A model generated the notes under the pieces. It did no database searches. It saw only the letters and a program-made list of their open reading frames with translations, and had not been told where the DNA came from. From positions 62,001-126,000 of the forward strand of contig JAJKFJ010022624.1 of the NCBI GenBank assembly GCA_027382625.1: a stretch of DNA of 64,000 nt, in the 5' to 3' direction. Within the stretch, counting starts at the first letter, position 1. Every line of letters begins with the position of its first letter. Origin of the DNA: Tetmemena sp. SeJ-2015 (lineage: Eukaryota > Ciliophora > Spirotrichea > Sporadotrichida > Oxytrichidae). The position numbers were made by a program, and so were the translations under genes. Positions 1-64,000 of this stretch are shown piece by piece.

Positions 1-1260
1 ACACGACCATCTTTCCCCACTTTTCTAGTCTCTTTCCGATTCTAGGCTGTTTTTGCACTCCCCCAAATTATAGGCACTGCTGAAATGCGTCATTTTAAAA
101 GTACACTCCAACTCTTGCTTGCTCAGGATCAAGCGTCCTAGAGCATTTTATTATGCTCCATCATCTCATCAAAATTAGTCTCATTTAGAGAAGTCCAATA
201 AATTCCCTGCTGGTCTCTTAATTATGGTTGCGTTGGGATGCTTTTAATACTTCTTCGATTTGCAAACTATAGTGCCACAGCTTGCTCCTGCTCCCATTTT
301 TGAAGTTAGATTTTGTAATTGCGATAAACTATAATCTGATTTATCGAGATAGGCCTTTTTTAATTTATTATCAAGTTTAAAAATCGTACTATACCCCTCA
401 CTAGCACTTATACACAGTCCTGATTAATTATTTGAAGGAATATTTCTGATTTTCTCCGACTTTTCTTCGATATATCTTAACCTCAAATTTTGTTCTAGAG
501 GTAAATAAATCAGTAAGAAAGCAAGACAAATTCCCTATAATTCCTTAATTTTAATAATTTTTAATATCTATGGAAGCGATTTAAAATAATACTCCACTCT
601 AAAGCTTCGCTTTACAAAAACATAACATAGTACCCTCCAGGCAAATGAATAACAGTCAAGCCTCCACTTCTCTGGCACTGCCCGCTCGGAGGAACTCCTT
701 GACTAAATCTTAATCAGTAGTCTCTCTACAGAGGAAAAATCGATACTCTGAGCCCCAAAATAACTTTAATCTTCCTAAATTTGATAAGATATAAATAGCA
801 TATTTATTATTGGGATAAGTAAGTTTACAAAGCAAGAGATGAACGGGTAATCTTAAGGGGATTAATCTGGGACTAATCAGCAATACAGCCACCAGAGTTA
901 AGTTCAAGCAAATCAGAGTGCGGGTCCTGTGTTTCCTTAATTGGGATAATCAGCTGCACTTTCTCCTTTTATTAAACCCTAATCCAATCTCAAAAATTAA
1001 CCTTTAAATATAATATTCATTTCAGTTTACAACTGCATACTGTAAAATAGTTTCTTATAATTTATACTTAGATAGTGAGAGTTGGGTAGATCATATCCTC
1101 CAATAGCACTTCTGAAAATTAAAACTTAAGTGCTAATCTGCAGCACTAATCCACTCTACCTTTGAAATCAGCGAGGAATGATTCTCAGCGTTTCTAGAGA
1201 GGCAGAGATTCCTCTTCACTGATCTAAACTGAGAGAAAGGCAATCAATTTCCCTAAAATT
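1..1260 (-). CDS. Partial interrupted gene of unknown function, running off the left edge
   Basis: I do not recognise this protein. On the minus strand several blocks read open with TAA/TAG as glutamine and have the codon usage of the neighbouring genes: about 120-240 (reads ...NETNFDEMMEHNKMLQ), about 1-130 (reads DPEQARVGVYFQNDAFQQC), about 705-960 (reads EKVQLIIPIKETQDPHSD) and perhaps 1090-1260. The blocks are in different frames and separated by short AT-rich stretches, as expected for a gene cut by IESs. Order on the minus strand runs from 1260 down to 1, so the C-terminus lies outside the window. It is divergent from the next gene, with a shared upstream region of about 100 bp. No start codon, domain or membrane segment could be fixed. 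The coding nature is likely; the exact extent is a guess. Confidence 0.4.
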
Positions 1261-1359
1261 GGAATGCAAAATCCAGCTGACTTCAGATAGTAGGATAAAA
1301 AAGACTATTCAGGTAATCCCAGTCAGTAATCGTCTAATAACAATGAATTATTTATTATG

Positions 1360-3359
1360 AAATCTTTATAGACATTAAATTGTCTAACTACCTTGCTCTG
1401 CCACCAAATGAAGCTAAACTTAATCCCTCAAGAAACGTTTAACAAGAACACAATACCATCCCTAATAATCAGCTGGCTCTCTTTAATGGAGGCTCTATAG
1501 ATGAGAATTCTTTTTTCTCCTCTTTGTCTCGCTTTCCATCAACTGCTGTCAATCAGAATCCTACTTCACTCAGCTTATCCCTCGCTCAGCCTAGTCATCT
1601 TGCCGATCTAAGAAATTAAAACCGAATAGAGAATTTAATAAAGCCACCATTTTTTTATGAAATGTAACTCAAATAAACTTTGCTCCACCAAAACCCTAAC
1701 TATCCTATAAGGAGATGATGGACCAAATCAGACAGCAGAAATTTGAGAAGCAGCAATAGGAAGAAGAGCGCTTGAGGCACAAAGAGATGATAAAAAAGCA
1801 GAGAGAGAAGGACGATCGTAAAAACGAGAGAGAAGAGCGATTGAAGGACAACTAAAGCTATATGAAGGGAAAAAATGACATCCCATCGCAGTATAGACTT
1901 ACACCTCTCACATTAGTTTTTATTAAGGATGAAAGAAGAGGAAGAGAAAGTGATGAGGGACAAGTATTCAAAGCTTGTCTTGAAAAAGGGAGAGAGATAT
2001 AGTGATAAGGATAAAGACTCAGACTGGGGCAAGAATCAACTTTCTGAGAATGATGATGATGAGGAAGAAAGTGGAGATGACGATTACTCTTAAGATGGAG
2101 ACTTTTCTCTTTCATTTTCATGATAAGTCTTTTTTCTAACATTTTCTGAAAGAGAAGAAGTAAAGTTATAGGTTAATAGCAATTAAGAGGTACTCGTAAT
2201 TCATGCTGAGGACGATAAAGGAAGTATTTCTATGATAAAGAATTTGAAAAGACCTATATCTTCGATATAGGAGATGGCAGAGGACGAGGAAATGACAGAG
2301 ATCAATAATCCGCTCTCGCGCCATGTCAATTTCAGACCTAACTAATTAATTCCTAGCAAGTACAATCGAAATAAGAAATCCTCAAGCACAAAAGTAGCTC
2401 CCAAATAGAGTCAAAATTTAAATCTGAAAGAACTCAGTAAAGTAGAATAAGCTCCAACTCTTCCACTTTAAAACTTGAATCAATAGATGTCATAATAAAG
2501 CCTGCCTTTCGAAAGTTCTCCGTTTATGAGGCAGTCGCCCACTCATTCTTACAAACCTTACACCTTGGATGAATACAACATAAATCTTGGTAAGGGACCT
2601 TACCTAAAACTAGGAGGTTTGGGCCCTAATCTAGGTAGTGATGATTATAACAAGGCTAAGCAAAAGGTAGATCAAAGAATGAGCTATGATGATTAAGTTC
2701 GCGCTATGAATAAGATAAAGCTTATTTCGTTGTAGCAATCTCAACTCTCCTCTTCTCAAGAGGCAGACTTTCCTTAAGCCAATAACATCAATAACAACAA
2801 TAATAATCTTCCTTTCAATACTTTCCAGATATTGAGCCAATAGCAACAGCAGCAACAAACAAGTCAATCATCACCCTCAAACACTTCTAATTTCGGGAAA
2901 CTTGTGCCCAAAACTTTTGAGAATCTGAATAAGATGCAGATGCAACAAAACTTATTAAACTCAGCAAGGGAAAAAGCGAAGGTCTATGCCAAATAGGTAA
3001 GACGGCCTAATAGGAGCATCGAACTTACAGAGCGGATGCAAGAGAGAAAGAATGAAACTGAGAAGGAACACTCTAATGAAAGATTCATGTCGGATCCTCA
3101 TGATTAGATTTATTAGAATGATATTTGTTTTCATAAACTTATGAAATTCGCAAAACAGAAGAAAGCTATAAGAGGTTGTTTAATTTCCAGCATACTGCTA
3201 TTCCATACCTTGATTCTAAAGTCAAGTACTGAGAATACATTTGTTTCACTAATCCAAACTGGGTTTAAAATATTTTAATAGATAAGAGTTACATCAATTT
3301 ACAAAAAGAGTTCGATATATATATGCTTATCAAGCTCATAGTAAGCGTATTTATATTGA
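1360..3359 (+). CDS. Gln/Asn-rich coiled-coil protein, interrupted
   Basis: Unknown protein of roughly 600 residues. The first block (from about 1360) ends ...PPFFYEM. An IES with pointer ATG (1662-1714) joins it in frame to a charged coiled coil beginning MDQIRQQKFEKQQQEEERLR. A 37-nt GT-AG intron (1891-1927) follows, then an acidic block. A second break near 2105-2155 is unresolved. From about 2155 one frame runs to TGA at 3357, with a motif PYTLDEYNINLGKGPYLKLG near 2560-2610 followed by a KLGGLGPN-like stretch, then Q/N runs (2760-2870) and another charged region near 3000-3100. The last 70 codons are less convincing and may be read-through of non-coding DNA. Charged coiled coils with this kind of glycine-rich motif suggest a cytoskeletal or ciliary protein, but that is inference. 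The true N-terminus is not fixed. Confidence 0.6.
1662..1714 (+). other. IES, pointer ATG
   Basis: Direct repeat ATG at 1662-1664 and 1715-1717. Removing 1662-1714 joins two frames that otherwise stop. A GT-AG intron at the same place gives a stop in frame. Confidence 0.5.
1891..1927 (+). other. Short GT-AG intron (37 nt)
   Basis: GTATAGACTT...TATTAAG between CCATCGCA and GATGAAAG; removal gives an uninterrupted CAG-ATG-AAA reading. An IES reading is possible but the GT-AG ends favour an intron. Confidence 0.55.
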
Positions 3360-3467
3360 GCCATACTAGACATTTTGAAATAAGTTAGAAATAAAACAAA
3401 TTAAATTAATATTTAAATTCTATTTACATTTTGCATTTGTGGTTTTTGAGAGGTTGAAAATTCTAAG

Positions 3468-5354
3468 ATGAACAGGTATTCAGCTTATCAAAAAATATAT
3501 AATCTCTTTATAGTTCTGAGGAAGCGAAATCTTCACATTTTATACATAAATTTTGTTAAAACTATTGAAGAGGCCAACGCAAACGTGCTTGCGTATTCAA
3601 AGGAACTAAACATCGATGAAGACTAGCTAAGACTACAACTGTTTATAAATTTAAGAAGAATCTTTTTTCATATTATAATTTGTGTAGTTGTTCAGTTAGA
3701 TTATGAACGATGGAGAATCTCCCAACTTTCTTATCAGAAACGGGCTCGCAAAGAGGCTGTCAGTTATCTTAGTTTTTATGCAATAAGTATCCTATTTCTA
3801 TATATCTTTGACGTGGACCACACTTTGATATATTCTATTGATGAGCGCAGCGCTGATGAAAACTTTGTGAAGAAAACCTCTCACCAGAGAGTCTATCTAA
3901 GTACGAAACATACTTTCTACTTTGGTTTTGAGTTGCTTGACTGAAAACATTATAGGTATGGAGGGAGGAGCACAAATGAAGTTGATTGTTGTAGTGAGGT
4001 AGGGTGTGAGAGAGCTGCTTGAGTTCTTGAGCGGCTTTTGCACCTTCTACGTCTACTCACATGGCTTCAAGGAATACATACTCAAGGTGCTTGAGATACT
4101 TGACCCTGAGGAGAAGTAAGTTATCATAGTATACTGCCCTATATTCAACCTCAAAATTAATTCGCAAGTAAAAGTTAAATGCACTTTCTAGGTACTTCAA
4201 AAACAGGAGTGAGACTGTGATAGCCCCACTTGGAAAGGAAGAGCAGGATGCTTTCTACAAGAAACACAAGAGCGTGAGTGACTTCAAGCTCAAGGACACT
4301 AAGCAGTCTTTTCTGCTTGGTCAAGACTGCGTGATCATCGATGACTAGTTTTCGGCCATCAGATCTACAGGTAATCAAAAATCCCAAGATAAAAGCCAAT
4401 ACTCTTTAGACTATGAGTATTTGATTCAGAGCAAGAAGTTTCTCAAGAACTATGATCATAATCTCTCTTTAAATTTAATTGTAATGAGCACTTATCTTCA
4501 AAACACCAAAGCTCTCATGAGCAGCTGAGTCGCATCAACGCCTATCAGTACTCCTTCAACCCTCAGTTCAATTCAATTAAAATACAACATGAGTATTGCA
4601 ATTTTAATTCGAACAAAGACACTACCCAGACTCACTATGTAAGCGCTTAAATTCAACTCATCAATTTTTGCATTTAGGATCTGAACGTTGAAGGTGAGGT
4701 TAACTAGCTCTACTACATCGGTATTTTGATAGCGAAGTTGTACCTCAAACAGTTCACCCTCGAGCCCAAAAAGTCAGTCATGACTTTGCTCAAAGAGTAC
4801 AAGTCTACTATCTTCAAAGATCTAAAGTTCTACTTCAATGAGTTTTCTAAAAATGCATCTTTCATTAAGTAACTCCTCTCTTGTAATTTCTCAAGAGGTT
4901 GAGAGAGATCAGCTTGAGAACGCTCAGTAGTTTATTATATGTTTAGCTTCATAATGAGTTTGATAAGATCTGCAAAAGCATCGTGAGAGAGCTTGGAGGA
5001 AAAGTAGTGGAGTCGAAGATGCTGGCGGACTATTCGGTATATTTCAAGAAGGGCATCAAGTCTCTCCCCACACCACCTCCTCCTTAGATGTCTTCAACTC
5101 TTGACTCTGAAGAACAGCAAGACAATAATGCTTAAGCCAACACAGCTTAAAGCAGGACTCTAACTGAAGGCTCAAGCATTTCAGAGGAAGAGAAGTATCC
5201 TGATAAGGATCTCGGCCTGCTAGAGAAACCTAAAGTTCCCAAGAAAATGGGGCCTTACAAGTGTGCGTTTGTGAACTTCAAGTTCATCATGGACTGCTTC
5301 TTCATGCTAATCAGATTTGAGCCTGAGGAATATCCCCCCAACTACAAGAAGTGA
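3468..5354 (+). CDS. FCP1-like RNA polymerase II CTD phosphatase with C-terminal BRCT-like region
   Basis: Predicted HAD-family protein phosphatase that removes phosphate from the C-terminal repeat of RNA polymerase II. The catalytic DxDxT signature is seen as FDVDHTLIYS near codon 115. After a 31-nt intron (3925-3955) comes a match to the FCP1 block RPGVxEFLxxMS (here RQGVRELLEFLSGFCTFYVY), then LKVLEILDPEEK and, after a 76-nt intron (4116-4191), the second acid motif CVIIDD near 4330-4345. A third intron (4639-4677) precedes a region ending ...KCAFVNFKFIMDCFFMLIRF. This resembles a BRCT domain, which FCP1 carries at its C-terminus; an upstream ELGGKVVESK supports it. There is no Dullard/SCP-type C-terminal transmembrane pattern. 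The start at 3468 is the first ATG of the open frame; the hydrophobic run just before the catalytic motif is unusual and one more small insertion there cannot be excluded. Nuclear function is inferred from the family. Confidence 0.8.
3925..3955 (+). other. GT-AG intron in the CTD phosphatase gene (31 nt)
   Basis: Splits a Gly codon (TTTG|gttttg...tatag|GTATGG). Without removal the frame stops at TGA within 15 codons; with removal the phosphatase domain continues. Confidence 0.75.
4116..4191 (+). other. GT-AG intron in the CTD phosphatase gene (76 nt)
   Basis: GTAAGTTATC...TTTCTAG. Joining gives DPEEKYFKNRSET, which continues the phosphatase domain. Long for this gene, so it may also contain an IES. 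Confidence 0.65.
4639..4677 (+). other. GT-AG intron in the CTD phosphatase gene (39 nt)
   Basis: GTAAGCGCTT...CATTTAG between ...ACTCACTAT and GATCTGAAC; the reading frame is continuous across the join. Confidence 0.7.
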
Positions 5355-5576
5355 AGTCTAGAAAGTCATTTCAGCTTTTGCCTGCGATTCTATTCATCTT
5401 CAACACCTCTCTATTCTATCCAAGCCATGTTTTGATCAAGCTTTCATGTTTCTTTTGTCCTTTTGAGATTTTCATTTTAATTAACTTTGATTTCTCTGGA
5501 CTTCTTTCTTTCTCTATCAACAAAGAAAGTAGATATTTGACGAGGCGTGTTTAAATAATAAATACTTATAATTGCA

Positions 5577-6251
5577 ATGGAAATTTAAAACCCTCCCATA
5601 GAGCCACAGATATAAGAAAATTCTTCCACTCCTTATTTTGAGAATCCGATAATTTCATTGATCCCCATCCCCTACGAAACTAACTAACCTTAAAACACTG
5701 ACGCCATAATTGAAACAATTCTACCTCCTGCTTCTGACTCTGGAAACATAAAAATGCCAAGGCCTACTGGCACCCTGATTCCCTATTTCTGTATAGTTTC
5801 GTTTGGAGTCCTGATAGCCGTCACTATCCTGCTCTCAGTCCTGTTTATAATCTTCAAGCTCAGGAAGAGACGCTCAGAGCGACAACAGATCAGAGAGTAC
5901 TTCCGCAAATCAAGCTAGCAAATCCTCAACAGCCAACAGAATGAGGGCTAGTAGGATACGAGAGAAGGCAGTGGCTAGAGCCAGAGAAATCTGGTGCTCC
6001 AAAACTAATAAGATGACACCGCTTACTATGAAACTCCGCTAAAGGTGCTCCAGAGCAGCAAGAAAAATTCCAATTTTCTTCATTCACAGAATTTGTCAGC
6101 AAGTGCTGAATCTAGGGCAAGGGAATAAATCTAGGAGTAAATTGTGGACTAGAGCTTCGAAAACAGAGGAGATCTGCATCACAGGAGAGGTAATATGCAT
6201 CAGAGAGGGTCTAACTTAATCTCAGAGAGATATAATAGCATTAATAATTGA
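5577..6251 (+). CDS. Single-pass membrane protein, uninterrupted
   Basis: One clean frame of 224 codons from ATG to TGA with many TAA/TAG glutamines and no insertion, so this is a convenient example of the code. The N-terminal 60 residues are Pro/Ser/Thr-rich. One hydrophobic segment lies at about residues 65-95 (IPYFCIVSFGVLIAVTILLS...LFIIF), followed at once by a basic stop-transfer sequence KLRKRRSERQQ. The remaining 120 residues are Gln/Ser-rich and polar. There is no cleavable signal peptide, so a type III single-pass topology with a cytoplasmic C-terminus is the simplest reading. No family is recognised. It starts 222 bp after the CTD phosphatase stop. Confidence 0.75.
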
Positions 6252-6565
6252 ATGATCGATTGATGTGAGTATTTTGAGATTGAGTGGAGAGAGTAACATA
6301 TTGATAGAGAGTGATATGAGCACTGTCCATGAACCGAATCCTCAAGAGTTCTGACATGGCTTAAAATACGTGGAAATATTATAATAACAAGTTAATAACA
6401 GGATTCGTGGTAGGATTCTTAAATTCGATTTGAACATAAATTTGAATATAAAAAGCGCAGTTTGGTTGCATGGAAAGTCAATTGTGGTATATTGCTTCTA
6501 GGATTTTATAAGAAGATAATCTTTTCTTTGATTCTTCTTGAACTTTTATAAGCTGAAAGAATAAG
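6252..6565. other. Intergenic stretch without recognised gene
   Basis: AT-rich stretch with short open pieces and repeated GAGAGTGA-like words near 6270-6310; no coding block with conserved content was seen. Confidence 0.5.
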
Positions 6566-8196
6566 ATGACAGTGAAGATTAAAGCAAATTATATTAAATT
6601 AGAAATGAAGAAGAAGCTAGGAGATTTAAACTGAGGACGATGAGGAGGAGCAATTCCAGAAGCGCATGGCTGAAGCTACATCCTCTATCAGATCTAGAGT
6701 GAGCACTCACATGCCCTCTTCTACTGCCTCGTCCTCCAGGAATATTGTCAATCCGGACGGCAACCCCTCTCCAATCTTAAAATTGTAACTAGCTGCATTT
6801 ATAAGATATTGTTTTTTGTTAATGAAATCGTCTTTAAATAGACGCTCAACTTTGTATGGGAGTCAAGTGGAAATGCTTCAGCAACAGAGACAGCAGAGAG
6901 AAATCAAGCGCCAATAGGAGATGATTGAAATTAAGACTTTAGTGAAGCAAGATAAGGATAAGGAAGTGTTTATCACTGACACAGATGACTTGATTTTGAC
7001 AAACTTAATGACTAGAATCAGCAGTCCATACTTTCGCTGCTAGCATCTGATAATCAGGTAATGATATTAGCCATCTTTTAAAAGATATACTTGAATTTTG
7101 TGTTAACACTCTTGAGTAGGGATCTGGTGTTGACGAGATCATTTCAGATGAAGTGAATGCACAATCTGCCTATCAATTCTTCAAGAAGCAAGAGGAGGAG
7201 GTCTTTGAATACTAACCCTCTGCAGAGAGACTAGAAATAGAGGAATCCTTCAACTTTGCCTCTTAGAAATTCTAAATTCCTTCACAGCGTCTCCAGCGAC
7301 TGACTGAGGAACTTGACATCCTCGAACAAGAACTCAAATTCCTTGAGAAAGAGGAAGCACTTAGCAGCCAGTTGAGCGCTAACAACAAAGAATCACTTGC
7401 TGTGAGTGAGTCTCAAAAGCAGTTGAACGAAATTGAATTCCTTAAGCAGTAGATCCATGATGTAATCCTCTCAGACGCATTTAAAAAGCTGGATACTCGA
7501 ACAGCCTTTGATGATATAATGGAGGACTACAGTGAGGAGAAGCTCAAGATAGCTGTCAACAAAGCACTAGCCTCAACCATAAGTTAAAATGAGTAGACCC
7601 TTACCTCCAAAGGGCTTGAAGGTAGAAGGAGACATCGAATTGCAAGTTGGAGTGCCAGATTTGACTGACTTGCAAAAAGAGGCTCATAGGAAATTCGTGG
7701 CCATAGACTCTCAGTTAGACCAGTGCGAGAAGATTGTAGGCTAGTGGAATCCAATTAACAAGTTCATGAATCTTTTCTCTGTTCTGGACTAACTCTGTGA
7801 GAAGGTCGATTCACTTAGACTCAAGATCGATTGACTATATCGGTGGCAGAGCAAAAGGAGTTGAATAAAGAGCTCTAGACAACTGTGCAGAGAATAGAGT
7901 CTATGAGAGACCTGAACTACGATAAGAACAAGATTGAGTTCCTGTTTCATATGACTGAGAAGTCTATAGAGATGTTCGATCATGTGCAAATCATAGTAGA
8001 AAGACTAGCTGCTTTGGAGAAGATCCATTAAAGCAGCCCAGATTTAGCAGTGCAGTTTGAGAATGTCAAAAAGAACCTTCCTCAAATAGATAGCGAACTT
8101 GTGGAAGAGGAAAAGACTATCACAGAGGTTAAACAGGAGATGATAAAGTTTGCAAAAGAAATACAGGAGTAGTTCTAATCTTTTTGGGCAAAATGA
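6566..8196 (+). CDS. DCTN2: Dynamitin (dynactin subunit 2)-like protein, interrupted
   Basis: Likely the p50/dynamitin subunit of dynactin, which links cytoplasmic dynein to its cargo and helps form the dynactin shoulder. The recognisable parts are coiled-coil blocks in the order expected for the family. An acidic N-terminal block (TEDDEEEQFQKRMAEATSSI) is near 6635; a block near 7270-7440 reads PSQRLQRLTEELDILEQELK, typical of the dynamitin core. A C-terminal part (7590-8196) contains a WNPINKFM motif and RLAALEKIHQSSPDLAVQFE, resembling the dynamitin segment with a conserved Trp and an ALExxH-type helix. The frame changes at about 7040-7160, 7600 and 7840; for the last, a tiny insertion between repeats of AT restores ...LRLKISVAEQKELNKEL. 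The N-terminus is not resolved. The assignment is based on heptad pattern and block order, not a catalytic motif. Confidence 0.55.
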
Positions 8197-8345
8197 AATT
8201 TTAACTTTTATAAAAGCGTTAAAATCTATTAAAAATATAAGTTAACTCTTAATATGCCCTTCAGAGAGCTGCATTCATGGTTTTTATTTACATTAAAGTT
8301 ATGTCTTTATAAAAAAAGTGCTGGCTTATTTATTTCAATCAAAGG

Positions 8346-10014
8346 TCAAAAGGTCTTTTGCTTTAGTGTAGATAGTTGCAGTTTTTACAACTTCACGCTC
8401 ATATCTTGATTCCCCTTATTAATTTCAGCCAGTTTTTCAAGTAGCCAAGAATTATCGTTCTTAAGCTTCGTGATAAGGTAGCCTATGAAGTCCAAATGAA
8501 TGATTATCTCCTTTTAGAATTCAGAACCTATGCTTAAATAACTATTGTATTATAAATTATAAACTTATGAAGGACGGATACTTCTCTATGTTTTCAAGAT
8601 ATATCTATCTCAGCTTCACAGTGATTTCCTCGAGGTCTTAATCTTATCTATCTTCTCGCTTTGATTTTTCATTGCTTCTAGAATTATTGAGCTCTTCAAC
8701 TATAGATTAACCTAGTGCTCTAATATGATCCTAATCTTTGAGGATCTGACCTAAGCCCTCAGTCCTTATTTCCTCCAATCTATTCTCGTACATCCTTTGC
8801 TAGATATCCCTCTGCTATCTATGCTCTTCTTTCATCACAACTATCTCATACTCTAATCTTCTTATTAGTTCTTTGTGCTTTGCTTCCTCTTAATGCTTAA
8901 AAGATAACGTTTCAATGGAGAAAAATTTTCAATTGCTTTTATAACTTTTAGTCTGAGAGTTGGCTCAGTAATTGCTAATTGTGCTTTAGTAGTTCACTGA
9001 TCTTCAGAGTTTACTCAGTTTCTCTTTTTGCCTTCCTAATCTGTCTTTCATGCATGAACCACTTGAACTCATCAAGATAGTTTTGCATTACTTGCGCTGA
9101 GTCACCCTCTTCAATAGGCATATACTCAAGGAGCTTCTCTATATTTGAACTCATTCGCATCAGTTCAGTAAGCTGAACTTCTTGAAATCTGCTAAAGGAC
9201 TGATTATTTGAAGTAGCAGAGGCGTAATTGTTATTTGAGTCATAGATTTTAATAAAGTTTTGATCTGTTGTTGAGGCTTAATGTTCGGGTTGTTGTCTTG
9301 ATTAAGTGAGAGAATTAATCACAAAGAGGGATTCATTTGTTGAGGAAGGAGGCTCAGGCAAGTCAAACCTTACTGATAGCTTTGACTGAGAGGGGTTTGT
9401 AATTTGATTGCTGGGGTTGAAAGTGCTCTCAGGCTGAAATTACTCTAAATCTTCAATAGTTAGAGCCTGAGTGTATTAAGATAAGGAAAGACCTTCTGAC
9501 GATCTAAGGTAGTTTTAATTTTATCTTAACTCTTAGAGAGATGATTGATATCTCTCCTGTACTCTGGATAGTCCTGGAAATGAAAAAAGATATTTCTAAA
9601 AAAGGATTGAATAAGAATGAAGGAGCTCAATTGATAATCTGAGCATGGCGTTAAAAACCTCGTGCTGAATTTATTTTGCAGGCTTCTCTCCAATCCTTCT
9701 AATGTTGGGGTACTTATCGATTGAGATGAGTTCACATTTGATTGTCGAAAAGTGGGGTACTAGCATCTGATTAACCTCTGAATAGTACTACTCCTTAAGC
9801 AGGTTGTACTTGCTTGCAATATCCTCTGAGACTGACATCGTGAAGAACAAATCTATAGAGTATAAGCTTCTTTATAATCATGGTTAATACCTTCTAGAAT
9901 CCTAATCAGCTTCAGCAGAGGATCAATGTAAATGGGTGACTGCTTCAATTGAATCGGCTGTATCTCTGTGGTCGAGTAATCCTTTTAAAACTACTGCTGC
10001 TGTTTTATTTCCAT
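8346..10014 (-). CDS. Coiled-coil protein of unknown function
   Basis: Minus-strand gene starting at the ATG at 10014 (MEIKQQQQFQKDYSTTE) and ending at TGA, 8346-8348. Residues roughly 170-270 form a Ser/Thr/Gln-rich region, followed by a block SSNIEKLLEYMPIEEGDSAQ and a long charged coiled coil (for example HKELIRRLEYEIVVMKEEHR near 8850 and LEEITVKLRQIYLENIEKYP near 8610). The C-terminal block (8346-8535) begins SEFQKEIIIHLDFIGYLITK and is separated from the preceding block by about 35 bp of AT-rich sequence, probably an IES. Several other frame changes occur near 9500-9900. No domain is recognised; length about 500 residues. The mostly helical composition suggests a structural or cytoskeletal role, which is inference only. 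Confidence 0.6.
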
Positions 10015-10290
10015 TGAACTTATTAATTTATCTCATTTAAAAGTCATATCGTTAAATGCGAGTGCTGCATATTGAGGGAGAATATTAAGTCGTTTACAAG
10101 TTTGAATTATATTAATATTGCGAATCTTATTGAGAATGCAAGAGTATCCCTTTGAATTCGGTAACGCCTTTTATCTCTTAACTTGATTAAATAAAGTGAG
10201 ATAAAGATATGTCTAAATATCTAGAGTGTTTAATTGGTTTAGGGAATGAGCCTAACTCTTACTACTAGTCAGCTTAAAATGTAACTTAAA

Positions 10291-12423
<2,133 letters not shown>

Positions 12424-12559
12424 GCTCAATATATTTATTTAGTGAGATTTATTCCAGAATTGCTTGCATATCTCATATCAATCTTAGCTGTTGAATATTT
12501 TTGATAAGAGAAGGAAGAATTAAATTTAAAATGAATATAAATTCAAAAATAAATCTAAA

Positions 12560-13831
12560 ATGCTACAGACAACGATTGAGACATTATAATTTCTATATTT
12601 TAAAAGATTGAGAAAATATTTGAACCTATAAGAGTGACATTTGATCCTGAGAGTGAGCAGCAGAGAATCCTCTAGATGGTTTTCATGCCACCTAAGTTGA
12701 GAGAGTTCCCACCTGAGCTAATGAATCTCTAGATCCCAATTGTGAACATCAAGCCCATGCTTAATATGGAAGCTCTTGAAAACATTAAACCTCTTTCAGA
12801 AGTCATCGCTGACAATAACTTTATGCAGTATAAATATAACTTCATATTTTATATTTTTAGCAGCTCTAATAGCAAGAGGAGTAGATGATTAGAGATGCTA
12901 CTACCTCTATTGTAAGGCCTTTCAATCAAAGAATAGAGGCTTTTGGAGTTCAAAAGATTAGAAACAATAAGTCCAGTCGTAAAAGCAAAGACCAAAGACA
13001 GGTTAGAATAGAAATATCCAGAGGGGGCTCACTGCTTTTGGCTTAAATCCAGGTTATCAATAGTTCGTAGAGGACTCTAACTTTATGAATTAGACCAGCT
13101 ACATGACGAGTCTGCAAGACCAGAGGTAGTTTTCATAGTTAGAGAACAACTAACAATTTTATTCAGCTTAGTTTCCAGCCTCCCTCTAATCTACTGTGCC
13201 TCAGAGTCATAAGAGCACTATACAGAACTTAAATCAAACCTACGATCCATCAGCTTTCATTTCAGCTTAATCTGATTTTGCAAACTCTTTCTTTCATATC
13301 TTATTTAAAGATATAATTTAAACTTTAGAAAGAATTCCATCGGACTTGATTAAAGCAAATATTCCCTCAGAAACTACTTTAATCCAGATTATTTTTTCTA
13401 TTTTATTAACATGCAAGAAATAAGCCAAAGGATAGGTGGAAATTAGGTGAGCGTTACAAATCAAGGTGTAATTCGCTAGAGGCCTCAATCAGTTGGTAGG
13501 CTGCGACCTTCTACCAATAACTTTGGAAACACTGCTTTGATTCATTATTTAGTAAATAAGAAGGTTATTTATTCAGCAGAACCCTTAGGTGCGCACAAAT
13601 AATTTTGAAAACTCAAATAGGATGGAGCTTACAGACCTGGAAACTTTTCAAATTTGTCCCAGCCTTTACTCTCTCAAAGCAAGGAAGCCTCCAGAAAGAG
13701 ATTACTCAATAAAGACCATTCAAAAAGGCTCACCAATTTCTTAAAGTTCATTATATTTAAATTTAGGATACAACAATAATGAAGAAATGAACTTCATGTC
13801 TGCCAAAAATGATTCCTTAAATCTGCTATGA
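12560..13831 (+). CDS. Unknown Gln/Asn-rich protein, interrupted
   Basis: Not recognised. The ATG at 12560 is followed after five codons by an IES with the 8-bp pointer GATTGAGA (12574-12605); excision gives MLQTTIEKIFEPIRVTFDPE. The conserved-looking N-terminal 90 residues continue with MPPKLREFPPELMNLQ. A second IES (pointer GCAG, 12825-12859) joins ...ADNNFM to QLQQQEEQMIRDATTS. Further downstream are blocks around 13030-13270 (GLTAFGLNPGYQQFVEDSNF, Gln/Asn/Ser-rich), 13410-13600 and 13610-13740, ending GYNNNEEMNF...LNLL at TGA 13829-13831. Frame changes near 13025, 13290-13400, 13600 and 13750 mark unresolved insertions. It lies between two copine genes on the same strand but shows no C2 or vWA motif, so it is not a copine fragment. 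Confidence 0.6.
12574..12605 (+). other. IES, pointer GATTGAGA
   Basis: Eight-base direct repeat at 12574-12581 and 12606-12613. Excision turns a frame that stops after 24 codons into a long open frame. Confidence 0.88.
12825..12859 (+). other. IES, pointer GCAG
   Basis: GCAG at 12825-12828 and 12860-12863; excision keeps the frame from NNFMQ into LQQQEEQMIRD. Confidence 0.7.
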
Positions 13832-14030
13832 TTAAGTATTTAACGAGAAGAGCAAAATAAGTATTAACTTTTAAAATTTTCTATCGAAAAAGAAAGTTAG
13901 ATCTGTGGGTGATTGATGAGTAGCTACTTTATTTATAGAAATCAATTCTGTAACTGTAGGACGCAACTGGTCTATATAAGATTTGAAAATTACTTTAAAT
14001 AAAAATAGTATAATTAGCTTAGCCACCGAT

Positions 14031-16227
<2,197 letters not shown>

Positions 16228-16439
16228 ACTCATAAGGCTTCCTCTTTTCAATCTACGAGTAACTTAAATTCCTTTCTAAACAAGATATATTGATAGTGAG
16301 AGAAACTTAACGTTTTAAATTAAATAGCTAACTCGAAACATCTTTCTATAATATATGATGCTTGTTTGTAAATAAGATCGGGAGAAATCAATTCGACTAT
16401 CTGCTTTTGTTAAATATAATATCTTTTATTAAGCCTTAA

Positions 16440-18170
16440 ATGTATTAGAACTATTCCCAGCCATCTGCGCCCTCCACAGGAAATCTATCTTACAAAATCC
16501 AACTCTTCATCAGCTGCAGAAAGCTCAAGGACATGGATGTAGTGGGCCTCACAGATCCAGTCTGCATCCTTCATGCCAGAGATAACGAGCAGGCTCCATG
16601 GAGAAAGGTAGACTAGACAGAGACCATGAAGGATAACCTAAACCCAGATTTTGAGAAAAGCTTTACACTTGAGTACTAAACTTATAATGTCCACTGAAGT
16701 CAATTAGAAGATTGCATTAGATTTACTTTGAGAAACATCAATATCTGAAGTTCGAAGTTTGTGATGGTTTGAACTCTGATAAGGAGCTAGATGTACTTGG
16801 ATCGGCAGAGACAACAGTAGGAAATATCGTGGGAGCCAGAAACTAAACTTTTGTGGGAGACTTGAAGAAACCTGGTCATGCCAAATCTCATGGAACGATT
16901 ATCGTCAGAGCAGATTCAGTTTAAGAATCTAATTGGGATGTATCGCTCAAGATCTCAGGAAGGAATCTCCCCACCTCAGCTGGATGCCTTTGTGGAGTAG
17001 ATAGCTTCTTCTTTGAAATCCATAGAGGCTCACTCTAGGACCCTCTTCTGTTCTTGAAGGTGTACGATAGCGACCCTATCTAAGGCACAGTCAATCCAGG
17101 ATTCCCTGGACTTAAAATGAAAGGCTAGTAGCTCTGCAACTCAGAGAGAGACTTACCACTGTAGGTCAAGTTCTTCAACAGATAAAATATGGAAAACAGG
17201 CTTGTAGGTGTTGCTATTATTACTTTGAACGAGATCTAAGATAGAAGAGAGTTTGAGCTGAGAAACCCCACCACTAATCAACACGGCGGGCACCTTGTCA
17301 TTAATGAATGTTCTATCGTGGAGAAATCTTCTTTCGTAGATTACTTGAGAAGTGGATGGTAGATAAGTTTAGGTGTGGCAGTTGATTTCACCGGCTCTAA
17401 CGGGGACTACACTAGACCAGATTCTTTGCACTTTTTAGGGGCCTTCAACTAATATGAGCAAGCTATTGGCTCAGTGGGCTCTATTTTGGAAGCTTACGAT
17501 TATGATAAATCCTTCCCAGTCTATGGATTCGGAGGAATCCCAAGATTTGCTGGCCAGACAAATGTGAACCATTGCTTCCCATTGAATGGCAACCCTGTTC
17601 AGCCAGAGGTTCTTGGAACTTCAGGAATTCTTTCTCTTTATCGCCAGAACCTACCTGGTATTTAGTTGAGTGGCCCAACCTATTTCGCACCTATCCTCAA
17701 GCAGTTTATTGAAATTGCAAAGGCAAGAGCTCAATTCACAGTTTAAATTCACCATTAAGGATTAATAAATAAGCTTTTGTGCTATTAATTTACAACATCT
17801 TGCTGATTATTACAGATGGAGAGATCCACGACATGTAGCAAACTAAGAATCTTTTAGTTGAGGCTTCAAGAATGCCCATCAGCGTCATTATCATAGGAGT
17901 GGGTAATGAGCAGTTCAGGCAGATGATTGTGCTTGATGGAGACGAGGCAGTGTTGAGAGATGCTTACGGCACTCCAGTGGCCAGAGATTCAAATCTCTAT
18001 CTTTCTTTTTATTAGATGTAGTTCAGTTTGTAAAGTTCAAGGAGTACGCTTTGGATCCTTCACGATTGGCCGGGGAAGTGCTGAAGGAGGTTCCTGAGCA
18101 GCTTGTTACTTTCATGACTAACTACGGAATTAAGCCTGCTCCTATTCAGCAGCCAATAAACCCAGTGTGA
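16440..18170 (+). CDS. Copine 3 of 3 (C2A-C2B-vWA), nearly intact
   Basis: Third and most complete copine. Starts MYQNYSQPSAPSTGNLSYKI at 16440. The C2A domain (residues about 15-140) has the calcium-binding-type loop with MDVVGLTDPVC and NLNPDFEKSFTLEYQTYN, an intron (16689-16720), then IYFEKHQYLKFEVCDG. C2B begins near IIVRADSVQESNWDVSLKIS and includes FFFEIHRGSLQDPLLFLKVY. The vWA domain (from about 17330) carries SGWQISLGVAVDFTGSNGDY with the DFTGSN metal-site motif, VYGFGGIPRF, HCFPLNGNPVQPEV, ILLIITDGEIHD, IIVGVG-type IIIGVGNEQF and RDVVQFVKFKEYALDPS. TGA at 18168. Only two IESs are resolved (ATTAAT, AGAT), both at positions shared with another copine. It is the best reference for reading copines 1 and 2. 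Confidence 0.92.
16689..16720 (+). other. GT-AG intron in copine 3 (32 nt)
   Basis: GTCCACTG...CATTAG between YQTYN and IYFEKHQ, at the same protein position as the copine 1 intron. Confidence 0.8.
17761..17783 (+). other. IES, pointer ATTAAT
   Basis: ATTAAT at 17761-17766 and 17784-17789; excision gives HHQGLIYNILLIITDGEIHD. Confidence 0.88.
17985..18013 (+). other. IES, pointer AGAT
   Basis: AGAT at 17985-17988 and 18014-18017; excision gives VARDVVQFVKFKEY. Confidence 0.88.
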
Positions 18171-18413
18171 GTTAAGATTCAGATTCTTATATTAGTCGTC
18201 AAACTATCATATTTCATAATTCTACAGTTTCTAACCAAGCAAACTAGATTTATTATGAGTCAGGAAATAATTTGAATAGAAGGTATAAGAAGTCAAACAT
18301 AATAAAAAGAGACTGGTTAGTTGTCATACATAAATAATTTATTTAGGCTTAAAAGGAAAAATATTTCTTATAATCTTAACTTTATTCTAAATAAACAAAC
18401 CTTACTCTATATT

Positions 18414-20628
18414 ACCCAGCAAAAGAGAATGATAGCTACTGCAATAAGTACAATAGCCACTGCATTATATAAAGCAATAGCAATTATAAATCTCAACTTT
18501 ATATCTCCATCAACCACCTAGGTTTACTCTAAACAAATATACAGTTAGTTTTATGATTACTCCTACGTTTGATTCTTGATGATAGTGTTAGTTTAATTTT
18601 TTCCACCAGTCGATTCGCTCTGTGGATTAAATACAGGCCTCTGAGATAAACCTTTAAAATAAGTTTGAAATCCATTTTAAATAGCTTACAAGGGTTTGCT
18701 GCAAGTACTTTGAGTTCAGTAAGTGATAAATTTAGAGAGATGGATTTACTGAAGCCTGTGAGGTCTGTTACTCTTAGAGGAGTATTCTGATTCTGATTGA
18801 TCTGCTCCATAATCTGACTTTCTTATTGAGTAAAGTCAATTACCAGCTCAGCATAGTCACTCATATCTTGGCCTAGAGCATAATATAAATATTTATTTGA
18901 GAGAGCGTTGTCATCATACATTGTTGACAACAAGAAGAACGAGCATTACTCTTCTTTGGTAATTCTAAACATCATCTACCCCGATATCTGCTATTCTTAA
19001 AACCTAATCATAACCTTTTTCAAATGAATTTAATTAGAAAGCAATAGTAAGGGAAGGAGTTCTGTCTAAAGTAGACTGAACAAAATAAATAGTCTATTTT
19101 GTCTGCAATATTCTGCTGGCTGGAATTAACTCCTTGGAATGAACCACAGAATGAAAAGTTATAATTCGCTTTATTGATTATCAAATTCTGCTGCATTAAA
19201 ATTAAAAAAACTGAGACAATAAATTGAGCATGACTAAAGTTTGAGAGTCCTAGGTTATGTCATTAAATTGGAGTGAGAAATTGAAACTACCTCCCTATGG
19301 AATTTATGACTAGATAAATAAAAGGAGAAGATAGGATTTTAATCTCCACCAGAGCTTGAAGAATAATCCCCAGGAAAACTTGATTTAACTCATAAAATAA
19401 TTATTAAATTATAGAGAAATGATAGTAGGTTATCTGAGATCTCAAATGTCAGAGCAGGCTCAATTGTTTCCTCATTACTTGTAATGTAGAGATGCTAGGC
19501 TATATATTGGCAGGTTCTGTTCTGATCTAAAGCCCAAATTAAAAAATTAAGTTAAAATTTTATTTTTAAGATAAAGTATAAAATTTAAAAATAAAAAATT
19601 TTTTTTAAAAGGGCCTTTGGTTTCTTCTTATAAATTTAAAATTTCTAAGGGCTCTCCTGTCTTTGGATCCGTGTATTGAATGCTGTATATTTAAGTCAAG
19701 AAGATAGGTTATTAAAAAGAGAAATAATTGTCTACTAATTAAAAGGTCTGTGATATGGATCACAGTTCGGATCAGGACTCGTTCCATCTTTGCATTGATC
19801 TGTGTAATATTCTGGAATTTGAGTAGCTAAGTTCAAATTAAAGTTCCCCTCTAGATAGTTCATAGTCATCGAGATGTCGTAAGAATTCAAATCGTCTTAA
19901 GCTCCGTCATAAATTAGCAGATAGCTTTCATAAATATTTAAAGTGCATTCTGTTTAGAAATTCCACAAACTTAGTTGAAGTATAAATTTTTGATCAGATA
20001 AGGGGTTTAATCATAATTTTTACAGTAAAATTTTATTTGATGGGTTTTTCTTGGGAGAATAAGAATTTCCAAAGATAGTAAAGTTAATTTGAATACTCCC
20101 ATTTTGATCTATTAGGCTGTCATCCAAATGACTGACTTCTTCTCCGACTCCTGAACTATCAATTGTTGTATTCATTGCCTCAATTTCTATAGGTTTGGAG
20201 TATGTATCGATATTTGAACCCCACCCATACACACCTTGCAGGGTAAAAAAGCCAGTTAGATTTGAAGTATTATTGATGAGGAGACTTAGTGATCCCATTT
20301 CTTGAGCACTGCTTAGTTCATTGTCAGAAAAGTTTATTAGTAGTACAGAACCTTTTTACTTCGGCAACTGAACCTTAAATTCATAGCTGCCCCAACTGTA
20401 CTAGTCAAATATACAAATTTTGATATATTTTAATCTATAGTTTTGAGAGAGGGCGATAGCTCCAGGGTTACCTAGTTCGCACTGCTGCAGGCTTTAAAGT
20501 TGGGCTAGTGCCGGTAAAAGAAGGAAAATAGCCAATTTAGCAAGTAGTCTTTATTTGTTAGAGGAAACCCTAATAATACGACTACTACGATGCAACACCA
20601 TGGAATTATAATTAAATACTTTCATCAT
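18414..20628 (-). CDS. Membrane protein A: signal peptide, ectodomain and transmembrane segment (scrambled gene, main part)
   Basis: Type I membrane protein of unknown family. Minus-strand ATG at 20628 (MMKVFNYNSM); a hydrophobic signal segment RLLAKLAIFLLLPALAQLQS follows about 26 residues later. The ectodomain is polar, with Asn-linked sites and scattered Cys: blocks LINNTSNLTGFFTLQGVYGW (20280-20200), YESYLLIYDGAQDDLNSYDI (19920), CKDGTSPDPNCDPYHR (19780), DQNRTCQYIAQHLYITSNEE (19500), SMTMNYLEGNFNL and ALGQDMSDYAELVIDFTQQE (18850). Several frame changes mark IESs. Near 18500-18415 a strong transmembrane segment begins KLRFIIAIALYNAVAIVLIA and ends ILFCWV. There the coding sequence stops at an 11-bp pointer (ACCCAGCAAAA on the plus strand, 18414-18424), and its continuation is the inverted segment at 20740-21123. 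Reading straight on gives a different, implausible tail ending at 18293. Confidence 0.75.
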
Positions 20629-20739
20629 TAAAACTCCTCTGCTGTTTTATTCAAAATCAATTCTCAATTCATATTCAACTCTTTCCCATCAATAGCATTA
20701 TAATCATAATAAATTCATAATTTTACAATTTAGAATTAG

Positions 20740-21123
20740 TTTTGCTGGGTGAGGAGGAATCGAATATAGTTAAGGAAAGACGTAGAAGCTGTGAAAGAAA
20801 TCGAAAAACAAGTATAGCTCAAGAGAGAAGAGCTTCATGATTTTGAGAATAAAATATTAGAGAATGAGCAGCTGATTAAGGAAGAAAAGAAGAAATAGAG
20901 ACATGAATATGAAGAGAAGTTAAAAGCAGAGAAGTAAAAGATGAAGAAGTTGTTTGAAGATGGACACGATTACTTGACTAACAAGTCTCAAACTACTGGC
21001 AGTTACTCTTTTGATTTGAATTCTTTAATTAATTTTAAGATTTATTCTACTGGTGGCTCCAACATGAGTTTATTGTTTGGCTCACTCAATAACAAGTCTA
21101 ATTTTCTTAATCAATAAGACTGA
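20740..21123 (+). CDS. Inverted last coding segment (cytoplasmic tail) of membrane protein A
   Basis: Plus-strand block with no start codon that opens with TTTTGCTGGGT (20740-20750). This is exactly the 11 bases at the end of the transmembrane block of membrane protein A on the other strand (18414-18424). Joining through the pointer gives, in frame, ...ILFCWVRRNRIQLRKDVEAV, so the membrane segment is followed by a basic stop-transfer sequence and a 70-residue coiled coil (KEIEKQVQLKREELHDFENK ...). The block runs to TGA at 21121-21123, although the final 40 residues could include a small IES. It lies about 110 bp upstream of the gene's own start and points away from it, a classic inverted macronuclear-destined segment. 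Confidence 0.75.
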
Positions 21124-21264
21124 AGGACGAGAGGTATTTAACTATGAGATTTGTATTTATAGCTATTAATTTCTTTTAAAATTGGCAGATTTAATGCATT
21201 ATATTATATTGATGATTTTTTTTTTTTCAATTTAAAAATTTTGGGTAGGCGGGGAACCTAAATA

Positions 21265-24226
21265 TTTTTAAAATAGAATATAAATATTTAAGTACGATTG
21301 CTATGATGAATTTCTTTTTAACATCGAAGTCTGCTATTATGAAGGACTCTTCACGTATAAATATAAACAAGATGAATAAGGAATAATTATCACTCTTGGT
21401 ACGAGAACGATTGTGATTGTTTAATCCATCTATAACTAATTATCCAATCTCAGTCGAGTTATCATCACCCCATATTCGGTTTGTTACTTCAGGCACCAAG
21501 TCAAAATAGTCGGGATCTTTATTATAGCTCTCAATTTGTAGGATTAAAAATAGAAAACTTCTTAAATAAAGAGTCTGATATTTAGATGAGACCATGCGGC
21601 GAATGTAATTTAGGCATATTCAATTTAAAATTTTAAAATTCATATCTCTTCATTTCATTATTATTGTATAAGAAAAATAGAAAAATGTGATATTCTTAAG
21701 AAGTTATAAATTGAAATAAGATGAGATAATTATAAAAGAAGCCAGATTTTGTTGAAGAAATTTTGAGCAACTTAAAATAAATTACATTTAAAGTAGAGGG
21801 TGAAAAATTATATACAGAGCAATAAATAAGTAGACTTCTGTTGTTCTTTTAAACTCTGAGGATCACATTTAAATAATAGTTTTAGTAGATTTAAAAAGAT
21901 TTAAGAATTAATCTGTAGCATAGATGCTCACGAGAGTCAAATCAACTATGAGATAATTAAATATTTGAAGAGATTTTCAGGTTTGGGAGATTAATAATTT
22001 GTAGTTTATGTTTCGCCGTTGTCAGAGAATTAAATTATTTATTGCTTTTGCTGACTAAAATCCAATAAATAAATTAAAAGCCATTAAAGTGGCTATTTAA
22101 ATTCGTATAATTTACTAGTTCCGCATAGTCAGCGAGGTCTTAATGCATTAAAATAAAGAAAGCACAACACTATCGTGATCATAAATGAGTAGGAAAGTAG
22201 AACACCATCGATTTTAGGCAAATTCTTTTATAAATTTTATTTTATCCACAAAAGCATATCTTGACAATCAAATAAGTATTTAATTTAATCTCTGGAATGG
22301 AAAATCCCTTTATCAAATATGTGCCTTAGCAAAATAGCTATCAAATGTAAGGGGATCTGAATTATTGTCTTCACTAGGATTTGTATTATCGGTGCAATTT
22401 GAGCTATAGTTAAGGCACACTCTTACTTTGTAGTCTTTATTTATCAATATTACACCAAGTTACATTTTAATTATAAATTAAATATAATTTTTCAATATAA
22501 GAAAATATTCAATAATTTAAATTAATAATCTTTTGAAGATTTAAAAAATCTTCTTTTTTTTAAATTAATTAAAAAAAATGTTTATTTTTTTTGTTTTTAA
22601 TTTAAATTTTTTTTTAAAAATTATTTAAATCTTGATTTAAATTTTGAGAAAATTTTTACTTTTTTTTTTAAAAAATTTTTAAAATTTGCGCTTTAAATTT
22701 TATTTGAATGCGTTGTTTAATTAAAGATTAATATTAACTACAATAAAATAAATTATTAAATACATGACTAGTTGCAGCTCTGGCTAAGTGATGTCGTTCC
22801 CTGCCAATGTAAACTGTTACTCACTATTTTCATTGGAAGATTTCAAGATCTCCAAATTATCCACTCTAAAAGAATCTAGTGAAAAATTAAATTAAAAAAG
22901 GAATGTAATTGTTGCTTATTCTCATTTCTATAACTGGCGAAAGCGACTCATTGTTTTATTATAATTTGTAGTTCTAACTTAAAAAATGGCAAGTTTTGTT
23001 TTCATCATTTACCCAGAAGGGAGATTCAGCTAAATTTATCGATTGAAAATTCTCTATTAGATCAATTTGGTTTTAAACTTATTAACCAAGAACATTATCA
23101 TACAGAGGTGATGTAATTCCATTACCCAAGCTCGTGAAAGTGGCTTGAGTTACTATGATTTTAATAATTTCGTCGTTATCCTCCAAATCTTAAATAGAAA
23201 TATTAAGTTTCTTAGATCTATAATAAACTCATCCTCAGACACTACCTATCCCTATTTATAGCTAAATAAATTGAATACAATTTATACTTGCTTATTATGT
23301 TTAATTAAGCTTGAGGCTAAAGCAGCCACGTTTATATTGAATATGCCATCAGAGTTGTCCAGAAAATTCCTAACCAGGTCATCCCACAAAGGATCTTAAA
23401 TGCTGTCAAAAGCAGCCACCAAACTATTTAAATTCTAATTTTAAAACTCTCATCGTCATTGTCAATAATTTAGAGTTCAAGCTACTCTTATTTGTTGGAC
23501 TTAATCTTGTGCAATCATAATTTTCAGTGATTTTAAAATAGAAATGAGATATAGTCCTATTCTAGTTTAACTATACCTCATCCTCATTCGATTCTTCTTG
23601 ACTTGCTATATTTATTTATATTAGAATTAATCTGTAAATATTTTTTATAATTTTATTTTTTATTTTAAAATGCTATAAAAATGTAATTTAAATTTAAAGC
23701 CTCAAATACTTCTTATCTTACATTCAAGTAAAATATTTTGATTTGAGGCTTTTAATAAAGAATAACTGATTTTATTATGTTTATAGTATATTTGGTGAGG
23801 TTTGCTAATCTAATAAATTAGCGTTGCTAATAATTCTAGTGGGCTTATCTTTGTCTCCTAAATCAACTTCTAGTGAAATTTGCAATTGTGAGTCATGAGT
23901 TGAGTTAATTAGGATTGATAATGAATAGGGTAGGCTAGCCTGGTCTTACTCGTTGTTTGACAAATTTATTATTAAACAAAAAGCTAAATTCATTCTTATT
24001 TATAAAGTCTAAAAGAGTTTATTAGAGAATCATAATATTCAGGAATTTAAAGAGTGATGTCAAAAGTCCCCCAAGAAAGAAAATAAATAGAAAATTAGTC
24101 TGTGGATAATAAAATTGACCCGAACTATCCTTATGTGCACTCCAGACATAATCCAAGATAGAGTTAGGCCAGGACTAGGAGCAATTTTAAAATGGTCCTC
24201 GAGGATTGTGGTTAATAGTTTTGCAT
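21265..24226 (-). CDS. Membrane protein B: signal peptide and ectodomain (paralogue of A, probably scrambled)
   Basis: Paralogue of membrane protein A. The ATG at 24226 gives MQNYQPQSSRTILKLLLVLA with a signal-peptide core ending LYLGLCLEC, then QFGSILLSTDQFSIYFLSWG. Ectodomain blocks: EDEVQLNQNRTISHFYFKIT (23560), FDSIQDPLWDDLVRNFLDNS (23400), VCLNYSSNCTDNTNPSEDNN (22420), FLLIYDHDSVVLSLF (22180), DLADYAELVNYTNLN (22130; compare DMSDYAELVIDF in A) and DPDYFDLVPEVTNRIWGDDN (21500). Near 21300 the sequence DFDVKKKFIIAIVL matches the start of the transmembrane segment of A (GDIKLRFIIAIAL) and then leaves the coding pattern. The tail is most likely the inverted block at 24496-25002. The gene is heavily interrupted and about 22450-22760 is pure AT-rich filler. 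Most IES junctions are unresolved. Confidence 0.6.
21721..22054 (+). CDS. Plus-strand coding fragment nested inside membrane protein B
   Basis: Two plus-strand open pieces inside the opposite-strand gene: MRQLQKKPDFVEEILSNLKQ... (21721-21900) and, in another frame after a short AT-rich break, SIDAHESQINYEIIKYLKRF... (21918-22054, TGA). Composition is that of coding sequence (TAA/TAG as Gln, charged helices). No counterpart exists in membrane protein A, so this is either a small independent gene or a coding segment of an unrelated scrambled gene. No family recognised. Confidence 0.4.
22455..22760. repeat. AT-only low-complexity stretch
   Basis: Almost pure A/T with long T and A runs (for example around 22545-22680). 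No coding signal. Probably part of an IES within membrane protein B; run lengths here may be unreliable. Confidence 0.6.
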
Positions 24227-24495
24227 ATTTATTTTAGATTTTGGATTTCCATAGAGAGCAATATATCGTAAGTAAGTAGGAGTGAGATTATATATTTATC
24301 CTATAATAATATTATAGTAGTATGATTTTATTAAATATTGATGAATAAAAGTCAATAAAAAAAAAAATTAAATTGTGATTTAAAAACATGCACAGAATTT
24401 TAAAATTTGACAATATTCCAATAAGCTTTTCAAAAATCTAGTAGTGTATTTATGCGAAAATCAATTCTTTTTTAATTTATTTAAATGTCTATAAA

Positions 24496-25002
24496 TATTT
24501 TAAAAAAGAATAGAAGCATTCTAATCCTATTAGAAAAGGAAAGAAAAAGTCAAGAGAAAGAGCTAGAAATTAAAAGGCTTGAACACGAAAGTATTGCCAT
24601 ATCATTATTCTATTTCGGCATGCATAATTTCCTTTTTAAATTAAAATTAATCCTAATGCATTTCTATTTATATAGGGTGAGAAAAATTAAAATTTAATGA
24701 TCTTATTATCTTTAGAAGCATTAAGATGATCTATTGTGTATACTTATTTAATGAGATGATTTCTCTTTTATCATTTAGCAATTAATTGCTTGTCTAACAA
24801 TATTTAAAAAAGTGTGGAAGATATGGAAGAGTAAATAAAATAAGAAAAAGAAGCGAACAGATAAAGTCAAATGCTTTAGCTCTAGCAAGAAAAACATAGG
24901 ATGGCCACACTTTTCAATTCTACATATCAGAAAATGACATAAAATCTAGATTCTTCAAACGAGTCTTTGAATTATAAATTAATGCTTATTTTAACTAAAT
25001 GA
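24496..25002 (+). CDS. Inverted cytoplasmic-tail segment, probably of membrane protein B
   Basis: Plus-strand blocks LKKNRSILILLEKERKSQEK (24500-24610) and, after an AT-rich break, EKEANRQSQMLQLQQEKHRM... to TGA at 25000-25002. The composition and order (basic stretch, coiled coil, then F-x(5-7)-Y/T-rich end) match the tail of membrane protein A (20740-21123), and the position is the same: head-to-head upstream of the start of its paralogue. An 11-bp AT-rich repeat, TATTTTAAAAA, occurs at 24496-24506 and inverted at 21265-21275, and joining through it keeps the frame. The resulting membrane segment is about 14 residues shorter than in A, so a small extra segment may be missing and the pointer is tentative. 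Confidence 0.5.
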
Positions 25003-25202
25003 ATTAAACCTCAAAAGATTTTAAAGTCTATAAGAAAGTCAGATTTTATGAACAATAATGAGTTTAATTAAGCTTTCTTCTTCTAATTATTTTATCTATG
25101 GAAATAAAAGTAATGCCATCTGGAAAACTAAGAAATAATCATGAATCAAACTTGAATTCTTGAAATAAAAACTGTTGAAATATCCAAGGGTTGTAAAATC
25201 TC

Positions 25203-26794
25203 TCAAACAAACTAGAACTCTCTCAACTCAATCTTGTAAAGCTACTTGCTATAGTCCTCTAGATTAAGATCCAAGGTCACTTTGGAGTTCAATCCTACAA
25301 AAATCCCAAACCGAAAGTAGTTGTTCTAAGTGCCTCTAAGCCTAGCCAGGAACTTCTCAAAGTGAATTTATCTCAAAAGTTCAAATTTGGTGGTCTGTTC
25401 TTGTTTCAGAGATCTAAGAAGTCTTCAAAGGTTTTGCAAATATCTGGCAGAGTTTGTCTAGGCTTTAGCAAAAATTGTTTCAAAAAGTGTTGATAATGAT
25501 ATATACATGAAATTTAATTATACAAACTGTTGAAACTTAATCATCAAGCCTCCTTTCAAAAGCTCAGTATCAGACGGAACTGTAGAGCTCTAAAACTCAG
25601 TCATAATTGATTGCTGCTCTGACAAAAAAGAGGAGCTCTTATCAAGACAAATTTTAAAAGCTGGATGAGCCTTTTGTGTCTTCACTCTAGAAGGCTGCTC
25701 CTAGCTTGTATTCATAACTCTTAAAGTTCGCAAAGAATTTCCTCAAATATCGATTTGACTGAAATCAAGGTCTACTCTTGGCCAAGGATTTCTTTTAGTT
25801 GCTCAAACTGATTCAAAGCGTCAAAGTTTTGCTAAGAGTTGAAAAGAGGTACTGCTGTTTGAGAAAAGTTCTGATTGGAAGGGAATCTGCTCGATCTTAA
25901 GTAACTTAGCTATGAAATGTTCTCAGAGCCAGTCAAGGGCTCTAAGATATCAGGCTGGGATTATTTGTTGAGCGTAGTCTGCCTAGAACCGCAAATCTGT
26001 GAATGAGGCAAAGATGAGGGAAGTTACCAATAAGTAATAATTGTTAAGTTTCTAGTTATCTTAGGGGTCGGAAGTTTGATGGGGATGAAATCTTTTAGGT
26101 GACTCATTATTGAGGGTTTAGCTTTGAACAAGACTTGCAACTTCTTTTGGCACTCTTGAAGTCTCATTCACTTTGGAAGTTGGTTTTGAGTTCTTGCGCG
26201 GAGTGTTTCTTTTCGGCTGATAGGCTTTTCTGGTTGAAGTTTATCTGCCTTCTTTGAAGTTGAAGCCTATAAATTACATTTTAAATTAAAACCTTAAAGA
26301 TGTAGAATTGCTTATTACTTTTCTCGGAGTGTTACTTCTCCTTATTGGTGTTTGGAGCTTAGATGTTTATCTTGCCTCAACCTTTTCCTCCTCCTCAGAC
26401 GAGTAAGAAAACTGAAGTCAAGATCTCTCTAAAAACCTGATCTTTGACCCTCAAAGTTTAGCCTAAATCTATTTAAGAGTATATTTTCTTACTATCTGGT
26501 TTGGAGCGGGCAAGTTACTGGGAGCTTGAGAAATCAGACCCTCAGTAAGTTTTGTTGAAACCTTGAAGAGGAACTTGTTGAGGTTTGGGATTTTGAGTTT
26601 GCTTGTTGCTGATGGAAGGACTCTGTGGTGGGTATTTAGAGCTTCTCAAATTTATTTCTAAAAATATTTAGCCTCTAGAAATAATTACTAGGCTTGGAGA
26701 TAGGCTTTGACTTCTAAGAGGTGGGGTTCTAGGCTTGCTTGAGTTAAGACCTAGTAAGAGTTACAGAGTTTAGTTGTTTTTGGTTCTTGACCAT
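25203..26794 (-). CDS. Unknown Ser/Gln-rich protein, interrupted
   Basis: Minus-strand gene from ATG 26794 (MVKNQKQLNSVTLTRSQLKQ) to TGA at 25203-25205. The N-terminal half is low-complexity and basic (QTSTSSSSRFQQN; KRNTPRKNSKPTSKVNETSR near 26200). The middle reads LEPLTGSENISQLSYLRSSR and FDALNQFEQLKEILGQEQTL. The C-terminal part has a more folded look: KAHPAFKICLDKSSSFLSEQ, TELLKGGLMIKFQQFV, and finally FEKFLARLRGTQNNYFRFGI with VGLNSKVTLDLNLEDYSKQL near 25260-25330. Frame changes at about 25700, 25500, 25440 and 26440 mark IESs or introns. No family recognised. It ends about 200 bp beyond the probable tail segment of membrane protein B. Confidence 0.55.
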
Positions 26795-26931
26795 AGGAGA
26801 GATGTAGCTGGAAAGTTTGTTAAACGCAAATATACTTTATTAAAATTCTCTACGATAAATTAACATGATAGGAATCTTGAAAAGAGATAAAGAGTATTTT
26901 TTAATTAATTTGACCTCTTCAAGAGTCTCAA

Positions 26932-29900
26932 TCACTAGAGCTAAATGTCCACGAAATGAGAGATCATGCAAATGTTGTGGTTGATTAAGTCCTCAAGTTC
27001 TTCTTAATTCTTAGCATTCTCATTCATCACAACTTTAACTTTCTCCATGAGGGATTCGTCATCAATCAAGATATCGTAGTGAGATCTTAGGAAGCAATTT
27101 ATCAAGGATTGTAAGAAGTCTATGTTTCTCTTTGACCTCAAACCAGCGATAAAGTAGTCTAGCATTTGCTCGAGCTAAAATTATTCGTCAAAACATACAA
27201 AAACTTACATATTTGTTGGGATTTTATCCAGCTCCATCGAGCTCAAACACTGACAGTGAAAGAATCTCCAATTCGATTCCAGATGGACTGAGGATTTAGA
27301 AGAGCTCAGTAATTTTTTAATGCTGATTTTTCTCCTCTTTAAGTATGGTCTTGAGCTTATTTGAATCTGATCTCTTCTTGTTTGAATCTTCACCTTCGTT
27401 TTTCTTGATTTTAGAGAAGAATTGCTCCTTCAAGATATCTGGGGTAGCATCATTCTCAGTGACTATTTTCTCTATATCGAACAAAAAGAAAGGTGCCTTG
27501 GGTAATTCTTTCTTGGGCATTAAAGGCTTATTTCTCTCCTTTATTTGCTCCAGATTGTAAATGAACTTAATGACATAATATGAGTAAATAAATGGCTTGC
27601 CACTTTGAGTATGGCTGAGTTGAAAGCTTGACATAGCTTCTTTTCTGTTTCTCATTTCTCTCGAGCACACCATCCAGTTCTTTGAACTTTTGTTGTAGTA
27701 AAGTTTTGTCCTCTTTTTTTTCTTACTTAGACCCATCTTCAAGATGATAAAAATCTTTGTGGCTTTGCTTGACTGAGTCAGTCTCAGATAAAGTAGGTAA
27801 GTCAATTAGAGTGGGATATTTAGGAGAGCTTGAGATTATCAAATTTTAAAAGTGCTGCCTGTTTGACCAGAGATACACTGCTTTGGAACCAACGTGGGAA
27901 GTTGCCAAGAATTCACCGGAAGGAGAGAAATCGATAGAGAGTGGTGCTTGCTTGAACTTTATCCAGTCAACTAGTTAGCCAGTGAGGATATCCCAAGCCC
28001 TCACTGATTTATCGAGCGATGCACAATGATGTATTTAGAGTCAGGCTGCGAGAAGCAAATGTCTGTGATTTTATTCTCAGCGGCATCGTTGAACTGTCTT
28101 ACTCTTACAATGCCAGACTTCACATTCAAAATTGTTAGGGAGATATCTGCTGAAGTGATCGCAATAAGATCATTCATTCTATTGTAGACGAGGTTCTCAA
28201 TAGGGTAATCGAGAGTAAATGTCTTCATAAGTTCTCTTCTGTAAAAGTCCCACTGCTTTATTGTGCAATCTAAGGATGAGGATACTAAAATCTTAGTCAA
28301 AGCATCTATCCCTAATCCTGTCACATTTTTCTAGTGAAGCCTGTCTCCAGCTAGCTTGTTTATGAACAACCCTAATATAGAAAATTATAAAATTTAATTC
28401 CCTCTATCTTTGCCACTTTGCATGTTAATCTTTTGTAGTGACCCATTCTCAAATCCAATTACTGCAAAGTTTCCACATTAGCTGACAGCCACAGCTGTTA
28501 CCTTAACTTTGGGGTAAGATACTTCAACAGGAACCTTAGAAATAGAATGGTTTGCTGCTGACCATAGGAATGGAGACTTAGCTTTATCTTAGCATGTGAT
28601 CAAATTTTACCAATCTCTTTCTCTGAACTCACTGAAATCAAACTATGTAACAACTCCGAAGCCAACATCTCCTGTCTCCTTGCTCAAGTCAGATCTTGTA
28701 AGATTCTTAACAATAAATTTTTCTTTTTGGAAAAGTTCATGCTTTGAAATTCGTTAAGCAAGCTTATGTCTCTTAAGTTTCCATCCTTTGCACAAGATAT
28801 AAGATTTCTAGCACCCTAATTAACTGGATCATCTTTGCCTCCGTAAAACCTAATTCTATGAGGAGCCTCAGCATGCCCACATCTCTCCTTGAGAATCCTT
28901 GGCTGAGTGATTCCCTTTTCAAAGAACCACATTTTTAAAGAATTGTCTTCCTCTGAAGAGCTTATCAAAATGGGTTCGTTAGCCATGAAAGAGAGATGAG
29001 ATACTTTCCTTCCATTATGAGGAAGCTAGAGAATTGAGTAGATTTTTTGCTTATTCAGATCCCATAAGACGATATTTTAGCTTCCATCAGTTCCTGAACT
29101 TGTGCTAGCCAACAGACTTATTCCTAGAGTGGTGTCAGTTGAGAAACTTATGCTTTGAATTCCTCCATCAGTAGAGGTGAAGGTGAACAAGATCTGGTCG
29201 AATTGAAGATTGCAGACTCTAATAAAAAGATGTATAAATTAATTTCGCCATCTGAAAAACCAATTGCTACTGTATGCACGACTGGACTTTGGACGATTTG
29301 AGTAATTTAGGCGTTTTCCTTTCCCTCAATGATTCTTTTGAAGTCATAGATTTTTTCTCCCTCAATTATGTTCCAAAGCTCGGCCTTTCCTTTTCCAGCA
29401 AATAAGAGCTTATTCACATAACTAGTTGGATGCATCACAAGCTAGAAGTCTTGAGCAAACATCAGCTTTTTAATTACTGACCAGTCTTAATGTTGAAGAT
29501 AATGAACTCTCCGCCCTCAGCTAGAGAGAAGATAAACTCTGAGGCCAAAATGAATTTAACTACTGGCTTTGTGTGGCCCACATATTGCATAGTCTTGTGC
29601 ATTTTCTTCCAGGCTACTATTGAGTTATTATCAAGGGCAGTGTATATGAATCCATCTTGAGAGGCCTCAATCCACAATATCTCGTTTTCTATGAAGCGCG
29701 ACATGTAAACTAGATTTAGCTTAGTTGTATTGTAAACGTAAAAGGCATGACCACCAACGCTGCTTGCAATTAAGATGTCTTAGTCGCTCTTGAAATATGC
29801 AGAATGGAATATCAGATGTATAGTAACCAAAGGCTCTGTAGGGCTCGAAAAGAAGAGAGTGCTTTACTTCATCTTATTCTAATTCGGAATTTCTCAAATG

Positions 29901-30044
29901 GAGTTTCCTATTGGTGTTCATTAGTTCGGGATCTTCAATGAGATCGTTATGCTTGGCAATTTTCTATTTGAAAGAATCAATAGAGTTAGAAGATGCTTCT
30001 CTCTATCTCTTTGCTAGCAATTTTCCTTTTTGTGCTGATTGCAT
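26932..30044 (-). CDS. UTP21: WD-repeat U3 snoRNP protein UTP21/WDR36
   Basis: Component of the small-subunit processome (UTP-B subcomplex) in nucleolar 18S rRNA processing. The start at 30044 gives MQSAQKGKLLAKRQREASSN, followed by the family's N-terminal signature HSLLFEPYRAFGYYTSDIPF. WD-type propeller blocks follow: DILIASSVGGHAFYVYNTTK, YTALDNNSIVAWKKMHKTMQ, GLGIDALTKILVSSSLDCTI with KQWDF, and AEGGEFIIFNIKTG. Near 27520 comes IKERNKPLMPKKELPKAPFF, equivalent to the KRNKPxEPPKxPExAPFF linker of UTP21. The C-terminal helical domain is LDYFIAGLRSKRNIDFLQSL...INCFLRSHYDIL, ending DIQLQ at TGA 26932-26934, matching the Utp21 C-terminal domain. IESs interrupt the gene at several places; near 29800 (after DIPFC) the frame slips by one base, possibly a sequencing error. 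Segments are in normal order. Confidence 0.88.
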
Positions 30045-30128
30045 AATTGCTTATTTAATAATTTATTTACTTAGCAATCAAACATTACTGTAATAAGATT
30101 ATATTTAAAGAATGCAACAATTCTTAAT

Positions 30129-32944
30129 TCATACTATGTTTAGATTAAAGTTGAGTATTTACTATCTCTAAACAATAAGTTCCATTTGTATTTGATCGAT
30201 GACCTCTAAAAGTCTAAATTTCTTCTTTTAAAATTCGATTTAGTCTATTTGATCTCCAGGTGAAATCAAATGGTTCTTCATCATATAAAAATAATAAATG
30301 CTGATATTCGAAAGAGACTCCTTAATCTGGTCTTTTAAATATGCTTCTTCCTCAGCAATGTTTGGTCCAAGTGATTCATTCTATTCATTTCCATTTTCTT
30401 ACAGCTTTAAAGTTTCAGATTCCTCTAAGTCTAGAAGATTTCCTAAAATTTAGGCACTTCTCTACCCTAAAACGATTTTAGATTCAATAGTCCAATTACT
30501 TACTCTTCGTAAAGGACTTAGTCTTTCTGTTTGATTGTTGTTCGCTGATATAGTTCACATCAAATCTCTCTTTTAATTTCTCAGTTAGCTCTTCTTTGTA
30601 AAGTAAGTCTTCATTTCCGAAAAACTTCTGCGTTTTACTCTTTAAATTAAAACAAAGTACTAGTTTCTCTTATCTTCACTTGGGATTATATTAAGTGGAG
30701 AAGCTAAATTATCATCAAGTTTTATTACTTGCTGGCTCTAGTCTTGCGGCTCATTTAATGCTAGAGGGAGGGGTTGGTTGTACTTTTAAGAAAGCCAGTC
30801 GTAGCTTGACTTATACTTAATACTCAGGTATCCATCTTCCACGATAGTGATGAAGACATTTTGAATCACACTAAAGCACAAATTTAAATTAAAAAAAGCT
30901 TATCCTTACCTGATACTGACAAAAGCAAAGAAGTAAACATAGAGGTTTCCAATTAAGAAATTAGTGTAGGAAATATCATCGTGTACATCTGTTAGAGAAT
31001 CTCCATTCATCATTGAGAATAAGGTGAAAAAAGCAGTTGAGGCACTTGAAAAACTCTTTGTCTCCCAGAAAAGGCAAAGTCCCAGGAATGCAAAACCCAC
31101 AAAGAAAGGAAGGATTCCTATCATTGCTCTTAATACAACTGGCATAGCAGAAGACATAGTTCTATTTATAAACGTGTACTGAGCTGAGTTTTCGAGATAT
31201 CTAGATATAGAGACCCAACATAACATGCACCCGAAGCCAATGAAAATTTCGGATATCTAAAGATCTTGAAGCTGATTACTTATATATAAAGTTGTTCCTA
31301 TTATCAGTAAGAAGTTCGAAATCAGTAAGACTATCGACCATTTATTAAATAACTTAGTCTTCTCCCAAAAGCTTAGCTTACCCCATTCTTATCCATGAGT
31401 TCTATTCATCATTTTTCCAAAATCATTTTGAACAAAAGAGTTCTGAGTGCTTTGGTTTTGATAGAATGACATCGATAACTCTTCACTCTCCTCAATGAAT
31501 TAGTTAGGTTGAGATTTCTTTTTTTCTTATGTTTTGCGTTTTGGAATGAATTTTTCTTTAAATTGGTTTCTCTTAGATTCCTCAATCAATTCTGATTCAT
31601 CATCCGAGTTCTCTTAAGATTAGATTCCGTAAACCTGCTTTTGCTAACTTTTCTCTTTGTTTTGCCCTTTTCTACTTTAATTCCTCTCTAAGAGTTAAGC
31701 TGGAGAATCCTAATTATCAAGATACTCAATTTAATCTGAATCTTCAAAGAAACTTTAAGTTTCTTCAATCCCTCTATCTCTTATTTTCTTCTTTTGATTT
31801 AACTTCTTAGAGTTGCTGTTATCATTATATTCTACATATTCATCAATCGCATTAACCTTATTCTGCATCTTTCTGAGTTTACTATACTTCCTGCTTATTG
31901 AAATTATGTACTTGATTGTGAGGGCTATATAGAGCGCTGAGAATACAATGACTAGTAGATGTACCCAAATAAGTCTACTTTGACTTTTAATCTAGTCTGT
32001 TTTAAAGCAAACCTGCCTTTTAAAGTTAATATCAACCTTTATGACACCTCTCTGTTCAAACTAATACTTCTGCACGATATTCCATTCATAGCAACTAGAG
32101 TCTGGTATAGCTGAAGTGGGTAAGAACTCTCGCACAACGAAAAATATCTGGAAGTTCTTAATGTAATTTAGGTATTTTTTTAGTGTTCCATCTTTCAGGT
32201 CAGATTATCCAAAAGGGAAGATGTTAGTGTGAGTTAAGTTTAGCATTGCTGGAAATTTTGTTGCGTCATAGCCAGATAGAAACTAGTTTTATACTGTAAC
32301 AGGATTCGCAATCAAGTTGCCTTTTGCATCCTGATAAAAAATAGATACCTAAGGAGCCCATACTCATCTAGATTCATCGAGTTTTCTATGTTGAAGTAGT
32401 TTTTTACTGAGGTCTCAACAAATTTTTGCAAATCTTTCAGGTTGAATATAATGCATATATTTTATTTAAATATCCTTAAATTTGTTGAAGATAAAATAAG
32501 AGTAAGATGAGCTTATAATTATTGACTGCCTCTTCATCTGTTTTACTCTAAAAAGGTTTAGTCCTTTGTATTATGGTCTTACATCATGCTGAAGGAACAT
32601 ATTCAGGAACTGTATCTCTTGCATCCTAGAGTAGTCACCTGTATTCTCGACTATGATGATTATTTGAGCTGATGTCAGAATAAGGAGGATGATGTGGATC
32701 ACGAGCTTCCAAGGAAATCTATCTAACTCAATTTAAAAAGCAAGAAAATACTTACTGTAGTATTTATACTTATCTAAAGGCCCCATCATAACTTTGTTTC
32801 GAAGTGGCATTTGAGCCTTCTTCTAAGGGAGTAGACTTGATCCCCATTCTTTAGTCTTCTTTATAGTAAAAAATATGAAAAATAAATCTTCTGGATGAAG
32901 GAACTTGTTACAGACTACCTCGGGTTATGCTTTTCCTCTTCCAT
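30129..32944 (-). CDS. Mucolipin (TRPML)-like cation channel, copy 1
   Basis: Predicted six-helix TRP-type cation channel of endolysosomal membranes. The start at 32944 gives MEEEKHNPRQSVTSSFIQK, joined over an IES (32861-32892, pointer AGAAGA) to TKEWGSSLLPQKKAQMPLRN. The first membrane region reads RFPWKLVIHIILLILTSAQI, corresponding to the mucolipin S1 start FKLxLQxLKIxxVTxQL, followed by a luminal loop with Cys residues. The S4-S5/pore region is well preserved: CWVSISRYLENSAQYTFINR, MPVVLRAMIGILPFFVGFAF, then the pore block STAFFTLFSMMNGDSLTDVH (mucolipin: LFSLINGDDM) and IGNLYVYFFAFVSI for S6. A long cytoplasmic C-terminus (IKYKSSYDWLSQKYNQPLPL ...) runs to TGA 30129-30131. A basic low-complexity cytoplasmic stretch near 31500-31850 is an additional feature. 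Tandem with copy 2, 145 bp away. Confidence 0.82.
32861..32892 (-). other. IES, pointer AGAAGA (coding strand)
   Basis: TCTTCT on the plus strand at 32855-32860 and 32887-32892. Excision gives SSFIQKTKEWGSSLLPQ in frame. Confidence 0.82.
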
Positions 32945-33088
32945 TTAATTTAGCCTAATGTTAAAAATTGATGATTGCAATTTTGTTCTATCTTATTTGA
33001 AGAAAGAATTTATTGTCTTATTAAGAGGAATTAAAATTGGATGGACTTCATTCACTCAATTGAGCTATCTGACTCTTCATAAATTAAG

Positions 33089-35664
33089 TCAGTTATCATT
33101 TTCTGGCTCTTTTATTCTATAAAATTTATCAAATCTACTTGTTTTAAACTTACTCTATAAGTCTTTCTTGTTCTTAATCTCTAGTTGATCATCATTCAAA
33201 TTCAAAATTGTGCTTTAATCCTCCATTACTGAGACTTCACTGCTCACTATGGAATTCTCAAAAAATGACTTTTATATTTAATTCTTGAAGGTAACATTTG
33301 AGTTCCTCATGGTAGTTCCAAGCCTTTGTAGTTTTAAGTTTGGATTGAATTTTAAGTTCAATGCGCTTCCATGTTTCCTTCGCTTGATCTCCTGAGCAGG
33401 ATCAAATTCTGAAAAATCATCATCAAGGTAGCTTTTAGTGTCAGTATTGTTCTATGCATTATTTTGTTACTTGCTCATTTACTGTTGCTATCCGTTCTCT
33501 TGGCTCAAATTCTAAGGCAGCACTTATTCTATCTACTCTAGCTCCTGCTGGTTTCTAAACTCTTCTAAAAGCTGCTACTTCTGCATTTCAAGCTGAGCTT
33601 GGTACTTCTGCTACAGCCAGTCGTAGCTCTTTCTATACTTAATTCCTAGGAATCCATGCTCTATCATAATCAAGAACACATTCTGCACAATTCTAAAAGA
33701 AGTTAAGAATCGAAATCAAGAAAGGATTACACTATGCCAAAGAAGACGAATACGATCATGAAAAGTATAGCAAAGAGAAATCTGAAGTAGCTCATGTCGT
33801 AAAATTAATCCAAAAGCGAGTCTCCTTGCATCATCGAGAAGCAAGAAAAAAGGGCGAGGTTCACGGTGGAAAAGCGCACCGAGTCCCAAAAGAGACAAAG
33901 GCCAAGAAAAGCAAAGCCAAAATAAAGGGGAATCACTCCAGTCATAGCTCTTGAAACTATAGGAAGAGTAAATGCTACTGTCCTATTAATCATAGAATAC
34001 TAGGAAGTTTAATGCATATAGCTTGGAAGTGAGCACCAGCAAAAGAAGCAACCTATTCCGATAAATTTCTCTGCTTAAAGGATATATCTCTATCCTCTAG
34101 GAAAAGAAAGATAATTGTTCCAGAAAGTATAAAAAGGTCTGAGAGCAGATAAAATATCACCCAAAAGTTTATGATAGAAAGCTTGTCTGATACACCAAGA
34201 TCTTTCCATTCTTTGAGCTATTGCTAATCATCCAAAAAACTTTCAAGATTTAAGCCCTCAAAGCCAGGGAAATCTGAATCTTGCTCTTCTTTTCCATCTA
34301 TATTGGGATTGACTGTACTTGAATTGATTTTCTTTGATTTCTAAGCTCCTGGGTATTTATTTTCTGATAGGATCCGAGAAAACTCTTTGTTCTATTGTGA
34401 GATATCTTTTATATTTGCAGTCTATTAAATGATTAAGCAAGATTTAACTTTACATGTCTTTCTCTTGGACTAGTGGGCTCTTTGATTTCTTCTTGGCTTT
34501 AACCTTTTTGCTTTTGTTATCTTTTGATATGCTTTCTCTTCATTTACTTATATCTCTGCTTTATATCATAGAGGTATCTAAGCAAAGAAATCATGCCATT
34601 ATTTGATGTGAGTATTTTCTTACTTCAGGGTCAATAGAAGATGAGCTACAGATAGGAAGAAAACTAGGAAGTGCACCCATACCATCCTTGACCATAAAAC
34701 ATAAAAAATAGAAATAAATCATTCAACTACGTTTGAGACTTCACAAGGATTCCTGTTAAACTTAAGGCTGACTTGGATTGCACTGCGTTGATTGAATTGG
34801 AAATTTTGCAGAATAGTCCAGTCGTAACAATTTGCCTCAGTTGGATTAGACTCTGGCAAAAATTATTGCACTCTATAGACTATTTACCAGCTCTCTAAGA
34901 GGAATAGCAGTGCCTATTCTTATATTTATAGAGGGAAATTATCTTACCTTTAATTTACCATCATCAATATTTTTCTAATCGAATTATCCTAGATCATCTG
35001 TCGTAAGCTAGAATGATAAGGGCGAAGAATCACTTCCATATCCATTTGCATAGTACAAAAAGGCAGTTGGCTGAATAAGCTACTTTTGAGTATCATATCT
35101 AATTGCATCAAGTAGGGATATATCTTACACATATTTGTAATCCTCTAAGAGGTCAGGGTCATTTTCTAAGCTGTAAAATGTATCAACTGAGTCTTAAACA
35201 AGTTGGTGAAAGTCCTTAAAATTAAAGATGTTTTTATAGTAGGGAACTGAGCCGTCATTAAAATTATCCTATAATTTTATGACTGGAGAGTAATATACTT
35301 CGGGATCTAGGAACATGTTACTAAAGACAACCATTTGTGCGCTATTTTAGTAGTGTGTTTCACTCAATATCAACTCAACTTGAAGCGTAGAGAAAAGTAC
35401 AAGAGTAATTTAAATCACTAACTTGTAAGGAAACTTATCTAAAAGTTTATTAGTGGAATAGAATATTTACTATACTTTTGATACTTCTCTATAGGACCCA
35501 AAATAAGTTTATCATTCAAAGGCATTCTCTTGTTCTTGTCTTTTACTTTCTTAGAAGCACTCTAATTTTAAGAAGTCTTCCTGGCTCCTTTCAACTGAAT
35601 ATGATAAATTCTGATTCTATGAGTTCATGGGCTCTATCAAATCCCCGAAATTATTGTCTTTCAT
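33089..35664 (-). CDS. Mucolipin (TRPML)-like cation channel, copy 2
   Basis: Paralogue of the adjacent channel, same strand. The ATG at 35664 gives MKDNNFGDLIEPMNSQNQNL. The N-terminal motif MPLNDKLILGPIEKYQKY corresponds to MPLRNKVMMGPLDKYKYY in copy 1. S1 begins DKFPYKLVIQITLVLFSTLQ, and the luminal loop (KIQ...LLEDYKYVQDISLLDAIR) reads without a break from about 35430 to 34950. The pore half is INRTVAFTLPIVSRAMTGVI, PLYFGFAFLGLCLFWDSVRF and CFSMMQGDSLLD. The C-terminal tail (33650-33089) is longer and Gln-rich (LGIKYRKSYDWLQQKYQAQL; compare LSIKYKSSYDWLSQKYNQ in copy 1), ending FRIKEPENDN-like YRIKEPENDN at TGA 33089-33091. Breaks near 34450-34940 and 35480-35560 are unresolved IESs. Pore and tail similarity show a recent tandem duplication. 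Confidence 0.82.
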
Positions 35665-35896
35665 TTTTAACTATAATACTTTCAACAATCAATCTATAAA
35701 TAAAATCCGAGACTTTGTTGAAAATTAGAAATTTAATAATCAAATGAATGACTTTGATGACACTAAGGATTAAGGCTTTATTATATTTACATATCATCAT
35801 CTCATTTAAATAAAGACCCCTCCTCTTCTGAACTAGTTTCTAATTAAGGCCTTTTGACTCAATGATGATTTTAGAGCCAGGCGAGCTATTTCAAAA

Positions 35897-37040
35897 TCAT
35901 CCACAAGTCTTGATTTAAAATGAAAATCTCTATTTATAAGATATTACAACTGCCTCTTTTTCTTTGACTTTTTGACTGACCTCAGTCTAATTTTTGAATA
36001 TGTCAACACTCTAGCATTAAAACTTTATAAACTGAAAATAAGCATTTAGAAATAGTTCTCCTGTGAGAAGATGCTGCTCCTCTTTTATGGTGCTAGCTTG
36101 TAATATCTGGTGACTAAGTGCGCGAGTTTTATTCAGTCCGCATGAATAAGTTAGTCGACTTGGAATCTGGATTTCTGTGCAAGAAGAACTACTTGCTGCT
36201 CCTAGTTTGATATTGCGAGCTGTAAACTCCTTGCCTTCTTAGTTCCTGGAATTCTGAAATTGTTTGGAGCTAAGAATAAAATATATATACTTTAAAGACT
36301 TATTGGGCATAGGTGTAGTTATCTATTAGGTTTGCCCAAATAACTGCTTCCCGTAAATCAATGGCGAAGATACTCTATCTTTAAATTACTCTTCTCCGCT
36401 CATAAGTGAACTCTGCGAGTAAGGGTATCTTTTCTCAGTCCCGTCTAAGTTACTCGCATTTGAATGCACTTTCTATTGAATCAGCTTAAATTTGAAAGGG
36501 TTCCTCACGTCCGCTATTTATTCCTTCCTCTCTTTTGAGATTTCAAAGTTATGGAAATTTGACTTTGGCAGTTCTGAGATCAGTTTACTCATGACCACCC
36601 TCGTTTATTAACTTAATTTACAACTATATGAAAGGAAGAATAACGCTCTAATTTAGTTAGCTCATCCTGTTAAGAAATGAAGTTATTGCGATAGTAATTG
36701 CTCTTCATTGCTTCCTTTGCCTTCTAAATTTTCTCAGCTTCATTCTCACCTCCCTAAACTGAAATTTTTAAAAAGCCTATCAAAATTTGTGCAAAAATAG
36801 CTACTTACTTTGACTCTGAAGCTGCTGAAATCCTAACCCAAAGAGCGGATTAATTGCTTTCTTCTTTCTTCTCTGCACAGGATCCATATAGCTGGCGCTC
36901 TTTTGATTATGCATCAATAGCGATCTTCTTTCCACTCCTTATGCGAGATTGTTCTCAGATTGTGAAGGCGTTAGCTAGTTCTTGATTTGTTTAAACTCTC
37001 TGAGAGAGATCTTGTTACTGCTGGTCCAGTGATCCACCAT
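35897..37040 (-). CDS. Unknown Ser/Gln-rich protein
   Basis: Starts MVDHWTSSNKISLREFKQIK at 37040 and runs in three blocks to TGA at 35897-35899. Block 1 (37040-36815) includes RRKKAINPLFGLGFQQLQ, block 2 (about 36760-36660) GENEAEKIQKAKEAMKSNYY, block 3 (36593-35897) MSKLISELPKSNFHNFEISK, GTEKRYPYSQSSLMSGEEQF and a C-terminal basic part. Short AT-rich spacers with frame changes separate the blocks and are probably IESs. No domain recognised; about 330 residues, mostly polar, no membrane segment. Block 3 also has its own ATG, so two separate short genes are a possible alternative. Confidence 0.55.
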
Positions 37041-37474
37041 TAGGTTTAAAAATTAAATCTATCAAAGTAGCTACACAAATAGATAATTCTTATTTATCAG
37101 TTTAACTGAAAATGTGAACCTAATTATTTTTGCAGACTTGGTTTAAATCTGTATTACATAAAGAATATATAAATACTAGCTAAAAATACATAGAAAACAC
37201 TATTGCATCTAGTTACCAGATTCTTATCAGGCAGCAAATTCTACTTTAGTTGTTATAGTAAATCAGACCCGAGGACAATTATAATTAATATTACCAAAAA
37301 TTGATAATAAATAAATTTAAAATATTTACTCTCTTTATTTCATATAGATAAGGATTTTAAAATACCATAATTATTATAACTAATGAAAGTTAATTAATTT
37401 TAACAATTAAAATTTTAAAACAATAAATTTAGCATCTTTAATTAAAGCAATAATCCCCCTATTTATTCAAGAAA
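37041..37474. other. AT-rich intergenic region between divergent genes
   Basis: Very AT-rich, no coding blocks; separates the minus-strand gene above from the plus-strand transporter, so it should hold both promoters and the ends of the two somatic chromosomes. No telomere-like GGGGTTTT repeat is present. Confidence 0.5.
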
Positions 37475-39500
37475 ATGCAATTTATAAACACCGAGGAGAC
37501 TCGCCTTAATTTAATAGAAAAACCCTCCAACTATAAGCTAATATTTTTATACCATCAATAAAGTAAAAGTAATAGTAGCAGTAGTAGTTTAATGGTACCG
37601 ATACAAAACTTCCAAATCAGAAAAGCTCAAGGAAATTTTAATATACTTTCATTTTAAAATTTAATTATCTAGATTGGTCTTCCTTCATCCATAGCTAAAT
37701 TATTTATTGTAGCTTTACTCACTCAAATGGTAAATGAGATTATTAACGTGGCTTATGTGGGAAGTCTCAATAATGCGGAGATGCTAGCAGGAGTGGGCCT
37801 TGGAAATCTGTACATCAATACTTTTGGAATGTCAATATACCTTCAATAAATAAATTCAACTTTAAATCTCTTTGACTTTAATAATTTTGATTGGCCTGAA
37901 TATTGCGGCTGGAACTTTTATATCTCAAAGCGTGGGTTAGAATGATCTAAAGCTAGCAGGAATATATCTCAACCGAGGAAGAATAGTCAGCTTCATTTCC
38001 TTTGTTCCTTAAATATATTTATACATATGTTGAGTTTTAATCCTATATTCTTTGCTATGATGTTTGCCGATAAGTTTTTAGAGGTACTAGGTTAAGATCC
38101 CTTATCGATTTAGTACTCTTACACCTATATTATGTATATGGTATTGCTATAGACTTTTTATTTTTGTAACTTCAAATTAAACTTGGAGATTATTAAAATT
38201 AGCAATTTGTATAATACCATACTTGCTTCTTCATCAACAATTTGATCTGACGAGAACCTTCCTCGCTTGTTTCAATAAGTATATTTATTTTATATTAAGA
38301 CTGATGTGATTATGTACACTTAAATACTGGCCTCTCTCTTCCACTGCGGCCTAGGTTACTACTTCATGTTCGTACTCAAACTAGATTTAAGAGGAGTCGC
38401 TTTCTCTAGTATAAAATAAAAATACTACTTATTTAAGATAGGTGTAGTATAATTTCCATGCTGATAAACAACGTAGTGCTCGTGATTTACATAAAATTTT
38501 ACCTGAAGGAACTAGCTCCGGCTTTCTTTTTCCCAAACAAGCACAGTTTCATGGGAATACCTATTTACCTAAAGCTCGCAATTTCATCTATGTGCATCTA
38601 TTGCCTCGAATGGTGGGCAATAGAACTAATCACAATCATCTCCTCTCAAATCTCCCTTTAAATTAAAAATAACGAATATAGCATAAAGTTTACCAGTTAG
38701 GGGCGCAAGTTATTGTAGCCGAAGTGTACTGGTTCTATACGAGCTTTGGGTTTGGTCTGAGTTACGCCTCTGAAATTTGTGTGGGGAGGTGCATCGGAGC
38801 CAATAACGTTCAGGAAGCAAAAGAGTTTAGGAAACTGATCATGCAGGTCGGTATATCTATATCAGGAATCATCTACAATATATAAATCTATGATTTATTA
38901 TGGAATCGCAATGGTTTCTTTCTTCTTTTTGAGATTCTTTATCTCTGAGCTGTTTACACCCATTTACGAAATTCAGTCAGTCATTCTCAAAATATTTGTG
39001 AAATATTAAGATAACAAATTTTCTCGACATCAGTCCAATTCTCTCAGTGTGTCTATTCTTTGAAATGACACAGGCTTGGTCTTAAGGATTCTTGAGAGGA
39101 TTGGGAGTTTACAACCATGCTCTCGCTACATGAAAATAGAATACTTTATTATTTGTTTACAGTTCTGGTGTCGTTTTACTGCCTCACGATTCCACTGGCC
39201 TATTACCTCGGTATCGTTAAAGGTATGGAACTTTTTGGGATATGGCTGGCTCTTGCCACCGGCTAATTCACAGTTCATATAACATCAAAAGTGTAATCAT
39301 TTTATATAGTTTGCTCTATGTATATGTATCTCAGCAACTTTCACTACGACTGGTAGAAAATTGCTGACGAAGTTTAAGACAAGTTAATTATAAATGCAAA
39401 AAATAAATTCTATTTTAAAGACAGAGCAGAGACTGAAAATAAAATAATCCGCAGTGTAATTAGCAGCCCTTCTCGAAAAGAAAAGTTGCTCATCGAGTGA
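37475..39500 (+). CDS. MATE-family multidrug/organic cation antiporter
   Basis: Predicted twelve-helix MATE transporter exporting organic cations or toxins in exchange for H+ or Na+. The ATG at 37475 gives MQFINTEETRLNLIEKPSNY, and a single frame continues to the first helices (IGLPSSIAKLFIVALLTQMV, NVAYVGSLNNAEMLAGVGLG). After a short break comes NIAAGTFISQSVGQNDLKLA followed by GIYLNRGRIVSFISFVPQ, equivalent to the TLxSQAFGAxxxxLxGxYLxRG block. The middle shows KLAISSMCIYCLEWWAIELI, the strongly conserved LEWWxxE motif of eukaryotic MATEs. Then YTSFGFGLSYASEICVGRCI with GANNVQEAKEFRKLI matches the xPxGLSxAxxxRVGNxLGA region. The C-terminus YDWQKIADEVQDKLIINAKN ends at TGA 39498. At least five breaks of 20-40 bp (for example near 37855, 38170, 38690, 38880) are IESs or introns. 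Confidence 0.85.
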
Positions 39501-39724
39501 ACTATAATATGAAATCAATACACGGAAATCTATTCTACGGAACTTAAAATCTAAATAGTTTTCTTAATAAATCTAAACAGACGGCCTTAATAAAATTCAT
39601 ATTAGCTAATCATAATAACTTTCTAAACTTATTTAAAAGTTTTTGTGCTAAAGTTCATTATCTGAAGTGGGTAGGCATAAAAAATGTAAATTTTAAAAGA
39701 GTATGAATAAAGTAAAAATACTTT

Positions 39725-42700
39725 TCAACTTTGATATTGAGGAGTTAAGTCGAGATTAGGTTAGTTTACTATTTAGGAAAGGTATTCCATCTGTTAGTCA
39801 AGTTTCTTGCCTTTCATTAAATGAAATAAATAATGTTTGCCAATATGCTTAGACATCTAGTCTAATTTAGTAGCCTACTTAGCTTGAATGTACTCTATTT
39901 AGGACATATTTTTGTTCTGCTTTTTAATCTGCTCCTTGGTGTCTATCATTTCTTATCGCATGATTGCGTTATTTATCATCATCATTTTAAATATTATTTC
40001 AATTTACAAATTATAGAATCAGTTTTATAGTGCCATGAATCTCTAGCAACTGATGACTCTTGTGGTGATTTTCTCTTTCTCCAGAGTGGCGCTTGATTAT
40101 GACTATGAACTTCTCTGTGTCCTCCAGCTTATTTACCGAAGAAGGAATCACAAATGCGTTTTCATAGATTATTCTAGACTTCTCTTTAATAAAATTTAAA
40201 AGTTATAATGCACCACTCTTGATATGAGGCAAGTTTGGACTGTTTGTTTATCTCTTCAAAAGAGTGGGAGATTATAGAGATCAACAGATTTAACATCACT
40301 ATTTGCATTATGAAGCCACCTATTACAAATAGAATCCAGAGTGTAGTCTTCCCCTCTGATAAGTTAAAACTGTCAGTGTCATTATCCACCAAACTCATTC
40401 TGTAAGTGTATATGTATGCGTCCAGGATGTTGTCTAAACATTAAATAACAAATTTATTGCTATTGAGCGAATCAAAGTTTAGGAAATGCGAATCTTCATT
40501 CCCGTATTCACTCAATCTAAGGAAGGCTTCAGCAAATCCGATCTAGCAAAGCAACAGAAGAAACAGAAATTGCTTCATATTCCAAAATACATTCACTATT
40601 ATTCTAATCAAATAGCTCGTAGAATCAAATAGTCTCAGGAAGTAGAGGAAATTCAACCATAGAATCAAGCTACTTAAAGAATGGATTGATGGGAGTAAGC
40701 TCGCAGCTGAGAATTCAGCTGTTGTGGAATAGACCAAGTGTGTGATCATAGTGCTTGAAACAAGAATGATCTATATCAGATCCATCCAATTCTTAGCAGA
40801 TCTGAAATAGTTCAGCTATGTTATAAAAGAAGTAATAATTCTTAGTTTCAATTAACTGACGTATTTCTGAAGATATCATGTAAACTTGAAATAATAAGAT
40901 TGCAATTGTCATCCCTATTTTAACTTCTATGCTCACTACATCATTATCATGCATAGCTATAAAGTTAGAGAAATGTTCAATTTTTTATTATAAAATTTAT
41001 GAGAAGATGAAGAAGAGGAGATGATTGATTAGTGATGGGAAGTACAGAAAGATTATTGTGTAGTGCTTAGTTTACTTCCACTGGTAGTCTATTAGATACT
41101 GCAGAGTCTTAATCTCAAAAACACTGAGAGTCTTACACAGACTAAGAGCCAAAAATATATTCTGAATATCTTTATTGGCATGGATGTTTAGCTTTGGCAT
41201 ATCTAGAACCATGACCTTGACATCAGATTCGAGCTTATCCACTTCGAAAAAGTTGTCAATAAATTGCTACTTATTGGGCCATAGGTTACTAAGTTGAATC
41301 GTATAAGACTTTCCTCGTTTGGTTTTGATAGCGCCTCTCTTGTATTAACTCATTAGCTCAGTCTGAATTACTCTGGACTCTAAATATTGCTTGAGACTTG
41401 GCAGTTCTGTCCTGATTATGCTTGGTAGAATATCTATGATGTTGAAAGAATGTGAGTAGAAGGAGTGTCTAGTAAGCATTTTCAGGAAAATATCTATTGC
41501 GAAATAGTTTTTATTCTTGATACAAAGGTGAAGAGGAGTCATTCCATATGCATTTTTGATGAACAGGAACTAGAATTAATCAGAGAGTCTCTCTGAAATA
41601 ATCTAGAGGATTTCATTTATGTTAGCTATCAGATGTAGAAAGGTGTTTCCATCAGGGAATACAGAGAGCAGCAAAATATTCAAGTCAACTATGCTTATCT
41701 GCCTAATGATCTTGTGTAAGTTGTCCTTTAGTATTTTTTCAGTTAGCTGCCAATGATAATGAGTGAAACTTTGCTCAAGCATGGGCAAGTACTTCATATA
41801 GTGGTCACACCAAGAAAATTAGAACTCTATCATGGCGCTTTGAAACAAATGCTGTAGCTGTCTCTAGGTTGGAAGTTTCTACTGTCTTAGAAGAAATTAA
41901 TCTTAGTTTGCTAGTAGTTTCTTTTCCACATCATCTAGCTAGAAGAGCTTTAAGTTTATATGGAAACCCTTGTCTATGTTCTTGTTTGTGCCATAGTGAG
42001 ACGAAGGATTCATTATTCTGAATCCAGTTTAAATAAAATTATTGCCTTGAAGTTTCAATGAAATCCTTCTCTATATCAAATATTTTCTCAACCCCAGAAT
42101 GGTGAAGGATAAGCAAATTATTTATAAGAAATAGGGTAAATGATTGCGATTTTCTCGTTTCCTATCCATCTGAAATAGATGAATTAATTCAGCTTAGACT
42201 GGGACGTAACATCTGATGGAATATCTTTGTAAGTAGTTGCGTCAAGGGTCTTTTTGATAGAATAAGTCTTCGTTTTTAGTTCAAAGTCAAGATAGTATTC
42301 TAGATTAGGACTGACAATTGAGAAAAAAGAAAAGAAATTTTCATATTGAGTTGTTAAGATTATACTTCCAGTTGTTTGACTCAATCTAGCTAAATGTGAC
42401 CTGCTCCCAAGTGTAGATGCTTGATTCAAATTCAAAGTCACACCTCTCATAAAGCTCATAGGATTACTAGTCTATCATGAACTTTAAATCCTCACTGAAC
42501 TTGAATGACTGCTTGAACTCTGGCAGGAGGAAGTGCATCCTGATTTTAATTCTGCTGTTTGAAACTATTTCAATTAACTTAAAAAGCTTCAGGAAGCTCT
42601 GCTTCTCGAATTTAAATTTCTCCCCCTTGTAATATTCGTCCTGGATTATAACTCTTGCAGTCTCATCCTCTGCTCTTATCTATTCAACATACTAGCTTTC

Positions 42701-45700
42701 TGCTGAGATATAATTCTATTGGATTCTGTAGCCTTTCAGAAACCTTCCTGTTACAATATTGTTGAGAGTTCATCGGATAATTTTAATTAAGAATAAACTT
42801 AACTATTCAAATTTAGATATGGCAATTGAACAACGAAATTATTTTTTTTATGATATCGAAGATATTAAATTTAAAAAAATAAATCAGCTATTCTAACTAA
42901 GACATATTAGCTGTCCTCATTTATTTAAATAAATAATTCAATTTTAATTAAATTGTAGTCTATATTTATTGTGATTAGCTGCTGATGGCAATCTAGAATT
43001 ACGAGCTGATTGTCTATCCTCTTCCAAGCAAGTATTTTATAATTAGCAGATTCCAGGATCTTTGGCAAAAAGCAGTTATGATTTGGCTAGTTGTATATTC
43101 TGAGTCTGTGAACCTTTTGAAGTACAGCAACTCTATTTCCATTGCTGACTATCTTATTAGTGAAGACGGAGTTAACCACGTCGAACTTTATTGAGAATCC
43201 TTTAGTGTAATGATCGATCAAGCGGTATGTGAAGTTGCCTATATAGTTTATTTCATAAATCAACTCTCCACTTATCACTGGCTCATTCAGCCAAGGCACA
43301 TTATTTAACGCTCTGACAGAGTTTGAAGCCTTTTCAATTTCAAAAGTTCTCATTTACCCTATCAGTGTATCGTATTTCTAAAAGAAGAGGCGGCTTTTAT
43401 CTGCACTCTCAAATGCAAACCACTGGTCGGATTTAAAACTTGCCATCTTCTTGTCTATTTGGTTCACTATATATTTTCGTATATCATTTTCCAATTTAAA
43501 ATAATCATTTTTTATCGTATCAGATCTTTTTAGAAGTAGAGAGTCTTTAACTGTGATAATCTTTCATTGAAGAGCATGATTTTATCGTAGGTTGTCCTCC
43601 TTTGATAGTAAGTGACTAGCACATCATCATCTAAATACAATAGCAAAAAATTGTATCTTCAAAGTATTCATTCACCTAACTGACCCAAGAGTCTTTTATT
43701 CTGAAAGACCACATTAAACATAAAACCACAAACAAATAAATTGTCCTTCCTGATCAAGCTTAGTTATAACATACACGGCATAGTAGTTGCTGATTACATA
43801 TTTAAATTCCCCTTGGATCTCCGAGATCAAACTAATTGTGAAATCTTCATTCAATACTTGCAAGAAATCGATATGTCGATTCATTATCAAGTAGATTTGA
43901 TCCGAGTGCTGGAAGATTTTTTTAACTTCACAGTCCAGGAAACTTTCATGCACCAGTTTCAAAGTGTTAATGTCGTAAACTCGTAAACAGTTCAGCCTCA
44001 CAACATATACCTGATCATGAGCAAAAGTGAAAAGCACTTCTGCTATGCTCTTCTGCTTCATGCTCTGCCAGTCTCTGTAATCCATGGTTTCTGTCTTCTA
44101 GTCGGATATCTACTCTTAATTAAAAACGTATCTTGAGAGACATATGAAATGTAGTCGACCCTTTGGCTTTGTCGCGAGTAGAAATACATGGTCTTATTGA
44201 ACATCCAAATCTCATCATACACAACAAAAAAATCCGATTAGTCACCAAATCTCAAGCTTACTATTCTTCTTGCTAAAGATCATTATTCCATTCTTGTACA
44301 CCTCTTAAAAATAAGAAATATGTTCTATCTTTTTTACTCTACCTATCCAGACTATTTCAAAGCCAAGATAGTAGCAAACTCATAGTCAAACTTGATATCT
44401 ACGACAGGGTCATTGCTGACATCAAACAGCCGATCTTATTGGGAATTGCTCACTAAGATTTCTTTTTCCTTTATAGTAAGCTTTTCAACCATAATCGTAT
44501 TATCAGTGCACTCGATGATGAGATTAAACCTGTCAGCCTAGTCGTAAAAAGCTCTGATTATTCTTTTAAAGCCAACTATCTTATTCTTATCTTCCTACGG
44601 CTATTCAATTTATAGCTTCTACTGGATGATAACAATAGAGTCTGTATTATAAGTAAAGTATGTTTGAATTAATGATATCTTGAAACTTCTTCTTGAAGGG
44701 CGTGAAGTAAGTCATTCTTCTGTTGCTATTGTTTCGCCTGGTTGATGGTAGACTTTGCATGGAATATCTTTTAGAAGAACTTTGCTAATCTGTTAGGATT
44801 GGGTTAATGTCTGCACTTACTTAATTTAAAGTTATCATCATCTCCATTATCAATAAGATGATTTAACTGGTAGTAGTTGTTTTCTATTGAATATCTATTT
44901 TCAAGACATCTTAAAATTGCATAATGATAGGATTGAATCTTGGTAGTCCTCGAATTGCAAGATCAGCTCCACCATTCTCACTGAGCTCTCACTCGCCAGC
45001 AAACAGCAATTCTTGCTCACTGATATGATAGTGTACTCATCTTCTTAAGGGTATTAATAACTATATTTTAGTTATATAACAAAAGTAAAAGATATTTTAA
45101 ATAAACTTACTAAAAGACTGAATAAAATCTATTTTAAAGATTGTGGATAAAAATTATTTTGCCCACCCTTCATTCTACCTTTTCTAATTATATAAATCAT
45201 AAGGCTTAATTTTCCTTAATGGAGATAAATAAAAAAGTACTTGTCCTTTTTATTTTACCAATTCCGAATTGATTATGGACAGTTAGAAATGTTCTGGAAA
45301 GTAATAATTACCTGAGACAGCAGGAGTGAAGTCGGGGATCCTCAGGATTTCGACAGTGTCGTTTTTGAAAATGTGAACGATCATGAGCTTGTCTGAGATC
45401 TTCTCTTGTCGGTTGAACTTGATGGCTGCCAAGTAAATAGGGAAGTGATGGTCGATGCCCCAGCAAACGATATCATCTACAAATTACATCCAATTCAAAG
45501 TTTCTAATCACTAGCTTCTCACTTACGCTAAAGAGAGATTTACTCCCAAAACATAAAGTTTCATTCTCACAAATAAAGAAAGCGTGATATTTGTGATAGT
45601 AAACTTTGTTTCTATTTCGCCACACTTGAAGCAAGAAATTAGCTTGATAGCAGTCTCTCATCTTTTAGTGGTTTAACTTTAATAGAACAAGTGCGATGAA

Positions 45701-46067
45701 AAAATAAACACAATTAAATTTTAAAATGTTGTACCTCTAAAACTACCTTCTGACTTCAACGTAGCTCTCTATAGAAATTTATTAGGTTTTCATCTTCTTT
45801 TTTATTCTTAGTGAAGCTCTCTCGATGCTGTTCGTTAACTTATCAGTTTTAAAATTACCTACATGAATCATAAATTAGAAATTATTTCATTCTCTATCTA
45901 TTTTTGTGTAATGAAATATCGAGGTCGACTGAGTTATCTTGAATGTACTGCTAGGGAGTATAGCCGAGCATGGGAAAGGCTTTCTCCTCGTCGCTTTGAA
46001 TTTTGAGGTCCCTCTCACTCATCAAGGAGTTGAGGGAGACGAACGAAACTTCTGGTTTGACTTTCAT
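39725..46067 (-). CDS. Large channel protein: beta-propeller-like N-terminus, ankyrin repeats, TRP-type ion transport domain
   Basis: A 6.3-kb minus-strand coding region, probably one gene. The ATG at 46067 gives MKVKPEVSFVSLNSLMSERD and FPMLGYTPQQYIQDNSVDLD. Between about 45700 and 43000 are repeated beta-rich blocks such as VVRLNCLRVYDINTLKLVHE and YYAVYVITKLDQEGQFICLW, like WD/beta-propeller blades. At 41550-41350 an ankyrin-type block reads MTPLHLCIKNKNYFAIDIFL. The region 41050-40180 carries several hydrophobic segments and ends with the pore/S6 block TTLWILFVIGGFIMQIVMLN and LLISIISHSFEEI, typical of TRP channels. A cytoplasmic coiled coil (NAIMRQEMIDTKEQIKKQNK) ends at TGA 39725-39727. 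Ciliates have other channels with N-terminal propellers, so a single fusion is reasonable, but two adjacent genes cannot be excluded because AT-rich breaks near 42800-42960 and 45050-45300 are not resolved. Confidence 0.65.
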
Positions 46068-46594
46068 CCGAGAATTAATAACAATATTAGCAACCTCGCT
46101 ATCACAAGACAAAATATATCATAAAAATTAATAAATTATTTCTATTCAAGAATATGATAATTATATAGAGGTTAATAAGTTAAGAGGCATTTTATATTGA
46201 GGACAGAAAATATATAAACTTGCTTAATAAAAATTAATCATAGAGCGCCTGAATAAGACATAGTTTAAGAATTTATGTTGAGAATCTCCGCTTGTAGAAA
46301 TATTTTAGATTTGACATTTATATTTCAAAGGAGAAAATCTGTAATGGCGATATAAAAGCAATATCATAATTTAATGTTAGTTTTATAAATAAATTTCACC
46401 AAAAAAGATTGCACATAAATTGTTGAGTATAATTAAAATAAATGATTTTAGCCTACTGCCGAAAATTGAAGAAGAGGAGGTGGAGAAATTATTATTTGAG
46501 TTGTTCAATATTTTATCGGCGCTCTCTTAAAATGGCTTCTCTCACAATAAAAAATATATTTTATTAAAGTGTGCTCAAAGTAATTCAGCCTCAT

Positions 46595-46755
46595 TTTATC
46601 GCTTTTAGGAATCTATATCTGGCTTGACGTTGTTTTAAGGAGAAATGAAAGGAGAATCAAGTTTGGTTTATGTTTATTGACGGGCATTTTCAATTTCTCT
46701 GTTCTAATAGAAATTAATGTTTTAAAGAGAGAATATAATAAATATAAGATAATTC
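46595..46755 (+). CDS. Small membrane-protein fragment, copy 1
   Basis: Plus-strand frame GIYIWLDVVLRRNERRIKFG followed by LCLLTGIFNFSVLIEINVLK. The corresponding block in copy 2 (51772-51990) has an ATG and two clear hydrophobic helices; here the first helix is degraded. Unknown function. Confidence 0.4.
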
Positions 46756-46797
46756 GGGGAGCCTTTCCTTGAAAGTAAAATTTTATAATGAATAAAG

Positions 46798-47230
46798 ATG
46801 CCATTTCAACGATAGATGTTTGTTACAGTCTACGGAGAGATCTTGAGATAAGGAAACTTCTATGGAGATCTTCACTCCAAATGAAGTGCGCTAGTGGGAA
46901 GAGTTAGAGATCCAATAAATATTGAATGTGGGCACATTTGAAACTTAGAAGTGCGATGAGGAACAGCTGCAACTCCTAATTTCTCATCTGCAACTTTCAA
47001 ATGCGAAAGTATAGTGCGCGCTGGCACTTTCAACATTTTTGCGGATGGAGTTGATGTTGAGAACTGGCTATTCTACTGTACTTATGATAAGGGTGACTAC
47101 ATCATAAAGAGATCAAATGAAACTGAGATAGGATGTGTATTTATTTTTGAGTTATTTGCGTTTGACTCGCATGATTATAAAGTATTATAGAAATTATTTC
47201 AACAACTTATATTCACTTTCTTATCATAAT
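46798..47230 (+). CDS. Short gene of unknown function with two resolved IESs
   Basis: The ATG at 46798 gives MPFQRQMFVTVYGE. An IES with pointer GAGATCTT (46837-46864) joins to IFTPNEVRQWEELEIQQIL, and a second IES with pointer GGCAC (46931-47022) joins NVGTF to NIFADGVDVENWLFYCTYDK and then GDYIIKRSNETEIGC. Without these excisions the same stretch shows three in-frame TGAs. After about 47140 the frame stays open into AT-rich sequence (IFELFAFDSHDYKV), and the true end is unclear. Opposite strand to the kinase-like gene next to it. No family recognised. Confidence 0.5.
46837..46864 (+). other. IES, pointer GAGATCTT
   Basis: GAGATCTT at 46837-46844 and 46865-46872; excision gives FVTVYGEIFTPNEVRQWEE. 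Confidence 0.75.
46931..47022 (+). other. IES, pointer GGCAC
   Basis: GGCAC at 46931-46935 and 47023-47027; excision of 92 nt gives ILNVGTFNIFADGVDVENW. Confidence 0.75.
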
Positions 47231-47439
47231 ATGGGTTTTTTAATGCCACTAATAATTTACTTAACTAACATATTTAATTGTAACATTTGTTTCATTAGTG
47301 CTATACGAAGCAATCATTGCTTTTAATTTTTCTAGATAATTTTCCCCTGTATCAATATCTTTATTTTCGCTTGATATATTTCTTGCTCGAATATAAATTG
47401 TATCCAAAATAATCATTTAAAAGTTAAATTATCTCGGAA

Positions 47440-50420
47440 TCTAATTTAATATAAGAATAATTTTTACTTAAAAATTTGTTTAAAAAGACTATACAAATCA
47501 TGGGCTGTTAAATAGTCATTAAACTCTTCCATTTTCATCTCTTCCCATATTTTAAATTGGTTTTGTAAAACATGCACTATAAAATAAACATAATTATATT
47601 TGAAAGTTTGGGTTTAGATCTCTAAGCTTCTCATTTTATCTTATCCCTGTCTAAATAGCCGACTCATTAATTGAATCTTCGACTATAATCAATACTTAAA
47701 ATAAGTTAAACTTCAACTTTTTCTTCTGCATTCTTAAGTCCATTAACGACTCCCGTTTGTTGAATATAGAGATTTAAGAACACGTTATAGAAGCAGTATT
47801 AATCGCTCATTTCGAATTTATACAAAATTAAGATTCATATTCTAGTAATATGACAGCTCTTAAACAAATATTATGAATGCAATAATTATTATGATATTTA
47901 ATTGCAGCTTGAGCATTTTGATTAAGAAGTATTTCCTTTGTTCTTTGAGATTTTTATATCTTAAAATAATTAAATTACTATCTCTATGGATGATGTTGTT
48001 CTTGTGAAGATGCTGGATGCCTTAGCAAATCTCCCATATCTACTTAGTGATATTCATCTTGGACTTTAAACATTTATTTATAATTTTAACTAATTCGTAG
48101 TCAAATGATAAACACAGAGTCCCGTTCCTTACTTTGATAGAAGTTAGAATCATTTACTGGTCTGGACCTTATTCAAGATAAGTAAAGTCGAACTTAAACT
48201 TCAGATCTATCATATAAGCGTCATTTGTGCAAATATAATTTTTTATTGTAGGTAATTAAAGTCTTTTCCATTTAATGACATTGAAAATATAAAATCTACA
48301 TATTTTTTAATTTGTCTCGGTCTCTTCTTGAAAAACCATTTAGTGCTTAATAATTATAAAACGACTTAAGATTATCCCTATTTTTTGCTTGTAGGTAATA
48401 TAGTCAACTATCCAATTGGCGTGAGGCTAGTGCTTTACTTTCATTGCTATCTTTTCCGACTCAATGGAGGATGTCATCATTTTTCCAATTTTTTAAAATT
48501 AATTTAAACAATATTTTTTTTGGTAAAGTTTAATTTATAATTTAAAATTTCATATAAAAAAATTGGCTAGAGAGATGAGTCTGATAACGTCCTAGGCAGA
48601 GATTTTGAATTTATTGTTTGAGTAGGGGAGGACTTCATCTTGAAATCCAAAACTACTGAATGCACTGGATCCGCTACGGTTTCCTTTTCCGCTCTCATCC
48701 CCAGAGTCATTAGTTTCGTCCAGATCATCAGGCATATCATCGTCTAAATCGGTTTGCTTATATTACTACAGGTAATGGGTTAAAAAAGTAAAAGAAACTA
48801 AGTACGTTCAGATTCCCTTCGAAATGTATGACCTTCTAAATAAAAGACACATTTATTTCATTTAAGAAAAAGAAATATAAATTATAAAGATATTCATAGA
48901 AAGTACAACTCTTCTAGTTTAGATGATATAGGAGGAATTTTAATTAAAATCGATGATTAGTTAAAATAATAAATGGAGAGTGTAAAATGGTGACAGTTGA
49001 AATCGCAAATTCACCCCCTGATCTGCAGCTTGTTAGATAGCTTATCAAAAATTAATATGTGTTTCTTCTTTAATCAACTCCACAGCACCTCTCAGCAGGG
49101 AGATATGATGAGCGCAGTATATTTAAATTCAAATATGAAATTTACACCAACTTGTGTCGTTTATAACTCTTGACTGAGCACTCCCACACAAAAGTTGCAA
49201 GGATATAAAGTTCTTAGAATTTCATGCTGAATCGAATGGTATAAAAATTATTCAAATTGGACACACTTCAACTGTCACTTCTTAAAGACATTTTAATTTA
49301 ATATATAAATTAATTTGATTTTTCATTAAATTCTCAGCTATAATAAAGTCTTCTGAATTAAGCAGTGAAAAATAAATGGAGAATTTAAAGAATGTTTTTA
49401 ATGAAGTGAAAATAAAAATGGAGTTATTAGGCAAAAATATTTGCACTATTAATTTAGCTTAACTGATAGCAGTATGGATCTTGAGTTATATTCTCACTCT
49501 ATCGTTTGTGGTTACGAAAAGGGGGAATAATTGCCTTGATCTTAATATTAAATTATTTATTTTAGGTTTTAAAATTTTTTAATAAAACCCTCCTTAATTC
49601 ATAATTTTAAAAATAGAGTAAAACTTATAAATAATTATATTCTCAAGTCTTTTGCCCAGGACACTGTCACTCATTTAAGGTCAAACTATATTATTTTTGA
49701 AATTATTTTATATTCTATAATCCTTTAAAGGATAAATTCTTATAAAGTAATGTATTTTGAAAATTGGATTCAAATCTAATGAATTCCTTCTCTTTTTAAG
49801 GGAATTTAGTTTTTTTATTTTCCCTTAAAGGGTTGGGGGAAATCCATTCCTTTGCAATTTTTTTTTTTAATCATTTATCCTGCTTTTAAAAAAAATTATT
49901 GTAAAAGAAAAATCTTTTTTTTTTAAAATTTTAAATTTCTTTTAGGGAAAAAAAAGGGCCCCCTTGGGTTTTTTTGTAAGGGGTTATTTTTACAAAAAAA
50001 AGGGGTTCCCAAAAAAAAAAAGGCCCTTTAAACTCTTGGTCCCCCTCTTCTTTCCTAGTAACATTTTCAAGAGCAAATACAATTTTATCATTGTGGAAAA
50101 ATAAATTAAGAGCTCTCATTCTGATTTATAACTACTCATTCTGAGCCTTTTATTCTGAAATAAGTTTTCAATAATGTTGTAATTAAGATTTATTACATAA
50201 TTTAGAATACACATCTATAAAGTACTTGCTTTCCTAAGAATCGCTTCCTTTCTGCTTCACGATCCAAGGGGGACTGATTTTTTTTAAGCGGGAGCCGCTT
50301 TTTTCTGGAAAGTCAAGTAAACGCGTCTTGTAGTTATTTTTGTTACAGGATCTTGGAAATCTGCAACCGAGAACATTAAACTGAGCAGCACTTTGTTATC
50401 CCCTTCTTTCCCAAAGGGTT
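47440..50420 (-). CDS. Protein kinase-like gene, heavily interrupted (copy 1)
   Basis: Minus-strand blocks in order: 50410-50200 (NKVLLSLMFSVADFQDPVTK, TTRRVYL, then WIVKQKGSDSQESKYFIDVY), 50115-50030 (HNDKIVFALENVTRKEE), 48780-48560 (acidic DLDDDMPDDLDETNDSGDES, then SSAFSSFGFQDEVLPYS and SAQDVIRLISLAN), 48475-48390 (IESEKIAMKVKHQPHANWIV, a possible N-lobe Lys/HPNIV region), 48240-47960 (NDAYMIDLKFKFDFTYLEQG and QIWEICQGIQHLHKNNIIHR with DSNLIIL). The last block is a clear kinase catalytic-loop signature (IxHRDxxxxNxLL), although the lysine two residues after the catalytic Asp appears replaced. A C-terminal helical part includes WEEMKMEEFNDYLTAHDLYS near 47540. No DFG motif was located. Much of 49800-50600 is homopolymer-inflated. 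Whether the gene is functional is open. Confidence 0.45.
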
Positions 50421-50600
50421 TTTTTTATTTTGGGGCAAAAATTTATTTATTAAAGGAATTTAAGCCTAAACTTCCCCCAAATATTTCAATTGTCTTTGAA
50501 GGATCGTTTTGCCATTGGGGGGAAAAAATCTTTGGGTTATCTTCTAGTCTCCCCTCAACCCCTTTCCTTGGGCTCCTCAAAAATTTTAAATTTTGCTTTG
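49780..50600. other. Homopolymer-inflated, probably low-quality sequence
   Basis: Runs of A, T, C and G are abnormally long and follow one another (for example 49945-50030 and 50400-50580). Compared with the duplicate copy at 55780-55880 and 57900-58150 the same words are recognisable but stretched. This is typical of poor base calling, not of biology. Confidence 0.6.
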
Positions 50601-50859
50601 ATTTTAATTATATTCTTCATTAATTTGCTGAGATCAGTAAAATAGATTATTTATAAACACTTTCTGCAACACTACCTTTAAATCTAATTCAAATTTTGTT
50701 TTCAAAATTAATGAATAAAAATTAAAAATTTAAGGTTTTTGAAAAAGACTAAAACAAGTTCCAATCTAAAAAATTAAACCTTAAAATTTAAAAAACTCAA
50801 AACATTTATTAAATAGGGCTTCCAGAGGAAAGATTAGGGGGAAATTTGGAAATTAAACC

Positions 50860-51260
50860 CAATTTTTTATTGCCCCTATGGAGTGGGTTTTTGACTATTT
50901 TTAAAACCCCCACCTGCCCCCCCTTTATAAAAAATGGGGGCACTTTCGCTCTCCCTTTGAAAGCATCCCCCTGTTTCCCCCTCTAGGGCTTTCTGAACAC
51001 TGACCAGGGGGGCCCCAGCCGGAAGCTGCAAGAGGACCGGGGGGGCTATTTTCCCAAAATTTACTGCACCCGGGGGAATGGCCAAGAATCCCTGCGTTAA
51101 AACCCCCCCTGACTGAGGGCGTGAGCTGCAGTCACTCGGGGGCCTCGGGGGCCATGCCTGGAGCTCCCTAAATGGGCAAAGGGGCGTAAACTCTTCCTCC
51201 GGTGTCTGATTTAGGGTGCCCATAGCGGTAGTCATAGGGTGGCCGCTACCAGTGTCTTTA
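50860..51260. other. GC-rich island with stretched C and G runs
   Basis: About 400 bp strikingly richer in G and C than everything around it, with poly-C and poly-G runs. A minus-strand standard-code open frame (50876-51235) exists but its composition is simple Pro/Gly/Gln text and I do not believe it is a gene. Either a foreign insertion or poor-quality sequence. Confidence 0.45.
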
Positions 51261-51771
51261 TCCTCAGTTATATAGTGTTTTTTTATTGATATAGTATCAC
51301 TGCAGTCGCCGTAGTCAGTGCGTCATCTGCTGCTTCCGCCTTTTTTTTATTTCCTTTTTTTTCCGAGTCAGATCCATCAGCTACTCCATCTTCCTCTGGA
51401 AGTCCTATTTAAAAATTACAGAAAATATATAAACTTGCTTACTCAAAATTAATAATAGAGCGACTCAATAAGACATAGTTTAAGAATTTATGTTGGGAAT
51501 CTCTGATGTGTTTTAATTTAAAATTTTAAATTTTTCAAAGGAAAAATTTGGGGTTTTAAAAAGAAAAATTTTATAATTTAATTTTAGTTTTATAAATAAA
51601 TCTCACAAAAAAAGATTGCACATAAATTGTTGAGTATAATTAAAAAAATTATTTTTGCCTATTCCTTAAAATTTAATTTGGATACCTAATGAGATTTATA
51701 GGATAATGTGTCATCTTTTGCGCTCTTTCTTAATCTTGTCGTGCAAGTAAATAATTAATTTTATTTTAGCT

Positions 51772-51990
51772 ATGCAGCCTTTTATATATTTCATCCTTTT
51801 ATTTTTGCTCGGAGGAATCTTTATCTGGCTAGTTGTTGCTTTAAGAAGAATTGTGCTGAGAAACAAGAGAAGAATCAAGTTTGGTTTATGCTTTTTGGGC
51901 ATTTTCATTTTCTTTGTTCTAATAGAAATTAATGCTTTAAAGAGAGAATAGAATAAATATAAGATCTTTCTTTAGAAAAGGAATTTTTTT
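51772..51990 (+). CDS. Small two-helix membrane protein (copy 2)
   Basis: The plus-strand ATG at 51772 gives MQPFIYFILLFLLGGIFIWL, a hydrophobic helix, a basic loop RRIVLRNKRRIKFG, and a second helix CFLGIFIFFVLIEI, then a polar NALKREQNKYKIF end. The matching block in copy 1 (46595-46755) conserves the loop and second helix. The true stop is unclear because the frame runs into low-complexity T/A sequence. No family recognised. Confidence 0.45.
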
Positions 51991-52348
51991 TTTTCCATAT
52001 ATTACTTAAGTAACATATTTAATTGGTACTTTAGTTTATTCACGAAATAGTCTCCCAAAAATAAAAACTCTATTTTATCTCACATAAAAATATAATCAAC
52101 TTTAGAAATTTTATTTAAGTAGAGGAATTAACAATTTATTTTTCTCCAAATTTTTTTTTAAAAAAAAAAGTCATTTTGAAGTAGAACCAATTTTCAATTT
52201 TTTTAAAAAAATGAATGGCTTAAAAATATTTATTTTTTAAATTTTCCCCCACCAAAAATCATATTTTTAAATAAAGTAAAAAATAATTTTTACTTAATTT
52301 AAAATTTTTTTTTTTAATATTTGAAATTAAAAAAAGTTGTAAAAACGC

Positions 52349-52416
52349 TATTATAGATAAATTTTAAAAGTTTAGAAGTGGGAGCAGAAGGTGAAATAAA
52401 CTGTAAGGGAATTGAT
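52349..52416 (+). repeat. Left terminal inverted repeat
   Basis: Inverted partner at 54151-54219; the inner 36 bases are nearly identical. Confidence 0.8.
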
Positions 52417-52597
52417 TTTATTAGTATTAGAAAGAGATTTAATCAGTGGAGACAGTATCCCCTAATTATTAATTACTTATGATTATCTGCAATTACTCTG
52501 TATATTTAATGGTTGAGTGTCTTCCTAGTGATACTATTAAACACAGGTCTCCAACTATCTATTTTTTTTTCACTCCAGCAGCACCTCTCTTCAGGCC

Positions 52598-53520
52598 TCA
52601 CTTTGTAAGTCTGGGCCTCTTAGCCTTTTGTTTTTCTTTTTCGTCATCTCTCTTTAAGCATGCTTTGCATACTGGTGGAGTGTGCTATGTACTGAAGCTC
52701 TCCTATGTTTTGACCTTGTGGCAGACCTCGCACCTGATCTTTTTGTGCCTCCCATGCCTGCTCACCTTCTGCTTCCTCCTAAAAAATCTATTAGACCAAT
52801 TTTTAAAGGAGAATGCAGAGATCCTTGCTCTCAAATGATTAATACATGCTGGAATGAACTGGGTTTGAAAGAATGACCACCACAAATTGCACCAACTTAT
52901 GTAAAAATTGTCCACTTTCATATTCATGATAGACCCAGTTCATCATTGCTAGAATTCCACTTACACTCTGAACAGAGAGCACAATGAACTCCGCTGCATC
53001 TCTCATAAGATATCTCTTCTCTAGAGGCCCCGGTTTCTAAGTGCTCCTTGACATGCCTGTGCCAATGGTTTCCAGTGATCACCTTCAGTGTGCTGCAGCC
53101 CTCGTAGCGACAATGCTTATGGAATGTACCACTTTTGCTCACAGGGCCTCCCTCTGACTCACTTGACTTCTCCTATTTCCCCATGTATTGGTCATCTTGA
53201 TTTCGCTCTCCTCATTTTTAATGCCTTTCCTTCCTCTCTAATTAAATTCTTGGGGTTTGATCTAGGTCTCCTTAAATTCTTGAGGCACTTGTTCTTCATG
53301 ACATATTCTTTCCTCTACACAAATCCTCCTCCTTCTCTTCCAAATCGCTAGACTCTGAATTGGTGGAACTCTCATCAATCTCCTCACCTAATAGAGCCAC
53401 AACTGCTTTCTATGGTGCTTTGCCTTTTCTGGTGAGGGTCCAACCTCATGGCTTGTCTTAGGATGACTCTTGATTGACTTGACCGTGTTAAATTTCGCAT
53501 TTAATTTGGTGTGATTTGGG
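52598..53520 (-). pseudogene. Broken zinc-finger-type region of the element
   Basis: Minus-strand blocks in changing frames: SIKSHPKTSHEVGPSPEKAK (53470), an acidic block EEIDESSTNSESSDLEEKEE (53360), a C2H2-like finger block HCRYEGCSTLKVITGNHWHR with HVKEH and CSGVHCALCSEC (53120-52950), and a CxxC...CxxC block CEVCHKVKTQESFSTQHTPP with VCKACLKR (52725-52650), ending at TGA 52598-52600. The frame shifts between blocks are not explained by pointer repeats I could find, so the gene looks degraded. A Cys/His-rich DNA-binding region fits a transposon protein. Confidence 0.5.
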
Positions 53521-53556
53521 GTCGTACAATAATGTTATTCGTCTAAACAACTTCCA

Positions 53557-54189
53557 TCAATGTATTTGCAAAGTACTCTCCTGTTCCATTCTAGAAGCGG
53601 TATCTTGGGAGGAGCTAGGAGCCAAATCCCATAGACTTGAAAACTGTGAGCTGGAAGAATATTCGGCTATTCCACACACTATGGCAACACTCCTGTGGTT
53701 CACCATCTCTTGCTTCTTCAGATAATCTTACATATCTGCCAAGAATGCCTTGGTGTATCCCTTCCTCCTTTAGCATTCAGCTGCCACCATGTGCAGGATG
53801 TAGCAATTGAGGTCATAAGCTAGTTTTTCAATGTAGAAAGTTGCAGCAAACGGCCTGCAGATACGAGGCCTGACCTTTACCATTTTGAAAGCAATGTACC
53901 AGTTAGCAAGAGCTTCCTCGCTTACATTCTCAAACTCCCCCCTAGTCTTTAAAGAACTCATGATCGTCTGAGAGCGATTAGAATAGCGTTCTGCCACAAA
54001 TAGAGTATCCTCTTTTCTTGAAGAAGTGCCCTGGGTGCTTGTAGATACCTTCGAATTCCAATCGTGAAAGGAAGGAGCTAAAGATAGAGTACTCCTGCAT
54101 GCCTGATTCATCTTCTTAGCACATTTATATTTAAATAGGAGAAGGACCTTATCAATTCCCTTACAGTTTATTTCACCTTCTGCTACCAC
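53557..54189 (-). CDS. Element open reading frame 1, unknown
   Basis: Continuous 210-codon frame from ATG 54189 (MVAEGEINCKGIDKVLLLFK), with its first codons inside the terminal repeat, to TGA 53557. TAA/TAG are read as Gln, for example at the AECQRRKGYTKAFLADM junction. It contains NRSQTIMSSLKTRGEFENVS, EEALANWYIAFKMVKVRPRI and a block FIEKLAYDLNCYILHMVAAE-like FYIEKLAYDLNCYILHM. No transposase DDE/D pattern could be assigned. The TGA overlaps an ATG of the next frame (TGATG), and coding continues in shifted frames downstream, so this may be the 5' part of a longer, now broken, protein. Confidence 0.5.
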
Positions 54190-54219
54190 CTCAAAACTAT
54201 TAAATTCCTATCTATAATA
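54151..54219 (-). repeat. Right terminal inverted repeat
   Basis: Inverted partner of 52349-52416. Confidence 0.8.
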
Positions 54220-54249
54220 ACCCATTTCTTAAGTATAAACAAATAAAGA

Positions 54250-55260
54250 TTCATATTCTAGTAATACGACAGCTCTTAAATAAATATTATGAATGCAATT
54301 ATTATGGATATTTAATCACAGCTTGAGCATTATTATCATGAAGTATTTCCTCTAGTCAATTGGACTCTAGGGCCTTCCTAAACATTAAATAAATTAGTCT
54401 CCTTAGTTGTTGATATTGATTATCAGACTTTTATTTTTCTCGTATTCTCTATTTACTTATACTAAAATAATAATAAGCATAACTACTTTGTTGATCTCAT
54501 CAAGAACTTTTCAGCATTTATTATTTTTTTAACTTGATTAGAGTCAAATGAGAGAATAGAAGTTTTATTGCTTACTTTGATTTCAGCTAGTATCAAAGAC
54601 TTGTCTTGACCTTTTTCAAGACAATTAAAGACGAACTTGAACTCCAGATCTATCATATAAGCGTCATTTGTACAAATAAAAAATTAAACAAGAATTTATA
54701 ATTACAAAGTATAAAAGAAAAGGCTTTAAATTAGCATTTCAAATTTAATGATCAAATTTATACATAAATTAATTTGACTTTGTCTCTTCTTGAAATACCA
54801 TTTGATGCTAAATAAAAAAATAAATTTATTTGAGTAATTTTAATAGAAATATTTTATGCTGGTAGGTGATATCGTAAATTATCCAAGGCACGTTAGGCTC
54901 GTGCTTTACATTCATTTTTATTTTATCTGAGTCGATGGAGGATGCCATCATCTCCATGTACTGCTAATTAAAGATTCCCTACGCATTCTACAATGCTTGT
55001 ATTAAATTAGATATATACTTATGTAAATCCGATTGCCTAGAGAGATAAGTTTGAGGATGTCCTAGTTAGAGATAATGAATTGTCAATTTGAGTAGGAGAG
55101 GATTTCATCTTCAAATCCAAAACTACTGAATGCACTGGAGTAATTATGGTTTCCCGGTCTACTCGCATTACTAGAGTCATTAGTCTCGTTCATATCATCT
55201 TCATCAGGTAAATCATCTTCGGAACCTCTCTTCTTATATTACTACATTTAATGGGTAAGC
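54250..55260 (-). pseudogene. Kinase-like gene remnant (copy 2)
   Basis: Minus-strand blocks match copy 1: QYKKRGSEDDLPDEDDMNET and SSAFSSFGFEDEILSYSN at 55250-55090, then an in-frame TGA where copy 1 has an AAT codon. Next come ASSIDSDKIKMNVKHEPNVP at 54955-54890 and NDAYMIDLEFKFVFNCLEKG at 54660-54600. The catalytic-loop block HKNNIIHRD of copy 1 is missing. The upstream exon block (57900-58150, ITLMFKVEDFQDPITKIATR) is separated by an insertion. Loss of the catalytic loop and the stop support a pseudogene, although IES excision could in principle remove the stop. Confidence 0.55.
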
Positions 55261-56056
55261 AAGTAAAAATACATTCAGATCCCCTTCCAATTTTCTGCAG
55301 TTCTCAAAAATTTCTTTATTTAATTATCATGGAAAATAAATTTGAAAGTTTTTCTTTTAAAGAAAGTAATTACAAGTAATCTATTAAAAAGAATACAAAC
55401 CAGTGGAACATTTAAAAAATTTTGTTGATAATTGATAAAATAAATGAGAATGATAGGCAAAAATGTTTGCCTACTATTAAATTAGCCTAGCTGATAGCAG
55501 CATCTTTAATTATGCTTCATTTTCTAATATACAAGCAGAAATCATAAAATATTAAATTCTCTAGTTATGGTACTAGGACATTTTGGTTCATTTGAAATAT
55601 ATCCATTCTATTTCAAAATTGAATACAATAAATTCTTTCTCCTTCACTTTCTGAAATTCGTTGGTTTTTTTATCCACTCCTAGTAATATTAATTAATTCA
55701 CCGATCTTGCTTTAATAAATATAAAATATAATAGCATTATAAATTAGTTCTAGGAAAAGTAATCTTGCAGTAGTTTTTAAACTATGGTTAAAAATGCCCT
55801 GAGCTCTTATTCTCCATCTTCTATCTGAGTTAAATTTTCAAGAGCTTATAAAATAAATTTAGCATTGTATATAAATAAATGTATTATTAAATTAGAAAGT
55901 TAATAGCTTCGTACAACTAGTAATTAACTGAATTATAACGAACTATCATAGTTCTCCAACTCGAAAAAAATCATCTAAGTATTAGCTCAACTCTTCCATA
56001 AAGCGATCAAGCGCTGCAGTCACAATGGAATCAAAATAACGTTCAGGTAATACAAT

Positions 56057-56520
56057 ATGCTCTCAAAAGGAATCTCGTTTCTAATGACTTTCAATTCCTT
56101 TAAGAATGTTATAAATTTCTACATGGATATCCGAAAGAGTAAGGACAGAGATCTAAAAATAACTGGTGACCGTAAAAGAACCCTCCTTGAAGCTATTGAG
56201 TTAATCATAAGCGCTGGAAGGTTCAAAGACAAAATCTAATTCAAACAATACAACCCAACTACCTTGACTAGCAAAGATACACAGGTAGCTGAGAAGAGTA
56301 AATAATCTACTATTTAATAGATGGCTGAATCGAATCTTTCATTAAATACTAATCTCAAAATTAGTAATAAACCCGTGGCGCACTATAAAATTTGCCACGT
56401 CACAAATTAATCACCTATTAAATATAAAGTTGATAACCTCTAATAGGATATTTAATAACTAAAATTAAGGGGAATTAAGGGGAATTAAGGGAATTAAGGG
56501 CCCCCGGCATAAATAAGATA
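56057..56520 (+). CDS. Open frame inside the 1.94-kb insertion
   Basis: ATG 56057: MLSKGISFLMTFNSFKNVIN, then RKSKDRDLKITGDRKRTLLE and AIELIISAGRFKDKI. The frame continues through TAA as Gln into a Gln/Asn/Lys-rich part and ends in the GGGGAATTAA repeat. An overlapping second frame (WNQNNVQVIQYALKRNLVSN, about 56000-56140) is also open, so the real frame is uncertain. No family recognised. Confidence 0.3.
56464..56500 (+). repeat. Short tandem repeat GGGGAATTAA (about 3.5 units)
   Basis: Three to four near-perfect 10-bp units; unit length shortens by one base at the right end. Confidence 0.8.
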
Positions 56521-58309
56521 GGCCGTGACGTCAATGATATTGCTGTGACGCACTTATCTGACGCACACAAACCTACCAGCCGAATAGGGATATTAAACAC
56601 GTGGCACCCCCGCCACCTCACACTCTGAGCAGAAGCCCCCGGCTTCTGCAGACCATACAAAAAAACCTAAAAGGAGAAAAAAAAAATCCGGTAGCTTCGG
56701 ACCGAGAGCAAGTAGCTGCTCCGTAGCGTCTGGCTTCGCTGTCCAGCTGCATGACTGAGTGTTTGCCCATAGATCTCGTCCCTCCACGCCTACAAGGATT
56801 AGGAGGGTGAGTGGGAACCACTCACCTTTGATTATCTCTCCAGTGAGCAGCTCACCACCTTCCCCAGGGCTTCGGCTGCCATTATCCCTTGCCTCTTTTA
56901 AGCACTCACCCACCAGCCAATGGATTACCAAACCAGAAAGCCTTCAGGGAAAGGGCGACCGGTGCCTAGTGCCGGTCGTGTGCGTCCTGAATTTTAACTT
57001 TCTAATTTAATAATATAACTAAAATTAATTTCCAATAACTAGAGACTAAGATGGTTGTATCTCTCCTCAAACAATTAACCTAACCTAAATGGCAAACAAT
57101 CAACTTAAAATCTTAAAGTACAATTAACTCAAGAAAACCAACTACTTTGGTTGCCTCCCTCGTCTAGAAAGTATAGGTACACTATTGGGAGAAAGAAGAG
57201 ACCCTAAAATACCTAAACCAACCTACTGAAAGCCATTAAAAAAGACTTGACCTCATCCAATACCTTTACATGAATCTTACCTCACTGAGGATATTGCTCA
57301 AGCAAAACATTTAACACAACGAACTTAAACACTTGATGTTTATCTTTGAAGCATCCTTCGGTTCGTGGAGAACGACTCAATAAAAATTCCTTCCCATTCC
57401 TTAACAGTTCTACTTTATCAACTGTCTATATTTATTGAAATCTCTGAAGACTCCATGGCAGGAAGAATAATGCAGGCCGCTAATACCTGTAACCTGTCGA
57501 AACATTCGATATCTTAGATGACTTCTCTAACCTCATTAAGATCCATTTGTAACGATGATGGACGAACTTCAATAGATAAAAACCGGAAGAAAGACTATGA
57601 TTTACAGGAGAGAAGATAAACTCAAAGGACGACGATTGGTCGGGCGAGTTTGACGACCTCAGTTAAACAAGCTAATGGCATAGGAATACATCAATTTGAT
57701 TAATTTGTTAGAACTGCTTTAACATTGGGTGGCCTTATGGCTTCCCTAAGCTTAACATATAACATGCAAGACATCCTTTGGTCTAAAATGCGTTGTTAAT
57801 ATAATTATAATATAAATAAATGGTAGAGCTGCCATTTGGAATTTTAACTCATCGCTCTCAGTCTTTTATTAGGACATTTTTTATAATTGCAATAAAAAAG
57901 TATCCATAATTATAATCATGTAATACACATCGACATAGTACTTGATTTTCATCGAATCGTTTCCTTTTTGTTTGGTAATCCAAGGTATTCACTTATAAAC
58001 AGCAGCCTGCTCTTCCGGTAAACTTATGTACACTCGTCTAGTAGCTATTTTAGTTATAGGATCTTGGAAATCTTCAACCTTGAACATTAGAGTGATCATC
58101 ACTTTGTTATCCCCTTTTAGCACATGGTAAGTTATTGAGCAAATAATATTTATGAGCCTAAACTTCCCTTAAATATTTCAATTGACTTTGAATCATTATC
58201 CGAGGGAGGATATTTGCTCTCCTCTTGAGATTAGATGATTGACTCACTTGGACTCCTCTAATTCATTTATACTATATTTTTAATTAACTCTTGCATTCAT
58301 TTACGGAGA

Positions 58310-58961
58310 TCAATTTAAAATATATATATTTTTTTAGAAATTGCAACATTTATTTTCAAATTTAATAATCCTATGATTACACTGACCAAAAGAAATATCT
58401 TTGAATTAATTTTCAATATATTAAAAGGAATTTTCCTCCTTTTTTGAATAAATTTGAATAATTTTGAGCTGGAAGTTATCAATCCATGTTATGTTACAAA
58501 TTGTATAGTCTTAAAATAAAATAGAATGTAAATGTTTTTTATTGACTCCTCTGAGATTCTTATCTCTTTTTAGCAATTTAATTTCTTAAACTCTAAAATT
58601 ATCTACTAAAATATTTTTACTGATTTTTTACTCTTATTATTAATTAATAAAATATCTAAATTTAAATTAATCATGAAATAAAAGATTGAATTTATTTTGA
58701 GAAAAGATAATAAGATAATTCTGAATATTCACTTGGGGTACCTAAGAAATATTCTCCTCCATAAAAAATTGCAAATTCTTACTATTGCTAAAATATTTTT
58801 AAATTAATTATGCAATTTATCAATTAAAACCAATTTTTCTGAGTTTTTATTATAGCAATACCTGTTTTATTCTTTGTTTAATATTCGAGATTAAATTTTT
58901 TAATTCAAAGTTTAAAAGTTAAGCCCTAAACCAATCATTTCTCTTTTAAAACACTTATCAA
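58310..58961. other. AT-rich region upstream of topoisomerase III
   Basis: About 650 bp, very AT-rich with long T and A runs; no coding block and no clear repeat. It should include the promoter and somatic chromosome end for topoisomerase III. Confidence 0.5.
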
Positions 58962-61900
58962 ATGAGTAAAAACCATAAACCACATTCCAAGCAGAATGGG
59001 CATCGAGGCAATCACCCTAACTTCAGTAACCACAATAGTAACTACTCTTATCAAAACTCAAATCCACCAGGGTTTAAAAATTTAGTAGCGCTCAACGTCG
59101 CAGAGAAACCTTCTGTTGCAAGAGCTATCGCTTAGTTTCTCAACAAAGGAAAAGGAGAGCCAAGGAAATTAGATTCCAAGGCCAAGTACAACCCAGTCTT
59201 TAAGTTTATGACCAAGCTTGACAAATCTAACTTGGATATGATTGTGACATCGGTCTGTGGCCACATCATGGAGTATAAGTTTCCTCAGAAATGTAAAGAC
59301 TGGCTAAAGACCAAGTACAAGTAACTTTATAAATGTGAGCTGGAGAGCTAGCCGTCTCCTTAGAACTTAGATATAGTCAAGAATTTGCATACCTATGGTT
59401 TGCAAGCAGATATGCTGATTTTGTGGCTTGATTGTGACAGAGAAGGAGAAGCAATTGCTTTTGAAGTAATAGATATAGTCAAGTAAATTAAACCGAGCAT
59501 TCAAATCAAGAGAGCTCATTTTTCAGCCTTGACGAAACAAGATATCACTAGAGCAATTACCTCCAAGTTAACTGATCCCAATAAGAATCAGGCAGACGCT
59601 GTATTTGCAAGACAAGAGATTGACTTGAGGATTGGAGCTAGCTTCACAAGATTTCAGTCCATGAAGTTCAAAGATATTATGGGAGCTAATTCTAAGTAGG
59701 TCCTGAGTTATGGGCCTTGTCAGTTTCCTACTTTGGGCTTCGTTGTGGAAAGATACATTAAGATCGCAAAATTTGAGCCTGAGAAGTATTGGACTATAGT
59801 TCTATAGATGCCCAAGCCTAAAGAAATGCTCGATGAAGAGATGGCGAGAGCTGGTTTCAAAGATGAGGAGGAGGATGAAGAAAATGAAGCACAGGAAGAT
59901 TAAGAAGATAAGGAAAACCCAGAGGTGTAAGATAATTGCGAGGAGAATGACTTAGATGAGAAGCCAAAATCTTAAAAGAAGTAGTCAAGTTAGTACAACG
60001 ATGATTCAATCATGGAAGATGAAGATTAAGGAGAGGATCAAGAAAGGGATTAAGAAAAAGATGATTAACAAAAGACTGATGAGCAATCTACAAGAGAAGA
60101 TAGAACAGAGGATATCAACGGCGAAGGAGATGAAACAGACTAAGAGCAGTAGCAAAATGAAATAGAAAATACGAATTAAGAGCAGGATAGCAACGATATA
60201 GAGGACGATGAAACAAGAGATGAGACACCCACAAAAAGCGAAATTGAATTAAAAGATGCCAAAGAAGAAGAAAAAGAAGCAGAGGCTCCAAAGTCAAAAA
60301 GGTACATTTATTTTTATTAACTCTTTTTAGGAAAGGATTCTTTGAGCCTAAGAAGCCTAAGAATATCATCTAATTTGAGTGGTCTAGATATAGAACCTTT
60401 GATTAGTAGTTGTGTGAAATTCTTCATGAAAACATATCTGAAGAGAGCGAGGCCGTCGTAACCAAAGTCCAATCGAAATAAAAATCCAAGATCAAGCCCA
60501 TTCCATTAAACACAATTGATTTTTAAAAATTGGCATCGAGAAAGTTAAGAATAGGCTCTCATAAAGCTATGGATCTGGCTGAGAAGCTCTATCAAAAAGG
60601 GTATATATCTTATCCAAGGACAGAGACAAACATCTTTCCTTAAATGAATCTTTAGGAAATAGTAAGGGATCTTGCTAAGAACAACACTTTCGGATATTTC
60701 GCAAAGAAGATTATCAGTGGAGAGGCGTATGGGCCTCCTAGAAAAGGAAGACTCGATGATAAAGCGCATCCTCCGATCCATCCAGTGAAAAATGCTTAAA
60801 AGTCTGATTTGAAAAATGAAGAATGGAGAATCTATGAAATTATTTGCAAGCATTTTCTAGCCTGTCTTTCCAAGGATGCATTAGGAAGCGAGACTAAAAT
60901 TGAAGTATTGATTGGAGGAGAAACATTTAAAACTCGAGGACTAGTCATTGAAGAAGCAAACTGGCTTGAGATATATGCACCGTATGAAAAATGGGCTGAT
61001 AATACTTTGCCAAATCTATAAGAGGGAGATACCTTTATCCCTTCTCTAATTCAGATCTAAGAATCTCAAACTCAGCCACCTAAGCTGCTAAGTGAGGCAG
61101 ACTTAATTAGTAGAATGGATCAGCATGGAATTGGTACTGATGCAACTATTCACGAGCATATTAAGACAATCTAGGACAGAGGCTATGCTGTAAAGCAAGG
61201 TTAGCACTTTACTCCTACTGTTCTAGGGTTGAATCTGGTAAATGCTTATGAACACGTCGGAATCGAGCTATATAAACCCAATTTAAGATCTAAAGTTGAG
61301 ATCGAGCTTAAATAGATCGAGCAAGGCCTCAAAGACAAGAAAGATGTGCTTAAAGACGCTTTAAAAGAAATGTGGAGGATTTTTAAAAATCTCAAAAGCA
61401 GATCAGAAGAAATGCAAGACTTCCTCACATCTTAGATAAATAATCCAATAGTGCCTCCTCCATTTTTCGAAGAGAAAGTTTAAAAGAGGTTAAGTGGAGA
61501 GGAGAAAGGTAAAAATGATGCTCCATTTTTTAAAGAGGGCTATGATATAAAGGCAGAGGATTTCTTTAAGACTTCTGATCAGATTGAGAAGAAAATAAGT
61601 GAGGAAAAGAAGTATTCTCAGGATTTAGTCTTTGACAGCTAAGAGCCGAAAACTGTACTTGGAAATACTTAGTTCATGCTATGTGATAAGTGTAAATAGT
61701 ATCCTGTCTATATCAAAATGGGAGGCTCGGGCTACTTATTTGCAACTTGCGCTGGCTTTCCCAAATGCAAAAATTCAATCTTCTTGCCAAGAAATGTTAA
61801 GAACTTCTCCGTGACTGATGAAAATTGCTTGCCGTGCACCTCATCAAGAGACATGGAAGAGGTGAAGAAGTTTAGGATTTCCTTCTTTACAAGTGGAGCT

Positions 61901-62359
61901 CCAAATAGAGAAGAGCTGCTTCAATTAATGTAGAACTGTAACTCAACCTACTGTATCTTGGGAACATGTGATGAGAACTATCAAAAGATTAAGCAGATTT
62001 GCAAAGCCATTAAAATACCTCCTAAGAGGGGAACATTTGCCGATGAAATGACTGAAGAACAGAAGTTAATGAGAGATGAAGAGAGGTAGCGCTGGTATGA
62101 TAAGAAGAGAAATGGTAAATTCTTTGGAAAGAGGAAATTCTAAAACTCCTATGTTGATAGTGAGGGTTAAACAAATTTAAATCGCTACCAGAAAGGTTTT
62201 AATAATAACTTTGGTGGAAAGAAGGGCAGTAAGGGAGAGAAGTCTTTTGGTGGTGGTGGGAAAAGAATAAGAGAAGATGGAGGGTGCCCAGAATGTGGAA
62301 AAAAGAGACACTCTGCGAAGAGCGAATGCTCAAGAAACAAAAAGTCAAAATTTGAATGA
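58962..62359 (+). CDS. TOP3: DNA topoisomerase III (type IA), alpha-like
   Basis: Type IA topoisomerase that passes single DNA strands and, with RecQ helicases, resolves recombination intermediates in the nucleus. One continuous frame of 1,122 codons interrupted only by a 29-nt intron (60302-60330). The TOPRIM domain begins [20 protein letters not shown] (residues about 40-60; active-site Glu in AEKPS) and contains [17 protein letters not shown] with the DxDxE-type acidic cluster. Next are [20 protein letters not shown] and [19 protein letters not shown]. The catalytic Tyr lies in [16 protein letters not shown] (near 60600). Then follow KAHPPIHPV and [19 protein letters not shown]. The C-terminus has a zinc-type CDKC...C block (near 61680) and a glycine-rich end with [15 protein letters not shown], a zinc knuckle. 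An unusual insertion of about 130 very acidic, Gln-rich residues (59860-60290) splits the domain before the catalytic Tyr. No IES was found in 3.4 kb. Confidence 0.95.
60302..60330 (+). other. GT-AG intron in topoisomerase III (29 nt)
   Basis: GTACATTTAT...TTTTTAG; removal joins PKSKR to [17 protein letters not shown] in frame. Confidence 0.85.
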
Positions 62360-62531
62360 TATATTTTAAGCTTAATTCGAAATGAAAATTTACTCATCAA
62401 TTGTACAAATAAATATTCAAAAATATTGAGCAAAAGATCTTTTAGAAACCAATCTTTAATCTTTTGTTATATATATATTCTTTTAAAAATCAAAGTAAAA
62501 GTAGGTATTATATATTCTAGAAACAATCGAC

Positions 62532-63339
62532 ATGTTTGAAGCAACTTTGAAAGAAGCACAGACTTTGAAGAAGATTATTGAGGCTATCAAGGATTTAGTC
62601 ACAGACGTAAACATCGACGCTACACCTCAGGGATTGAGTTTATAAGCTATGGATAGCTCCCACGTGGCTCTTGTTTCATTGACTCTAGGCTAGCAAGGAT
62701 TCGAGAAGTACAAGGCTGAGAGACCAATGACTCTTGGAGTTTCGATCACTAACTTAGCTAAGGTGCTCAAACTAGCATCTAATGAAGACAAAGTTAGTTT
62801 AAGAGCTGATGAGGACGGATAGCATTTGCATATATGCTTCTCAAATAGCAGTAAGCTTTACTCATTTTGTACTATTGATTTTTATAGAGCAAGAGAAACA
62901 AACCTCTTTCAGTCTTAACCTGATAACTCTTGACAGCGAGCATTTGGGTATCCCAGAGACCAGCTACACATCTGAGATCACTATGAACTCCTTTGACTTC
63001 TCCAAGCTGTGTAAAGAGCTTCACTCTCTTAGTGAAACTGTGACAATTGAAGCAAGCACCGAGTATGTCCAGTTTTCAATTGAAGGAGAGGTAGGCTCAG
63101 GAGTTATTAAGATCAGCACCAGCGAAGGAACAGGCGAGAAGGAAAGCGTCAAGGATACAAATCAAGTCACTCTATCTTTCGCCTTGAGATATCTCAACAT
63201 GTTTAACAAGGCCTCATCCCTTTGCAACTATGTGAAACTGATGCTCGCTTGCGATACTCCTCTGGTTGTAGAGTACGAAATAGAGAATATGGGCTCACTC
63301 AAGTACTATCTGGCACCTAAAATCAATGAGAATGAATGA
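62532..63339 (+). CDS. PCNA: Proliferating cell nuclear antigen, DNA sliding clamp
   Basis: Ring-shaped processivity factor for replicative DNA polymerases and a docking platform for repair proteins. After removal of a 37-nt intron (62851-62887) it encodes 256 residues, close to the family's usual 258-261. Seen in order: MFEATLKEAQTLKKIIEAIK, the classical DVNIDATPQGLSLQAMDSSH (DLVxxxxFxxxxxGlxLQAMDSSHVALV), then after the intron SLNLITLDSEHLGIPETSYT (interdomain connector, family DVEQLGIPE), FDFSKLCKELHSLSETVTIE, EGEVGSGVIKISTSEGTGEK, LRYLNMFNKASSLCNYVKLM and the C-terminal YEIENMGSLKYYLAPKINEN (family YKIADMGHLKYYLAPKI). Starts 172 bp after the topoisomerase III stop. No IES. Confidence 0.97.
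62851..62887 (+). other. GT-AG intron in PCNA (37 nt)
   Basis: GTAAGCTTTA...TTTATAG between ICFSNS and KQEKQTSFSLNL; total length after removal is divisible by three. Confidence 0.88.
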
Positions 63340-63432
63340 GAGCCCTAATATCTTTAATAGATACTTCCTTCTTTTGAATAAAATTTTACATTTAGCCTAT
63401 CTTGGATTTGTTATAAATTAATATAATAAGAA

Positions 63433-64000
63433 ATGAAATCAGCAAAAACTTTGCTACTCTTGTCTGTTCTCTTTACAGCAAGTATTAAAGGACAGTGGGA
63501 TACAGGCCCAGATTCAAACTAGACTACAGAACTGTAGCCTCCATTTTATAAATTTGAAAATGATACTCTGTTAGTTGACCGAGTACCAGTGGACTCAGGA
63601 GAATCTCTCTTCTTTATGATGGCTCTCTCAAGAAATGACCCAAAGACAGATCCCCTAATTATCTGGCTACAGGGTGGCCCGGGATGCTCGTCCATGTACG
63701 GTATGTTCCTTGAAAACGGCCCCTACAACTTGAAGTTTGATAGATTGGAAAATCCTTCTTTCAATTTACACCACAACACCTTTTCTTGGAATAACTTTGC
63801 TAATGTGATGTATCTTGATTTTCCTCTTGGTACCGGCTTCTCAACCCTTCACGATACTTTCAAGCAAAGATTCAACGAGCTTCATATTTGTAAATATTTC
63901 AAGTTTATTATAGGAGCATTAGCTAGGAGTGGATTTTTACAAATTCCTGACTGGATTCTTAGAGAAGCAACCTGAGTTTAAGAAGAGACCAATTTATTTA
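63433..64000 (+). CDS. Serine carboxypeptidase (S10), partial, cut by the window edge
   Basis: Secreted or vacuolar/lysosomal carboxypeptidase of family S10. The ATG at 63433 opens a signal peptide MKSAKTLLLLSVLFTASIKG. The family block LIIWLQGGPGCSSMYGMFLE (oxyanion-hole WLNGGPGCSS) is at 63655-63715, NGPYNLKFD follows, and the NVMYLDFPLGTGFS block (family LFLDQPVGTGFS) is near 63800. An IES with pointer GAGC (63877-63913) is followed in frame by HQLGVDFYKFLTGFLEKQPE and FKKRPIYL, the sequence that normally precedes the catalytic-Ser motif GESYAG, which lies just outside the window. Asp and His of the triad are also outside. Starts 93 bp after the PCNA stop. Confidence 0.9.
63877..63913 (+). 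other. IES, pointer GAGC
   Basis: GAGC at 63877-63880 and 63914-63917; excision gives RFNEHQLGVDFYKFLTGFLE. Treating it as a GT-AG intron breaks the frame. Confidence 0.82.

Follow-up and report, generated by a model that had tools for sequence, protein, structure and literature searches.

A putatively scrambled membrane-protein gene with an inverted last coding segment in the germline DNA of a hypotrich-like ciliate

The 64-kb stretch of DNA analysed here (the window) contains a minus-strand gene, gene A, whose product looks like a type I membrane protein, with topology and function predicted from its sequence. On the opposite strand, beyond the start of gene A, lies an open coding block that we call the tail block, and the end of gene A and the opening of the tail block carry inverted copies of the same 11-bp sequence. 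A neighbouring plus-strand copine gene served as a control for the germline state of the DNA. The coordinates of these features are collected in Table 1.

Table 1 Features of the gene A locus and of the copine control gene (window coordinates).
Feature	Coordinates	Strand	Description
Copine gene, germline control	16712..18170	+	Frame counted from 16712, which may not be the true start; TGA 18168-18170
Copine insert, 47 bp	17742-17788	+	AT-rich, TTTA direct repeats; placed first by hand, then by gene-model script
Copine insert, 29 bp	17985-18013	+	AT-rich, AGAT direct repeats; placed first by hand, then by gene-model script
Colinear continuation of gene A	18293..18413	-	Runs to TGA 18293-18295; non-coding score; G+C 0.20-0.21
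Candidate pointer, copy 1	18414..18424	-	Plus-strand letters ACCCAGCAAAA, minus-strand reading TTTTGCTGGGT; end of transmembrane coding stretch
Gene A body	18414..20628	-	ATG 20628; signal-peptide-like start (by eye); transmembrane stretch at end; introns, possibly IESs
Likely GT-AG intron, 38 bp	18652..18689	-	Ahead of transmembrane stretch; chosen in 2 of 3 settings of one gene-model script, not chosen by the other
IES-like insert, 79 bp	19533..19611	-	AT-rich, without GT, CTTT flanks; placed manually, removal restores frame; scripts gave other borders
Likely GT-AG intron, 53 bp	19683..19735	-	Placed manually; chosen in 4 of 4 and 3 of 3 settings of two gene-model scripts
Possible GT-AG intron, 54 bp	19970..20023	-	Placed manually; holds first in-frame TGA; gene-model scripts preferred alternatives
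Gap between ATG and pointer copy 2	20629..20739		111 bp; would hold 5' leader and telomere-addition site
Candidate pointer, copy 2	20740..20750	+	TTTTGCTGGGT; opens the tail block
Tail block, predicted inverted last MDS	20740..21123	+	127 codons, then TGA 21121-21123

The window comes from the germline genome of a hypotrich-like ciliate. TAA and TAG are read as glutamine and TGA as stop, with 48 TAA, 33 TAG and 0 TGA among the 2195 codons used for training, the absence of TGA coming partly from the choice of open frames. Neither of the two copine inserts has GT-AG ends, and both are probably conventional IESs. The Pfam Copine match covers positions 1-217 of 218 with the AGAT insert removed, compared with 1-189 when it is left in; the scanned version used the hand placement of the first insert (23 bp with TTAAT). 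Recovery of the inserts by the gene-model script was not a blind test, since its codon table had been built partly on the copine frame (up to 17761), and a wrongly set end phase led the script to introduce a false frameshift at the very end of the gene. Elsewhere in the assembly, the 20-nt C4A4 telomere CCCCAAAACCCCAAAACCCC stands exactly at one end of the contig in four of the ten telomere-repeat loci that we fetched (L021, L022, L024 and L026), the reversed control for this repeat being the same string and hence uninformative. A length of 20 nt is that of hypotrich somatic telomeres. The copine inserts and the telomeres support the germline setting independently of gene A. Transposases add weak support: 150 of 921 candidate DDE_3 matches in the genome were scored, and five of the ten fetched loci (L028, L030, L031, L032 and L036) have a G+C content of 0.47-0.60, against 0.26-0.41 in 2-kb steps along the window, so that these contigs are possibly bacterial or otherwise foreign. 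The four telomere-ended contigs suggest that a few somatic chromosomes are present in the assembly.

The body of gene A is likely one gene, and its internal structure is given here as candidate models. The gene-model scripts disagreed on its introns and IESs, several settings excised the signal-peptide region, and one run ended early. A Pfam scan of the first exon found nothing, and in the genome search two parts of gene A each matched at their own locus only, with no paralogue among the best candidates scored. Protein homologue searches returned no match with the whole predicted protein at E 10 or better (8000 candidates scored), with residues 48-330 of the ectodomain at E 10 (1325 candidates) or with the C-terminal part, residues 560-771, at E 1 (7206 candidates), an absence that says little because the middle of the query is a guess and the coverage of hypotrichs in the protein collection is uncertain.

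At the end of gene A, TTTTGCTGGGT supplies the codons for F-C-W plus two bases of the codon that follows. Against AT-rich sequence the gene scores 0.36 per codon in its first exon and 0.28 in its last stretch, but against all frames the corresponding values are 0.00 and -0.00. Because this second score is near zero, the end of the gene is placed only loosely: scoring against AT-rich sequence puts it best at 18401, five codons beyond the pointer, and scoring against all frames puts it at 18497. The coding contrast at this end is present but modest. Hydrophobicity peaks in a 19-residue stretch whose last residue is the phenylalanine of the pointer's first codon, and this stretch is coded wholly from the gene A side. 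The first-pass annotation of this DNA had proposed that joining gene A to the tail block makes a full membrane segment followed by a basic stop-transfer sequence. The segment, however, is independent of any join, and although a charged sequence does follow in the joined form, the colinear alternatives (direct reading, or reading after a possible intron) both bring basic residues as well, so the stop-transfer argument does not discriminate.

The tail block reads as coding in one of six frames. Codon usage was learned from those open frames of the window that have Pfam matches, one of which, an ankyrin frame, matched only under the cut-off; gene A and the tail were left out of this training. With the resulting table, the claimed frame scores 0.12 bits per codon and contains 0 TGA, while the five other frames score negative and the other two plus frames have 7 TGA each. 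G+C content is 0.33 in the tail, compared with 0.23 in the 120 bp before it and 0.20 in the 120 bp after it, and both flanks are negative in the plus frames. A second codon script gave +47.6 against AT-rich sequence and +14.5 against all frames for the 127 tail codons (+0.37 and +0.11 per codon). The best start of the tail against all frames is 20779, 13 codons inside the block, and against AT-rich sequence it is 20305, far upstream, probably an effect of the antisense of the first exon of gene A, which is likewise richer in G+C. The coding edge of the tail is thus compatible with 20740 without being fixed at that position. The encoded sequence is charged, with 24 K+R and 21 D+E among 123 residues. 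Its description as a coiled coil is not well supported, with 10 of 24 a/d positions hydrophobic in the best heptad register of the first 85 residues, and a Pfam scan of the tail yielded matches only under the curated cut-off (best E 0.0015, to a helical domain). Searching the genome with the tail found the tail itself as the sole credible match, together with four matches at E 0.74 or worse, and no somatic copy. The contigs behind the 36 fetched loci are all at least 11.4 kb long, which suggests that short somatic chromosomes, as expected for gene A, may be missing from the assembly.

The two 11-mers lie exactly where they had been annotated and are exact reverse complements, and the bases flanking them differ between the two copies on both sides. 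The 11-mer occurs 35 times on both strands of the 146-Mb genome, three of them on this contig, compared with 62 occurrences of the reversed control string; at this density, simple arithmetic predicts a copy in either orientation within a given 2.3 kb in about 1 of 1800 cases. In dinucleotide shuffles of the locus, an inverted match of at least 11 bp arose in 6 of 3000 trials when 30 bp were kept on each side of both 11-mers, in 40 of 3000 when 60 bp were kept around them and in 44 of 1500 when 100 bp were kept, figures that are optimistic because both ends had been picked in the first-pass annotation after looking at the sequence. Between 17500 and 22500 there are 18 inverted pairs of at least 11 bp, of which the pointer pair alone has 5 G+C and the other 17 have 0 to 3. 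Across the 64-kb window, 19 inverted pairs with at least 5 G+C lie within 3 kb of each other; 30 shuffles gave 12.1 such pairs on average (range 6-21). An inverted 11-bp repeat by itself is therefore not rare in the window, but its placement at two coding edges, in frame, is. The earlier argument that such a match is unlikely by chance consequently holds for the position and fails for the repeat alone; since such pairs are common, the weight of the repeat comes only from sitting at two in-frame coding edges, which are themselves located only to within tens of bases. No direct repeat of at least 10 bp starts at 20730-20764 anywhere in the window, and at 11 bp the pointer pair is the sole match within the window that starts in this interval. 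Inverted 10-bp matches near the start of the tail, none reaching 11 bp, include 20729/18960, 20730/59686, 20735/6000, 20756/27271 and 20763/45058. A 13-bp inverted match, AAGAATTCAAATC, also links 19881-19893, inside gene A, with 21013-21025, inside the tail, and is probably due to chance.

Joining gene A to the tail through one copy of the pointer gives a continuous frame, ...IILFCWVRRNRIQLRKDVEAV..., that runs to TGA 21121-21123 with no earlier stop, as had been claimed. Inverting the segment 18414-20750 in a script gave a single open frame that connects the last stretch of gene A, by way of the pointer, with the tail; the second hybrid copy of the pointer then stood 111 bp from the ATG. Gene scrambling is a familiar feature of these ciliates, and in gene-assembly theory one inversion between inverted pointers suffices to unscramble such an arrangement. 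The exact inverted match at two coding edges, the open joined frame and the coding character of the tail in one of six frames lead us to the reading that the locus is probably an ordinary scrambled hypotrich gene in its germline (micronuclear) form, with a single inverted last MDS. The central proposal of the first-pass annotation, that the last MDS is inverted and is joined by way of an 11-bp pointer, remains the best explanation, and its germline setting is borne out, even though several of the supporting details proved weak or wrong.

In this scrambled arrangement, the body would be read on the minus strand from 20628 to 18414, and the MDS for the cytoplasmic tail would lie inverted on the plus strand at 20740-21123, just past the point where the gene itself starts. 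As the macronucleus develops, the two pointer copies would recombine and the intervening 2.3 kb would be inverted, which would bring body and tail into line, with a single copy of the pointer retained where they meet. Telomere addition upstream of the ATG, at a site predicted from the layout of the locus, would eliminate the remaining hybrid end together with the left flank, and the process may be guided by template RNA, as described for Oxytricha. It had been suggested that the tail must be flipped and moved by about 2.3 kb, but a single inversion between the two pointers already yields the open frame, so that no segment need travel; an inversion in place would be enough.

A rather unlikely alternative is that the tail belongs, as an MDS, to another scrambled gene with the rest of its segments elsewhere, that gene A ends colinearly or after a short intron, and that the 11-bp match is due to chance. 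Among the scrambled chromosomes of O. trifallax catalogued in one comparison, translocated MDSs are commoner than pure inversions (63.8% versus 21.4%; PMC10901763). The colinear frame of gene A is indeed open for 40 more codons, basic in character, to the TGA at 18293-18295 at which it had been annotated to end; a sequence GTAATA...TTTAG after the pointer could be an intron; and the window is rich in inverted 11-mers. Set against this, the 40 sense codons of the continuation score as non-coding, with totals of -14.0 (-0.35 per codon) against AT-rich sequence and -6.6 (-0.17 per codon) against all frames, the 20 codons that would end gene A after the possible intron are also non-coding (-8.7 or -1.0), no competing 11-bp repeat in the window starts near the opening of the tail, and inverted matches were infrequent in the shuffles with the 30-bp setting.

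It is very improbable that an independent plus-strand gene instead begins at an ATG at 20590 and ends with the tail. This ATG is in frame with the tail, 50 codons ahead of it, without an intervening TGA, and is the only in-frame ATG from 20302, the point back to which the tail frame is open, to the tail. The tail is thus not strictly start-less, as it had been called. The 50 codons from 20590 to 20739, however, score as non-coding (-9.9 against AT-rich sequence, -5.5 against all frames) with a G+C content of 0.24, and the start would overlap the first 13 codons of gene A on the opposite strand. Inverted chimeras tend to form at microhomology when micronuclear DNA is amplified, and the contig could in principle carry a false inversion of a colinear germline locus, but such an artefact is extremely improbable, as it would need two breakpoints, each with a full copy of the repeat, where a chimera would be expected to consume one copy, and a single locus was found for the tail and for the two parts of gene A. 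Optional inversion, with the uninverted gene encoding a short colinear tail (40 codons to TGA 18293) and the inverted gene the long charged one, is likewise a highly doubtful reading. Were it true, the cytoplasmic end of the protein would be determined by the choice between two ways of processing the DNA at a single pair of inverted pointers.

Read as a scrambled gene with one inverted last MDS, the locus resembles published hypotrich examples. In the account of scrambled genes in PMC2394655, pointers of 3-19 bp are described and inverted MDSs are among the rearrangements, MDSs 1 and 2 of the actin I gene of Stylonychia lemnae being inverted. Like the actin I genes of S. lemnae and Oxytricha trifallax described there, the locus would combine an inverted MDS and a short pointer with conventional IESs. 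Unlike actin I, which has several permuted MDSs and a known somatic product, gene A would have one inverted pair, seen from the germline side alone, and the inverted part would lie at the 3' end of the gene instead of the 5' end (PMC2394655). According to the catalogue cited above, inversion without translocation accounts for 21.4% of the scrambled chromosomes of O. trifallax, for 69.4% of those of S. cf. sulcatum and for 37.7% of those of H. grandinella (PMC10901763). The predicted inversion of the gene A tail without translocation is of the same type as these Oxytricha, Strombidium and Halteria chromosomes, which were, however, classified by comparing both genomes, whereas gene A is known from its germline form (PMC10901763). 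At 11 bp, exact and inverted, the gene A pointer lies inside the range of 2-20 bp given for pointer lengths in PMC5940158. For the hypotrichs surveyed in PMC7586852, short IESs have a G+C content below 0.2, compared with about 0.3 for MDSs. The 4-bp repeats of the copine inserts and the candidate 11-bp pointer of gene A fit the pattern of these published pointers and IESs.

The kind of gene is already known and only the locus is new, so that gene A would leave the understanding of scrambled genes as such unchanged. If confirmed, the locus would be scrambled in a very simple way, having a single pair of inverted pointers in its coding sequence, and would thus offer a clean case for studying inversion; it would also show that the germline sequence is sufficient for predicting a scrambled junction.

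Scans of the 64-kb window for tRNA genes and Rfam families found none. A Utp21/WDR36 gene lies on the minus strand at 26932-30077, with Pfam-matching frames at 27191-27805 and 28004-28795 on one strand, and appears unscrambled; its outer limits and the part above 28.8 kb were set by eye. A 54-nt inverted repeat (52363-52416 and 54151-54204; 93% complementary, with a 34-bp exact core) encloses minus-strand open frames, and a third, partial copy is found at 52762-52785. Four of these open frames were scanned and have no Pfam match over a cut-off, and the repeat may belong to a small transposon with terminal inverted repeats or be a long inverted pointer or MDS duplication. Finally, a DNA topoisomerase gene (Toprim and Topoisom_bac) at 58785-62359 is read in two overlapping plus-strand frames, which indicates that it is interrupted or frameshifted at least once.
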